DNA of 55,797 nt from a bacterium BMS3Bbin13 (GTDB lineage Bacteria; Pseudomonadota; Gammaproteobacteria; 21-64-14): the NCBI GenBank assembly GCA_002897735.1, contig BDTW01000055.1, positions 1 through 55,797 of the forward strand, written 5' to 3'. This document shows, one piece after another, positions 1-55,797 of the stretch. The stretch's first letter is position 1. Each line of letters starts with the position of its first letter. The position numbers and the translations under genes were made by a program. The notes beneath the pieces were generated by a model, which saw only the letters and a program-made list of their open reading frames with translations, searched no databases and was not told the DNA's origin.

Positions 1-60
1 GACACCTTTGCCGAACTCCCCGGCGATGAAGCCAAAGCCGAGGCCGCGGGTCGCGGTCTC

Positions 61-1488
61 GTGCGGCTGGCCGCCGTGCTGTGCCTGGGTGTGGCATTGT
101 CGGTGCACGCCGCCTCGTTCCCACGCGATCCGTTCGGCACCGCAGGCCAGGTACCGGTCGGCCGCGCTCAGGCCTGGAAGGGCGCCGGCGCCGATCCGTG
201 TGCGACGCTCGCTCCCCGGGCCCGGCCCTGGACGCTGGTGGACGTGGTCGACCGCGCGCTGTGCGAGAATCCGCAGACCCGGGAGACCTGGGCCGCCGCT
301 CGCGCCCAGGCCGCGCGCCTCGGTGCGAGCGAGTCGGCCTATCTGCCGACGATCAATCTCACGATGAACGCCTCGCGTTCGCGGATCTCGTCCTCCGGCG
401 GGTTCCAGATTCCGGCCCAGAACCGGCTCTCCCCCTCGCTCAGTCTCGACTACCTCCTGTTCGATTTCGGCGGGCGCAGTGCCGCAGTCGCGAACGCCCG
501 CGAGACCCTGTACGCGGCCGATTGGACGCACAATGCCACGCTGCAGAGTGTGCTGCTGGGCGCGGTGCAGGGCTACTACCGGGTGTTCGCGGCGCGGGCC
601 GGCGCGCGGGCGGCACGGGCCTCGGAGCAGTCGAGTCGCGAGGCCCTGGACGCGGCGCGCCTGCGCTATCGGGTCGGCGCCGCGACCCTGGCGGATGAAC
701 TCCAGGCGCGCACCGCCTACGCACAGGCGCGGCTCGCGCGCCAGCAGGCCGGGGGAACGGCGCGTATCGCCCGGGGGACGTTGGCCAACGCGCTCGGCCT
801 GCCCGCCGACACGCCGTTGCGCCTGGCCCCGCCGGCCGCAGGCGAGCCGACCGCGCAGGATCGGCGCAACGTACACGCGCTGATCGCGCGGGCCGAGGCC
901 GCGCGTCCGGACTTGGCCGCCGCCGAGGCCCGGGTCCGGGCGGCGGGTGCCGCGGTGCGTCAGGCGCGTGCGCTCGGCCTGCCGAGCCTGTCCCTGGTGG
1001 GCGGCGGCGGATACGCCTATTCCGATGTGCTCAACGATACCCGCAACTGGAACATCGGCCTGTCGTTGCGCATCCCGCTGTTCACCGGTTTTTCCACCAC
1101 CTACCAAGTGGAGGCGGCACGGGCGGATCTGGAGAACCGGCGCGCGCAACGCAACCGCTTGCGTAACCAAATCGCGTTGGACGTGTGGCGCGCCTATCAG
1201 AACCTGGAGACCGCCCGCGATACGCTGGCGAGCAGCCGTGTGCTGCTCACCAGCGCGCGGGAGTCGGCCAAGGTGGCGCTCGGGCGCTATCGCGCCGGTG
1301 CCGGCACGATCGTCGATCTGTTGAGCGCCCAGGCGAGCCTCGCCAACGCCCGCCAACAGGGCGTGCAGGCGCGCTACGACTGGTACATCGGGCGCGCCGC
1401 GCTGGCACAGGCGCTGGGGCGCCTCGACCTGCGCACGGCCCGGTCCCTGTCCTCCTTTCAGGAACCTGCCAAGGAGTCCATTCGATGA
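61..1488 (+). CDS. TolC-family outer-membrane efflux protein
   Basis: This is the outer-membrane channel of a tripartite efflux system, the OEP/TolC family, of 475 aa. Residues 1-18 form a clean signal peptide (MRLAAVLCLGVALSVHAA). Two long Ala/Arg-rich helical halves follow, as expected for the duplicated OEP repeat, with short beta-strand segments such as the one around LPTINLTMNASRSR. The frame is open to the left edge of the window, but the signal peptide begins exactly at the GTG at 61, so that start is preferred. The stop overlaps the ATG of the adaptor gene (ATGA), and the next three genes encode the rest of the pump. Substrate is not predictable. Confidence 0.9.
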   Translation: MRLAAVLCLGVALSVHAASFPRDPFGTAGQVPVGRAQAWKGAGADPCATLAPRARPWTLVDVVDRALCENPQTRETWAAARAQAARLGASESAYLPTINLTMNASRSRISSSGGFQIPAQNRLSPSLSLDYLLFDFGGRSAAVANARETLYAADWTHNATLQSVLLGAVQGYYRVFAARAGARAARASEQSSREALDAARLRYRVGAATLADELQARTAYAQARLARQQAGGTARIARGTLANALGLPADTPLRLAPPAAGEPTAQDRRNVHALIARAEAARPDLAAAEARVRAAGAAVRQARALGLPSLSLVGGGGYAYSDVLNDTRNWNIGLSLRIPLFTGFSTTYQVEAARADLENRRAQRNRLRNQIALDVWRAYQNLETARDTLASSRVLLTSARESAKVALGRYRAGAGTIVDLLSAQASLANARQQGVQARYDWYIGRAALAQALGRLDLRTARSLSSFQEPAKESIR

Positions 1489-2633
1489 GTGTATTTTCCA
1501 GGCGCCGGGTCCTTCTCGCCGTGCTCGCCGCAGGCCTCGCCGTCGGCGGGTATCTGGCTTGGCGCGACGAGGGCGGGGCGGGCGGCGCGCAGCGCTACCG
1601 CACCGAGGCGGTGGACACGGGCGACATCCTGCGCACGGTTTCCGCGAACGGCACCCTCAATCCGGTGACCCTGATCAACGTCGGCACGCAGGTCTCGGGT
1701 ACCGTCAGCCGGCTCTACGCGAACTTCAACGATCGGGTCAAGGCCGGCCAGGTGCTCGCGAAACTCGATCCCTCGCTGTTCCGGGCGCGGCTCCTGCAGG
1801 GCGAAGGCAACCTGGAAAAGGCCCTGGCGGGTCTGCGGCTCGCCGAGGCGAACGAACGGCGCAGCCGCGCGCTGTTCGTCAAGGGCTATATCGCGCAAGC
1901 GGATCTCGACCAGGCGGTGGAGGCCCTCGGCGCGGCACGCGCCGACGTACAGATCGCACGCGGTCAGGTGGCGCTCGATCGTACCAACCTCGGCTACACG
2001 GTGATCCGCTCGCCGGTATCCGGGGTGGTGGTGGCGCGCACGGTCGACGTCGGCCAGACCGTGGCGGCCAGCTTCCAGACGCCGACGCTGTTCCGGATCG
2101 CCAAGGACCTCGAGCACATGCAGATCGACACCAGCATGGCGGAGGCCGACATCGGCGGCGTGCGCGTCGGTCAGCCGGTGCGTTTCACGGTGGACGCCTT
2201 TCCGGAGCGGGTGTTCCACGGCACGGTGCGCCAGATCCGCCTCGATCCCACGATCCGGCAGAACGTCGTGACCTACGATGCGGTGGTCGACGTGGCCAAC
2301 CCGAAGCAGGACCTGCTGCCCGGGATGACCGCCTATGTCACCATCGTCACCGCGAAGCGCCATGACGTCCTCCGGGTTCCGGACGCGGCCTTGCGTTTCC
2401 GTCCCGCCGGCGCGCCGGCGCGCGCAAGCGCTCCGGAGGAGGGCCGTGCCGTCGTCTACCGCCTGGAGCACGGGCGGGCGGTGGCGGTCCCGATCCGGAC
2501 CGGGGTCTTCGATACCCGCCATACGGAAGTCCTGTCCGAAAACCTGAAACCGGGCGAGCGGGTGATCGTCGAGGACCTCGCGCCACAGCGACCCGGGCAC
2601 AAGGGCGGGCGGATGCGATTCCGGATGTTCTGA
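1485..2633 (+). CDS. MacA/HlyD-family periplasmic adaptor
   Basis: This is the membrane-fusion (adaptor) subunit that links an inner-membrane ABC transporter to the TolC-like channel. It has 382 aa from the ATG at 1485, which has an AAGGAG ribosome site 8 bases upstream and overlaps the tolC stop. Residues 8-25 are a single N-terminal membrane anchor. A lipoyl-like half (NVGTQVSGTVSRLYANFNDR), a helical hairpin rich in Ala/Arg/Leu, the second lipoyl half (VIRSPVSGVVVARTVDVGQ) and beta-barrel domains follow, in the usual MacA order. Its stop overlaps the start of the ATPase gene by one base. MacA of an antibiotic or siderophore exporter is the closest family; substrate unknown. Confidence 0.9.
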   Translation: MSVFSRRRVLLAVLAAGLAVGGYLAWRDEGGAGGAQRYRTEAVDTGDILRTVSANGTLNPVTLINVGTQVSGTVSRLYANFNDRVKAGQVLAKLDPSLFRARLLQGEGNLEKALAGLRLAEANERRSRALFVKGYIAQADLDQAVEALGAARADVQIARGQVALDRTNLGYTVIRSPVSGVVVARTVDVGQTVAASFQTPTLFRIAKDLEHMQIDTSMAEADIGGVRVGQPVRFTVDAFPERVFHGTVRQIRLDPTIRQNVVTYDAVVDVANPKQDLLPGMTAYVTIVTAKRHDVLRVPDAALRFRPAGAPARASAPEEGRAVVYRLEHGRAVAVPIRTGVFDTRHTEVLSENLKPGERVIVEDLAPQRPGHKGGRMRFRMF

Positions 2634-3349
2634 TGACCGCACCGCTGATCCGCATCGAGGGGCTGCACAAGGACTATCTTACCGGCGCCGGACGGGTGCC
2701 GGCGCTCGACGGCGTCGACCTGGAGATCCGCGCCGGGGAGTTCGTCACCGTGATGGGTCCCTCCGGCTCCGGAAAATCGACCTTCATGAACATCCTCGGC
2801 TGTCTGGACAGCGCGACGCGCGGGCGCTACCTGTTCGAGGGCGAGGACGTGGCGCACCTCGACGCGGACCGGCTCGCCGCGATACGCAACCGCGCCCTGG
2901 GGTTCGTGTTTCAGGGCTCCAACCTCCTGGCGCGTATGGATGCGATCGACAACGTCGCGCTGCCGCTCGTCTACGCGGGCGTGGAGCGCCGGGTGCGCCG
3001 ACGGCGCGCCGCGGAACTGTTGGAACGGATCGGGCTCGGGCGCTACGTCCACCACCGCCCGACCCAGCTCTCCGGCGGACAGCAGCAGCGCGTCGCCATC
3101 GCGCGCGCACTGATCAACCGGCCGCGCCTGGTGCTCGCGGACGAGCCGACCGGCAACCTCGATACCGCCGTCAGTGCCGAGATCATGCGGATACTCGCGG
3201 ATCTCAACCGCGAGCAGGGCATCACGCTGGTGCTGGTCACCCACGAGCCCGATATCGCGCGTTACGCGCGCCGCTTGGTGCACTTTCTCGACGGGCGGAT
3301 CGCCGGCGACGATTCGTCGGCCGGGCCCGCCGCGAAGACGGCCTCGTGA
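2633..3349 (+). CDS. MacB/LolD-type ABC transporter ATPase
   Basis: This is the ATP-binding subunit of the efflux system, 238 aa. Walker A is GPSGSGKST (residues 42-50), the ABC signature is LSGGQQQR (146-153), and Walker B plus D-loop is [12 protein letters not shown] (166-177). The EPTGNLD form is typical of the MacB/LolD/FtsE subgroup. In E. coli MacB the ATPase is fused to the permease; here the two are separate overlapping genes. The start ATG overlaps the adaptor stop (TGATG), and the gene ends inside the start codon of the permease. Confidence 0.93.
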
Positions 3350-4569
3350 AGGGTCGCGACGTGGTGGGGGAGGCATGGCGTGCGATGGGCGCCAACCGCC
3401 TGCGCAGCGCCCTCACCATGCTCGGGATGGTCATCGGCGTGGGTGCGGTCGTGCTGATGCTTGCCATCGGGGCGGGGGCCAGATTCATGGTCAACCAGGC
3501 CATCGCTTCGATGGGCAGCAACTTGTTCATCGTCCTCTCCGGGGCCTCGACTTCGGGCGGGCTGCGATTCGGGGCCGGAACGGTACCCACCTTGACCCTG
3601 GGTGACGCGGCGGCGATCGGCGGATTGCCCACCGTCTCGGCGGTGGCGCCGATCACCCCGGGCACCGCGCAACTGGTGTACGGGGCCGAGAACTGGAGCA
3701 CGCTGGTGCGCGGCACGATGCCGGGTTATCTGCGGGTGCGCGACTGGCCGCTGGCCGAGGGGCGGGTTTTCACCGAGGCCGAGGTGCGCTCCTCGGCGCG
3801 CGTGGCGGTGCTCGGTCAGACGGTGATCGAGAACCTGTTCGGTCGTGCCGATCCGCTGGGGCGGGTGGTGCGCATCAACCGCAGCCCATACACGGTGATC
3901 GGGACGCTTGCCGCCAAGGGGCAGGGCCTCGACGGGCGCGACCAGGACGACGTGGTCATCGTCCCCGTCACCACCGCGCAGCGCCAGCTCTTCGGCAGCC
4001 GGTTCCCGGGTACGGTGCGCTACCTGCTGGTCCAGGCCCGCTCACCGAAGGTGATGAAGCGCGCCCGGCGCCGGATGACGGCCCTGTTGCGCCGGCGCCA
4101 CCGCATCCCCGTCGGGCAGCCGGACGACTTCACCATCCGCAACCTCACCGCGCTCGCGCAGACCGCCTCGCGGGCCACGCGCGCGCTGTCGATCATGCTC
4201 GGCGCGATCGCCTCGATCTCGCTGCTGGTCGGCGGCATCGGCATCATGAACATCATGCTGGTGTCGGTCACCGAGCGGACCCGGGAGATCGGCATCCGCA
4301 TGGCCGTCGGTGCGCGAGCGCGCGACGTGCTGCTGCAGTTTCTGCTCGAGGCGGTGATCCTTTCGATTCTCGGCAGCCTCGCGGGCGCGATCCTGGGCGT
4401 GGGGGCCGCCTGGCTGGTGAGCGGGTTGGTCGCCATGACCGTCGTGGTGACCCTGTGGTCGATCGTGCTCGCCTTCGTGGTCGCGGCCGGCATCGGCATC
4501 TTCTTCGGCTGGTACCCTGCCCGCCGGGCCGCACGCCTGCACCCCATCGAGGCCCTGCGTTACGAGTGA
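3346..4569 (+). CDS. MacB-type ABC transporter permease
   Basis: This is the membrane subunit of the MacAB-like pump, 407 aa. It has one N-terminal membrane helix (about residues 18-45, SALTMLGMVIGVGAVVLML), a large periplasmic MacB_PCD domain, and three C-terminal helices in the FtsX fold. The segment GGIGIMNIMLVSVTERTREI is the conserved FtsX/MacB loop. It starts at a GTG that overlaps the ATPase stop (GTGA). The four overlapping genes from 61 form one transcription unit, which a REP-like hairpin follows directly. Confidence 0.92.
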   Translation: MKGRDVVGEAWRAMGANRLRSALTMLGMVIGVGAVVLMLAIGAGARFMVNQAIASMGSNLFIVLSGASTSGGLRFGAGTVPTLTLGDAAAIGGLPTVSAVAPITPGTAQLVYGAENWSTLVRGTMPGYLRVRDWPLAEGRVFTEAEVRSSARVAVLGQTVIENLFGRADPLGRVVRINRSPYTVIGTLAAKGQGLDGRDQDDVVIVPVTTAQRQLFGSRFPGTVRYLLVQARSPKVMKRARRRMTALLRRRHRIPVGQPDDFTIRNLTALAQTASRATRALSIMLGAIASISLLVGGIGIMNIMLVSVTERTREIGIRMAVGARARDVLLQFLLEAVILSILGSLAGAILGVGAAWLVSGLVAMTVVVTLWSIVLAFVVAAGIGIFFGWYPARRAARLHPIEALRYE

Positions 4570-4578
4570 TCCAACGTC

Positions 4579-4603
4579 GTCGGCGGGGCGAGCCCCGCCC
4601 TAC
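4579..4603 (-). repeat. REP-like palindrome, copy 1
   Basis: A 25-base element reads, on the minus strand, GTAGGGC, then a self-complementary GC core with loop CTCG, then CCGAC. It lies 10 bases after the macB permease stop and could act as a hairpin terminator or transcript stabiliser. It faces copy 2 (4665-4689) in inverted orientation, with a tandem repeat between them. Confidence 0.8.
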
Positions 4604-4666
4604 GGAACCCATGGCGGCCGCGGAACCCATGGCGGCCGCGGAACCCATGGCGGCTGCGGAACCCGT
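4603..4666. repeat. 18-bp tandem repeat, about 3.5 copies
   Basis: The unit CGGAACCCATGGCGGCCG occurs twice exactly at 4603-4620 and 4621-4638, once with one change (GGCTG) at 4639-4656, and partly at 4657-4664. It lies exactly between two oppositely oriented REP-like palindromes. It is not coding in any convincing frame. Confidence 0.85.
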
Positions 4667-4689
4667 AGGGCCGGGCTCGCCCGGCCGAC
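4665..4689 (+). repeat. REP-like palindrome, copy 2
   Basis: This is the plus-strand copy of the same 25-base family (GTAGGGCCGGGCTCGCCCGG then CCGAC). It uses the CCGG arm variant, whereas copy 1 uses the CCCC arm variant, so each arm remains base-paired within itself. Confidence 0.8.
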
Positions 4690-4793
4690 GCTGCGGATCC
4701 GGGGTGATCGCTGCGGGTCCTCGCGATGGCGTCGGCGGGCCGAGGCACGCCCTACCGGGTGTCTTGCGCCCGCGGAGGGCGGCTTGCGCCGCG

Positions 4794-4823
4794 TTCGAAC
4801 CGCGATGGGGTTTGTGGTTTAAT
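4794..4823 (+). promoter_or_regulatory. possible lolC promoter
   Basis: TTCGAA (4794-4799), an 18-base spacer and TTTAAT (4818-4823) lie just upstream of the lolC ATG at 4832. The -10 is good but the -35 is poor, so this is only a candidate. The rest of 4690-4793 shows nothing recognisable. Confidence 0.3.
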
Positions 4824-4831
4824 GGCGCTCC

Positions 4832-6079
4832 ATGTTCAGACCCGCGGAACTGTTTATCGGCCTGCGCTACACGCGCGCGCGCCGGCGCAATCACTTCATT
4901 TCCTTTATTTCGCTGACCTCCATCTTCGGCATGGCGCTCGGAATAACGGCGCTGATCACGGTGCTGTCGGTGATGAACGGGTTCCAGAAGGAGGTGCGCG
5001 AGCGGCTGCTGTCGATGACCGCCGACGTGACCGTCTCGGGTGCCTACGGCACGCTCGCGAACTGGGAAAGCGTGTTGAAACAGGTGCGCCGCTTCCCGCA
5101 CGTGACCGGCGCGGCGCCCTACGTGGAGGGGCAGGCCATGCTCGCCAACGGCTCGCTGGTCAGCGGCACGCTCATCCGCGGCGTGTCCCCGAAGCTCGAG
5201 CCGCAGGTGGATTCGGTCGGACGCAAGATGGTCGAGGGCCGGCTCTCGAACCTGCGACCGGGCGGGTTCGGGATCATCCTCGGCAGCAGGCTCGCGGTCG
5301 CCCTCGGCGTGGTCCCGGGCGACAAGGTGACCGTGGTGACCCCGCAGGCGGTGGTCACGCCGGCCGGGATCCTGCCGCGCCTGAAGCGCTTCACGATGGT
5401 CGGCGTCTTCAATATCGGCATGTACGAATACGACCGGGGCGTGGCGCTGATCGACCTGCACGACGCGCAGCGCCTGTTTCGTACCGGCAGCGGCGTGACC
5501 GGCGTGCGCCTGAAGCTCGACAATCCGATGTTCGCGCCGCAGGTGGCGCAGGAACTCTCGGCGAAGCTCCCGCCGAACGACCTGGCCGAGGACTGGACCC
5601 GGCAGCACGTGAACTACTTCCGCGCGGTGCAGACCGAGAAGACCGCGATGTTCGTGATCCTGGCGTTGATCGTCGCGGTGGCGGCGTTCAACATCGTCTC
5701 CACCCTGGTGATGACGGTCGCCGATAAGAAGGCGGACATCGCCATCCTGCGCACGCTCGGCGCCACGCCGCGCGGGATCATGGCGGTGTTCATCATCCAG
5801 GGTACGGTGATCGGGGCGATCGGTACGCTGCTGGGTTTCGTCGGCGGCGTCGCCCTCGCGCTCAACGTGGGCACCGTGGTGCCGTTCATCGAACGCCTGT
5901 TCCACGTGCAGTTTATCCCCGAGAGCGTCTATCTGGTCAGCGGTTTTCCGTCCGATCTGCACTGGAGCGATGTGACGCATATCTGCGTCATGGCGTTCGT
6001 GCTCGCGGTGCTCGCCACGCTGTATCCGGCCTGGCGCGCGGCCCGCACCCAGCCCGCGGAGGCCCTGCGTTATGAGTGA
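4832..6079 (+). CDS. lolC: lipoprotein-releasing system permease LolC/LolE
   Basis: This is the inner-membrane subunit of LolCDE, which extracts outer-membrane lipoproteins from the inner membrane and hands them to LolA. It has 415 aa, the usual length. The N-terminus ([20 protein letters not shown]) and the [18 protein letters not shown] helix are typical of LolC/E. A large periplasmic domain and three C-terminal helices with the [20 protein letters not shown] loop follow. lolD overlaps its 3' end by 8 bases. Only one LolC/E-type gene is present, so the pump is probably homodimeric in its permease (LolF-like arrangement) or the second gene lies elsewhere. Confidence 0.93.
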
Positions 6080-6755
6080 GCCGGTGCTCGAGTGCCGGGG
6101 GTTGGCGAAAACCTTCCGCGAGGGAGGGCTCGACGTCGAGGTGCTGCGCGAGGTCGACCTCACGGTGATGCCGGGCGAGCGGGTGGCGATCGTCGGGGCG
6201 TCGGGGACCGGCAAGAGCACGCTCCTGCACCTGCTCGGCGGCCTGGAACGCCCGTCGGCCGGTCGGGTACGCATCGCAGGCCAGGCGATGGAGCAATTGG
6301 GCGACGCCGCGCGCAGCCGCCTGCGCAACCGGGCGCTGGGGTTCGTCTATCAGTTCCATCACCTGCTACCCGAGTTCACGGCGCTCGAGAACGTGGCCAT
6401 GCCGCTGCTGCTGCGCCGCCTCTCCACCGCCGAGGCGGCGCGTCGCGCGCGCGCCATGCTCGAGCAGGTCGGACTCGGGGCGCGACTCGCCCACAAGCCG
6501 GGCGAACTCTCCGGCGGCGAGCGCCAGCGCGTCGCGGTGGCGCGCGCCCTGGTCACCGAGCCGCGCTGCGTGCTGGCGGACGAGCCCACCGGAAATCTGG
6601 ACCAACACGCGGCGGAGTCGCTGATCGCCACCATGCTGGCGCTCAACGAGGCGTTCCATACCAGTCTCGTGGTGGCGACCCATGATGCGGGATTGGCGGA
6701 GCGGATGGATCGGAGGCTGCATCTGGAAGATGGAGTTCTTAAGGAAGTCGCGTAA
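6072..6755 (+). CDS. lolD: lipoprotein-releasing system ATPase LolD
   Basis: This is the cytoplasmic ATPase of the Lol lipoprotein exporter, 227 aa. Walker A is GASGTGKST (residues 42-50), the Q-loop region is [18 protein letters not shown], the signature is LSGGERQR (146-153) and Walker B is [20 protein letters not shown] is a LolD hallmark that separates it from MacB or FtsE ATPases. The start overlaps the end of lolC. A 92-base, locally AT-rich gap with a TATAAG box separates it from comEC. Confidence 0.95.
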
Positions 6756-6847
6756 AATCATGTAGGTTATAAGATTGTATTCAAGTGAAATCTCCCGGAT
6801 GGGCGTGCGCCTTCCGGGGGTGTGCACGAGGCCAGGGAGTGGCGCGC

Positions 6848-9148
6848 GTGTATTCGGGGACCTTCGCCTTTCTGGTGGGCATACTCGCGCTGCAGCACCG
6901 CGCGACGTTGCCGCACGCCGCCTGGCTGCTGCTCCTGCCGGCACTCCTGCCGTGGGCGATCGCCGGGAGGCGCATGCGTCTCCCGGCCGCCTGTGCGGTG
7001 GGTTTCCTCTGGGCGGCGCTGTACGGCGGCTGGCTCCTGCACCCGTCTCTCGATCCCGCACTGGAGGGTCGGGACCTGCGTCTCGCCGGGTGTATCGTGG
7101 GGCTCCCGCAGGCGCACGGACGTGCCGTGCGCTTCCTCCTTCGCGTGCAGCGCCGGTTGCGTCCCGCCGCGGGTGCCCCGCCGCCGAGGCGCATCCGGCT
7201 CACCTGGTACCGGGGGGCCCCGGAGCTGCGCGCCGGCGACTGCTGGCGTCTCACGGTGCGCCTCAAGCGCCCGCATGGTTTCCAGAACGCGGGCGGATTC
7301 GACTACGAGGGCTGGTTGTTCCGCAACGGGATCGGGGCGACCGGCTATGTGCGCCGTCATCCCGCGGCGGTGCGCACCGGTTCCCACCGGACCCTCGACC
7401 GGCTGCGTCAGGACTTGGCGCAGCGCATGGATGCGGCCCTGGGTCCCCGGCCCTTCAACGGCATCCTCCGTGCCCTGGCGTTGGGCGACCGGCGGGCGAT
7501 CCCGCGTGCGCAACGCGCCGTACTGAAGGCGACCGGCACCGCGCACCTGGTGGCGATCTCGGGGTTGCACATCGGGCTGGTCGCGGGGTTCGCGCTCTAC
7601 GCGATCGGGGCGCTGTGGCGGGTCTCGGGTGCGGCGGGCCTCTGGCCGGCGCCGCGCGCCGCGGCCCTTGCGGCGCTGGCGGCGGCGTTTGGATACGCGC
7701 TGCTCGCCGGGTTGTCGCTGCCGACGCGCCGCGCGCTGATCATGCTCGCGGTGGCGCTCGGTGCGCTGCTGTGCGGGCGCGCGGTGACCCCGGCCCGCGC
7801 CCTGTGCCTGGCGCTGCTCGCGGTGCTGATCTGGGATCCGACGGCGGTACTCTCCGCGGGGCTGTGGCTGTCGTTCGGCGCGGTCGCAGTGATCCTCTAC
7901 GCCGGCGCCGGCGGCCTGGCACGGCACGGTTGGCGGGCCTGGACCGGGATCCAATGGCGGATCGCGCTCGGTCTGTTGCCGGTGCTGGTGATCTGGTTTC
8001 AGCAGGCCGGACTCCTCGCTCCGCTCGCTAACCTCCTCGCGGTCCCCTGGATCGGGCTGGTCGTGGTTCCGCTCACGCTCGTGGGGACCGCCTCGATCGC
8101 CCTTCATCTGTCCCTCGGCGCTTACCTGCTCGGTCTCGCCGGGCACGCCGTGGCGCTCCTCTGGCCGTTCCTCGAATGGGTGGCGGCACGGCCCGGCACG
8201 CAGTGGGTCCAGGCCGCCCCGCCGCCCTGGACCTGGGGCCCGGCGGCGCTCGGTACGCTGCTGTTGCTCGCCCCGCGTGGTGTGCCCGGGCGTTGGCTCG
8301 GGTTTCTGTATCTCGTGCCGATGCTCGCCTGGACGCCGCCCGCGCCGCCCCCGGGCGAGCTGTGGTTCACTTTGCTCGACGTCGGCCAGGGGCTCGCCGC
8401 GGTGGTGCGGACCCATGACCACGTGCTGGTCTACGACACCGGCCCGCGATTCGGTCCGGACTTCGATACCGGCGCGGCGGTGCTCGTGCCGTACCTGCGC
8501 AGCCGGGGGATCCGGCGCGTCGATCGCCTGGTCGTGAGCCACGGCGACAACGACCACATCGGCGGAGCGGCGTCGTTGCTCGAACGATTCCCCGCCGCCG
8601 ATATCCTCAGCAGTGTGCCGGCGCGTCTGCCGCCCGGGGCGGAGCCGTGCCGGCGCGGTCGGCACTGGCGCTGGGACGGGGTGGAGTTCCGTATCCTGCA
8701 CCCGGGCCGGAAGGGCGCCGCGCGCGGCAACGACGCCTCGTGCGTGTTGCGGGTGACGGGCGCCGCAGGCGCCGTGCTGCTCACCGGCGACATCGAGGCG
8801 TCGGCGGAACGCATCCTCCTGAGCGATGTGCCGAGGGACTTGCGGGCGCGGGTGCTGGTCGTGCCGCACCACGGCAGCCGCAGTTCCTCGACCCCGGCGT
8901 TTCTGGCCGCCGTGCGTCCGGAACTGGCGCTCTTCCCGGTCGGCTACCGCAATCGTTTCCACTTTCCGAACCCCGGGGTGATCGCGCGGTATCGGGCCGC
9001 CGGCGTGCGGATGCTCGACACCGCCGCCGAGGGTGCCATCACGGTGCGCATGGCACCCGGTGCGCGGGGCCTGCGCGTGAGCACCCGGCGCCGGAGCGTG
9101 CGTCGCTATTGGCACTGGCGCGCGCCCCCCGTGCGCGCCCGGGAGTGA
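6848..9148 (+). CDS. comEC: ComEC/Rec2 family DNA-uptake channel
   Basis: This is the inner-membrane channel that admits single-stranded DNA during natural transformation. About 766 aa run from the GTG at 6848, which has AGGGAG nine bases upstream. An in-frame GTG at 6785 would add 21 residues lacking any membrane segment and is less likely. N-terminal helices, an OB-like DUF4131 segment, the Competence domain (HLVAISGLHIGLVAGFAL and many helices) and a C-terminal metallo-beta-lactamase-like domain are visible. The last carries DVGQG, SHGDNDHIGG and PHHGSRSSS. All expected domains are intact. The gene precedes exbB-exbD-msbA, as in many gammaproteobacteria. Confidence 0.93.
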   Translation: MYSGTFAFLVGILALQHRATLPHAAWLLLLPALLPWAIAGRRMRLPAACAVGFLWAALYGGWLLHPSLDPALEGRDLRLAGCIVGLPQAHGRAVRFLLRVQRRLRPAAGAPPPRRIRLTWYRGAPELRAGDCWRLTVRLKRPHGFQNAGGFDYEGWLFRNGIGATGYVRRHPAAVRTGSHRTLDRLRQDLAQRMDAALGPRPFNGILRALALGDRRAIPRAQRAVLKATGTAHLVAISGLHIGLVAGFALYAIGALWRVSGAAGLWPAPRAAALAALAAAFGYALLAGLSLPTRRALIMLAVALGALLCGRAVTPARALCLALLAVLIWDPTAVLSAGLWLSFGAVAVILYAGAGGLARHGWRAWTGIQWRIALGLLPVLVIWFQQAGLLAPLANLLAVPWIGLVVVPLTLVGTASIALHLSLGAYLLGLAGHAVALLWPFLEWVAARPGTQWVQAAPPPWTWGPAALGTLLLLAPRGVPGRWLGFLYLVPMLAWTPPAPPPGELWFTLLDVGQGLAAVVRTHDHVLVYDTGPRFGPDFDTGAAVLVPYLRSRGIRRVDRLVVSHGDNDHIGGAASLLERFPAADILSSVPARLPPGAEPCRRGRHWRWDGVEFRILHPGRKGAARGNDASCVLRVTGAAGAVLLTGDIEASAERILLSDVPRDLRARVLVVPHHGSRSSSTPAFLAAVRPELALFPVGYRNRFHFPNPGVIARYRAAGVRMLDTAAEGAITVRMAPGARGLRVSTRRRSVRRYWHWRAPPVRARE

Positions 9149-9304
9149 GCGGCGCGGGTTTCGGCACGGCGGCCGAATCCAGTACACTGCCTACACCGCG
9201 CGTCCCGGGCACGAGCCGGCAGCCGTGCCGATCCCGACCGATCCGTGCCCGAAGGGGCCGGTCCGGGCGCCGGTCGGACACGCAACTACGGAAGGGGATG
9301 GACC

Positions 9305-9940
9305 TTGTTCGAGTTGGTGAAGTCCGGGGGCTGGCTGATGGTGCCGATCATCGCCGCCTCCATCATCGCGTTGGGAATCATCGGTGAGCGGCTCTGGACC
9401 CTGCGCCGGCGCAAGGTCGTGCCGCTGCACCTGGTGGAACAGGTCTGGCACTGGGCGAAAAACCGGCAGCTCGACGCGGCCCACATCAACCTGCTGCGCA
9501 ACAACTCGCCGCTCGGGCGGATCCTGGCGGTCGGGCTTACCAACCGCCACCACCCGCGCGAGATTATCAAGGAGGGCATCGAGGACACGGGTCGTGTCGT
9601 GGTGCACGATCTGGAGCGTTACTTCAATACCCTCGGCACCATCGCGGTCATCTCCCCGCTGCTCGGCCTGCTGGGGACCGTGGTCGGGATCATGAAGGTG
9701 TTCGACACGATCAGCGCGACCGGAGTGGGCAATCCGCACGTGCTCTCGGGCGGGATCGCCGAGGCCCTGATCACCACCATCGCCGGGCTCTCGGTTGCGA
9801 TCCCCAGCCTGATGTTCTATCGCTACTTCCGCGGCCGCGTCGATGAATTGGTGCTGGACATGGAACAGGAGGCGGTAAAACTCGTGGAAGTGCTGCAGGG
9901 GTTGCGCGAGCGCGACGTTCCGGCGGAGGCCGAGCCATGA
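9305..9940 (+). CDS. exbB: ExbB/TolQ/MotA-family proton channel protein
   Basis: This is the proton-channel subunit of an ExbB-ExbD motor, which energises outer-membrane transport by proton motive force. About 211 aa run from a TTG at 9305 that has GGAAGGGG 7 bases upstream, and the resulting N-terminus (FELVKSGGWLMVPIIAAS) matches the family. A start at 9245 would add 20 residues of doubtful character. Three membrane segments are visible, the last two around LGTIAVISPLLGLLGTVVGI and LITTIAGLSVAIPSLMF. It overlaps exbD by 4 bases. The function of the copy next to msbA is not settled in any species. Confidence 0.9.
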   Translation: MFELVKSGGWLMVPIIAASIIALGIIGERLWTLRRRKVVPLHLVEQVWHWAKNRQLDAAHINLLRNNSPLGRILAVGLTNRHHPREIIKEGIEDTGRVVVHDLERYFNTLGTIAVISPLLGLLGTVVGIMKVFDTISATGVGNPHVLSGGIAEALITTIAGLSVAIPSLMFYRYFRGRVDELVLDMEQEAVKLVEVLQGLRERDVPAEAEP

Positions 9941-10358
9941 ACCTCGGGCGCCGACGCATGCGCGAGGAGCCCGAGGTCAACCTCACTTCGCTCATCGACG
10001 TGCTGCTGATGCTGCTGCTGTTCTTCGTTATGTCCACGACCTTCGTGCGCACCGCGGCACTGCACGTGCAACTGCCGACGGCCTCCGAGAAGCCGACCAG
10101 GGAGCCGCCGGGCACGGTGGAGATCGCCATCGACGCCAAAGGCCACTTCTTCATCAATCGGCACGAACTGGTCAACGACCGGCCCGATACGTTGCGCCGG
10201 GCCCTCGAGCAGACTCTGGCGGGGCGCACCAAGGTTCCGCTGGTGATCGCCGCCGACGGGCGCACGCCCCACCAGGCGGTGGTTACCGCCATGGACGCGG
10301 CCGCGCAGCTCGGGATCCGCAACCTGTCCATCGCCACGACCCATTCCGCGGAACACGA

Positions 10359-10362
<4 letters not shown>
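9937..10362 (+). CDS. exbD: ExbD/TolR-family protein
   Basis: This is the partner of the preceding ExbB, 141 aa. It has a short cytoplasmic start, one membrane helix (about residues 16-35, SLIDVLLMLLLFFVMSTTF) and a periplasmic domain. The Asp in NLTSLIDVLLML is the conserved protonatable residue of ExbD and TolR. It begins in the exbB stop (ATGA) and ends in the msbA start (TTGA), so the three genes are translationally coupled. Confidence 0.93.
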
Positions 10363-12137
<1,775 letters not shown>

Positions 12138-12209
12138 CGACGATCTCACGCACCGGCCAAGATACGGCGGGGATCCCGTACCGGATGTCACGACATAGTG
12201 GAATTCCCT

Positions 12210-12298
12210 GTAGGGCGGGGCTCGCCCCGCCGACAACGCCCGGGATTTCGACGACACCACGGATTTCGATGGTGTCGGCCGGGCTCGCCCGGCCCTAC
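12210..12298. repeat. inverted pair of REP-like palindromes (copies 3 and 4)
   Basis: Copy 3 (12210-12234, plus strand, CCCC arm type) and copy 4 (12274-12298, minus strand, CCGG arm type) face each other in the 307-base gap between msbA and lpxK. The spacer contains GGGATTTCGACGACACCACG and a near repeat of GGATTTCGA. The remainder of the gap (12138-12209 and 12299-12444) shows no gene or clear promoter. Confidence 0.82.
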
Positions 12299-12444
12299 CG
12301 GTGGGCATAATCGACGATGCGCGCAGGCTCGGTAGGGTGAAACGCCGTTCGCCGGGGCGGCCGATGGTATGCTGCCGGCATGATGGGTGCTATTGAGCCG
12401 GTTCCGGGCCGGAGCGACGCGCCGGTGCGCGCCCGGTCGCGGCG

Positions 12445-13431
12445 GTGATCGACTGGCAGCGGCTCTGGTACGGCGGTTCGCCGTGGGCGCCGCTGCTGAC
12501 GCCTGCGGCCGGTCTGTACCGCACACTCACCGGGCTGCGACGGTTCGCCTATCGTAGCGGGTTGGCGCACGTGCATCGTTTGCCCGTGCCCGTGGTGGTG
12601 GTCGGCAACCTCACTGCCGGCGGTACCGGAAAGACGCCGCTCACCATCTGGCTCGCGGACTTCCTGCGCGCGGCCGGACTGGCCCCGGGAATCGTGACCC
12701 GCGGCTACGGCGGGCGCGCCCGGCATTGGCCGCAACAGGTGCGTCCGGACGCGGACCCCTGCATGGTCGGCGACGAGGCGGTACTGCTCGCGCGCCGTAC
12801 CGGCCGTCCGGTGGTGGCCGGACCGGACCGCGTGGCGGCGGCGCATGCGCTGCTCGACACGGAACCGTGCAAGGTGATACTCGCCGACGACGGCCTGCAG
12901 CACTACCGCCTTGGACGGGATATCGAGATCGCCGTGGTCGACGGGGTGCGCCGGTACGGTAACGGGCGCTGCCTGCCGGCGGGGCCGTTGCGCGAGCGCC
13001 CCGAACGGCTGCGCGAGGTCGATTTCGTGGTGGTCAACGGCGGGCCGGCCCTCGGCGGCGAACTGCCGATGCATCTGGATGCAGGCGAAGCGCGCAACCT
13101 GGTCGACGGGCGCATTGCGCCGCTCACCTCGTTTCGCGGCACCGGAGGGGTCCATGCGGTGGCCGGAATCGGCGACCCGACGCGCTTCTTCGCGACACTG
13201 GAACGCGCCGGGCTGACGCTCGTGCGCCATCCGTTCCCGGACCACCATCCCTACCGGGCCGCCGACCTGGATTTCGCGGACGAACGCCCGGTGCTGATGA
13301 CGGAGAAAGATGCGGTAAAATGCGAGCGCTACGCCCGGCCTCACCACTGGACCGTACCGGTGACGGCGGTGCCGGACCCGCGCCTTGGCGAGGCGCTGCT
13401 TACCCGAATCAGGAGTGCCCATGCTGGATAA
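12445..13431 (+). CDS. lpxK: tetraacyldisaccharide 4'-kinase LpxK
   Basis: This membrane-associated kinase phosphorylates the 4' position of the lipid A disaccharide. It has 328 aa, the usual length. The N-terminus ([20 protein letters not shown]) holds the membrane-associating helix. The Walker A motif is [12 protein letters not shown] (residues 54-65). [20 protein letters not shown] is an LpxK signature. It starts at GTG 12445. The 3' end overlaps the Trm112-like gene by 11 bases. Confidence 0.95.
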
Positions 13432-13603
13432 GAAGCTGTTGGAGATCCTGGTCTGCCCGATCTGCAAGGGTCCGCTCGTCTACAAGAAGGCGCAGAACGA
13501 GCTGATCTGCCGCGCCGACCGCCTTGCCTATCCGATCCGCGACGATATCCCGGTGATGCTGGAGCCCGAGGCGCGGCAACTCGGGGCGGACGAGACCGTG
13601 TGA
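13421..13603 (+). CDS. Trm112/YcaR-family small protein
   Basis: This small protein of 60 aa is of the UPF0434/Trm112 family, found between lpxK and kdsB in many gammaproteobacteria. The sequence begins [19 protein letters not shown] and contains a CxxC pair (Cys12, Cys15) plus Cys30. The start ATG at 13421 has AGGAG 5 bases upstream and lies inside the lpxK coding end. The fold is known from the tRNA-methyltransferase partner Trm112; the bacterial role is not established. Confidence 0.92.
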
Positions 13604-14385
13604 GCAACGCGGGACCTCCCCCCTTCAAGATCCTGATCCCCGCACGCTACGGGGCGACCCGGCTGCCGGGCAAGCCATTGCGCGAACTGGCCGGGCGTGC
13701 GCTGGTGTTGCGCGTGCTCGACCGGGCACGCGAGAGCGGCGCGCAGGAGGTGGTCGTCGCCACGGACGACGAGCGTATTCGTGCCGCGGTGGAACTCGAC
13801 GGCGCTCGCGCGTACCTGACCGGCACGCAACACGCCTGCGGCAGCGACCGGCTCGCCGAGGCGGTCACCCGTCTCGGATGGGGGGACGAGGAACTCGTCG
13901 TCAACCTGCAGGGTGATGAGCCGCTGATGCCCGCGGCACTCGTGCGCGCCGTCGCGGCGGATCTCGCCGCGCGACCCGAGGCGCGGGTGGCGACGCTCGC
14001 CGTCGCACTCGCCGGGCGCGGCGAACTCCTCGACCCCCATATCGTAAAGGTCGTGACCGACCGCGACGGCTACGCCCTGTACTTCAGCCGTGCACCGATC
14101 CCGTGGGCGCGCGATGCGAACGCCGGCGGCTGCAACACGCTGCCGGAAGGGGAGGGCGCCTACCTGCGCCACCTGGGTCTCTATGCCTACCGGGTCGGTT
14201 CCCTGAAATGGATGGCCGGCCTCGATCCCGCGCCGGCGGAGCGCCTGGAGTCCCTGGAACAGTTGCGCGTGCTCTGGCACGGCGGGCGCATCCACGTCGC
14301 CGTCGCCGCGCACGCACCGCCCGGCGGCGTCGACACCGAAGCCGACCTGCGGCGGGTCGCCGCCCGGTTCGCCGCCGGGCCCTGA
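13600..14385 (+). CDS. kdsB: 3-deoxy-manno-octulosonate cytidylyltransferase
   Basis: KdsB activates Kdo to CMP-Kdo for addition to lipid A. It has 261 aa. [15 protein letters not shown] near the N-terminus is the nucleotide-binding signature, and [11 protein letters not shown] and the LGLYAYR segment are family-specific. It starts at a GTG sharing bases with the preceding stop (GTGTGAGC). This closes the LPS block (msbA, lpxK, kdsB). A small hairpin lies about 110 bases downstream. Confidence 0.95.
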
Positions 14386-14495
14386 CGCATTGCTCGATCC
14401 GCGATCCGATTCCGGGTTCCCGCCGATCGACGAAAAACGGCCAATCTGCGGAAGACAACCAAACCGGAGCGGCAGCGCCTCGGTGCTCCGCCTGT

Positions 14496-14510
14496 AACCG
14501 CGCAGCGGTT
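14496..14510 (+). terminator. small hairpin after kdsB
   Basis: AACCGC-gca-GCGGTT is a perfect 6-bp stem with a 3-base loop in the 206-base gap between kdsB and the ZIP gene. It has no T-run, so a terminator role is only possible. The rest of the gap shows no gene. Confidence 0.3.
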
Positions 14511-14591
14511 CAGTCGTGATGGAGCGCGATTGCGGACGGACCGGCCACGGACCGCTCGAACGACTTATCATTTTGCGGGGTGGAGGCGACC

Positions 14592-15407
14592 GTGGACCTG
14601 TTCCGGCTCAAGCTGATCTTTCTGGCCGTCATTCTCGTCTCGGGATGGGGAGGCGGCGTGCTGCCGCTGGTCGGCGCCGCCCGCAAGACCGGCGGTCGCC
14701 TGCTGAGCTGGGGCAACGCCTTTGCCGCCGGCATCTTCTTCGGCATCGGCTTGATCCACATGCTGCCGGAGGCCGACGCCAAGTGGAAGGCGATGGGCTG
14801 GAACTATCCGATGGCGTTCGTTCTGGCCGGTGCCGCCTTTCTGCTCTTCTTTCTCTTCGAGCATGTCCTGCTCCCCGAGCCGGCGCATGCCGTGGTCCAC
14901 CCCCACCATCATCACAACGATGACGCGTTCGCCCATTTCGACATGGACGAGGTGGCGACCAGCACCTATCCGTACGTTCTGGTGCTGACCCTGAGCATCC
15001 ACTCGGTGGTCGCCGGCATCGCCCTCGGCGCCCAGCAGAACCTCACCAACATCAGTTTCATCTTCCTGGCGATCCTCGCCCACAAGGCGACCGCCGGGTT
15101 CGCCCTCGGAGTCAGCTTGGCGCGCAACGAGGTTCCGATTCGTCGCTCCTACGCCCTGGTCGGTCTCTTTGGTGCCATGACGCCGCTGGGGATCGTCCTC
15201 GGCATGGTCGTCAGCAGCCTGCTGGCGAGCCGGGGAGGGGGCCTGTTCGACGCCGCCTTCCTGGCCCTGGCGGCGGGGACGTTCATCTACATCTCCGCCC
15301 TCGACATCCTGCAGGACGAGTTCCTGCGCCCCGGCAGCCGCTGGGCCAAGTGGCTCTCCGCCGCCTTCGCCGTGGCGCTCATGGCGCTGTTGTCGATCTG
15401 GGTCTGA
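14592..15407 (+). CDS. ZIP-family divalent metal transporter
   Basis: This is an inner-membrane metal permease of the ZIP family, about 271 aa. The GTG at 14592 is preferred because GGAGG lies 5 bases upstream; a GTG at 14580 is also in frame. About eight hydrophobic segments are seen. A His-rich loop (HPHHHHNDDAFAHFDMD, about residues 100-117) lies between helices 3 and 4. The metal-site helices are LSIHSVVAGIALG and LAHKATAGFALG. Substrate is probably zinc, iron or manganese. It stands alone and converges on moaA. Confidence 0.88.
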   Translation: MDLFRLKLIFLAVILVSGWGGGVLPLVGAARKTGGRLLSWGNAFAAGIFFGIGLIHMLPEADAKWKAMGWNYPMAFVLAGAAFLLFFLFEHVLLPEPAHAVVHPHHHHNDDAFAHFDMDEVATSTYPYVLVLTLSIHSVVAGIALGAQQNLTNISFIFLAILAHKATAGFALGVSLARNEVPIRRSYALVGLFGAMTPLGIVLGMVVSSLLASRGGGLFDAAFLALAAGTFIYISALDILQDEFLRPGSRWAKWLSAAFAVALMALLSIWV

Positions 15408-15467
15408 GGCCGCCCGGCACCGCCGACGGAAACGTCTGCAAGGATGGATCCGGACGCGCGGGGCATA

Positions 15468-16475
15468 TCAGCCTCCGACCCGAAACATTTCGACCTTTCC
15501 GGCGGGCGTGGGTATTGACCCGCGAAGCTCCGAGTAATGATTCGTGCGCCGCATCCAGCGTTCGCGCAGGAGTTGCAGGATCCCGGTATCGTCCATGCCC
15601 GAGCGCGACGGGGCGCGGAGATCCAGTCCCCCTTCGGCGAACAGACAGGTGTAAAGTCGACCCTCGGCCGTCAACCGTACGCGTGTGCAGCTTCCGCAGA
15701 ACGGTTGCGTGACCGAGGCGATGAAGCCGATTTCACCCGCGCCGTCACGGTAACGGTAACGCCGGGCGGTCTCGGAGGATCGATTCGGGGCGACGGGTTC
15801 AAGGGGCCAGAGGGCCTCGATGCGTCGGCGAACCTCTTCGGCGCTCACCAGTTCGGTTCGATCCCAGCCGTTGCCGGTGCCGACGTCCATGTATTCGATC
15901 AGGCGCAGGATGTGCCCGCTATGGCGAAAGCGTCGTGCCATCGGCACCACCTCCCGATCGTTCAGACCCCGCCGGACCACCATGTTGATCTTCACGGGGC
16001 CGAGTCCGGGGGCGGCGTCGTCGATGGCGGCGAGGATCTGCGCGGGATCGACGGTGGTATCGGCCATACGGCCGGCAATTTGCGGGTCGAGTGCATCCAG
16101 GCTCACCGTGATGCGGTGCAACCCCGCTTCGTGTAGGGTGCGCGCCGCCGTCGGGGTCAGCAACGAGCCGTTGGTGGTAAGCGCGATGTTTTCAATCTCC
16201 GGAATTGCGGCCAGTTGCGAGATCAGTACCGGCAATTCATGGCGCAGCAGCGGCTCGCCGCCGGTCAGGTGCAGCCGGCGAACGCCGAGCGCGGTGAACA
16301 GCTTCGTCAGCCGGGTGATTTCCTCGAAGCTCAGGATTTCTCCCCGGGGTAAAAAACGGAAGCCGGGGCCGAACATTTCCCGCGGCATGCAGTAGCGGCA
16401 GCGGAAGTTGCACCGATCCGTTACCGAGAGGCGCAACTCTTCGAGGGGCCGCCCAAGGGTATCTTCAATCGCCAT
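15468..16475 (-). CDS. moaA: GTP 3',8-cyclase MoaA
   Basis: This is the radical-SAM enzyme that starts molybdenum-cofactor synthesis from GTP. It has 335 aa. The N-terminal cluster is C22-x3-C26-x2-C29 (CNFRCRYC), followed by LTGGEPLLR. The second cluster uses C260, C263 and C277 (CGSC...YTC). The protein ends in the GG pair needed for activity. It supplies cofactor for the molybdoenzyme at 20217-23306. The 5' end is overlapped by a 37-codon ORF that stops within its first codons, suggesting coupled translation. Confidence 0.95.
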   Translation of the reverse strand: MAIEDTLGRPLEELRLSVTDRCNFRCRYCMPREMFGPGFRFLPRGEILSFEEITRLTKLFTALGVRRLHLTGGEPLLRHELPVLISQLAAIPEIENIALTTNGSLLTPTAARTLHEAGLHRITVSLDALDPQIAGRMADTTVDPAQILAAIDDAAPGLGPVKINMVVRRGLNDREVVPMARRFRHSGHILRLIEYMDVGTGNGWDRTELVSAEEVRRRIEALWPLEPVAPNRSSETARRYRYRDGAGEIGFIASVTQPFCGSCTRVRLTAEGRLYTCLFAEGGLDLRAPSRSGMDDTGILQLLRERWMRRTNHYSELRGSIPTPAGKVEMFRVGG

Positions 16476-16578
16476 ACACTGCTGTCCCGTTGACTTTCAC
16501 AGCAATGCCATCCACCTTGTCTTGCAAATACCGGAAAATTGTCCCGGCGGCCGGCTCGCAAAATGCCTTCTCAGCCAT
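16465..16578 (-). CDS. candidate 37-aa leader ORF overlapping moaA start
   Basis: The short ORF starts ATGGCTGAGAAGG (MAEKAFCEPAAGTIFRYL) and ends VNGTAVYGD before a TGA at 16465-16467, overlapping the first 11 bases of moaA. Its amino-acid pattern looks coding, with amphipathic segments and a G-x-x-V-K-V-N-G strand. The ribosome site is weak (AAGG 14 bases upstream). I do not recognise a family. It could be a small protein coupled to moaA translation, a leader peptide, or chance. Confidence 0.4.
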   Translation of the reverse strand: MAEKAFCEPAAGTIFRYLQDKVDGIAVKVNGTAVYGD

Positions 16579-16625
16579 TTTGATGGGGATAATACCTTGA
16601 ATCTGAAACGAACGGAGAATCGGAG

Positions 16626-17402
16626 ATGACACGCGGGACATCGGCGCACGGCGTAGAGGACTTGGTTGCACTCTGCCATGCGCAGCGTGGTGTGGTGGCC
16701 CTGGTCGGTGCGGGCGGCAAGAAGACGGCCATGATTGCATTGGCCTCGCGCCACACCGGGCGAGTCGGCCTGGCCACCACGGTTCGCATGCCGTCCCCGG
16801 GGGATCCCGCCTGGCGGTTGCTTGCCGGGGATGAGGATTTTTTGCTGAATCGCCTGCAGGGGTTGCCTCCGGGGCCGCCGCTGACGCTGAGCCGGCTGTA
16901 CAAGCCCGGAATCCTGGGAGGTCTGGACCCGAAGCGGATACCGGAACTGATGCGTGCGGGTGGCTTCGATGTGCTCCTGATCAAGGCGGACGGGGCGCGG
17001 CATCGGTTCATCAAGGCACCGGCGGAGTACGAGCCGGTCCTGCCCCCGACGGTGGACACCTTGGTGTATGTAGTGTCGGCGCATGCCTTCGGTGAGCCGT
17101 TCGGACCCGAAATCGTCCACCGGCCCGAACGCCTGAGTGCCGTGACGGGACTGGAGCCGGGAGAGACGATCACCCCCGAGGCGGTGGCGCGATTGTTGTC
17201 TTCGCCCGTCGGTGCCCGGCAACATCTGGGAAGCGCCCGCCTGGTGGTGATCCTGAACCGGGTCGACACGGCGGAGCGCGAGCGCCTGGCGCGTGAGACG
17301 GCCCGGCTGGCGCTCGAGCGGACCCCGGCGATCTCCCGCATCCTGCTCGCCTGCATGGGGGAGGCCGATCCCGTGGTGGATGTTCTGGAAGGGATCGGGT
17401 GA
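16626..17402 (+). CDS. yqeC: YqeC-like putative molybdoenzyme accessory protein
   Basis: This protein of 258 aa resembles YqeC, an ATPase-like accessory protein linked to selenium-dependent molybdenum hydroxylases. The P-loop-like VGAGGKKT lies at residues 27-34. LLIKADGARHRFIKAPAEYE and VYVVSAHAFGEPF are typical of the family, as is the C-terminal NRVDTAERERL, a nucleotide-specificity-like motif. The ATG has CGGAG 3-8 bases upstream. It is divergent from moaA. No xdh, yqeB or xdhC gene is near, so its client is uncertain; the TtrA-like enzyme is the only molybdoenzyme in view. Confidence 0.8.
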   Translation: MTRGTSAHGVEDLVALCHAQRGVVALVGAGGKKTAMIALASRHTGRVGLATTVRMPSPGDPAWRLLAGDEDFLLNRLQGLPPGPPLTLSRLYKPGILGGLDPKRIPELMRAGGFDVLLIKADGARHRFIKAPAEYEPVLPPTVDTLVYVVSAHAFGEPFGPEIVHRPERLSAVTGLEPGETITPEAVARLLSSPVGARQHLGSARLVVILNRVDTAERERLARETARLALERTPAISRILLACMGEADPVVDVLEGIG

Positions 17403-17434
17403 GCTTCGATGAGCCGGGCCGATTGCCTCGTTTG

Positions 17435-17452
17435 CCCGCCGCGTCGGGCGGG
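17435..17452 (+). terminator. possible hairpin after yqeC
   Basis: CCCGCC-gcgtcg-GGCGGG is a 6-bp perfect stem about 30 bases after the yqeC stop. There is no T-run, and it lies between two converging units (yqeC and the broken moaA). Confidence 0.35.
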
Positions 17453-17548
17453 TGGGTTCGAGCGCGCGAGAGCCGGTCCGGGTCGAACCACCCGATTGTA
17501 TCTGACCGTATCCGGGAGAAGGCGCCAAAACTTCTTTGCCAACGAACC

Positions 17549-17875
17549 TCATCCGGTCATCGTTCCCGCCTTCCCCGATATCGATCGGATGTTGGTCGAT
17601 AGCGAAAGATCGTCGACGCCGGCCAGTCGCGCCGCCAACTCCGGCAGGCCGCGCCGCATCGGGGGTTCGCCGCCGGTGATGCGCACGCGGCGCACGCCGA
17701 GCCGCGCGAAGGCACCGACCACGCGTTCGACACCGTCGAAGCCGAGCCACTCCCCCGAATCCTGAAAGTCACAGAACCCGCGCGGCAGGCAGTAGGTGCA
17801 GCGCAGATCGCAACGGTCGGTAACCGACAGCCGCAGGTACTCGATGCTTCGGCCGTAAGAATCGATCAGGGCCAC
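17549..17875 (-). pseudogene. truncated second moaA
   Basis: This is the N-terminal third of a second MoaA, distinct in sequence from the complete copy at 15468-16475. It starts at GTG 17875 (AGAGGGGG upstream) and reads ALIDSYGRSIEYLRLSVTDRC, then the cluster CDLRCTYC, then RITGGEPPMRRG (normally GGEPLxR). Homology stops after DDLSLSTN near 17590, and a stop follows 13 unrelated codons later. The whole second cluster and C-terminal two thirds are missing, so it cannot be a cyclase. It sits at the downstream end of the molybdoenzyme operon, which suggests it once belonged to it. Confidence 0.85.
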
Positions 17876-17939
17876 GACACCCCCTCTGTGAACCTTCCAA
17901 CCCACTGAACTCGCACTTCGCCCGGCACCAACGGCTTAG

Positions 17940-17955
17940 CGGCGGATTTCCGCCG
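17940..17955. other. short perfect hairpin
   Basis: CGGCGGA-TT-TCCGCCG is a perfect 7-bp stem between the broken moaA and the porin gene. It could be a terminator or protein site; no T-run follows. Confidence 0.35.
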
Positions 17956-18050
17956 GCCACGCACCCGCAGCCACTTCATGCCCTTTGGCCCGGTCGGTTT
18001 CTTCCCTGCCACGATACACTCCCCCCCATCCATCCACGACCGGGCCTTCA

Positions 18051-18074
18051 GGCGGCTCCTCCCGGGGGACCGCC
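18051..18074 (-). terminator. possible terminator of the molybdoenzyme operon
   Basis: GGCGG and CCGCC arms with additional CC/GGG pairing inside form a GC-rich hairpin about 20 bases beyond the porin stop codon on the minus strand. A clear T-run is absent, so this is a moderate candidate. Confidence 0.4.
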
Positions 18075-18094
18075 ACCTCTACAAGCGGCGAGAC

Positions 18095-19141
18095 TCAGAA
18101 CTTCACCTGGGTCCAGAGGCCTACTTCGTTGGAGTCGATGCTGCCGTTGTCCTGCTTCTCGTGCTTGAAGGCCAGCGCCAGGACGACGTTCTTGTAGGCT
18201 TGGTACTGTGTGCCGACGTTAAAGTAGTAGTCCGTCAGGTCCGGCTGCAGGTCCTGGCTCGGCTTGGCGTAGTCGAAACGCGTGAACAGCGTGATGCGGC
18301 GCATCGGCGAGACCGAGCCCCACGCCGAGATTCCGTAGGCGTGGTCGCTGGAGGTGCTTTTCACTTGGCCCCAGTCGTAGGCCTTGAAGTACTCGACACC
18401 AACGCGGTAGCCGGGCTGCACGTAGGCGGCGACCAGGTCGAGGCGCTTGGCGGTGTGGTAAGTCGCGGTCCCGTTGTTGTCGCCGCGCTTGCCGACGTAG
18501 CCGCCCACGGCGAGGTTCAATCCGGGCATCGGCTCGACGCCGATCCGGCCCCCGACGTCCACGGTCTTGGTACGTGTCGGGTTGTGGTAACCGCCGCCGT
18601 TCACGGCGGAGAACGCGTAATTGAACATGCCGTCCTTGCCGATCAGGTGCGCGCCCCAGTCCGCGGAGTTGCCGAATTTCAGACGGTCGATCAGTGTGTT
18701 CTCCACGTAGCGGAAGCCGTAGAGACCCTCGTCGTACGGAATCCAGGGCATGTTCGCAGAGCCCAGGCGCACGGTGGCCAACGGTGAGAACTTCGCCTGG
18801 ATGTAGGCGGTCTTGATGAAGAGCTGTGTGTTGTTCTCTTTCGATTCGTACTTGAAGTCTGTGGTCAGGTGCACGGACCAGATGTCGTTGTAGCGGTGTC
18901 CGAGACTGAAATAGAAGCGCTTGACGTCCGTGCCGATCCCGTTGCTTTTAGTATTGCCCGTCTGGTGCTTATAGGTCAGGTCGCCGTACATCTTTCCGCC
19001 GACCGTGGTCATGCCGTCCCGGCTGGTCCTGAGCGCGGGGTGTTCGCCCAGACGGGCCGGACTGCTCGGCTCGGCCGCTTGCGCCACACTACCCATGCCG
19101 GCCGCTAGCAGAATCGCAGCTACTGCGGAAAATCTCTTCAT
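18095..19141 (-). CDS. outer-membrane porin
   Basis: This is a predicted beta-barrel porin of 348 aa. Residues 1-22 are a signal peptide ending AQA. The rest is made of alternating amphipathic strands with many Tyr, Gly and Asn, and the last residue is Phe (WTQVKF), as needed for barrel assembly. AGGAGA lies 7 bases before the ATG. It resembles Gram-negative porins of the phosphate-selective (OprO/P) type in pattern, but selectivity cannot be read from the sequence. As the last intact gene of the operon it may admit the substrate of the periplasmic molybdoenzyme. Confidence 0.82.
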   Translation of the reverse strand: MKRFSAVAAILLAAGMGSVAQAAEPSSPARLGEHPALRTSRDGMTTVGGKMYGDLTYKHQTGNTKSNGIGTDVKRFYFSLGHRYNDIWSVHLTTDFKYESKENNTQLFIKTAYIQAKFSPLATVRLGSANMPWIPYDEGLYGFRYVENTLIDRLKFGNSADWGAHLIGKDGMFNYAFSAVNGGGYHNPTRTKTVDVGGRIGVEPMPGLNLAVGGYVGKRGDNNGTATYHTAKRLDLVAAYVQPGYRVGVEYFKAYDWGQVKSTSSDHAYGISAWGSVSPMRRITLFTRFDYAKPSQDLQPDLTDYYFNVGTQYQAYKNVVLALAFKHEKQDNGSIDSNEVGLWTQVKF

Positions 19142-19218
19142 TACGTTTCTCCTATCAGATAGTGGTTGCTCAATTTCACCAAAGCGGTCGAAAAATCGGT
19201 CGTCCCCCCCCCGTCACA

Positions 19219-19533
19219 CTAGCACCCACTATTTGGATTCCTGGATGCCCACACCACGCAATACCCGCGGGGAGAAATTTTTCCTGAAACGATCGTGCAA
19301 ACCCCGGGATTCGATCGCGGATGATCGGGGTTGGGTCGGAAATGACGGCAATTCACGCACTCTTTACCGTTTACGGCATGGCCTACATAATGGACGACCG
19401 TCTTGGAAAGTTTTGCGGCTGAATTTCGTACCGATGCAAGAGCCGAACGCCCTCCCGTCCAGATTCCGAGCGATGCCGCCACGGCCGACCACAAGAATCT
19501 ACGCCGACCCAAATCGGCCGATGAACCCTCCAT
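19219..19533 (-). CDS. high-potential iron-sulfur protein (HiPIP)
   Basis: This is a small periplasmic electron carrier of 104 aa with one [4Fe-4S] cluster. The ligands are C59-x2-C62-x16-C79-x12-C92, with the family ending GYCVVW. Residues 9-30 form a twin-arginine signal (GRRRFLWSAVAASLG), which fits export of a folded cluster protein. ATG 19533 has AAGGAA about 9 bases upstream. It lies between the chaperone and porin genes in the same direction. HiPIPs usually carry electrons to a photosynthetic reaction centre or terminal oxidase, or from an oxidised donor such as iron. An extra Cys is the last residue. Confidence 0.9.
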   Translation of the reverse strand: MEGSSADLGRRRFLWSAVAASLGIWTGGRSALASVRNSAAKLSKTVVHYVGHAVNGKECVNCRHFRPNPDHPRSNPGVCTIVSGKISPRGYCVVWASRNPNSGC

Positions 19534-19594
19534 AAATTCCTTTCCTTCAACAAAGCCATCCTGAACAAGGTCGGGACATTTTCCCGCCGGGGTA

Positions 19595-20224
19595 CTAATC
19601 GGCGACCACTCCCGAGGTTTCCCCCTGCATGTCCTCGACATTCTTGATGGCTTGCGGCGGAAAATATTCGTTCACCCTGTCAAGAGCCTCATTGAGTGCG
19701 TCCGCCACGAGATGCAGATAGACACTGTTCGCACGGGACAGAAGCGATACGTACCGCCGCGGCCACTCGCTCAGAAACTCCTCCGCGAAGGTACTCCCCA
19801 ACTCGAAAAGTTCCGAATTCTCATCGGTCGATCGAGCTACGGTGGAAAGGAAGGCCAGGAGATAACCCAGATGATCCAAAGGGCGATTCGGCCCCGTCAG
19901 CAGGACATCCGCATTGAGCCGCGAGACATCGAATCCGATGGTTTCATACCAGGAAACGAGCCCATCCCCCCCGTTGTAACGGGGGGGTGGAAAGTACCAG
20001 TAATCCCGGAGTTCCCGGGCACCCAACATCACGTGTCGATAGGGAGGAATATAGCGCCCGGACCGGGGTATGCAGAAGGTGTCGTAAAAATCCTGCCGCG
20101 CCTCGCCCGGATCCAGCCGCTCTCCCGACGCGGATTGCAATATGCTCGAAGTCCGCTCGTCGGGCGGCTGTAGCAACAAGGCGGCGGCCGCACGCAACTG
20201 CTCGGTAACACCCGGATCAGACAC
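19595..20224 (-). CDS. TorD/DmsD-family molybdoenzyme chaperone
   Basis: This cytoplasmic chaperone of about 209 aa would hold the Tat-exported molybdoenzyme while cofactor is inserted. GTG 20224 has AAGGAG upstream and overlaps the end of the catalytic gene by 8 bases. The all-helical pattern and motifs DFYDTFCIPRSGRYIPPYRH and Y-x-x-x-GFD resemble the TorD family. Its coupling to the catalytic-subunit gene makes a dedicated chaperone very likely. Confidence 0.82.
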   Translation of the reverse strand: MSDPGVTEQLRAAAALLLQPPDERTSSILQSASGERLDPGEARQDFYDTFCIPRSGRYIPPYRHVMLGARELRDYWYFPPPRYNGGDGLVSWYETIGFDVSRLNADVLLTGPNRPLDHLGYLLAFLSTVARSTDENSELFELGSTFAEEFLSEWPRRYVSLLSRANSVYLHLVADALNEALDRVNEYFPPQAIKNVEDMQGETSGVVAD

Positions 20225-23200
20225 CCTGCGTCTCCTTCTCCAACCGTGCACGCGTGTCATAGAACACGATGCTGCCGCCGGTAAGATCCATGAGCGACAT
20301 CTGCCACACATCGGGATCCCGCCGCATGATGGGGTTGAGGAGAATCCCCATGCGTCTTACCCGGTCACCCTCGATGCGTTTTCCTCCCACACTGTATTGC
20401 GTTGCGCCATAGCCCCAGTGTCCATACCCAACGCTGAAGGTAATGACGCCGGGTCGAATCCCCTGGATAACCCGTGCCCGGCCCCGGCGCCTGCCTTCGG
20501 GCGTCACCACCCACACGTAATCGCCGTCGAGGATGCCGAGGTGTTCGGCGTCTTCCGCGGAAACCTCGATACCGTTGTCGGGCATGATTTCGCGAATGGT
20601 GTAATTGGATACCAATCGAGAATGGCTCTGCAGGGCGCCCTTGAAGGTGATGATGGTGAGCGGCCATTTCTCCGGTGGATCCAGTTTGTCCAGAGGCGTA
20701 CCCAAGGCCGTCGCAGGCGTAACCCACCGGGTGGTTCCCAGATAGAGTTCTCCGGTCATGCTGTTACGGGTTATGCCGACATCCTCGGCGTAGAAATGGA
20801 GTGTCTTGCCGAAGCGGTGGGTCAACTTACCGCCTTCCCGTGCCTTCGAGTGCGGCTCGAATCGTCCCCCCCGTGCGATAAAACCCAGAACCTTCGGCCA
20901 TTGTTCGGGAGGAAGGGAGTCCTTGAAGCGATCGTGGAACGGTTTGAGATCCATGATCTCGATTTCTTCGGCGGTGACCTCCGGTACCTCGTCATCCGGA
21001 TGGCCCGCGGCGAGGGCCACGTTGGCGCAGGCCTTGAGATACCAGTCCTCCTTACGGTTGAGCGGCCACCACTTCCCGTTTTTGTCCCGAATCGCTTTGT
21101 CGCCGAATCCGGGCATGTCCAGGCGTTTGGCCACATCGATGAGGAAGGCCTCCAGACACATGTGCCTCCCGTCCGGGGTCTTGTGGGTCAATTCCACGAC
21201 GGGCCAACGCATGTACGTGCCCTTGGTCAGAACCGTGGGCAGCGTGCCATCCACGTTCCAGCGTTCGAGAAAACTGCCGTCGGGAACGATGTAGTCGGCA
21301 TACATGCTGGTATCCCCGACCACGATGTCGGAGGCGATAATCAGCGGAACATTCCTGGGATCCTTCATCATCTTGATGATTTCCGGGTTTCCCTGGCCGG
21401 GCACGCTGTAGAAGGGCGTCGCCATATTCCACATCAGGATGTCGATGCCGTAGGGGTATTTCTGCAACCCGGACGGCAACACCTCGGTGTACATGGCAAA
21501 GCTGAAGGGCCACCAGGGACGCTTGGCGGGGTAGGGGTTCTTACCCGCCTTGACCAGGGCCTGATATTCGCTGGTGTCCTCGTAACGCACACCCTGGCGG
21601 GTAATCATGACCCCATAGGCGACACCTTTCGCCTCCGGGACATCGACATTGTCATACAATCCTTTCTTGTAGCTCCAACTGCCGCCGCCGGCGGTAAGCC
21701 CTCCGGTCCAGTTCATATTGCCGACCAGAAGATTGAGCAGCAGAACGGCCACCCCGTTGTAATAACCGTTGGGATGCTTGACCACGCCGCGATACATGGT
21801 GCTGACCGCTTGGCGCCCATAGCTGGTAAATTCTCGCGCCAGCTCGATCATGCGCTCCTTGCTCACTCCGCAAATAGAGGAGTACTCATCCAGGGAATGC
21901 ATTTCGGCGGACTCGCGAATACGGGCAAAGGCCGTTTTGACCCGGATTCCGTTCACCTCCCCGGCATATTCCATCCGGGCGGTATCCGCGGCCCCGGCTC
22001 GCGCAGGACGCCCCGCAGGGTCGATGACCACGCGGTCCGCGGCGCTATCGCCCTTGAAGCCACCCAGCCCGGCCGCTTCGGAAGTCAGGAAACGACCGTA
22101 CTTTGGATGTTTCTCATCGACTATGATCAGATGCGTGGCATCGGTGTGGGACAATTCGCCGGCCGCCTCGGCCGCCTTCCGGGTGGGGTGGGAAAGATAA
22201 GCCGCATCGTAACGGCGATTCTCGATGATCCAGCGGATCATGCCCAGCGCCAGGGCCCCGTCGGTGCTCGGCTTGATGGCCACCCAGGACGCCCGGTCTC
22301 CGATGACGCCTCCACGGCTGAGGTGTGGATCCACTACGACATATTTCAGCCCGTCCGGCTTGGCACGCGCATGTGCGGCGTATTTCCCATGGGTCTGCAT
22401 CGGAAAATTGGCATCGCCGGGCTGGGTGCCCCAGTAGATGATGAACTTGGCATCGGTCACGTCCGGCTGGGTCATGTGCTTGCCGGGAAACACCTGGTCC
22501 GTCGCCACGTGATGGCTCAGCTCGCATACATTGACATGATCGTCCACGTTGACGCTGCCGAAGGCCTGGCCGAAGCGAACGACGAATTCCTTGCGCGCAC
22601 CTACGGTGCGCCCACACTGCAGAACAAACCCGTTGGTTCGGTGTCCCAATTCCGGCGCGGCGGGATTCATCAGTTCGTTTCTCTTCGCATAGAGACCCCC
22701 AAAGCCCGTCACCTCGAACGATTCGCTTGCCGGATCGCCCGTATCGGCAAAGATCTTGCCGCCATCGACCACTTCACGGATCAGTTGCTCCCAACTGATC
22801 GGCTGCCACTTGCCGCTCCCCCGGGGACCCTTGCGCTTCAAGGGCGAGAGGACCCGATAGGGGTCGTAGGCACTCTCGATACCGGCGTTGCCCCGGGCGC
22901 AAACGGTGCCGGGGTGCGCGGCGGTCCGGATAAACGGAACGCTCATGCTGGTGTAGTCGATCAAGGTGTTCGGGTGGTACGGGTTGCCGATAATGCGCTG
23001 CACCCGCCCCGTCTTGCGGTCGATCTTGACTCGCAGACCACAATTGCTGTGGCACTGCTGATCGGTCGTATGGCGCAAGATCCATTGGGGATTGGGCTTG
23101 AGTTCCCCGGTGGTTACATCACGGAGCCATTCCGGGGTATCTGAATTGCCATAGATGGGATGCAGTGCCTTGCGTCCACGATTCCGATAGGATACGACAT

Positions 23201-23306
23201 CGACGATCGTTCCCCCGAATCCTCCGAGGCCCACCCCAACGCCGCCTATCGCCAATGCGCCGAGAAAGCCGCGGCGGGTAATCGGCGCGAAAGGTTCCTT
23301 AGCCAT
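20217..23306 (-). CDS. TtrA-like molybdopterin oxidoreductase, catalytic subunit
   Basis: This is a periplasmic DMSO-reductase-family enzyme of 1029 aa. A Tat signal (TRRGFLGALAIGG) lies at residues 10-30. The cluster motif is D82-x2-C85-x3-C89-x46-C136; the first position is Cys in typical TtrA but Asp here. CARGNAGIESAYDPYR and GKWQPISWEQLIREVVDGG match tetrathionate reductase TtrA closely in pattern, and C261 in HVNVCELSH occupies the Mo-ligand position. Length fits TtrA (about 1020 aa), not ArrA or ArxA (about 850). The start at 23306 has GGAGG upstream and overlaps the NrfD-like gene. Substrate is unproven: tetrathionate, or another sulfur, selenium or arsenic oxyanion. Confidence 0.88.
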   Translation of the reverse strand: MAKEPFAPITRRGFLGALAIGGVGVGLGGFGGTIVDVVSYRNRGRKALHPIYGNSDTPEWLRDVTTGELKPNPQWILRHTTDQQCHSNCGLRVKIDRKTGRVQRIIGNPYHPNTLIDYTSMSVPFIRTAAHPGTVCARGNAGIESAYDPYRVLSPLKRKGPRGSGKWQPISWEQLIREVVDGGKIFADTGDPASESFEVTGFGGLYAKRNELMNPAAPELGHRTNGFVLQCGRTVGARKEFVVRFGQAFGSVNVDDHVNVCELSHHVATDQVFPGKHMTQPDVTDAKFIIYWGTQPGDANFPMQTHGKYAAHARAKPDGLKYVVVDPHLSRGGVIGDRASWVAIKPSTDGALALGMIRWIIENRRYDAAYLSHPTRKAAEAAGELSHTDATHLIIVDEKHPKYGRFLTSEAAGLGGFKGDSAADRVVIDPAGRPARAGAADTARMEYAGEVNGIRVKTAFARIRESAEMHSLDEYSSICGVSKERMIELAREFTSYGRQAVSTMYRGVVKHPNGYYNGVAVLLLNLLVGNMNWTGGLTAGGGSWSYKKGLYDNVDVPEAKGVAYGVMITRQGVRYEDTSEYQALVKAGKNPYPAKRPWWPFSFAMYTEVLPSGLQKYPYGIDILMWNMATPFYSVPGQGNPEIIKMMKDPRNVPLIIASDIVVGDTSMYADYIVPDGSFLERWNVDGTLPTVLTKGTYMRWPVVELTHKTPDGRHMCLEAFLIDVAKRLDMPGFGDKAIRDKNGKWWPLNRKEDWYLKACANVALAAGHPDDEVPEVTAEEIEIMDLKPFHDRFKDSLPPEQWPKVLGFIARGGRFEPHSKAREGGKLTHRFGKTLHFYAEDVGITRNSMTGELYLGTTRWVTPATALGTPLDKLDPPEKWPLTIITFKGALQSHSRLVSNYTIREIMPDNGIEVSAEDAEHLGILDGDYVWVVTPEGRRRGRARVIQGIRPGVITFSVGYGHWGYGATQYSVGGKRIEGDRVRRMGILLNPIMRRDPDVWQMSLMDLTGGSIVFYDTRARLEKETQGV

Positions 23307-24510
23307 TTGATGCCACCTCCTCATTCGTATGCGTTATCGGCGTCTTTTCCTCTTCCGGCTTTACCGAGCTGTAGGGGAGAGCCACCCATACAAAGGCCAA
23401 CAGGCCGACGCAGAGCACCCAGTCGTAAATCAGATCGGCGAGCATGCCGCCTGGCATCACATACCAGTAATAACCGGCACCGCTCCTTGGAAGCGCCTGC
23501 CCGGCGATAAGTACCGCGAAGCGCAACGCAAATACACCCATCAAGGCGCTCGCCGCGCATACGCTAACCACCCAGGGATTCTTGCGCAGCCTGCGGGAGA
23601 TCAGCAACACGGCCGACACTACGGCACCGCCCCAGAACCACCAGCCCCAGGACAGCCACCAATAGGGATGGTCCAGCGTCCAGAAGGCGCGGCGAAGCTC
23701 CACCGTGCCGTAATTCCAAGCGTATTGATGCCATAGCAACCACAAGACGGCGGCGGCCAGGGAACCCAACCACATCCAGCGGATGTGGTGCGCATCGGCC
23801 CGGGCGGATTCTCGGGTCGCCGAAAGATAGCTCGCCGCCGGCAGCATCAGCCACAGGAAAGCCGCACCTCCGGCGATGGCGCTGGCGAAAAACACCGCGG
23901 GGACAAAGGCACTGCTCCACAACTCCACGCCGTGCTCGGTCATCAGGAAAATCGGCGAATAGAGAATGGCGAACAACGCGACGATGACCCCGAAGACCGT
24001 GATACCGCGCCCGAACACCGGACAGCCCAACGGACTGAAACGCCTCACCCACAAGGTGAAGATGTCGCCGATCACCTGTTGCCACCGGGGGCGCCCCTCG
24101 AGGGTGGCGACGATCTGCGGCCTCAGGACCGACATGCCGAGCCACCAGGCCAGCACAATGAACAAGGGGAGGAAAATGACGCCCAGCTTGATGATGGCGG
24201 TACCCATGTTGCGCCAACCGAAGGTGGGATCGCCGAGACCGTAGATGTATATATTCCAGAAGTGCCCCGGCTGTTCCATTTCCACCACCGGGTTGAACAA
24301 ACCGGCTATTCCGAGGGCCGAAACCATAGGCAGGGAGAAACGATGCGCGGGACGATCGGTGCCCGCACCGTGCAACTGTCTCCAGGCCCAGAACAGGAAA
24401 ATCGCTCCCGCTATGCCGAACAACGCGGAGTAGTTCGCCAGCAGGGGCGTGAGACTGGGTAAATGTCCGACGTTAAGGTACTCGCCGATAAACTCGTGAG
24501 GAATGCTCAT
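23299..24510 (-). CDS. NrfD/TtrC-like membrane quinone-interacting subunit
   Basis: This is the membrane anchor that links the periplasmic enzyme to the quinone pool. It has 403 aa and nine clear hydrophobic segments, the last being LIYDWVLCVGLLAFVWVALP. The hydrophobic pattern and position fit the NrfD/TtrC (PsrC) family, although it is longer than Salmonella TtrC (about 340 aa). The start ATG at 24510 overlaps the stop of the Fe-S gene (ATGA). Its stop overlaps the catalytic-subunit start by 8 bases. Confidence 0.87.
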   Translation of the reverse strand: MSIPHEFIGEYLNVGHLPSLTPLLANYSALFGIAGAIFLFWAWRQLHGAGTDRPAHRFSLPMVSALGIAGLFNPVVEMEQPGHFWNIYIYGLGDPTFGWRNMGTAIIKLGVIFLPLFIVLAWWLGMSVLRPQIVATLEGRPRWQQVIGDIFTLWVRRFSPLGCPVFGRGITVFGVIVALFAILYSPIFLMTEHGVELWSSAFVPAVFFASAIAGGAAFLWLMLPAASYLSATRESARADAHHIRWMWLGSLAAAVLWLLWHQYAWNYGTVELRRAFWTLDHPYWWLSWGWWFWGGAVVSAVLLISRRLRKNPWVVSVCAASALMGVFALRFAVLIAGQALPRSGAGYYWYVMPGGMLADLIYDWVLCVGLLAFVWVALPYSSVKPEEEKTPITHTNEEVASNG

Positions 24511-25478
24511 TCTCGCCCCCCCTCCGCCATCCGAATCAACCAATCACCGGCCGGCAGGCCCGCGTCCTCGCGACCCGTACTCCACAGGTCGGGTCTTCCC
24601 GGCAGATTGTTCTGCAGTTGATCCGTCAACGCGATATAAAACACCCGCGGCTCGTTTCCGGTCTCCGGCTTGAGCACCTGTACCGGCTCACCCCTGATCT
24701 GCCGGGTCACCGGATCATTCGGATCATTGATATCACCGAACTGGCGTGCGCCGCCGACACAGGTCTCTACGCACGCCGGCAACAGCCCCTGATCCGTGCG
24801 CTGAGCGCAGAAATCGCACTTGTCCGCCTTGTGCGTGACCGGATTCATGAACCGGGCGTCGTAGGGGCAGGCCTCCACGCAGGAACCGCAACCCACACAA
24901 CGATCATCATCCACCACGACGATTCCATCCTGCCGCTGCCAAGTCGCCCCGGCGGGGCACACCGACAGACAGGAGGGACGCTCGCAGTGATTGCACAGAC
25001 GAGGAAGGAAAGCGCGCTTGGTGAAGGGGTAACGCCCCACCTCCACGTCCGGCACCCAGGTACGGAACATGCCTTCAGGAATGTTGTTCTCAAACTTGCA
25101 GGCCGCCGTACAGGCCTGGCAGCCGATGCATTTGCGTAAATCGATGAGCATCACCCGGCGCTTGCCCTTGAATCCCCTGAAGGCAAGATCGCCGTCCTTG
25201 CGGGTATAGGCATAGACGGATTTCGAGTGATAGAACTCGTAGCCGGTGCCCGCCGGGGCGACATCGTCCGAAAAACGGCCCGGCTCGACTTCCCGGGTGT
25301 TCTTCGAAACGAGGGCGCCCGCCTTGGCCGTCCCGACCCCGGCGGCAACGCCACCGACCAGCCAGGAAAGCAACTTCCTGCGCGACAGACCCTCGGGAGG
25401 CCCTTCTCCGGGGGTCCACCTCGACTCGGAGCCGCTTGCAGGCTCCTTGGGTTTCCCACGATCCCGCTCGCTCTTCAT
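24507..25478 (-). CDS. TtrB-like ferredoxin subunit with four [4Fe-4S] motifs
   Basis: This is the electron-transfer subunit between the catalytic and membrane subunits, 323 aa. A twin-arginine signal (SRRKLLSWLVGG) lies at residues 32-43. Four Cys clusters follow: CIGCQACTAAC, CNHCERPSCLSVC, CVGCGSCVEAC and CDFC...CVETC, as in TtrB, PsrB and DmsB. ATG 25478 has GGGAG upstream; upstream in-frame codons do not look coding. It is the first gene of the operon, which is ordered B-C-A as in ttrBCA. A Tat signal on its own chain fits the TtrB type. Confidence 0.9.
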   Translation of the reverse strand: MKSERDRGKPKEPASGSESRWTPGEGPPEGLSRRKLLSWLVGGVAAGVGTAKAGALVSKNTREVEPGRFSDDVAPAGTGYEFYHSKSVYAYTRKDGDLAFRGFKGKRRVMLIDLRKCIGCQACTAACKFENNIPEGMFRTWVPDVEVGRYPFTKRAFLPRLCNHCERPSCLSVCPAGATWQRQDGIVVVDDDRCVGCGSCVEACPYDARFMNPVTHKADKCDFCAQRTDQGLLPACVETCVGGARQFGDINDPNDPVTRQIRGEPVQVLKPETGNEPRVFYIALTDQLQNNLPGRPDLWSTGREDAGLPAGDWLIRMAEGGRE

Positions 25479-25903
25479 CACCAATGCTCCCATCCACCAT
25501 ATAGTTTGATGTAGAGTAATAGCCGCCAAGGCCGAATCCCGCCTTGATTGGGATCACGAAATATGCAGATATCCGCTTTTGTGAATATTCGAAGCGGGAG
25601 GAAACCACTTGCAGTGTGGAGTGGACCCCATCGGCGGGACAGTTGGAGGCGCTTACTTGGACTTCGTTGGGCGATCATCTTTGCGTGTAGCGGCCGAGTG
25701 GAACCGCACATGAATGGCGGATAGTGCGGTGACGGGAAGATGGACGCGGAAGAATGGGCGGTGCCCCCTCCCGATCGCCAACCACTGACCACGTTCAGGG
25801 TACTTGTGCCCGTGAGTGCCGGGCCGGTGGAGCATCGGGGTCCAGGAGAACCCTGAACCGGGCGGTGGTTTAATTATTCAAATAATTGTTGTAGCATTGA
25901 AAT
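25479..25903. promoter_or_regulatory. divergent regulatory gap between the molybdoenzyme operon and arsR
   Basis: This 425-base gap holds no convincing gene. It is more AT-rich than its surroundings near both ends. Dyads visible are an imperfect GCAGATATCCGC at 25565-25576, a perfect GAATATTC at 25583-25590, and the perfect arsR operator described separately. The middle (about 25600-25860) shows nothing recognisable. No two-component (TtrRS-like) genes are present, so control of the molybdoenzyme operon must act through this gap or from elsewhere. Confidence 0.5.
25872..25887. promoter_or_regulatory. candidate ArsR operator
   Basis: AATTATT-CA-AATAATT is a perfect 7-bp inverted repeat 17 bases before the arsR ATG. 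It stands out in very GC-rich DNA and matches the AT-rich short-dyad form of ArsR-family operators. It probably overlaps the promoter of the ars operon, giving autorepression relieved by As(III). Confidence 0.7.
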
Positions 25904-26296
25904 ATGAGCGGTGTAAGTATGAACAAGGCCGTCGGCGTCTCGCTTTTGGAATGCCTCGCCTCGGGCGTACGGCTCGATGTCTTTCGGCTGCTCGTCAGAA
26001 TAGGGCCGGAAGGCATGGTGGCCGGCGAGATTGCGGAGGCGCTCGGTCTCCCGCCGTCGAATTTGTCGTTCCACTTCAAGGCGCTCACCCAGGCGGGGCT
26101 TCTCCGTGTAGCGCAGGAGGGTCGCTACCAGCGCTATCGGGCCAATATTCCGCTGATGCTGGAACTCGTCGCCTACCTCACCGACGAATGCTGCGCGGGG
26201 CAGCCGGAGGCCTGCGCGGCGTTGCGCGCCGCCTCGCCCTGCGACGAGGCCGTGCTGCCGCCCCTGACCACTTCCCGACGGAGTGCCCGCTCATGA
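25904..26296 (+). CDS. arsR: ArsR-family As(III)-responsive repressor
   Basis: This is a winged-helix repressor of 130 aa (start 25904; an ATG at 25919 is also possible). The recognition region is GLPPSNLSFHFKALTQAGLL. The inducer site seems to be the C-terminal triad C96, C97 and C104 (DECCAGQPEAC), the arrangement known from Acidithiobacillus ferrooxidans ArsR (C95, C96, C102), rather than the E. coli CVC motif in the recognition helix. The stop overlaps the arsC start (ATGA). Confidence 0.92.
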   Translation: MSGVSMNKAVGVSLLECLASGVRLDVFRLLVRIGPEGMVAGEIAEALGLPPSNLSFHFKALTQAGLLRVAQEGRYQRYRANIPLMLELVAYLTDECCAGQPEACAALRAASPCDEAVLPPLTTSRRSARS

Positions 26297-26775
26297 ACGT
26301 GCTCTTTCTCTGCACCGGAAATTCCTGCCGCTCGATCCTCGCCGAGGCCGTGTTCAATCATCTCGCTCCCGCGGGCCGGCGTGCGCTGAGCGCCGGGAGT
26401 CACCCGACAGGTAAAGTCCACCCGCGCACGCTCGCCCTGCTTGCGCACGAAGGCATTCCGATCGAGGGCCTTCACAGCAAGTCTTGGGACGACCTGCCGG
26501 TGACGCCCGACGTCGTGATCACGGTGTGCGCGAACGCCGCCGGCGAGACCTGCCCGGCGTATTTCGGCCCGGCGGTGCGCGCTCATTGGGACGTGGCCGA
26601 TCCGGCTTGCGTTACGGGTACGGAGGCCGAGATCGAGGCGGCCTTCGAGCGTGCCTACCGGATACTTCGGCGGCGGGTCGAGGCCTTCCTTGCACTGCCG
26701 CTCGATGAGTCCGGGCGGGATCGCCGGCGGCTGCAGGCCGGGCTTGCGCACATCGGCGAGCTTTTTTGTGAGTAA
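26293..26775 (+). CDS. arsC: thioredoxin-type arsenate reductase ArsC
   Basis: It reduces arsenate to arsenite in the cytoplasm. It has 160 aa and the low-molecular-weight phosphatase fold. The P-loop is C7-TGNSC-R13. C79 and C87 (VCANAAGETC) fit the relay pair of the S. aureus-type, thioredoxin-coupled enzymes (C82, C89). The ATG at 26293 overlaps the arsR stop. It is the product-forming step for the ArsD/ArsA pair downstream. Confidence 0.93.
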   Translation: MNVLFLCTGNSCRSILAEAVFNHLAPAGRRALSAGSHPTGKVHPRTLALLAHEGIPIEGLHSKSWDDLPVTPDVVITVCANAAGETCPAYFGPAVRAHWDVADPACVTGTEAEIEAAFERAYRILRRRVEAFLALPLDESGRDRRRLQAGLAHIGELFCE

Positions 26776-26802
26776 TATTCAAAGTCTTGATGGAGGATTG
26801 AA

Positions 26803-27408
26803 ATGAAAACGATCCAGATCTTCGACCCCCCTCTTTGCTGCAGCACCGGCGTGTGCGGATCCGAGGTGGATCAGTCGCTGGTGGACTTCGCCGCCACGGT
26901 GGATTGGGCAAAGCGGCGGGGTGCGCGCATCGAGCGATTCAACCTTGCCCAGCAACCGCTGGCATTCGCCGAAAACGACACCGTGAGGGTTTTTCTGAAA
27001 GAGCATGGCGATGACGGTCTGCCGTTGGTGCTGATCGAGAGCGAGATCGTGCTTGCCGGGCGTTATCCGAGCCGCGCGGAACTTGCCGGGATCGCAGGGC
27101 TCGAGGCGCCGGCGCCGGCCGCGGTGCTGTCGCCCGAGGTGAGCGAGCTGGTGGCCCTGGGCGCCGCGATCGCGGCCGGCTGTGAACCCTGCTTCAAGCA
27201 TCACTATAACGAGGCCCGCAAGCTCGGCGTGGCCCGGACGGCTATGCGCGAGGCGGCGCGCATCGGCGAAGCGGTCTGCCGGACCGGCACGAGTCACCTG
27301 GTCGAGCTTGCCGAACGACTGACGGGCGACGACTCCGAACGGGCGGCCGCCGACCGCGGGTGCGACAACGGCCGGACCACTCAGGCCGGCGCGAAGTGCT
27401 GCGGCTGA
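26803..27408 (+). CDS. arsD: ArsD metallochaperone fused to an AhpD/CMD-like domain
   Basis: It has 201 aa and two parts. Residues 1-100 are ArsD, the As(III) metallochaperone, with the binding triad C12, C13 and C18 (LCCSTGVC). Residues 112-172 look like a carboxymuconolactone decarboxylase/AhpD domain, SELVALGAAIAAGCEPCFKH, with the CxxC-x3-His signature C127, C130, H134. The chain ends in a KCCG tail. GGAGG lies 5-9 bases before the ATG. Plain ArsD is about 120 aa, so the second domain is an addition and may give redox activity near As(III). The gene meets arsA at TGATG. Confidence 0.88.
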   Translation: MKTIQIFDPPLCCSTGVCGSEVDQSLVDFAATVDWAKRRGARIERFNLAQQPLAFAENDTVRVFLKEHGDDGLPLVLIESEIVLAGRYPSRAELAGIAGLEAPAPAAVLSPEVSELVALGAAIAAGCEPCFKHHYNEARKLGVARTAMREAARIGEAVCRTGTSHLVELAERLTGDDSERAAADRGCDNGRTTQAGAKCCG

Positions 27409-27425
27409 TGGGGGGGGAGGACCGC

Positions 27426-29186
27426 GTGAAATTCCTGGAAGACCCGCCGCGATTTCTCTTCTTTACCGGAAAGGGCGGTGTCGGCAAGACCTCGCTCGCC
27501 TGCGCTGCGGCGATCGCGCTCGCCGATCGCGGCCGGCGGGTGCTCCTGGTGAGTACCGACCCGGCCTCCAACGTCGGCCAGGTGCTCGGCGTCGAGATCG
27601 GCAACCGGGTCATCGCCATCGAAGCGGTTGCGGGTCTCGCCGCGTTCGAGATCGACCCGGAGGCCGCGGCCCGCGCCTACCGCGAGCGCATCGTGGGTCC
27701 GGTGCGCGGTGTGTTACCGGACACGACCGTCAAAAGCATAGAAGAGCAGCTATCCGGAGCCTGCACCACCGAGATCGCGGCCTTCGACGAGTTCACCCAC
27801 TTGCTCGCCGACGGCGCGGCGGCGCGCAACTTCGACCACGTGGTCTTCGATACCGCGCCGACCGGTCATACCATCCGCCTCCTGCAGTTGCCGGGCGCCT
27901 GGAGCACGTTCCTCGAGACGGGCAACGGCGATGCGTCATGTCTCGGGCCGCTCGCGGGGCTCGACAAACAGCGCGAACGTTACCGGGCGGCGGTGGCCAC
28001 GCTCGCCGATCCCGATCGCACCCGCCTCGTGCTGGTGGCCCGAGCGCGGAACGCGGCGTTGCGCGAGGTCGCCCGAACCCACGAAGAGTTGGCCGCGCTG
28101 GGCCTCACCCGACAGAACCTGGTGATCAACGGTGTGCTGCCCGCCTCGGAAGCGGAAGCCCACCCGCTCGCCGCGGCGATCCGCACGCGCGAGGAGGCCG
28201 CGTTGGCGGCCCTGCCCGAAGCGCTTGCGGCGTTGCCGGGCGACGAACTCCCGCTCAAGCCCTTCAACCTCGTCGGCATCGAGCGGCTGCGCGCGTTCTT
28301 CGCCGACGAGACGAGCCCCGTCTCCGCGGAGGCGGCGATGCCGTATGCGCTCGATGCCCCGGACCTCGCGAGTCTGGTCGATCGCATCGCGGCCGACGGT
28401 CGTGGGCTGGTGATGCTGATGGGCAAGGGCGGCGTCGGCAAGACCTCGCTCGCCGCGGCGATCGCGGTGGCGCTCGCCGAGCGCGGGTTCGCGGTGCATC
28501 TCAGCACTTCCGATCCGGCGGCGCATCTCACCGAGACGCTGGACGGGTCGTCCGCGCACCTCAGTGTCAGCCGCATCGACCCCGCGGTCGAGACCGCGCG
28601 CTACCGCGAGCACGTCCTGGCGACCAAGGGCGCGCATCTCGACGCCGAGGGTCGGGCGCTGCTCGAGGAGGATCTGCGCTCGCCCTGCACCGATGAGACC
28701 GCCGTATTCCAGGCCTTCTCACGGATCATTCGAGAGGCGGACAAGCGCTTCGTGATCATGGATACCGCGCCCACCGGCCACACGCTGCTCCTGCTGGATG
28801 CCACCGGCGCCTACCACCGCGAGGTGGTCCGGCAGATGGGCGACAAGGGCACGCACTTCACGACGCCGATGATGCAACTCCAGGACGCCAAGCGTACCAA
28901 GGTGCTCGTCGTCACCCTGGCGGAGACCACGCCGGTGCTGGAGGCGGCGCGGCTGCAGGCGGATCTGCACCGCGCGGGCATCGAGCCGTGGGCGTGGATC
29001 GTCAACCAGAGCCTGGCCGCCGCCGCGCCCCGCTCGGCGCTGCTGCGCCACCGCGCCCGGGCGGAACTCGGCGAGATCGAGGCCGTCGCGCGGGAGCACG
29101 CCGTGCGCTATGCGGTGGTGCCGCTCCTCGCCGAAGAGCCGGTGGGGGTTGTACGACTCCGCGCGCTCGTGGAAGGCGCCGGGTAA
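27426..29186 (+). CDS. arsA: arsenite-transporting ATPase ArsA
   Basis: This is the soluble ATPase that drives As(III) export through a membrane partner. It has about 586 aa and two homologous halves. Walker A motifs are GKGGVGKTS near residues 15 and 333, each half with DTAPTGHT. The three metal-site Cys of E. coli ArsA have counterparts: GACTTEIAAFDE, DASCLGP and SPCTDETAVFQ. The GTG at 27426 is preferred because GGAGG lies 6 bases upstream; ATG 27408, overlapping the arsD stop, is also in frame. No arsB or acr3 gene follows. Confidence 0.92.
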   Translation: MKFLEDPPRFLFFTGKGGVGKTSLACAAAIALADRGRRVLLVSTDPASNVGQVLGVEIGNRVIAIEAVAGLAAFEIDPEAAARAYRERIVGPVRGVLPDTTVKSIEEQLSGACTTEIAAFDEFTHLLADGAAARNFDHVVFDTAPTGHTIRLLQLPGAWSTFLETGNGDASCLGPLAGLDKQRERYRAAVATLADPDRTRLVLVARARNAALREVARTHEELAALGLTRQNLVINGVLPASEAEAHPLAAAIRTREEAALAALPEALAALPGDELPLKPFNLVGIERLRAFFADETSPVSAEAAMPYALDAPDLASLVDRIAADGRGLVMLMGKGGVGKTSLAAAIAVALAERGFAVHLSTSDPAAHLTETLDGSSAHLSVSRIDPAVETARYREHVLATKGAHLDAEGRALLEEDLRSPCTDETAVFQAFSRIIREADKRFVIMDTAPTGHTLLLLDATGAYHREVVRQMGDKGTHFTTPMMQLQDAKRTKVLVVTLAETTPVLEAARLQADLHRAGIEPWAWIVNQSLAAAAPRSALLRHRARAELGEIEAVAREHAVRYAVVPLLAEEPVGVVRLRALVEGAG

Positions 29187-29304
29187 AACGATTCAAAACA
29201 CCCGGTGAATCTTCCCGAAACCATTGTGCGGCTATTCTGATAATATCGGGTCCGAAACGGTCGTTCCGGTCGTGGGTTTCACTCGAGAAAGCCGCAACAA
29301 TCAC

Positions 29305-29841
29305 ATGAATGATAGAAAGAAAATAAGGGTTTTATTTTGCTGCATGGGGAACATCTGTCGTTCGCCGACCGCCGAGGGGGTGTTTCGGGCCTTGGTCGAA
29401 CGCGAAGGCCTGACGGAGTTTTTCGAGATCGACTCGGCGGGGACGCATGCCTATCACGTCGGCAACCCGCCGGATGAGCGGGCGCAACGGGCGGCGCTGC
29501 GGTGCGGGGTGGATCTCGGACGGCTTCGGGCGCGGCGGGTGCGCGGCGGGGATTTCGAGAGCTTCGATTACATTCTCGCGATGGACCGGGAGAATCTGGA
29601 GGAGTTGGAGACGATCTGCCCGCCCGAGTATCGCGAGCGGTTGCAGTTGTTTCTTTCCTTCGCCCCGGATCTCGGGATCGATGAGGTGCCGGATCCGTAC
29701 TATGGCGGAACCGGCGGTTTCGATCGAGTGCTGAGTATGGTCGAGGAGGGCGGCACAGCGCTGCTGGAGGCGTTGCGCCGTCGTCATGGGGTGTCCGAAG
29801 GCACGCCCGCGGCGCCGGACGGGGTTCATCCCGAGCCGTGA
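29305..29841 (+). CDS. low-molecular-weight protein-tyrosine phosphatase
   Basis: This phosphatase has 178 aa. The active-site loop is C13-MGNIC-R19 followed by SPTAEGVF, and the general-acid Asp is in VPDPYYGG. Unlike ArsC it lacks a relay Cys pair and has the DPYY Asp, so it is a true LMW-PTP rather than a second arsenate reductase. It lies 118 bases after arsA; the gap contains AT-rich TAATAT at about 29242 but no clear promoter. It may be independent of the ars operon, or may act on signalling or exopolysaccharide kinases. Confidence 0.9.
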   Translation: MNDRKKIRVLFCCMGNICRSPTAEGVFRALVEREGLTEFFEIDSAGTHAYHVGNPPDERAQRAALRCGVDLGRLRARRVRGGDFESFDYILAMDRENLEELETICPPEYRERLQLFLSFAPDLGIDEVPDPYYGGTGGFDRVLSMVEEGGTALLEALRRRHGVSEGTPAAPDGVHPEP

Positions 29842-29845
29842 ATAC

Positions 29846-29884
29846 GCCGCCGTAAGGGGCGGGCAAGCCCACCCCTTGCGGCGG
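29846..29884. terminator. bidirectional hairpin between convergent genes
   Basis: CCGCCGTAAGGGG pairs with CCCCTTGCGGCGG (one G-T wobble), with further GGGC/GCCC pairing around an AA loop. It sits 5 bases after the phosphatase stop and 5 bases before the rne stop, so it could end transcription from both sides. The GTAAGGGGCGGGC core resembles a degenerate REP-like copy. Confidence 0.7.
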
Positions 29885-29888
29885 TGGG

Positions 29889-32513
29889 TCAGGTCTTTTC
29901 GTCGGGCGCGGTCACGCGCGGGGAAGGAGGCACCTCCGGGGCGGCGGTTTCGCGCCGGGGCGGGGTGTTCTCCGTTCGGGTGCCGGCGTCGGTCGGATGC
30001 TCCGGGGCCGGGCCGGGCGACGGCGGGGCGGCGGACGGCACGGGGGGGCGCGGGGTGTCCTGCGCGGCGGGCATGACCGGTTCCGGGGCCTGTGGCGGCG
30101 AGGCCGGTGCCGGCGGATTTCCACTCCCGGTCGGGGCCGTGCTTTCGGTGTGCTCGTCGGGCGCCGTGGCCCGTGGCGGTGCCGGGGGGCTTGCGGCATC
30201 GTGCCCGGGCTGCTCGGCCGGTGTGGCGCCGAGGGCGGGGTCGCGCCGGCGGCGGCGACCACCGCGGCGGCTGCGCCGCCCCGAACGCCCGGTGGATGGC
30301 GTGCCCTCCCCGGTACCGGTATCGCGCCCCTCCCGAGGGGGGCGGGCCGAAGGAGAGGTGGAGACCGGTGCGGACGGGGCACCCGCCGCGTCGGGTGCCG
30401 GGACGTTGGCACCGTTCCCGGGCACGGACGAAGCCGATCGGTTCGCATCCTGCGGCGCACGTCCCCCCTCTGCTGGCTGCGGCGCACGTCCCCCCTCTGC
30501 TGGCTGCGGCGCACGTCCCCCCTCTGCTGGCTGCGGCGCACGTCCCCCCTCTGCTGGCTGCGGCGCACGTCCCCCCTCTGCTGGCTGCGACGCACGCCCC
30601 CCCTCTGCGGGGCGATCGGCAACCCGGCCGCCACCCTGTGTTCCGGATCGCCGGGGCCGGCGGCGCGGGCCCCGGGATTCCGGAGTCCGCGCGGCCCGGC
30701 TCGCCCCGCTCCCTGTGCCTCCCCTGGCGCCGGAAGTGGGGCGTCGGGCACCGCTTGCCGGTGCCCGGGTTGCGCCTTCGTCGGGCCGTGACGCGGTGTC
30801 CGGTGTGTTGTCCCGGTCGCCGTCGTGCGGGAACAGGGTGGACCACAATCGTTGCAGGAAGCCGCCGTCACGCTGCGCCGGTACCGCCGCGGCGGGCGTC
30901 GGTGCGCGCGGGGCCACGTTGTGCACCGCCGGCGCCTCGGCCGGCTCACGGACCGTGGACGACGCCGGCTTGGCGGCGGTCGATTCCGGGGGCCGCACCA
31001 TCTGGTAGCTGAAATGTGCGGCCGGTTCTGCGGCGAGTTCGTCGGTGCGCACGCGCCGCACCTCGAAGCGCGGCGTCTCGAGCGAGGGATCCGGTACCAC
31101 CAGTATGGAGATCCGGTGGCGCTGTTCGATCTCGCCCAGGGCGTCACGCTTCTCGTTGAGCAGGTAGGTACCGACATTGACCGGTACCGTGACGACGACC
31201 CGGCCGGTATGCTCCTTCATGGCCTGTTCTTCGAGCAGCCGCAGGATCGACAGCGCAAGGGACTCCACGCCGCGGATGCTGCCCTGGCCGTTGCAGCGCG
31301 GGCACACCTCGAGTGCGATCTCGCCGAGCGAGGGGCGCAGGCGTTGGCGTGACATCTCCAGCAGGCCGAAACGGGAGATGCGTCCGACCTGGACGCGCGC
31401 GCGGTCGGCCTTGAGGGACTCGCGCAGGCGATTTTCGACTTCGCGCTGGTTGCGCACCGGGCTCATGTCGATGAAGTCGATGACGATGAGTCCGCCCAGG
31501 TCGCGTAGCCGAAGCTGGCGTGCGATCTCCTCGGACGCCTCCAGATTGGTTTGCAGCGCCGTCTCCTCGATGTCGCTGCCCTTGGTGGCGCGCGCGGAGT
31601 TGATGTCGATGGAGACCAGTGCCTCGGTGCGATCGATCACCACGGCGCCGCCCGAGGGCAACTGGACCACGCGCTGGAAGGCGGACTCGATCTGGGACTC
31701 GATCTGGAAACGCGTGAACAGCGGAACCCCGTCCTGGTAGTGCTTGAGCTTGCCCAGGTTCTGGGGCATGACTTGTTCCACGAAGTCGCGCGCCTGCTGG
31801 TAGGCCTCCGGCTGGTCGATCAGAATCTCGCCGATGTCCCCGGAGAGATAGTCCCGCAGAGCCCGGATCATCAGGTTGCTTTCCTGGAACACCAGGAACG
31901 GAGCGGGGCGCTCCGTGGCGGCCTTGCTGATGACTTCCCAGAGGTGCAACAGGTAGTCGAGGTCCCACTGCAACTCTTCGGCGGCGCGGCCCACGCCGGC
32001 GGTGCGCACGATCAGGCCCATGTCCTCGGGGATGTCGAGGGCACTGACCGCATCGCGGAGCAACTGACGGTCCTCGCCCTCGATGCGCCGCGAGACGCCG
32101 CCGGCGCGGGGATTGTTGGGCATCAGGACGAGATAGCGGCCCGCGAGGCTGATAAAGGTGGTGAGGGCCGCGCCCTTGTTACCGCGCTCCTCTTTGTCCA
32201 CCTGGACGAGGAGTTCCTGGCCCTCGTGGATGGCGTCCTTGATCTGGATGCGACCCCCGCCCTCGCCCGCCGCGGGGTCGAAATTGCTGCGCGCAATCTC
32301 CTTGAAGGGCAGGAACCCGTGGCGCCCGGAGCCGTAGTCGATGAACGCGGCCTCCAGGCTGGGTTCGACTCGCGTAACCTTACCCTTGTAGATATTGGAT
32401 TTTTTCTGCTCCCGCGAGACCGCTTCGATATCGAGGTCGTAGAGACGTTGGCCGTCCACCATGGCCACGCGCAACTCTTCCGGCTGAGTCGCGTTCATCA
32501 GCATTCGCTTCAT
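29889..32513 (-). CDS. rne: ribonuclease E
   Basis: This is the endonuclease of the RNA degradosome and rRNA/tRNA maturation. It has 874 aa. The S1 domain is about residues 35-120. Catalytic Asp303 (SIDINSARA) and Asp346 ([10 protein letters not shown]) and the Zn-link Cys404/Cys407 (CPRCNGQG) fall at the same numbers as in E. coli. From about residue 510 the tail is disordered and Pro/Ala/Arg-rich. Residues about 634-687 form a nine-residue repeat (RAPQPAEGG) encoded by a 27-bp DNA repeat. The gene is divergent from rluC with a long leader, the usual setting for rne autoregulation. Confidence 0.95.
30451..30612 (-). repeat. 27-bp tandem repeat inside rne
   Basis: The 27-base unit (TGCGGCGCACG then TCCCCCCTCTGCTGGC on the plus strand) is repeated five times identically from 30451 to 30585, and a sixth, diverged copy ends at 30612. 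Because 27 is a multiple of three, unit changes keep the rne frame and only alter the length of the disordered tail (RAPQPAEGG per unit). It is not a CRISPR array, as units abut with no spacers. Confidence 0.95.
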
Positions 32514-33005
32514 AGTTTTGATCTCTCCGGCGCTCGGTGCGCGCCCGGTGACGGGCCCGCGATCCGCACAGCGGCCCGCCCGGCCCCGACCCGGCCGCGC
32601 GCAGACCGCCGCTTGCGGGCGGTCGCGCGGAAGGGCGGGGGGAGCGAGGCGCCACTGCGCCGGCCCGCCATGCGGGCCGGAGAGCGCTCTCCAATGGAAC
32701 CAATCCGGTCGTCAGAAACCAGAGCCACATCACGACGCATGTCCCCGGGTCCACGCAGGCAGCCGCGGGCCGGTCAGAGTCGTGCGCCAGTCTGGTCATT
32801 ACTTGCAAATCCTCGATCCCGCGCCGTTCCGGGTTTCCGGTCGCCGCATGGAAATCCGCATCCGTCCCCGCCGGCGGGAGGGCCGGATCGGGACCGTTTT
32901 CCGGTCGTTGGGCCGGGTGCGGGAGAAAACCGAAGCCTTGCCGCGGTACGGATCTCGTGCCCGCACCGCGTTGAGGCTATTTGAGGACGCGCCGCGCCCA
33001 ATTGG
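32514..33005 (-). promoter_or_regulatory. long rne 5' leader
   Basis: About 490 bases separate the likely rne promoter from the start codon. E. coli rne has a 361-base leader that RNase E cleaves to limit its own synthesis. Open frames here are not convincing. A comparable autoregulatory leader is inferred from length and position only; I could not define its stem-loops. Confidence 0.5.
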
Positions 33006-33034
33006 ACTATATCAGCGTTACCGGGTCCCATCAA
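33006..33034 (-). promoter_or_regulatory. rne promoter
   Basis: On the minus strand TTGATG (33034-33029), a 17-base spacer and TATAGT (33011-33006) form a good sigma-70 promoter. It would place the rne start site near 32999, about 485 bases before the start codon. The rluC start is at 33068, so the divergent promoters share this stretch. Confidence 0.7.
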
Positions 33035-33067
33035 TTGAGGCGGCGAAACTGATATGATCCCCGGTCG

Positions 33068-34033
33068 ATGAGTGTCGACTCGAACAGCGCCCCCAGGGCC
33101 GCCCCCAGTGCTGCCCGCGTGGTCGTCGTGGAGGCCGCCGACGCCGGCCAACGCATCGACAACTTTCTGGTCCGGCACATGAAGGGCGTGCCCCGCAGCC
33201 ACCTCTACCGCGTGCTGCGCACCGGCCAGGTGCGCGTCAACCGCGGGCGGATCCGTGCCCACTATCGCCTGCAGGCCGGCGACGAGGTGCGCATACCGCC
33301 GTTCGCGGGTACGCCCGCGCGCCCCGGACCAGCGCCGGAGGGGTTCGCCTGGGTGCGCGAGCGGATCCTGTACCGCGACCCGGATCTGCTGGTGCTGGAC
33401 AAGCCCGCCGGGGTGGCGGTGCACGCCGGCTCGGGGATCGCCTACGGCGTCATCGAGGGGCTGCGCGCCTTCTACCCCGACGAGCGCACGCTGGAGCTGG
33501 CGCACCGCCTCGATCGCGGCACCTCCGGCTGCCTGATGGTGACGCGCTCGCGTGCCGCACTGCGCACCGTACACCGCGCACTGCGCGAGGGGCGGGTGGA
33601 GAAACGTTATCTGGCACTGGTGGCGGGACGCTGGGAGGGCGGGGCGCGCGAGATCCGCGCCCCCCTGCAACGCAACGTACTGCGCGGCGGCGAGCGCATG
33701 GTCGAGGTCGACGATACGGGAAAGGCGGCGCGCAGCCGCTTCCACCCCGTGACCCGTTATCGCCGGGCGACCCTCATGGAGGTCACCCTCTCGACCGGGC
33801 GTACCCACCAGATCCGGGTCCACGCCGCGCACGCCGGCCATCCGGTGGCGGGCGACTCCAAATACGGAGACACGGCGTTCAATCGCCGGATGCGCACTGC
33901 GGGCCTGCGCCGCTTGTTTCTGCATGCGCAGTTCGTGGCGCTGGACCCGGGGGACGGCGCGCGCGCCTGGAGTGCCAGCGCGCCCCTGCCACCGGAACTG
34001 CGCGCCGTACTGGAGGCCCTGGAGGAGGCATGA
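33068..34033 (+). CDS. rluC: 23S rRNA pseudouridine synthase RluC
   Basis: It makes pseudouridines in 23S rRNA (positions 955, 2504 and 2580 in E. coli). It has 321 aa. An S4-like RNA-binding domain occupies about residues 25-85, followed by the RluA-type catalytic domain with HRLDRGTSG, in which Asp149 is the catalytic residue. The location, divergent from rne, is the classic one. The stop overlaps the next gene (ATGA). Confidence 0.94.
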   Translation: MSVDSNSAPRAAPSAARVVVVEAADAGQRIDNFLVRHMKGVPRSHLYRVLRTGQVRVNRGRIRAHYRLQAGDEVRIPPFAGTPARPGPAPEGFAWVRERILYRDPDLLVLDKPAGVAVHAGSGIAYGVIEGLRAFYPDERTLELAHRLDRGTSGCLMVTRSRAALRTVHRALREGRVEKRYLALVAGRWEGGAREIRAPLQRNVLRGGERMVEVDDTGKAARSRFHPVTRYRRATLMEVTLSTGRTHQIRVHAAHAGHPVAGDSKYGDTAFNRRMRTAGLRRLFLHAQFVALDPGDGARAWSASAPLPPELRAVLEALEEA

Positions 34034-34692
34034 GGAACGGGTATCGCCTGCTGGTGTTCGACTGGGACGGCACGCTGATGGATTCGGCCGCGCACATCGT
34101 CGCCGGCCTGCGCGCCGCGCTCGCCGATCTGGGCGCGGCACCGATTCCCGAGGCACGTCTGCGCAACGTCATCGGGCTGGGCCTGCGGGAGGCGCTCGAC
34201 ACCCTGTTCCCCGAGCGGGACGAGGCGTTCAAGCACCGCTACGCCGGGCGCTACCGGACGAGGTTCCTGGGTGCGCCGTCACCGCCGAGCCTGTTCCCGG
34301 GGGCGGCCCCGGTGCTCGAGCGCCTGGCCGGGGACGGCTACCTGCTCGCGGTGGCCACCGGCAAGAGTCGTCAGGGACTCACGCGCGAGTTGCACGCCAC
34401 CGGCCTGGACCGGCGTTTCCACGCCAGTCGCTGCGCCGACGAGACGTGCTCCAAGCCCGATCCCCGGATGCTCACCGAGATCCTCGAGGAACTGGCCGTG
34501 GAACCGCAGCACGCACTGGTCATCGGTGATACGGAGTACGATCTGGAGATGGCGCACCGCGCAGGCGCCCGATCGGTCGCTGCGCTCTACGGCGTGCACG
34601 AGCGGGGACGCCTGCTGCGCCACCGGCCCGAGGCGTGCCTGGAGGCCATCGACGCGCTTCCGGACTGGCTCGCCGGGCACGACGGCGCCTGA
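34030..34692 (+). CDS. HAD-superfamily phosphatase (Gph-like)
   Basis: This is a haloacid-dehalogenase-type phosphatase of 220 aa. Motif I is FDWDGTLMD (Asp11 nucleophile, Asp13), motif II ATGKSRQGL, motif III K-P-D-P-R-M, and motif IV VIGDTEYDLEMA. The family includes phosphoglycolate phosphatase and phosphatases of other small substrates, so the substrate is uncertain. Pseudomonas also has a HAD gene between rluC and sppA. Confidence 0.9.
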   Translation: MRNGYRLLVFDWDGTLMDSAAHIVAGLRAALADLGAAPIPEARLRNVIGLGLREALDTLFPERDEAFKHRYAGRYRTRFLGAPSPPSLFPGAAPVLERLAGDGYLLAVATGKSRQGLTRELHATGLDRRFHASRCADETCSKPDPRMLTEILEELAVEPQHALVIGDTEYDLEMAHRAGARSVAALYGVHERGRLLRHRPEACLEAIDALPDWLAGHDGA

Positions 34693-34722
34693 CCCGTTCT
34701 CCACACGCGAGGGGGATCACCC

Positions 34723-35715
34723 ATGCCCGATCAGGAAATCCCGCCCGGCGGCGACGCCGCGCCGCCGCCCGCGCCGCTTGCGGCCGGCGCTACGGAACAG
34801 ACGCTGTTGCACCGACTCGTCTCCGACTCGCTGGTCGAACGGCGCCGCGCACGGCGCTGGGGGATCTTCTTCAAGTTGCTGCTGTTCGTGTATCTGTTCG
34901 TGCTCCTCGCCGTATTCGTCGTGCCGGGGCACTGGCCGTTTGGGGGGCTGCCGGTGGGGCGTCACACGGCGCTCGTCGATCTCAAGGGGATCATCGCGCC
35001 GGGTACCGCCGCGAGCGCGGACAACGTGATTCGCGGGCTGCGCGCGGCGTTCGACGCCCCCGACACGGCCGGGGTGATCCTGCGTATCAACAGCCCCGGC
35101 GGCAGCCCGGTGCAGGCGGGCGAGATCAACACGGCCATCAAGCGCCTGCGCAAGGCGCACCCGGACATCCCGCTGTACGCGGTCATCACCGACCTGTGTG
35201 CCTCGGGCGGCTACTACGTCGCGGTCGCGGCCGATCAGATCTACGCCAATCAGGCCAGCCTGGTCGGCTCGATCGGCGTGCTCATGGACGGGTTCGGGTT
35301 CGTGGGCACCCTCAAGAAGCTCGGCATCGAGCGCCGGCTCATCACCGCCGGCGCGCGCAAGGGTTTCATGGACCCGTTCTCGCCGGAGAAACCCGCGGAC
35401 GTGGCGCACGTGCACGAGATGCTCGCCGACATCCACCGCCAGTTCATCAAGGCGGTTCGACAGGGACGCGGGAGCCGGCTCAAGCCGAACCCGGAGCTGT
35501 TCAGCGGTCTGGTGTGGACCGGCGACGAGAGCCTGAAGCTGGGTCTGATCGACGGCATCGGCGATACACATTACGTGGCGAGCAAGCTGATCGGCGCCCC
35601 GCGCATCGTGGACTACACCCGGCGCCGGAGCCTGTTCGAGCGCCTCACCGACCGGGTCGGCACGACGATGGCGAACACCGTCCTCACGTGGCTGTCGACC
35701 CCGCAACTGCGCTGA
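34723..35715 (+). CDS. sppA: S49-family signal peptide peptidase SppA
   Basis: This membrane-bound Ser/Lys peptidase degrades cleaved signal peptides. It has 330 aa. One membrane helix lies near residues 48-70 (FKLLLFVYLFVLLAVFVV). The catalytic Ser161 is in CASGGYYVAVAAD and the general-base Lys213 in GARKGFMDPFSP. VILRINSPGGSP is also conserved. The short form (SppA36K-like) has the N-terminal anchor and a single catalytic domain. AGGGGG lies about 10 bases before the ATG. Confidence 0.92.
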   Translation: MPDQEIPPGGDAAPPPAPLAAGATEQTLLHRLVSDSLVERRRARRWGIFFKLLLFVYLFVLLAVFVVPGHWPFGGLPVGRHTALVDLKGIIAPGTAASADNVIRGLRAAFDAPDTAGVILRINSPGGSPVQAGEINTAIKRLRKAHPDIPLYAVITDLCASGGYYVAVAADQIYANQASLVGSIGVLMDGFGFVGTLKKLGIERRLITAGARKGFMDPFSPEKPADVAHVHEMLADIHRQFIKAVRQGRGSRLKPNPELFSGLVWTGDESLKLGLIDGIGDTHYVASKLIGAPRIVDYTRRRSLFERLTDRVGTTMANTVLTWLSTPQLR

Positions 35716-35942
35716 GCCCACGCCGTCCTTACGCGCGAATTGCACCGCCCTTCGGGGAATTTCGCCGCGACGGCGGGTCGGGTCATCCGAGGGCGGATGT
35801 TACGATGCGAGAACTGACCCCATCCTCCGGTCGCGGGGCTCGCCCCGCCGGTTATGGGAACCCCCGTTGCCGGAAGAGACCTGGAGGGCGGGGTTCACCC
35901 GCCGGTGCGCGAATCTGCGACGTCGGCCGGGCGAGCCCGGCC
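35716..35942. repeat. REP-like cluster between sppA and maf
   Basis: No gene lies in this 227-base gap. It holds two degenerate palindromes (35832-35851, core GCGGGGCTCGCCCCGC; and about 35884-35903) and the upstream part of one full copy at 35922-35946 in minus orientation. The last overlaps the maf stop codon. The first part (35716-35830) shows nothing recognisable. Confidence 0.65.
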
Positions 35943-35946
35943 CTAC
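35922..35946 (-). repeat. REP-like palindrome supplying the maf stop codon
   Basis: On the minus strand the sequence reads ...ATCCTGTAGGGCCGGGCTCG, where the TAG inside GTAGGGC is the in-frame stop of maf. The element is a complete family member with matching CCGG arms. It shows that the element lies at, and may have rewritten, the end of a gene. Confidence 0.8.
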
Positions 35947-36545
35947 AGGATGCGCACGCCCTCGTGTTCGAGCATGCGTGTCAGACGGATGAGCGGCAGG
36001 CCCATGAGCGCGGTGGGATCGTCGCCGATGAGGCGCTCGAACAGCGCGATGCCCAGGCCCTCGGAGCGGAAGCTCCCGGCGCAGTTGAAGGGCCGCTCGC
36101 GCTCGACGTAGCGCTCGATCTGATCGCGGGTCAGGCGCCGGAATATCACCTCGAAGGGAACCACGTCGGCCTGCATGCGTCCGCTCGCCGTGTTGAGCAG
36201 GGTCAGGCCGATGACGAAGCGCACGCTGCGCCCGGCCGCGTGCAGGAGTTGGAGGCGGGCGTTCCCGCCGTCGCCGGGTTTCCCGAGGATGCGGCCTTCG
36301 AGCACGGCGACCTGATCGGAGCCGATGATGAGCGCCTCCGGGAACGCTTCGGCCGCGGCGCGGGCCTTCGCCTGCGCCAGGCGCTCGACGAGGGCCTCCG
36401 GCGCTTCGTCGGGGTGCGGCGTCTCGTCCACCTCGGGCGCGTAGGTCTCGAAATCCAGGTCCAGGCGTTTCAGCAGTTCGCGCCGATAGGGCGAGGTGGA
36501 GGCGAGGACCAGCCGGGCCGGCGGGGCGGGGGGGCGGGCGCTCAC
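35943..36545 (-). CDS. maf: Maf/YceF-like nucleotide pyrophosphatase
   Basis: This house-cleaning pyrophosphatase of 200 aa is of the YceF subgroup (7-methyl-GTP in E. coli). LVLASTSPYRRELLKRL is the N-terminal motif, IIGSDQVAVLEGRILGKP the catalytic loop, and NCAGSFRSEGLGI the C-terminal signature. The GTG at 36545 shares bases with the stop of pycB (GTGA). A longer upstream frame exists but is the shadow of pycB. The stop codon lies in a REP-like element. Confidence 0.9.
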   Translation of the reverse strand: MSARPPAPPARLVLASTSPYRRELLKRLDLDFETYAPEVDETPHPDEAPEALVERLAQAKARAAAEAFPEALIIGSDQVAVLEGRILGKPGDGGNARLQLLHAAGRSVRFVIGLTLLNTASGRMQADVVPFEVIFRRLTRDQIERYVERERPFNCAGSFRSEGLGIALFERLIGDDPTALMGLPLIRLTRMLEHEGVRIL

Positions 36546-38371
36546 GGTCGGATCTCGATCAGCGTTTCGTCGGGATTGACCTTGTCGCCCTTGGCGACGT
36601 AGACCGCCGCGACGGTCCCGGCGATGGGGGCCTGCACCTCGGTCTCCATCTTCATCGCTTCGCTCACCAGCAGCGGGTCGCCGGCCTGCACCGTGTCGCC
36701 GGGTTGGACCCGGACCTCCACGATCGTGCCGGGCATCGCCGCGGTCACGTGGCCCGGGCCGCTGGGCCGCGGTCGGCGGCTGCCCTGCACGGTGGTACGG
36801 CGACCCGGCGCGGCGGAATCCGCGGCCTCTTCCGGGCCATCCAGCGCCTCGACCAGAATCTCCTCGGGCATGCCGTCGACGTACACGTAGAACGGGCGTT
36901 GATGCCGTGTGTGGTGGCCGCTGCCGGTGACCTTGATGTGGTAGGTCTCGCCGTGCAGGGTGACGTTGAACTCGGTGGGCACCGCCGCCGGTTCGGCGGT
37001 CTCCGTCCCCGGGATCTGCAGCGGCTCGGGCATCAGCGTGCCCGCGGCGCGCTGCTCGAGGAATTCGCGCCCCAACTCGGGGAACATGGCGAGGGTCATC
37101 ACGTCCTCGTCGCTGGCGGCGAGGATCCCGGCGGCCTCGCGCAGGGCATCCATTTCCGGGGGCAGGGCGTCGGCGGGGCGCGCCTCCATGACCTCGGCAT
37201 TGCCGATCGCCAATTGTCGCACCCACTCATTGATCGGGCCGGGTGCCTTCCCGTAGCGGCCCTGCAGGTACAATTTCACCTCGTTGGTGATGGTCTTGTA
37301 CCGGGCCCTGGTGAGCACGTTGAGCAGGGCCTGGGTCCCGACGATCTGCGAGGTCGGCGTCACCAGCGGCGGATAGCCGAGGTCTTCGCGCACGCGCGGG
37401 ATCTCGGCGAGCACTTCGTCGAGGCGGCCCAGGGCGTCCTGCTCGCGCAACTGTTGGTAGAGGTTGCTGATCATGCCGCCGGGGACTTGGTTGGTCTGCA
37501 CGCGGGTATCGGGAACCGCATACTCGCCCTCGAAGCGACGGTACTTGCGCCGCACCTCCAGGAAGTAGGCGCTGATCGACTGCAGCAACGCGAGATCCAG
37601 GCCGGTGTCGTACTCGGTCCCCTGCAGGGCCGCTACGAGGCTCTCGGTGGCGGGGTGGCTCGGGCCGTCGGCGAAGGCCGAGATGGCCGTGTCGATGTGG
37701 CTGCACCCGTTGTCGATCGCTTTCAGGTGCGACATATAGGCGAGCCCCGCGCTGTTGTGGCTGTGCAGGTGCAGGGGTACGCGTACCGCCGCGTGCAGCG
37801 CCCGGAACAACTCGCCCGCCACCATGGGCGTGAGCAGGCCGGCCATATCCTTGACCACGATGCTGTCGCAGCCCATCGTCTCCAGGGCGCGCGCCATCTC
37901 CACGAAGCGCGGGACATCGTGCACCGGGCTGGTCGTGTAGCAGATCGTCCCCTGTGCGTGCTTGCCGAGCGCCTTGACCGCTTCCACCGGGACTTCCAGA
38001 TTGCGCAGGTCGTTGAGCGCGTCGAAGATGCGGAATACGTCGACCCCGTTGGCGGCGGCGCGTTCCACGAAGGCGCGGACCACGTCGTCCGGGTAGTGGC
38101 GATAGCCGAGCAGGTTCTGGCCGCGGAGCAGCATCTGCAGGCGCGTCCCGGGCAACGCCTCGCGCAGACGCCGCAGCCGCTCCCAGGGATCCTCCTTGAG
38201 GTAGCGCAGGCAGGCATCGAAGGTCGCGCCGCCCCATACCTCGAGCGACCAGTAGCCGACGCGGTCGAGCCGCGCGCAGGCCGGCAGCATGTCTTCGGTA
38301 CGCATGCGCGTGGCGATCAGCGATTGGTGCGCGTCGCGCAGGATGACGTCGGTGATTCGGACCGTGGGCAT
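36542..38371 (-). CDS. pycB: pyruvate carboxylase subunit B / OadA-like protein
   Basis: This is the carboxyltransferase and biotin-carrier subunit of a two-subunit pyruvate carboxylase (pyruvate to oxaloacetate). It has 609 aa. Residues 1-300 are the carboxyltransferase barrel (TDVILRDAHQSLIATRM, with metal-site H-x-H in LHLHSHNSAG), followed by the PYC_OADA domain. A Pro/Ala-rich linker leads to the biotinyl domain with AMKMET, Lys574 being the biotin site. An oxaloacetate decarboxylase alpha chain would look the same. Pairing with a biotin carboxylase gene (38410-39828) and absence of beta and gamma genes favour PycB. Confidence 0.88.
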   Translation of the reverse strand: MPTVRITDVILRDAHQSLIATRMRTEDMLPACARLDRVGYWSLEVWGGATFDACLRYLKEDPWERLRRLREALPGTRLQMLLRGQNLLGYRHYPDDVVRAFVERAAANGVDVFRIFDALNDLRNLEVPVEAVKALGKHAQGTICYTTSPVHDVPRFVEMARALETMGCDSIVVKDMAGLLTPMVAGELFRALHAAVRVPLHLHSHNSAGLAYMSHLKAIDNGCSHIDTAISAFADGPSHPATESLVAALQGTEYDTGLDLALLQSISAYFLEVRRKYRRFEGEYAVPDTRVQTNQVPGGMISNLYQQLREQDALGRLDEVLAEIPRVREDLGYPPLVTPTSQIVGTQALLNVLTRARYKTITNEVKLYLQGRYGKAPGPINEWVRQLAIGNAEVMEARPADALPPEMDALREAAGILAASDEDVMTLAMFPELGREFLEQRAAGTLMPEPLQIPGTETAEPAAVPTEFNVTLHGETYHIKVTGSGHHTRHQRPFYVYVDGMPEEILVEALDGPEEAADSAAPGRRTTVQGSRRPRPSGPGHVTAAMPGTIVEVRVQPGDTVQAGDPLLVSEAMKMETEVQAPIAGTVAAVYVAKGDKVNPDETLIEIRP

Positions 38372-38409
38372 ATCGGTTCGCGCCTTGAACGGTGAAACCC
38401 GGGTGTTTC

Positions 38410-39828
<1,419 letters not shown>

Positions 39829-40012
39829 GGGGATTGCGCCTGCGACACCGGTCGCGCACGGTCGGCCGGGGGGTTCGATTGCGGTCCGCGGCGGCGCCCG
39901 AGCGCCGTGCGCGATCCGGTCCGCCCGAGTTTCTACGCAAGCCGGGGCGCCTGTCAAGCGTAAGGTTTTGCGAAACAGTGGTCTAGCCGCCCGTTTCTAA
40001 AGGGTTTTTGCT

Positions 40013-40041
40013 TTGACAGGGAGGCGCGTAGGGGCTATATT
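40013..40041 (+). promoter_or_regulatory. strong promoter of the yceD-rpmF-plsX operon
   Basis: A perfect -35 TTGACA (40013-40018), an exact 17-base spacer and TATATT (40036-40041) form the best promoter in the window. The transcript would start near 40048, only about 4 bases before the yceD ATG at 40052. The yceD start is fixed by homology, so the leader would be almost absent. Confidence 0.85.
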
Positions 40042-40051
40042 GTCGCGCTTG

Positions 40052-40570
40052 ATGCCAAGGCGCCTTCCGGAACATCTCGATCCCCTGCGCCGCGTGGAGC
40101 AGGGAGCGGTCTTGCGCGGCTGGGTCGCCCTGCGCCGGATGGAGCGGTTGGCGCGCTCGTTATGCGACGTGCAAGGGCGGGTCGACGTCGAGCTGCACTT
40201 CGATCGTGACGCGCAGCGGATTCCGTTCGTGCGAGGCCGGGTGCAGGCACGACTGACGATGATCTGCCAGCGCTGTTTGGAGCCGATGGAGATGCGCATC
40301 GAGCGGGACCTGCTCCTGGCGCTGGTACATAGCGAAGCGGAGGCCGGGCGGCTGCCCGCGAAGTACGAGCCGCTGCTGGTCACACCGGCACCGATGGACG
40401 TGGCGGGGATCGTCGAGGACGAGTTGCTCCTGGCGTTGCCGATCGTGCCCCTGCACGCGGCGGGCGAACCTTGCCGCGTGCGGACCCCGTACCGGGCCGG
40501 CGACGACGACGGTGTCGCGCAGGTCCGGCACCCGTTCGCGGTGCTGGGGCGACTGAAACGAGATCACTGA
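40052..40570 (+). CDS. yceD: YceD/DUF177 family protein
   Basis: This protein of 172 aa belongs to the family always found next to rpmF, implicated in large-subunit rRNA accumulation. [12 protein letters not shown] aligns with the E. coli YceD start (LPLTLDPVR). The core has [10 protein letters not shown] and [18 protein letters not shown], and the end is [11 protein letters not shown]. The ATG at 40052 is only about 11 bases after the -10 box, so the message may be nearly leaderless. rpmF follows after 31 bases. Confidence 0.92.
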
Positions 40571-40601
40571 GCCCGCAGGGGCCGATACTGGAGCTACCGA
40601 C

Positions 40602-40781
40602 ATGGCAGTGCAGAAATCCCGCAAGACCCCGTCGCGGCGCGGCATGATCCGTGCGCATGACGCTCTCGTTGCGCCGACCCTGTCCATCGAGCCCACCACC
40701 GGCGAGACCCATCGACGCCACCACGTGAGCCCGAGCGGTCATTACCGGGGCCGCAAGGTCGTGTCCGGCGAGGATGAATAG
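40602..40781 (+). CDS. rpmF: 50S ribosomal protein L32
   Basis: It is 59 aa, beginning [20 protein letters not shown], the standard bacterial L32 start. [15 protein letters not shown] is the conserved C-terminal segment. It has no zinc-binding Cys, as is usual in gammaproteobacteria. GGAGC lies about 7 bases before the ATG at 40602. It sits between yceD and plsX, as in E. coli. The 131 bases to plsX contain no other gene. Confidence 0.95.
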
Positions 40782-40912
40782 TCCCGAATGTCGGGGCGTT
40801 TGCGCGCATCCATGATCCGGATCCCGTTTCTCCGCCCGGCCCTCCGTTCGCCCGGGCACGGCGCGCTTCGCACGCGCGGCGCGCGGGCGTTGCACCGCGG
40901 CGCCGGACGATC

Positions 40913-41941
40913 ATGAATTCCGAGTCGCCCATCGCCCTCGATGCCATGGGCGGGGACTACGGCCATGCGGTCGTAGTCCCCGCTGCGTTGCAGGTTCTCG
41001 AAGAGTTGCCGGCGCTGCGCCTCGTGCTGGTGGGCGATCGCGCCGTGCTGGAGTCCGCCCTGGCGGGGGTCGCCGGCGCCGTGCGCGCGCGGCTCGAGAT
41101 CCGCCATGCCTCGGAGCGGGTCGAAATGGACGACCTGCCCTCGCACGCGCTACGGGTGAAGAAGGACTCCTCCATGCGCGTCGCGGTGAACCTGGTAAAG
41201 GATGCCGAGGCACAGGCCTGCGTGAGCGCGGGCAACACCGGCGCGCTGATGGCCATCTCGCGATTCGTCCTCAAGACCCTGCCCGGCGTCGACCGCCCGG
41301 CGATCACCTCGGCGCTGCCCTGTGCCGATGGTCACACCTACATGCTCGATCTCGGCGCCAACGTCGATTGCACGGCCCGGCAATTGTTCCAATTCGCGGT
41401 GATGGGTTCGGCGCTCGTGCGCGCCGTGGACAACAACTCCGCGCCGCGCGTGGGGCTGCTGAACATCGGAGAGGAAGAGAACAAGGGCAACGAGCAGGTC
41501 AAGGAAGCGGCGCATCTGCTCGCCGCGAGCCCCCTCAACTATATCGGATTCGTGGAGGGCGGCGACGTCTACGCGGGGGTCGCCGATGTCGTGGTCTGTG
41601 ACGGTTTCGTAGGCAACGTGGCGCTCAAGACCAGCGAGGGCGTAGCCAAGTTCATCGTCCAAAACGTCAGGCGGGAATTCTCGCGCAACCTGTTCACGCG
41701 CCTCGTCGGGTTCGCGGCGCTCCCGGCCCTGAAGGGTCTGAAGGCCAAGATCGATCCGCGCCGCTACAACGGCGCAAGCCTGCTCGGGCTTCAGGGAATC
41801 GTCATCAAGAGCCACGGCGGGGCCGATGCCTTCGCCTTCGCCAACGCGATCCGCATCGCCACGCTGGAGGTGGCCAAGGCGGTCCCGGACAAGATCCGCG
41901 ACGGGCTGGCCGGGCTGCTGGTCGAGAGGCGGGCGGGTTGA
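40913..41941 (+). CDS. plsX: phosphate acyltransferase PlsX
   Basis: It converts acyl-ACP to acyl-phosphate for phospholipid synthesis. It has 342 aa. [20 protein letters not shown] is the N-terminal signature, and [10 protein letters not shown] and [16 protein letters not shown] are typical. The stop overlaps the fabH TTG start. The gene links ribosomal, membrane-lipid and fatty-acid genes in the E. coli-type cluster. Confidence 0.95.
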
Positions 41942-42906
41942 GTTACGCGCGCATCACGGGTACCGGCGCCTACCTTCCCGAAAAGGTGCTGACCAACGCC
42001 GATCTGGAACGGATGGTCGAGACCTCGGATGTGTGGATCCGTGAACGCACCGGCATCCTCGAGCGGCATGTGGCCGCAGACGGGGAGACCACCTGCGACT
42101 TGGCCGAGGCGGCGGCGCGGTGCGCACTCGAGGCCGCCGGCATCGAGCCGCGCGAGATCGACCTGATCATCGTCGCCACGACCACCCCGAACCGGGTCTT
42201 CCCGAGTACGGCGTGCCTGCTCCAGGCGCGGCTCGGGATCCACGGCTGCCCGGCCTTCGACGTGCAGGCGGTGTGCACGGGTTTCGTCTACGCTTTGGCG
42301 GTGGCGGAGAAATTCATCCGCACCGGTGCCGCGCGCTGCGCCTTGATCGTGGGGGCCGAAACGCTGTCGCGGATCCTCGACTGGAGCGACCGCTCGACCT
42401 GCGTGCTATTCGGAGACGGGGCCGGCGCGCTCGTGCTCGAGGCCTCCGAGACGCCGGGCGTGCTTTCCACGCACCTGCACGCCGACGGGCATTATGAGCA
42501 CCTGCTCACCGTCCCGGCCGGGATTTCCGAACACCCGGAACGCTTCCGCAGCGGCGAGGCGACCGTCCAGATGAAGGGAAACGAGGTCTTCCGCATGGCG
42601 GTCAACACGCTGGGGCGGATGGTCACCGAGGTCCTGCACGCGAACGGACTGCACAAGTCGGATATCGACTGGCTGATCCCGCACCAGGCGAACATCCGGA
42701 TCATCAAGGCGACCGCGCGCAAGCTCGGCCTGCCGATGGAGCGGGTCGTCGTCACGGTCGATCGCCACGGCAACACCTCGGCCGCCTCGATCCCGCTCGC
42801 CCTCGATGCGGCGATACGAGACGGGCGTGTGCAGCCGGGCGCCACCTTGCTCATGGAGGCCTTCGGTGGCGGCTTCACCTGGGGTGCGGCGCTGGTGCGC
42901 TTCTGA
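41938..42906 (+). CDS. fabH: beta-ketoacyl-ACP synthase III
   Basis: It condenses acetyl-CoA with malonyl-ACP to start fatty-acid synthesis. It has 322 aa. The catalytic triad is Cys113 ([11 protein letters not shown]), His249 ([10 protein letters not shown]) and Asn279 ([10 protein letters not shown]), matching E. coli C112/H244/N274. The start is TTG, sharing bases with the plsX stop (TTGA). A 64-base, locally AT-rich gap to fabD might hold a weak internal promoter. Confidence 0.95.
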
Positions 42907-42970
42907 CCCACAGGTGCGGAAGCAGCCTGAAAGATCATGTTTATTCAATCTGGTATAGAGCATAGGTAAA

Positions 42971-43999
42971 GTGAGTTCCGGTATAAATCCTACGCAACCG
43001 ACCCTCGCCATGGTGTTCCCGGGGCAAGGATCGCAGTCAGTCGGGATGCTCGGCCTGCTCGGCGCGGCCCACCCCGTGGTGCGCGAGACCTTCCAGGAGG
43101 CCTCGGACGTGCTCGGTTACGACCTGTGGTCGGTGGTGGGCGAGGGCCCCGAAGACGCGCTCAACCGCACGGCCTGCACGCAACCGGCGATGCTGGTCGC
43201 AGGGGTCGCGGTCTGGCGTGCCTGGCGGGCCGCCGGAGGCCCGGAGCCGACAGTGCTCGCCGGTCACAGCCTGGGCGAATATACCGCCCTGGTCTGCGCG
43301 GGATCGCTGGGGTTCGCCGACGCGGTGGCCCTGACCCGCGCGCGCGGCACATGGATGCAGGAGGCGGTCCCGGTGGGTGTCGGTGCAATGGCCGCGATCC
43401 TCGGCTTGGACGACGATCGGGTACGGGCCTTGTGCCGCGAGGGGGCTGGTGAACAAGTAGTCGAGGCGGTCAATTTCAACGCGCCCGGACAGGTGGTGAT
43501 CGCGGGTCACGCGCAGGCGGTGGAGCGCACCATCGCCCTCGCGCGTGCGGCCGGTGCGCGCCGTGCGCTGCCGCTGCCGGTCAGTGTCCCGGCGCACTGT
43601 CGCCTCATGGCCGCCGCCGCACGGCAACTCGGTGAACGGCTGCGCGAGACGGATCTGCGGGCGCCGCGCATCCCGGTGGTGCAGAACGCCGACGTGTGCG
43701 CCTTCGACGATCCGGAGGACATTCGCGCGGCGTTGGCGCGCCAGCTCGACCACCCCGTGCGCTGGGTCGAGGGCGTACAGGCCATGGCCGCGCGAGGCGC
43801 ACGCACCGTGCTCGAATGCGGCCCGGGGCGCGTGCTCACCGGCTTGGTGCGGCGCATCGACCGCGGGCTGACGTCGCGCTGTATCGAGGATCCGCGTGGG
43901 CTCGAGGAAGCCCTGGCGGGGTTGGCAACCGATACCGGCTCGCGGGTTGACGACGTCGGCCGGGCAAGCCCGGCCCTACAGATACCGCGACGCGGTTGA
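42971..43999 (+). CDS. fabD: malonyl-CoA ACP transacylase with REP-derived tail
   Basis: It transfers malonyl groups from CoA to ACP. It has 342 aa, longer than E. coli FabD (309). Catalytic Ser100 lies in GHSLGEYTAL and His209 in SVPAHCRLM. MVFPGQGSQSVGML is the N-terminal signature. The normal fold ends near GLEEALAGLA. The last 14 or so residues (DDVGRASPALQIPRRG) are encoded by a REP-like element at 43955-43979 and the sequence after it. The extension probably does no harm but is acquired. It starts at GTG 42971. Confidence 0.94.
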   Translation: MSSGINPTQPTLAMVFPGQGSQSVGMLGLLGAAHPVVRETFQEASDVLGYDLWSVVGEGPEDALNRTACTQPAMLVAGVAVWRAWRAAGGPEPTVLAGHSLGEYTALVCAGSLGFADAVALTRARGTWMQEAVPVGVGAMAAILGLDDDRVRALCREGAGEQVVEAVNFNAPGQVVIAGHAQAVERTIALARAAGARRALPLPVSVPAHCRLMAAAARQLGERLRETDLRAPRIPVVQNADVCAFDDPEDIRAALARQLDHPVRWVEGVQAMAARGARTVLECGPGRVLTGLVRRIDRGLTSRCIEDPRGLEEALAGLATDTGSRVDDVGRASPALQIPRRG

Positions 44000-44034
44000 G
44001 GTCCCCGTAGGGCGGGGCTCGCCCCGCCGGCGAC
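43955..44034. repeat. inverted pair of REP-like palindromes (fabD end)
   Basis: The first copy (43955-43979, minus orientation, CCGG arms) lies inside the fabD reading frame. The second (44007-44034, plus orientation, CCCC arms) lies between fabD and fabG. Both present GTAGGGC toward the shared centre. A paired hairpin here would sit in the operon transcript. Confidence 0.82.
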
Positions 44035-44076
44035 GCTTGGGATTTCGAGGACCGGGGAACCGGAGGAGGCATTACA

Positions 44077-44823
44077 GTGGGGATGCTGGACGATGAGATC
44101 GCGCTGGTTACGGGTGCCAGCCGCGGGATCGGGCGCGCCATCGCCCGGGAACTCGCCCGCGCCGGGGCCCGGGTGATCGGCACCGCCACTACGGAGGGCG
44201 GTGCCGCCGCGATCGGCGCCGATCTTGCGCAGGCCGGTATCCCCGGGGAAGGGCGGGTGCTCGACGTCGGAGATCCGGACGCGATCGCCGCGCTGGTGAC
44301 GGCCCTGGGCAAGGAACCGGGCACGCCCTCCATTCTGGTCAACAACGCCGGCATTACCCGCGACAACCTGCTCCTGCGCATGAAGGACGGGGAGTGGGAC
44401 GAGGTCCTGCGGGTCGACCTGACCGCGGTGTTCCGCCTGTGCCGGGCGTGCCTGCGCGCGATGATGAAGGCGCGCCACGGGCGTATCATCAACGTCACCT
44501 CGGTGGTGGCCCTCAGCGGCAATCCCGGCCAGGCCAACTATGCGGCGGCGAAGGCGGGTGTGATCGGCTTTACCAAGTCGCTGGCCCGTGAAGTGGGCTC
44601 GCGCGGCATCACGGTCAATACGATCGCACCCGGGTTCATCGATACCGACATGACGCGCGGGCTGCCCCCGGAGCAGCGCACCGCCCTATTGGACCGCATT
44701 CCGTTGCGGCGCCTCGGCGGTGCCGACGAGGTGGCGCAGGCGGCGGCGTTTCTGGCCTCGCCGGGCGCGGCCTACATCACGGGTGAGACGCTGCACGTCA
44801 ACGGCGGCTTGTACATGGCGTGA
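44077..44823 (+). CDS. fabG: 3-oxoacyl-ACP reductase
   Basis: This is the NADPH-dependent reductase of the fatty-acid cycle, 248 aa. The cofactor motif is TGASRGIGR (residues 12-20), then VNNAGITRDNLL, and the catalytic residues are Ser142, Tyr155 and Lys159 (QANYAAAKAG). The GTG at 44077 has GGAGGAGG about 9 bases upstream; ATG 44083 is also in frame. A hairpin follows at 44917-44930 before acpP. Confidence 0.95.
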   Translation: MGMLDDEIALVTGASRGIGRAIARELARAGARVIGTATTEGGAAAIGADLAQAGIPGEGRVLDVGDPDAIAALVTALGKEPGTPSILVNNAGITRDNLLLRMKDGEWDEVLRVDLTAVFRLCRACLRAMMKARHGRIINVTSVVALSGNPGQANYAAAKAGVIGFTKSLAREVGSRGITVNTIAPGFIDTDMTRGLPPEQRTALLDRIPLRRLGGADEVAQAAAFLASPGAAYITGETLHVNGGLYMA

Positions 44824-44916
44824 GCCGTTGGGGCGCCGAAGTGGGCGTCGGGCTTTGGTCCCCGCGCACCTTGTGCAGGAAATTTTCCGCCGAATTTCGG
44901 CAACTTGGCTCGATAG

Positions 44917-44930
44917 GGGGCTTTTGCCCC
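44917..44930 (+). terminator. short hairpin upstream of acpP
   Basis: GGGGC-tttt-GCCCC is a 5-bp stem in the 189-base fabG-acpP gap, followed by TTACAATTTG. It may reduce read-through, leaving acpP to its own promoter, which is the pattern in E. coli. TACAAT at about 44973 could be part of such a promoter, but the -35 is not clear. Confidence 0.4.
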
Positions 44931-45012
44931 TTACAATTTGTGGAACACCGGGTACGGATTCACTACAATACCGAACGCATTTTCCATCTCTGTCTGGGAG
45001 GTTAGACCACTC

Positions 45013-45249
45013 ATGAGCAGTGTCGCAGAACGCGTCCAGAAGATCGTCGTGGAGCAGTTGGGCGTCAAGGAGGACGAGGTAACGCTCGACGCGTCGTTCG
45101 TCGATGATCTCGGCGCCGATTCCCTGGACACCGTCGAATTGGTGATGGCCTTGGAGGAAGAGTTCGAGTGCGAGATTCCGGACGAGGAGGCCGAGAAGAT
45201 CACCACGGTTCAGCAGGCCGTCGAGTACATCAACGCGCATCTGAACTGA
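45013..45249 (+). CDS. acpP: acyl carrier protein
   Basis: This is the 78-aa acidic carrier of fatty-acid synthesis. The sequence starts [18 protein letters not shown]. Ser37 in GADSLDTVE is the phosphopantetheine site. GGGAGG lies 8-9 bases before the ATG at 45013. A strong terminator follows 21 bases after the stop, in keeping with the high level of this transcript. Confidence 0.97.
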
Positions 45250-45270
45250 ATCTTGCGCATCGAACCAGCG

Positions 45271-45316
45271 GGCCGCGGTAACCACCGTAGCGGTGGCTGC
45301 GGCCTGTTGCTTTTCT
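45271..45316 (+). terminator. rho-independent terminator of acpP
   Basis: GGCCGC pairs with GCGGCC, and inside it CCACCG pairs with CGGTGG around a TAG loop. TGTTGCTTTTCT follows, giving a T-rich tract. This is the clearest intrinsic terminator in the window and lies 21 bases after acpP. Confidence 0.82.
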
Positions 45317-45318
45317 GA

Positions 45319-45342
45319 GCGCACTGCCGCGAGGCAGTGCGC
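45319..45342 (+). promoter_or_regulatory. GNRA-loop hairpin before fabF
   Basis: GCGCACTGCC-gcga-GGCAGTGCGC is a perfect 10-bp stem with a GCGA (GNRA) tetraloop. It starts 2 bases after the terminator tract and ends 15 bases before the fabF start, just before a weak ribosome site (CGGGGA). It may cap the fabF message, control fabF translation, or act with the first stem as a double terminator. Confidence 0.6.
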
Positions 45343-45357
45343 GGCGGGGATAATTTC

Positions 45358-46599
45358 TTGATCGGCAGACGTGTGGTCATTACCGGGCTCGGGATCGTCT
45401 CGCCCGTGGGCAATACGGTGCGGGATGCGTGGGAGAGCATCCTGGCCGGGCGCAACGGAATCGGACCGATCACCCACTTCGACGTATCCGCGTTCTCGGT
45501 GCGCTTCGGGGGGTCCATCAAGGACTTCGATCCCGGTTCCTACCTTCCCCCCAAGGGCGCGCGCAAGTGCGATCCGTTCATCCATTACGGGATCGCGGCC
45601 GCCCGCCAGGCGATCGAGGACTCCGGCCTCACCGTGACCGAGGAGAACGCCGCGCGCATCGGAGTCGCGATCGGCTCCGGAATCGGCGGACTGAGTTGGA
45701 TCGAGCGCGGTCACACGGCCTATCTGGAGGGCGGCCCGCGGCGGATCTCGCCGTTTCTGATCCCCGGCAGCATCATCAACATGGTCTCGGGCAACCTCTC
45801 GATCCTGCTGGGTCTGAAGGGCCCGAATCTCTCGGTGGTCTCCGCCTGCACCACCGGTACCCACAACATCGGGGAGGCGGCACGGATCATCGCCTACGGT
45901 GACGCCGACGCGATGCTCGCCGGCGGTACCGAGATGGCCACCACGCCCATCGGCCTGGGCGGCTTCGCCGCGGCGCGTGCCCTGTCCACGCGTAACGACG
46001 ACCCGGCGACCGCGAGCCGGCCCTGGGACCGGGATCGCGACGGCTTCGTGCTGAGCGACGGCGCCGGTATCCTGATGCTCGAGGAATACGAGTTCGCCAA
46101 ACGGCGCGGCGCGCGCATCTATGCCGAGGTGGCCGGTTACGGGATGAGCGGCGACGCCTACCACATGACCCAACCCTCGGAGGACGGTGAGGGCGCGTGC
46201 CGTTGCATGCTGAACGCGTTGCGCGACGCCCAGCTCGATGCCGGCGCGGTGGACTATATCAACGCCCACGGCACTTCCACCGCGGCCGGCGACAAGGCGG
46301 AGTGTGTCGCGTTGAAGGCCGCGTTCGGCGGGCACGTCAAGCGACTGGCGGTGAGTTCCACCAAATCGATGACCGGGCACACCCTGGGCGCCGCGGGCGG
46401 TATCGAGGCGGTGTTTACGACGTTGGCGATCCGCGACCAGGTCGCTCCGCCGACCATCAACCTGTTCACGCCGGATCCGGAATGCGACCTCGACTTCGTG
46501 CCGGGCGCGGCACGCGGGATGAAGATCGAGGTCGCGTTGTCGAACTCGTTCGGCTTCGGCGGGACGAATGCCACGCTGCTCCTGCGCGCCTTGCGCTAG
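45358..46599 (+). CDS. fabF: beta-ketoacyl-ACP synthase II
   Basis: This condensing enzyme elongates acyl chains. It has 413 aa from a TTG at 45358, exactly the length of E. coli FabF. Catalytic Cys164 ([10 protein letters not shown]), His304 ([12 protein letters not shown]) and His341 (with Lys336, [11 protein letters not shown]) are present. A start at GTG 45337 would place the codon inside the preceding hairpin and is unlikely. pabB follows after 18 bases. Confidence 0.95.
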
Positions 46600-46617
46600 C
46601 GCGGGGCGTGGCCGCGC

Positions 46618-48069
46618 ATGCCGGCGGACCCAATGTCCACGCGAGCCCCATACGGTGACGGCACCGCGGGTTGCGCACCGGGACACGCTACGGCGTCGGC
46701 GCCCGGTGTCGACCTGCTCGCGCTTCATCGGCGCAACCCATCCCGCTACCCCTTTCTTCTCGAGAGCGTCGCCGCCGGGACGCCACAGGCGCGCTTCGAC
46801 CTCCTGCTCGCGTTCCCCGGCGCGCGCCTGATACTGCACGCGGACGGCATCCTGGAGCGCCCCGCCGGGATTCCGGCCGGGTCCGACTTCCTGGGCGCGC
46901 TGGATCACTGGTGGCGCGCGTGGGCGGCGCCCGCCGGCGACCCGGCCTCGGCGGCCCTTCCGTTTCACGGCGGCTGGTTTCTCTACCTGGGCTACGAGCT
47001 GGTCGGCCAAATCGAGCCGGGACTGGACCTGCCGCCGCCGCCGCCGGGACTGCCCGTCGCGCTGGCGGTGCGTACGCCCGCGGCGGTGATCCGCGACCGG
47101 GTCACGGGAAGGGTGCACCTGGTGGCGGAACCCGGAAGCGAGGCGCTCCTGGAGGAACTGCGCCGCGATCTGGAGGCGCCCGGCCCGGTACCGGAACCGC
47201 CCGATGTGTTGCTCGACGGACCGCTCACCGAGGACCCGCCGCGCCCTTTCCTCGAGGGTGTCGGGCGTATCCGCCGCTACATCCGCGAGGGCGACGTATT
47301 CCAGGCCACCCTCTCGCGCGAATGGCGCGGGGCGCTCGCCTCCGGGACGGCACCGTGGGCGCTGTACGAACGCCTGCGCCGGTGCAATCCCGCTCCGTTC
47401 GCCGCTCTCGCGCTGTGCGGGGAGGAGGAGGCGCTGGTCTGCTCGTCTCCGGAACGCCTGGTGTCCGTGCGCGGGCGGCGGGTGGAGACCCGCCCGATCG
47501 CCGGGACGCACCCGCGCGCTGTGCAATCGCACGCCGACCGGCGCTCCCGCCGGCGTCTGCTGGCGCACCCCAAGGAACGAGCCGAACACATCATGCTGGT
47601 GGATCTCGAACGCAACGATCTGGGGCGCGTGTGCCGCTACGGCAGCGTACGGGTACGCGAGCTGATGGCGCTGGAGTCCTACGCCCACGTACATCACATC
47701 GTCTCGGCGGTCGAGGGCGAGCTGCGCGCGGGCGTCACGCCCGGCGAAGTGATCCGGGCCGTGTTTCCGGGCGGAACCATCACCGGTTGCCCGAAGGTGC
47801 GTTGCGTGGAGATCATCGCGGAACTGGAGCGCGCCGGGCGCGGGGCGTACACGGGTTCGATCGGCTATCTCGACCGCAGCGGAGATCTCGATCTGAATAT
47901 CCTGATTCGCACCATGGTCCAACACGGGCGCACCGTGTCCTTGCGCGCCGGCGCGGGGATCGTCGCGGACTCCGTCCCCGAGCGGGAGCTGGAGGAGACA
48001 CGCCACAAGGCGCGCGGCCTGGCTCTGGCCCTGGCCCGTGCGACACCGGAGGCATCATGGTCCTGGTAA
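46618..48069 (+). CDS. pabB: aminodeoxychorismate synthase component I
   Basis: It makes 4-amino-4-deoxychorismate for folate synthesis, using ammonia from a PabA-type glutaminase not in this window. It has 483 aa (ATG 46633 also possible). The chorismate-binding half carries FQATLSREWRG, SSPERLVSVRGRRVETRPIA, the EHIMLVDLERNDLGRV segment, and FPGGTITGCPKVRCVEIIAE. Insertion of pabB between fabF and pabC makes the folate pair contiguous; E. coli has pabB elsewhere. The stop overlaps the pabC start region by 13 bases. Confidence 0.9.
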   Translation: MPADPMSTRAPYGDGTAGCAPGHATASAPGVDLLALHRRNPSRYPFLLESVAAGTPQARFDLLLAFPGARLILHADGILERPAGIPAGSDFLGALDHWWRAWAAPAGDPASAALPFHGGWFLYLGYELVGQIEPGLDLPPPPPGLPVALAVRTPAAVIRDRVTGRVHLVAEPGSEALLEELRRDLEAPGPVPEPPDVLLDGPLTEDPPRPFLEGVGRIRRYIREGDVFQATLSREWRGALASGTAPWALYERLRRCNPAPFAALALCGEEEALVCSSPERLVSVRGRRVETRPIAGTHPRAVQSHADRRSRRRLLAHPKERAEHIMLVDLERNDLGRVCRYGSVRVRELMALESYAHVHHIVSAVEGELRAGVTPGEVIRAVFPGGTITGCPKVRCVEIIAELERAGRGAYTGSIGYLDRSGDLDLNILIRTMVQHGRTVSLRAGAGIVADSVPERELEETRHKARGLALALARATPEASWSW

Positions 48070-48863
48070 ACGGCAAGGCCGTACAGACGCTGTCGGTCCA
48101 CGACCGGGGGCTGCTCTATGGGGACGGGCTGTTCGAGACACTCGCGGTGCGCGGGGGGCGGCCGCTGCAGTGGCCGCGACACCTGGCGCGTCTGAAACGC
48201 GGCTGCGCGCGTCTGGGCATCGAGGCGCCGGACGCCGAGGGCCTGCTGGAAGAGACGCTGCGCGTGGCCGCGGGGGCACGGCGCGCGGTGGTCAAGATCA
48301 TCGTCACGCGCGGAGCGGGTGCGCGTGGCTACCGCCCCGGGGCTGGCCCGGCCACGCGCATCGTGGCCGCCCATCCGCCGCCCGGGCACCCGCCCGCGTA
48401 CCGGCGCGACGGCGTCGCGGTGCGTTGGTGCGCGACGCGCCTGGGCCTGAATCCGGCGCTTGCCGGACTCAAGCATCTCAACCGACTGGAGCAGGTCCTG
48501 GCGCGCGCGGAATGGGACGATCCGGACATCGCCGAGGGTCTGATGCAGGATCCGGACGGAAACGTGATCGAGGGCACCATGACCAACCTGTTCGCGGCGC
48601 TGGGCGGGGAGTTGGTCACGCCCGATCTGTCGCGTTGCGGGGTCGCCGGCGTGATGCGCGAACGGGTGCTGGAGTGTGCCGCCGCGCTCGCCGTCCCGTG
48701 CCGGATCCGGGTGCTGGCGCCCGCGGAACTCGAAACCGCGCGCGAGATCTTTCTGTGCAACAGCCTGATCGGCATCTGGTCCGTGCGCCGTCTCGGGGAA
48801 CGTAACGTGCCCCGCGGGCCGCTCGCCGAGCGCCTGACCGCCGCGTTGGCGGAGGAGGGCTGA
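48057..48863 (+). CDS. pabC: aminodeoxychorismate lyase
   Basis: This is the PLP enzyme of fold type IV that releases p-aminobenzoate from aminodeoxychorismate. It has 268 aa. The PLP Lys is Lys139 in AGLKHLNRLEQVLA, and EGTMTNLFAA is the phosphate-binding motif. The ATG at 48057 lies inside the end of pabB, with GGAGG 5-9 bases upstream. Location between fabF and mltG is canonical. Confidence 0.92.
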   Translation: MVLVNGKAVQTLSVHDRGLLYGDGLFETLAVRGGRPLQWPRHLARLKRGCARLGIEAPDAEGLLEETLRVAAGARRAVVKIIVTRGAGARGYRPGAGPATRIVAAHPPPGHPPAYRRDGVAVRWCATRLGLNPALAGLKHLNRLEQVLARAEWDDPDIAEGLMQDPDGNVIEGTMTNLFAALGGELVTPDLSRCGVAGVMRERVLECAAALAVPCRIRVLAPAELETAREIFLCNSLIGIWSVRRLGERNVPRGPLAERLTAALAEEG

Positions 48864-48866
48864 AGC

Positions 48867-49955
48867 GTGCGCACGTTGATCTACAAGCTGCTTGGCCTGC
48901 TGCTTCTCATCGGCAGCTTCGCTTTCACCTGGTTCTACATGGACTACCAGGACTTCGTCGGCGCGCCGCTGCCGCTGCACGGCCAAGCACTGCACTATGT
49001 GGTGAGGCCGGGCACCTCGCTGCGCGGACTGGCCGACACCCTGACCGCCCGCCGGCTCATCGAGCATCCCCGCTATCTGGTCTGGCTCGGCCGGCGCATG
49101 GGTGTCGCGCAACGGCTGCAGGCGGGCGAATACGAGTTTCCACCGGGGACCACGCCGCGCGGGCTGCTGTCGCGGATCGCCGAGGGCCGCGTGGTCCAGT
49201 ATCCGCTCACCATCGTCGATGGCTGGACCTTCCGCCGACTGATGGCGGCGGTGGAGGCCTCGCCGGTGTTGATCCATACGCTGCGCGGCCTCACACCGCG
49301 CCGCATCATGGCGCGCCTCGGCCGTCCCGGGCAGGATCCGGAGGGATGGTTCTTCCCGGACACCTATCGTTTTCCGCGCGGAACCAGCGATCTTCAGTTC
49401 CTGGCTCGCGCCTATCACACCATGCAGCGCGAGTTGCAGGCGCAATGGCAGGCGCGCGCACCGGGATTGCCGCTGAAGACACCGTATCAGGCCCTGATCC
49501 TGGCTTCCATCGTGGAAAAAGAGACCGCCGTGCCCGCCGAGCGCGCCGAGATCGCCGGGGTGTTCGAGCGCCGCCTCGAACGCGGCATGCGCTTGCAGGC
49601 GGACCCCACGGTCATCTACGGACTCGGCCCGGAGTTCAACGGGGACCTCACGAGTCGCGACCTGACCCGCCATACACCGTACAATACCTACCGGATCGAC
49701 GGCCTGCCGCCCACGCCCATCGCCATTCCCGGACTCGCTTCGATCCGCGCGGTGCTCCATCCGGCGCCGGGCAAGGCGCTGTACTTCGTGGCACGAGGCG
49801 ACGGGACCCACGTGTTCTCCGAGACCCTGGCGGAACACGACCGCGCGGTCGAACGCTATCTGTTGCGCGGCGCAGGCGATACGAGACCGCGTCGGGGCAC
49901 GAAGACGGGCCCCGCGAAGAGGCGCCGCGGAGGCGCGCCCGCCGGTGCGCCGTAG
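48867..49955 (+). CDS. mltG: endolytic murein transglycosylase MltG (YceG)
   Basis: It cleaves nascent peptidoglycan near its synthesis site and sets glycan length. It has 362 aa from a GTG at 48867. Residues 5-25 are the single membrane anchor. A LysM-like part (VVRPGTSLRGLADTL) precedes the YceG domain. The catalytic Glu is Glu217 in ASIVEKETAVPAER (E. coli E218). The C-terminal tail is basic. Confidence 0.93.
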   Translation: MRTLIYKLLGLLLLIGSFAFTWFYMDYQDFVGAPLPLHGQALHYVVRPGTSLRGLADTLTARRLIEHPRYLVWLGRRMGVAQRLQAGEYEFPPGTTPRGLLSRIAEGRVVQYPLTIVDGWTFRRLMAAVEASPVLIHTLRGLTPRRIMARLGRPGQDPEGWFFPDTYRFPRGTSDLQFLARAYHTMQRELQAQWQARAPGLPLKTPYQALILASIVEKETAVPAERAEIAGVFERRLERGMRLQADPTVIYGLGPEFNGDLTSRDLTRHTPYNTYRIDGLPPTPIAIPGLASIRAVLHPAPGKALYFVARGDGTHVFSETLAEHDRAVERYLLRGAGDTRPRRGTKTGPAKRRRGGAPAGAP

Positions 49956-49980
49956 GCGGGCGGCGCCGAAGGGGACGACG

Positions 49981-50625
49981 ATGGATGGGCGACTGATCAC
50001 GGTGGAAGGGATCGAGGGCGTTGGCAAGTCTACGCACCTCGACTTTCTGCGTCGCTCCCTGGAGGCGCACGGAATCACCGTGACCGTGACCCGCGAACCG
50101 GGCGGCACGCCGCTGGGGGAGGGGATCCGTGCGCTGTTGCTCGATCACCGCCACGACGACATGGCGCAGGACGCCGAACTGCTGCTCCTGTTCGCCGCGC
50201 GCGCGCAACACATCGCCCGGGTGATCCGCCCGGCGCTCGCGGCCGGGCACTGGGTGTTGTGCGATCGGTTCACCGATGCCACCTATGCGTATCAGGGTGC
50301 CGGACGCGGCATCGAGGCGGCGCGCATCGCGATGTTGGAGGAATTCGTGCAGGGTGCGCTGCGCCCGAACCTCACCGTGCTCCTCGATGCGCCGGTGGAA
50401 GTCGGGCTCGATCGCGCCGGGCGCCGCGGCCCCAAGGACCGCTTCGAGCGGGAGACCGTCGCCTTCTTCGAACGGGTCCGACAGGGTTACCTGGCCCGCG
50501 CGCGCGCGGAGGCCGGCCGCTTCCGGGTGATCGATGCCGATCGGGACCTCGCGGCGGTACAGGCGGCATTGGCCCGGGTGCTGGACGAGTTCTGCCGCAG
50601 GAGCGGGCGGGGCGTGGGGGAATGA
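49981..50625 (+). CDS. tmk: thymidylate kinase
   Basis: It phosphorylates dTMP to dTDP. It has 214 aa. The P-loop is EGIEGVGKST (residues 9-18), the TVTREPGGTPLGEGIR motif carries the DR[E/P] region, and DRFTDATYAYQGAGRG follows. The ATG at 49981 is preferred to an upstream GTG at 49945 that lies inside mltG. The stop overlaps the holB start. Confidence 0.95.
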   Translation: MDGRLITVEGIEGVGKSTHLDFLRRSLEAHGITVTVTREPGGTPLGEGIRALLLDHRHDDMAQDAELLLLFAARAQHIARVIRPALAAGHWVLCDRFTDATYAYQGAGRGIEAARIAMLEEFVQGALRPNLTVLLDAPVEVGLDRAGRRGPKDRFERETVAFFERVRQGYLARARAEAGRFRVIDADRDLAAVQAALARVLDEFCRRSGRGVGE

Positions 50626-51641
50626 TGCAGCGATCCGAATCGATGCCGCCCTGGTTGGAGGCGCCCTGGCGTCGGCTGCAGGAGCGCCGGACCGGCGATC
50701 GGATGCCTCACGCGTTGCTCCTCGCCGGTCCGGGCGGCGTGGGCAAGGCGTTGTTCGCCCGGGAACTGGCGGAGGCGTTGCTGTGCACCGCGCCGCGCAG
50801 CGACGGGCGCGCCTGCGGGGCCTGCCGCGCCTGCCGCCTGATCGACGCCGGCAGCCACCCGGACCTGTTTCGCCTGGAACCCATCGAGGGACGCGCGATT
50901 CCCATTGAAGGCGTGCGTGCGCTGCGCGAGGTCCTCGCCCTGCGCAGTCAGTACGGCGGCTGGCGCATCGCCTGGATCGCAGCGGCCGAACGGATGACGA
51001 GCGCCGCCGCCAATGCACTACTCAAGACACTGGAGGAACCCGGTCCGCAGAGTCTCCTGCTGCTGGTGAGCGATCGCCCGGATCTGCTTCCGGCGACGGT
51101 ACGCAGCCGTTGCCAGCGGCTCGTCCTGCCGATCCCGCCGCGCGCACAGGCCCTCGGCTGGCTTGCGGGGCGGGAGGAGGTGACGGAGGCGGAGCGTTGG
51201 CTCACGCTGGCGGGCGGCGCGCCGTTCGCGGCGCTGGAACGGATCCGCTCGGGCGCCGTCGACCCACGTCCCGAGCTGGTGCAGGACCTCGCGGCGATCG
51301 CCGCCGGACGGGCCGATCCGCTCGTCGCGGCGGAGCGATGCGCGGCACGCGGTGCGGCGGACTCGCTACGGTGGATCTCGTCCTGCGTCATGGATATGAT
51401 ACGTTTACGTTGTTGTCGACAGCCGGTGGCATTGCGCAATCCGGATCTGCGCGAACCGCTGCAACGCCTCGCCGCCGGTTGCCCGCCGGAGCGGTTGTTC
51501 CACTACCTGGATCGGCTGAACGCGGGAGGGCGGGAGGCGCAGTCCTCGATCAACGATCAGTTGTTGCTGGAAGACGTCCTGATCGCCTGGCACGAACTGG
51601 CGGCGGGCGATTGCGGAGCCCGGGGCGGAATCCGACGCTAG
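50622..51641 (+). CDS. holB: DNA polymerase III delta-prime subunit
   Basis: This is a clamp-loader subunit, 339 aa. The N-terminal AAA+ domain has LLAGPGGVGKALFA. Zinc-binding Cys65, Cys68 and Cys71 (CGACRAC) are present with an earlier Cys55. NALLKTLEEPGPQSLLLLVS and ATVRSRCQRL match the sensor and SRC motif. The start ATG overlaps the tmk stop (ATGATG, two possible starts). Confidence 0.93.
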   Translation: MMQRSESMPPWLEAPWRRLQERRTGDRMPHALLLAGPGGVGKALFARELAEALLCTAPRSDGRACGACRACRLIDAGSHPDLFRLEPIEGRAIPIEGVRALREVLALRSQYGGWRIAWIAAAERMTSAAANALLKTLEEPGPQSLLLLVSDRPDLLPATVRSRCQRLVLPIPPRAQALGWLAGREEVTEAERWLTLAGGAPFAALERIRSGAVDPRPELVQDLAAIAAGRADPLVAAERCAARGAADSLRWISSCVMDMIRLRCCRQPVALRNPDLREPLQRLAAGCPPERLFHYLDRLNAGGREAQSSINDQLLLEDVLIAWHELAAGDCGARGGIRR

Positions 51642-51655
51642 CGAATCCGGTTGCG

Positions 51656-52042
51656 ATGGGGAACGGAAACACGGTTATGGCCGAGCCGAAAGCGCCGCGA
51701 GGTGGTCAACGCCAGGGAATTCTGTTCCTGACGATCAAGGACAAGAGCGCTCTGTACGCCGCCTATATGCCCTATGTAAAGGGCGGAGGACTGTTCATTC
51801 CCACCACCAGGCAGTATCAGCTCGGCGATGAACTGTTCATCCTGCTTTCGTTGATGGAAGAGGCCGAGAAGGTGCCGATCGTAGGACGCGTGGTGTGGAT
51901 CACCCCGAAGGGCGCGCAGGGCAACCGCCCCGCGGGAATCGGCGTCCAGTTCAGCGACAAGGACGCGGGCGTCGCGCGCAAAAAGATCGAGACCTACCTG
52001 GCGGGCGCCCTGGAATCGGACCGCTCCACCCATACGATGTAG
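51656..52042 (+). CDS. pilZ: PilZ-domain protein
   Basis: This is a small PilZ-like protein of 128 aa (ATG 51677 also possible). The core GGGLFIPTTRQYQLGDELFI and VVWITPKGAQGNRPAGIGVQ is typical of type IV pilus PilZ proteins. The canonical c-di-GMP motifs RxxxR and D/NxSxxG are absent, as is usual for this pilus subgroup. The location between holB and tatD is the same in Pseudomonas and Xanthomonas. Confidence 0.9.
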   Translation: MGNGNTVMAEPKAPRGGQRQGILFLTIKDKSALYAAYMPYVKGGGLFIPTTRQYQLGDELFILLSLMEEAEKVPIVGRVVWITPKGAQGNRPAGIGVQFSDKDAGVARKKIETYLAGALESDRSTHTM

Positions 52043-52076
52043 GACGCGACGGCGCACACACGCCGCGTGCCGCGAA

Positions 52077-52856
52077 ATGGTCATGCTGATCGACTCCCAC
52101 TGCCATCTGGACCTGCTGGAGGCCGGGTGCTGCGAAGGCGGGTTGCCGGGCGTGCTCGACGCGGCCCGAGCCCTCGGGGTCGGGCACATGCTGTGCGTGT
52201 CGGTGAGCCTGGAGGCCTATCCCGCGATGCGCGCCCTCATCGATCCGCTGCCCGCGGTCAGTGTCTCGGTAGGGGTCCACCCCAATGAGCGCGGCGGGCC
52301 GGAGCCCGACGTGGAACGCCTCGTCGATCTGGCGCGCGACCCCCGCGTGGTCGCGATCGGGGAGACCGGGCTCGACTATTACCGCAGCAGCGGCGATCCG
52401 GAATGGCAGCACGAGCGGTTCCGCACGCACATCCGCGCCGCGCACCGCGTCGGAAAGCCGGTGATCGTGCACAGCCGTGCCGCGCGCGCGGATACCCTGC
52501 GCGTGCTGGCCGAGGAGGACGCCGGAACGGCCGGCGGCGTGATGCATTGTTTCGCCGAGGACTGGGACACGGCGCGCCGCGCACTGGACCTCGGCCTGTA
52601 CCTCTCGTTTTCGGGGATCGTGACTTTCAAGAACGCCGCCGAGCTGAAGGAAGTCGCACGCCGCGTTCCACTCGAACGAATGCTCGTGGAAACCGACTCG
52701 CCCTACCTCGCCCCCGTACCCTATCGCGGCAAGCCCAACCAGCCCGGTTACGTGCGGTACGTGGCCGCGCACATCGCCGAACTGCGCGGCCTGCCCTTGG
52801 AGACACTGGCCGAGCGTACCACGGAGAATTTCCATCGCTTGTTCGGGACCGGCTGA
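52077..52856 (+). CDS. tatD: TatD-family metal-dependent nuclease
   Basis: This is a TIM-barrel DNase of the TatD/YcfH family, 259 aa. Metal ligands include His8 and His10 (DSHCHLD), Glu in AIGETGLDYY, the VIVHSR motif and ETDSPYLAPVPYRGKPN near the end. ATG 52077 or 52083 can start it. It follows pilZ after 34 bases. Confidence 0.94.
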   Translation: MVMLIDSHCHLDLLEAGCCEGGLPGVLDAARALGVGHMLCVSVSLEAYPAMRALIDPLPAVSVSVGVHPNERGGPEPDVERLVDLARDPRVVAIGETGLDYYRSSGDPEWQHERFRTHIRAAHRVGKPVIVHSRAARADTLRVLAEEDAGTAGGVMHCFAEDWDTARRALDLGLYLSFSGIVTFKNAAELKEVARRVPLERMLVETDSPYLAPVPYRGKPNQPGYVRYVAAHIAELRGLPLETLAERTTENFHRLFGTG

Positions 52857-52919
52857 TCGGGGCCTCACCCGCCCGACGGCGGCCCCGCGCCACCGCCCCT
52901 ATCGAGGAGAGCCGGCGAA

Positions 52920-53465
52920 ATGCCCCATGACCACTTTCTGGTGGCGGTATTCCCCGATCAGAATGGCGCACACCGTGCCGTAGAGGCGATGCTCGAAGCC
53001 GGCTGCCCCGCGAACCGCATCTCCGTGCTCGGCAGACTGGAAGCCGAAGGCGACGACGTGCTCGGCGTGTTGCACCCGGGCCTCAGCGAGCAGATGAAGG
53101 TCTGGGCGACGAACGGCGCGCTGTGGGGCGGTCTGCTCGGCATGCTTACCGGAGCCGCCGGTCTGTTCCTGTTCCCGGGCCTGGGCGCGGTCCTGATCGT
53201 GGGGCCGCTGGCCGAAGCGGTCGTGGGCGGCGCCACCGGAGCGGTGTTGGGCGGCGGCGCGCTGGCCGGCGCCGCCGCCTGGTCCCACCTGGCGCATGTC
53301 CTGCATCGTCACGGCCTGCCCGCGCACGCGCTGGAGGATTTGCACCGCCAAGTGGAGACCGGGAGTTATCTGGTGATCCTGCAAGGGGCGAACGCTGCGG
53401 AGTTGGAAAATCAGCGTCCGGCCCTCGCTCGCGGCCGGCCGGATCGGGTCGAGGTTCTTCCCTAG
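52920..53465 (+). CDS. glycine-rich membrane-associated protein (DUF1269-like)
   Basis: This protein of 181 aa has an N-terminal alpha/beta domain (HFLVAVFPDQNGAHRAVEAM), a central Gly/Ala-rich double hydrophobic segment (about residues 65-120, GALWGGLLGMLTGAAGLFLF and GGATGAVLGGGALAGAAA) and a C-terminal part (VETGSYLVILQG). The pattern resembles YflT/DUF1269-type stress proteins with glycine-zipper helices. Function is unknown. GGAGAG lies about 8 bases upstream of the ATG. It is the last gene before the composition changes. Confidence 0.78.
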   Translation: MPHDHFLVAVFPDQNGAHRAVEAMLEAGCPANRISVLGRLEAEGDDVLGVLHPGLSEQMKVWATNGALWGGLLGMLTGAAGLFLFPGLGAVLIVGPLAEAVVGGATGAVLGGGALAGAAAWSHLAHVLHRHGLPAHALEDLHRQVETGSYLVILQGANAAELENQRPALARGRPDRVEVLP

Positions 53466-53633
53466 CCTGCCGAACTTAGAGCGAAAGTCCCCGCTGAAGG
53501 ATGCGGCAGCGGTCAACTCGACCCGCTGTACGAGCGGATCGAGGCAACCGGACTGCCAGCGCTACGCGCCATGGAGAGCGAAGCGAGGACGCGTAAGTTG
53601 GGCTGGGATGTCCCAAAATCTTTCACAAGGTAG
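53466..53633 (+). pseudogene. C-terminal remnant of an unidentified gene
   Basis: A 55-codon frame without a start codon reads AELRAKVPAEGCGSG, then LDPLYERIEATGLPALRAME, then RKLGWDVPKSFTR and a TAG at 53631. The residue pattern looks coding, unlike random GC-rich frames, and begins directly after the preceding stop. It is probably the 3' end of a gene cut off by a rearrangement. I do not recognise the family. Confidence 0.4.
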
Positions 53634-53662
53634 CGACACTCTTGATACAGAGAGAGGCTACA

Positions 53663-55797
53663 TCAGCGAACTCTTGGATATGCTTTGGCTGTCAGCTCGC
53701 TAAGGAACATGAAGCGCTTGATGTCGTATGGCATGACCGAGTGTTCCTGAACCTCATTTGGCATAAGCAGTTGACGAAGTTGGCGCTTGAACCCAGTCGC
53801 CTCTTCGCGCGTTCCGGCAGTCCACAAACCCGCTGCTGCATAGATAGCGTGGACAAGGTATGACACTTCGATCTCAGGATCGCTGTTCGATTCGATGTTG
53901 TTACGCATCTGATCGTACATCCTGCGGAAAGATGAAGCATCCACTTCTTCGCCTTGCTTATATGTTCGCAGTAGTGCGGACATGAAAAGGTTGACGAGAA
54001 GGTTACGTACTACGTTTCTGGAAATCCACGGATCGATGATTTCCAGGTTATCTAATTTACTGAGCAGGGCTTTTGCGTCTTCTTCGATCTGTCCAAGCGT
54101 AGGGACAGCCTCCGGAATTTTTTCTTTCTGAAAAATCGAAAATAGTTGGTAGGTCAGGTGCAGCGCCACCCGTTCGGCTAAAAAGCGTATCGGCGCGGCA
54201 TCCAACTCCGGCTTGCTCTGCCGATCCTGTTCCAGACATTTTTCTGCCAGTGTCAGCATCGTCTCGACAGACTCCAGATTACGTACGTGTCGTGCAGATT
54301 GGCGTAGGGCAACCGCGCGGAGATAAGCCGCTTCGCGGCCGGAGACGTTGGCGATATCCTGCTGATTCGCAATGCAATAGGCGCGTCCGGCAAGGATTGC
54401 AGCCACATGCCATACGTCTTCCGCCGCAAACAACAGGGCATGGGCGAGGTAGTAGGTATAATCGCCTCCATCCTCCTGTCGTAACGCCTGGATCATCTCC
54501 TTGTGCCTGCCTGCGCCGCGAGAGCCTTTACGATAAAACGCCTGCACACTCTGGACAAAGGCGCGTGTCGCACCAAAAGAATCAAAGGAGAGGGTAGGTA
54601 TGTTTCGAGAACGATGATCTTGCTTCCCTTGTCTCGACAGCAGCCATCCCGCTTCCGTCGCTGCTTCGAAGCAGGTATTCCATGCATCTCGCACCCTAAT
54701 TTCCAACCGATCAGCCAGACTATCCAGCAACTGGTTGAGATCGTCAGCAAGGAGTACCAGGGATTGATGTTTATCCGATCGTGGTTCATCCTGGAAACTG
54801 TGGCGCAACAAAATGGTACGGGTATAGTAGTCCCAGCTTTCACGAAACTCTCCGGCGATCTTTGGGTGAAGAGTGAGCACCGATTTTGCCATTACGTACA
54901 ACGCATTCCGATTCTCGCCCAACAGCTTGTCGAGTTCAGCCATATAGTTGGCGTATCTGATCTGAAACTTTCCAAGGAATGTGTCCAACCAATGAATCAA
55001 CTCTGTTCGTCCAGTGTTGTCAGGCAGAGCATTGCTTTCCATGTTGGCCTCGGCCCGGCCTTCGAAGGCAAGCACCCCCACCTCCGCCAGATAGCACCGT
55101 GGATGGCGTAGGTACAGTTCCGCGAAACTGTACTTCTCCCCCTCTGGCGTGTAGTTTCGTGCTGCTTTATGTACTGCCCAATCGCCGGTGATCATGACCA
55201 AGCGGTACCGGTCGCGGAGCTGGCGATTGCACCACTCCAGGTAAGCAAGCGCATGGGCATCGCCTTCCACGAGCACCATGCTCGAAGCCCCGGATTTGGC
55301 GTCACGCAATAGTGACAACCAGTTCTCACGTAGATCATGCAGGCGCAGCATGTCCCTTAGATCGAGTGTTTGGGCCAACGCGTTCCTGACTACAGGGTCC
55401 TTGTAACAACCCTGTTCAACAACGAAACCCGGTGGCGCGATCCGTTGCTTCGCCAGCAGCCGATTGAATCGCTTGAATTCGGCAGTGGGACCGCTACGGC
55501 CCGCCAGCAATTGGCTCAGGTGGGGAGCGGATTTCTCCAGTTTCAACAGGTCGTCGTCGGTCGGATTTTGGCCAATTCGACTGACCAGCGCGCGCAGACG
55601 ATCAAACTCCCCACTTGCGGTGTTATGCTCTTTGCCAGTATCATGTGCAATGCCGAAATAGATCGTCGCCAGCTCCACTTCCAGGGGTGGAATGATCAAC
55701 AATGGTGCCCGGTCATTGGCAAGCTGGAAAAAAATGTAATGAGCCAGGGCGCGGCCGACCGCAACCGAAACCTCGGGGGTTTCGTCCGGCAGGACCT
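53663..55797 (-). CDS. large protein with possible PIN-like domain, 5' end beyond window
   Basis: At least 711 codons are open to the right edge, so the start lies outside. The N-terminal third has EGDAHALAYLEWCNRQLRDR, then RLVMITGDWAVHKAA, then RHPRCYLAEVG. This resembles the late acidic TGD motif of PIN-like nuclease folds, but the early Asp motif would be at or beyond the edge. The rest is helical and may contain TPR-like repeats. Base composition is clearly more AT-rich than the housekeeping genes before it, which suggests transfer. A defence or toxin role is speculation. Confidence 0.72.
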   Translation of the reverse strand, partial: VLPDETPEVSVAVGRALAHYIFFQLANDRAPLLIIPPLEVELATIYFGIAHDTGKEHNTASGEFDRLRALVSRIGQNPTDDDLLKLEKSAPHLSQLLAGRSGPTAEFKRFNRLLAKQRIAPPGFVVEQGCYKDPVVRNALAQTLDLRDMLRLHDLRENWLSLLRDAKSGASSMVLVEGDAHALAYLEWCNRQLRDRYRLVMITGDWAVHKAARNYTPEGEKYSFAELYLRHPRCYLAEVGVLAFEGRAEANMESNALPDNTGRTELIHWLDTFLGKFQIRYANYMAELDKLLGENRNALYVMAKSVLTLHPKIAGEFRESWDYYTRTILLRHSFQDEPRSDKHQSLVLLADDLNQLLDSLADRLEIRVRDAWNTCFEAATEAGWLLSRQGKQDHRSRNIPTLSFDSFGATRAFVQSVQAFYRKGSRGAGRHKEMIQALRQEDGGDYTYYLAHALLFAAEDVWHVAAILAGRAYCIANQQDIANVSGREAAYLRAVALRQSARHVRNLESVETMLTLAEKCLEQDRQSKPELDAAPIRFLAERVALHLTYQLFSIFQKEKIPEAVPTLGQIEEDAKALLSKLDNLEIIDPWISRNVVRNLLVNLFMSALLRTYKQGEEVDASSFRRMYDQMRNNIESNSDPEIEVSYLVHAIYAAAGLWTAGTREEATGFKRQLRQLLMPNEVQEHSVMPYDIKRFMFLSELTAKAYPRVR

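Follow-up and report, generated by a model that had tools for sequence, protein, structure and literature searches.

A clade of TtrA-like molybdoenzymes has undergone one change from Cys to Asp at the first ligand position of the FS0 iron-sulfur cluster; the change occurred on the stem of the clade and has been fixed thereafter. One of these enzymes is encoded in the window, i.e. the whole stretch of 55,797 nt which was analysed. With moderate confidence, we propose that FS0 of this protein is an Asp-ligated [4Fe-4S] cluster of raised potential in a HiPIP-linked periplasmic oxidoreductase, which would probably work as an oxidase; ligation, potential and direction are what we infer here.

The catalytic subunit and its aspartate

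The catalytic subunit comprises 1029 aa (20217..23306, minus strand). Its ORF starts with the ATG at 23306, and the product carries a Tat signal (R11-R12). Counted from this start, the FS0 region reads H79-T-T-D82-Q-Q-C85-H-S-N-C89, with C136 following 46 residues later. Thus, the motif D82-x2-C85-x3-C89-x46-C136 of the original prediction was correct in both residues and spacing. According to alignment and codon comparison, ligand position I is occupied by Asp82 (codon GAT, 23061..23063, minus strand like all following codons), while ligands II and III are the near-invariant Cys85 (23052..23054) and Cys89 (23040..23042), and ligand IV is the invariant Cys136 (22899..22901). When the family profile was aligned to solved sequences, column 82 coincided with the first Cys of C-x2-C-x3-C in PsrA (2VPW) and ArrA (6CZ7). 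The AF2 model of the subunit has a mean pLDDT of 91.6 (86 across residues 81-90) and is folded like formate dehydrogenases, ArrA and PsrA. The position of Asp82 relative to the FS0 cluster is inferred.

A scan of genome contigs with six peptide patterns yielded 80 loci. Since only one of the patterns spans the motif, this sample was not picked for Asp alone. All 14 close members reaching the site have Asp at column 82; they are 66-92% identical to the window protein. Cys is present in 66 of the 67 other relatives (the remaining one has a gap), as well as in three plasmid homologues with 50% identity, which represent the sister group. The family has only five near-invariant Cys columns, namely 82, 85, 89 and 136 for FS0 and 261 for Mo, and a change was found at 82 only. 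As 43% of the columns within the Asp clade are invariant, the invariance of column 82 by itself is weak evidence. However, only three columns, 82 among them, are fixed in the clade with a residue that differs from the sister and also from what is otherwise conserved there. Related genomes encode this Asp by GAT or GAC, and two base changes separate GAT from the Cys codons TGT and TGC. This excludes a sequencing error near 23063, which had been named as an objection to the prediction, as had Cys in members of the same clade; there is no Cys among the members reaching site 82. The sequence at L008 (G057), an intermediate with 59% identity, is cut by a contig end and lacks the N-terminal half. 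The missing part was not found in the rest of the assembly, so that site 82 could not be read there.

In the tree, the 14 Asp sequences form one side of a branch with an SH-aLRT of 100. When the plasmid homologues were included, the Asp clade (13 sequences) and the group of Asp clade plus plasmids both received 100. Every other relative reaching the site has Cys, apart from the one with the gap, and a single change from Cys to Asp on the stem of the clade is therefore sufficient. In line with this, the suggestion that Asp marks a subgroup held true. Thiomonas delicata and Rhodopila globiformis belong to the clade, as do proteobacterial MAGs. Samples of the Alphaproteobacteria, the Thiomonas family and the phylum added no member above 50% identity; the matches there had 34-38%.

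His79, three residues N-terminal of Asp82, had also been considered as a possible ligand of FS0. It is His in 13 of the 14 clade members, but L017 has Ala instead, and the plasmid sister combines His79 with Cys82. This makes its role as the fourth ligand very improbable.

To name the protein TtrA is too narrow. It reached 708 bits with the TtrA equivalog model NF011567, for which the cut-off is 1750 and a Citrobacter TtrA scores 2055; it also has Asp at ligand I in place of the four-Cys FS0 of TtrA. We prefer the designation TtrA-like, based on this match, the alignment and the trees; the partner subunits TtrB and TtrC are present in the operon. With the ArrA model NF041714 the protein reached 82 bits, far below the curated score of 1600, and the AioA model TIGR02693 gave no match at E 0.001. 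The predicted Mo ligand is Cys261 (22524..22526), a conserved Cys in a CELSHH loop, and not the Asp which ligates Mo in subfamily II (NarG, NxrA, EbdA). In the literature, TtrA, SrdA and the archaeal arsenate reductase are joined in one branch (PMC10100899, PMC7331816). The features of this branch, namely Mo-Cys, Tat signal, four-cluster B subunit and membrane anchor, are all found here, and the window protein is predicted to belong to the neighbourhood of this grouping. In our trees, which were calculated without SrdA or archaeal arsenate reductase, the Asp clade is separate from TtrA. Within the DMSO reductase family, the catalytic subunit thus falls into a distinct clade close to TtrA.

Operon structure, HiPIP and electron flow

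The order of genes in the operon is ttrB-ttrC-ttrA-torD-HiPIP, all on the minus strand. The TtrB-like four-cluster iron-sulfur subunit (24507..25529) has kept all 16 cluster Cys, and the relay is therefore intact apart from ligand I of FS0. The TtrC-like NrfD-type membrane subunit (23299..24543) matches PF03916 (E 1.7e-13), and the TorD-type chaperone (19595..20311) matches PF02613 (E 6.6e-6). The last gene encodes a predicted HiPIP-type high-potential iron-sulfur protein with a Tat-like signal (19219..19641). It scored 18.4 bits with PF01355, under the gathering cut-off of 22, and E 1.2e-4 with the Iro model; its counterpart at L009 (64% identity) and the other copies of the clade show the four-Cys HiPIP pattern. 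Directly downstream of the HiPIP gene we observed a porin-like ORF without Pfam match (18095-19141), and a porin-like gene also follows torD at L010. The window also contains an intact moaA (15468-16475) adjoined by a second, truncated one of 118 aa (17549-17905), which is likely a pseudogene, and an RNase E/G-like ORF (29889-32513) whose C-terminal part contains consecutive, almost identical copies of a short repeat (APQPAEGGR).

Downstream of the catalytic gene, torD is present at every Asp locus reading that far and in the plasmid sister. Beside other relatives it is essentially absent, with a single weak match at L026, the sequence of which (38% identity, CELTHH loop) ends before site 82 and has an unsure tree position. 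Among the 13 loci readable beyond torD, eight have a HiPIP gene in the operon (the window, L009, L013, L014, L015, L016, L018 and L019) and five do not (L010, L011, L012, L020 and L022, the last of which ends before residue 82). The Cys relatives examined, including the plasmid sister, have no HiPIP in the operon. Thus, the proposal that Asp fits a HiPIP partner is supported as an association, but not as a strict coupling, which is broken by L010, L011, Rhodopila globiformis (L012) and Thiomonas delicata (L020). Since Asp had a single origin, these loci do not count as independent cases of the association. The genomes of R. globiformis and T. delicata harbour HiPIP genes at other places. At L012 (1-2412), a 188-aa ORF upstream of the catalytic gene may be a remnant of ttrC, and it is followed by a DUF4158 (Tn3-type transposase) ORF. 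A ttrB gene was not found on this contig, so the R. globiformis operon is possibly broken.

Upstream of the operon, a divergent cytochrome gene (PSCyt1) is present at L013, L015, L016 and L018. The HiPIP and cytochrome neighbours suggest that electrons leave the enzyme, which would correspond to oxidation. In our proposal, the catalytic subunit would be part of a periplasmic, membrane-anchored molybdenum oxidoreductase encoded by a B-C-A-TorD operon, usually with HiPIP. Asp82 would serve as ligand to the fourth iron in a [4Fe-4S] FS0 of the 3Cys/1Asp type. This would presumably raise the potential of the cluster and favour the passage of electrons from Mo to HiPIP; ligation by Asp or His has been stated to affect the potential of the cluster (PMC8387239). 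HiPIP or cytochrome c would receive the electrons from Mo by way of FS0 and the clusters of the B subunit, and with such an end point the enzyme is probably an oxidase.

Since the NrfD subunit has been retained, quinone exchange and action as a reductase are conceivable. Accordingly, the enzyme could be an ordinary quinol-driven reductase acting on tetrathionate, arsenate or a comparable oxyanion, with a separate role for HiPIP and with Asp as a neutral historical substitution. Besides NrfD and the complete relay cysteines, the known relatives of the branch, which are reductases (PMC10100899, PMC7331816), and the lack of HiPIP in the close plasmid sister point in this direction. However, strict retention of Asp over 66-92% identity with two codons in use, and the adjoining HiPIP gene, often accompanied by a cytochrome gene, render this unlikely.

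Regarding the cluster itself, FS0 could also be a [3Fe-4S] cluster with Cys85, Cys89 and Cys136 as its only ligands; Asp82 would then bind no iron, and the high potential would resemble that of AioA and IdrA. Three Cys are enough for such a cluster, and AioA and IdrA indeed have a high-potential [3Fe-4S] in place of [4Fe-4S] (PMC10100899). Yet column 82 is strictly Asp, a known cluster ligand and not a drifting residue, and nitrite oxidoreductase retains a [4Fe-4S] cluster with 3Cys/1Asp (PMC8387239). We regard the three-iron cluster as conceivable but doubtful, and keep the Asp-ligated [4Fe-4S] cluster as the preferred reading.

Arsenic and sulfur in the gene context

Divergently to the window operon, an arsenic operon with arsR, a thioredoxin-type arsC, arsD and arsA is located (25904..29186, plus strand; NCBIfam matches). 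Its ArsD (26803-27408) has a C-terminally fused carboxymuconolactone decarboxylase (AhpD-like) domain, and a stand-alone gene of this Pfam family lies beside HiPIP at L013 and L015, with a similar ORF at L016. At L015, arsB lies on the upstream side, and arsR together with an arsI-like gene on the downstream side; the neighbours at L019 are acr3 and an ArsC-like fragment. In the Asp clade, ars genes adjoin these three loci only. In Citrobacter freundii, C. arsenatis LY-1 and Enterobacter ludwigii Sb-9, the plasmid sister operon and arsRDABC are arranged divergently. Of 69 other relatives, for many of which the flanks are short, ars genes are located nearby at L060 and L088 only. The ars genes beside the sister group and three Asp loci point to arsenic, instead of tetrathionate, as a possible substrate. 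However, ars genes are common on islands, which counts against this link. At L014 (2-3641), genes for a PhnD-type binding protein, a sensor kinase and a sigma-54 response regulator are divergent from the operon and resemble regulation of the AioXSR/ArxXSR type. As PhnD-type neighbours are common among the Cys relatives, we dropped this trio as an arsenic-specific sign.

SoxB is encoded in six of the 14 host genomes, including that of the window, and Rhodopila globiformis converts thiosulfate to tetrathionate (PMC12542754). Thus, a sulfur substrate suits equally well by these data. As substrate, arsenite or a reduced oxyanion of sulfur, e.g. thiosulfate, is likely, with arsenic slightly favoured by gene context. 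If so, the protein could be a third, TtrA-type arsenite oxidase besides Aio and Arx, akin to the enterobacterial arsenic-island enzyme, in which ligand I of FS0 turned to Asp and HiPIP was acquired as acceptor; we consider this rather improbable. No AioA above the cut-off was found in the window genome; the genome of Thiomonas delicata has three full copies of aioA. In the genome of a 92%-identical relative, two HiPIP genes are located approximately 3 kb from an AioA gene (G148:C48, 31426-36811). Our literature search for HiPIP as a partner of arsenite oxidase gave only a general review.

Comparison with known systems

The window operon shares with Salmonella-type TtrABC the B, C and A subunits, Tat export and Mo-Cys, and its catalytic subunit is approximately 35% identical to enterobacterial TtrA. 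TtrABC differs by the four-Cys FS0, by the Mo loop CGLAYR instead of CELSHH, and by having neither a TorD nor a HiPIP neighbour. More similar is the operon on enterobacterial arsenic-island plasmids (Citrobacter arsenatis LY-1 and others; L117-L120), with 50% identity, the B-C-A-TorD order, the CELSHH loop and a divergent ars operon, but with Cys at ligand I and no HiPIP. On these Citrobacter, E. coli and Enterobacter plasmids the products carry no annotation beyond DsrO, hypothetical protein and molybdopterin-dependent oxidoreductase. The operon may encode an unrecognised arsenic respiration enzyme. The data point to an uncharacterised enzyme family common to the Asp clade and the enterobacterial arsenic plasmids, and databases name it TtrA or generic molybdopterin oxidoreductase. 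It offers a natural evolutionary experiment, in which a single ligand was changed in an otherwise unchanged relay, in a clade mostly equipped with a high-potential partner and with a Cys sister for comparison. Comparing the two would test whether FS0 ligation sets the catalytic direction in these molybdoenzymes.

AioA and IdrA have in common with the window protein an altered FS0 site, and AioA also the arsenic context, but they contain a high-potential [3Fe-4S] and belong to another family by sequence; in IdrA, Mo has no amino-acid ligand (PMC10100899). In nitrate reductase and ethylbenzene dehydrogenase, FS0 is ligated by 3Cys/1His (PMC8840923). The structure of Kuenenia NxrA shows FS0 on C67, D71, C75 and C115 (PMC8387239). 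This enzyme thus shares the 3Cys/1Asp ligation with our proposal and is an oxidase feeding high-potential haem. It differs in that Asp is the second ligand, Mo is ligated by Asp, and the protein belongs to subfamily II (PMC8387239). Hence, a 3Cys/1Asp FS0 as such is already known, while it appears to be new that Asp takes this ligand position, that it does so in a Mo-Cys branch and that it has become fixed in a clade associated with HiPIP.
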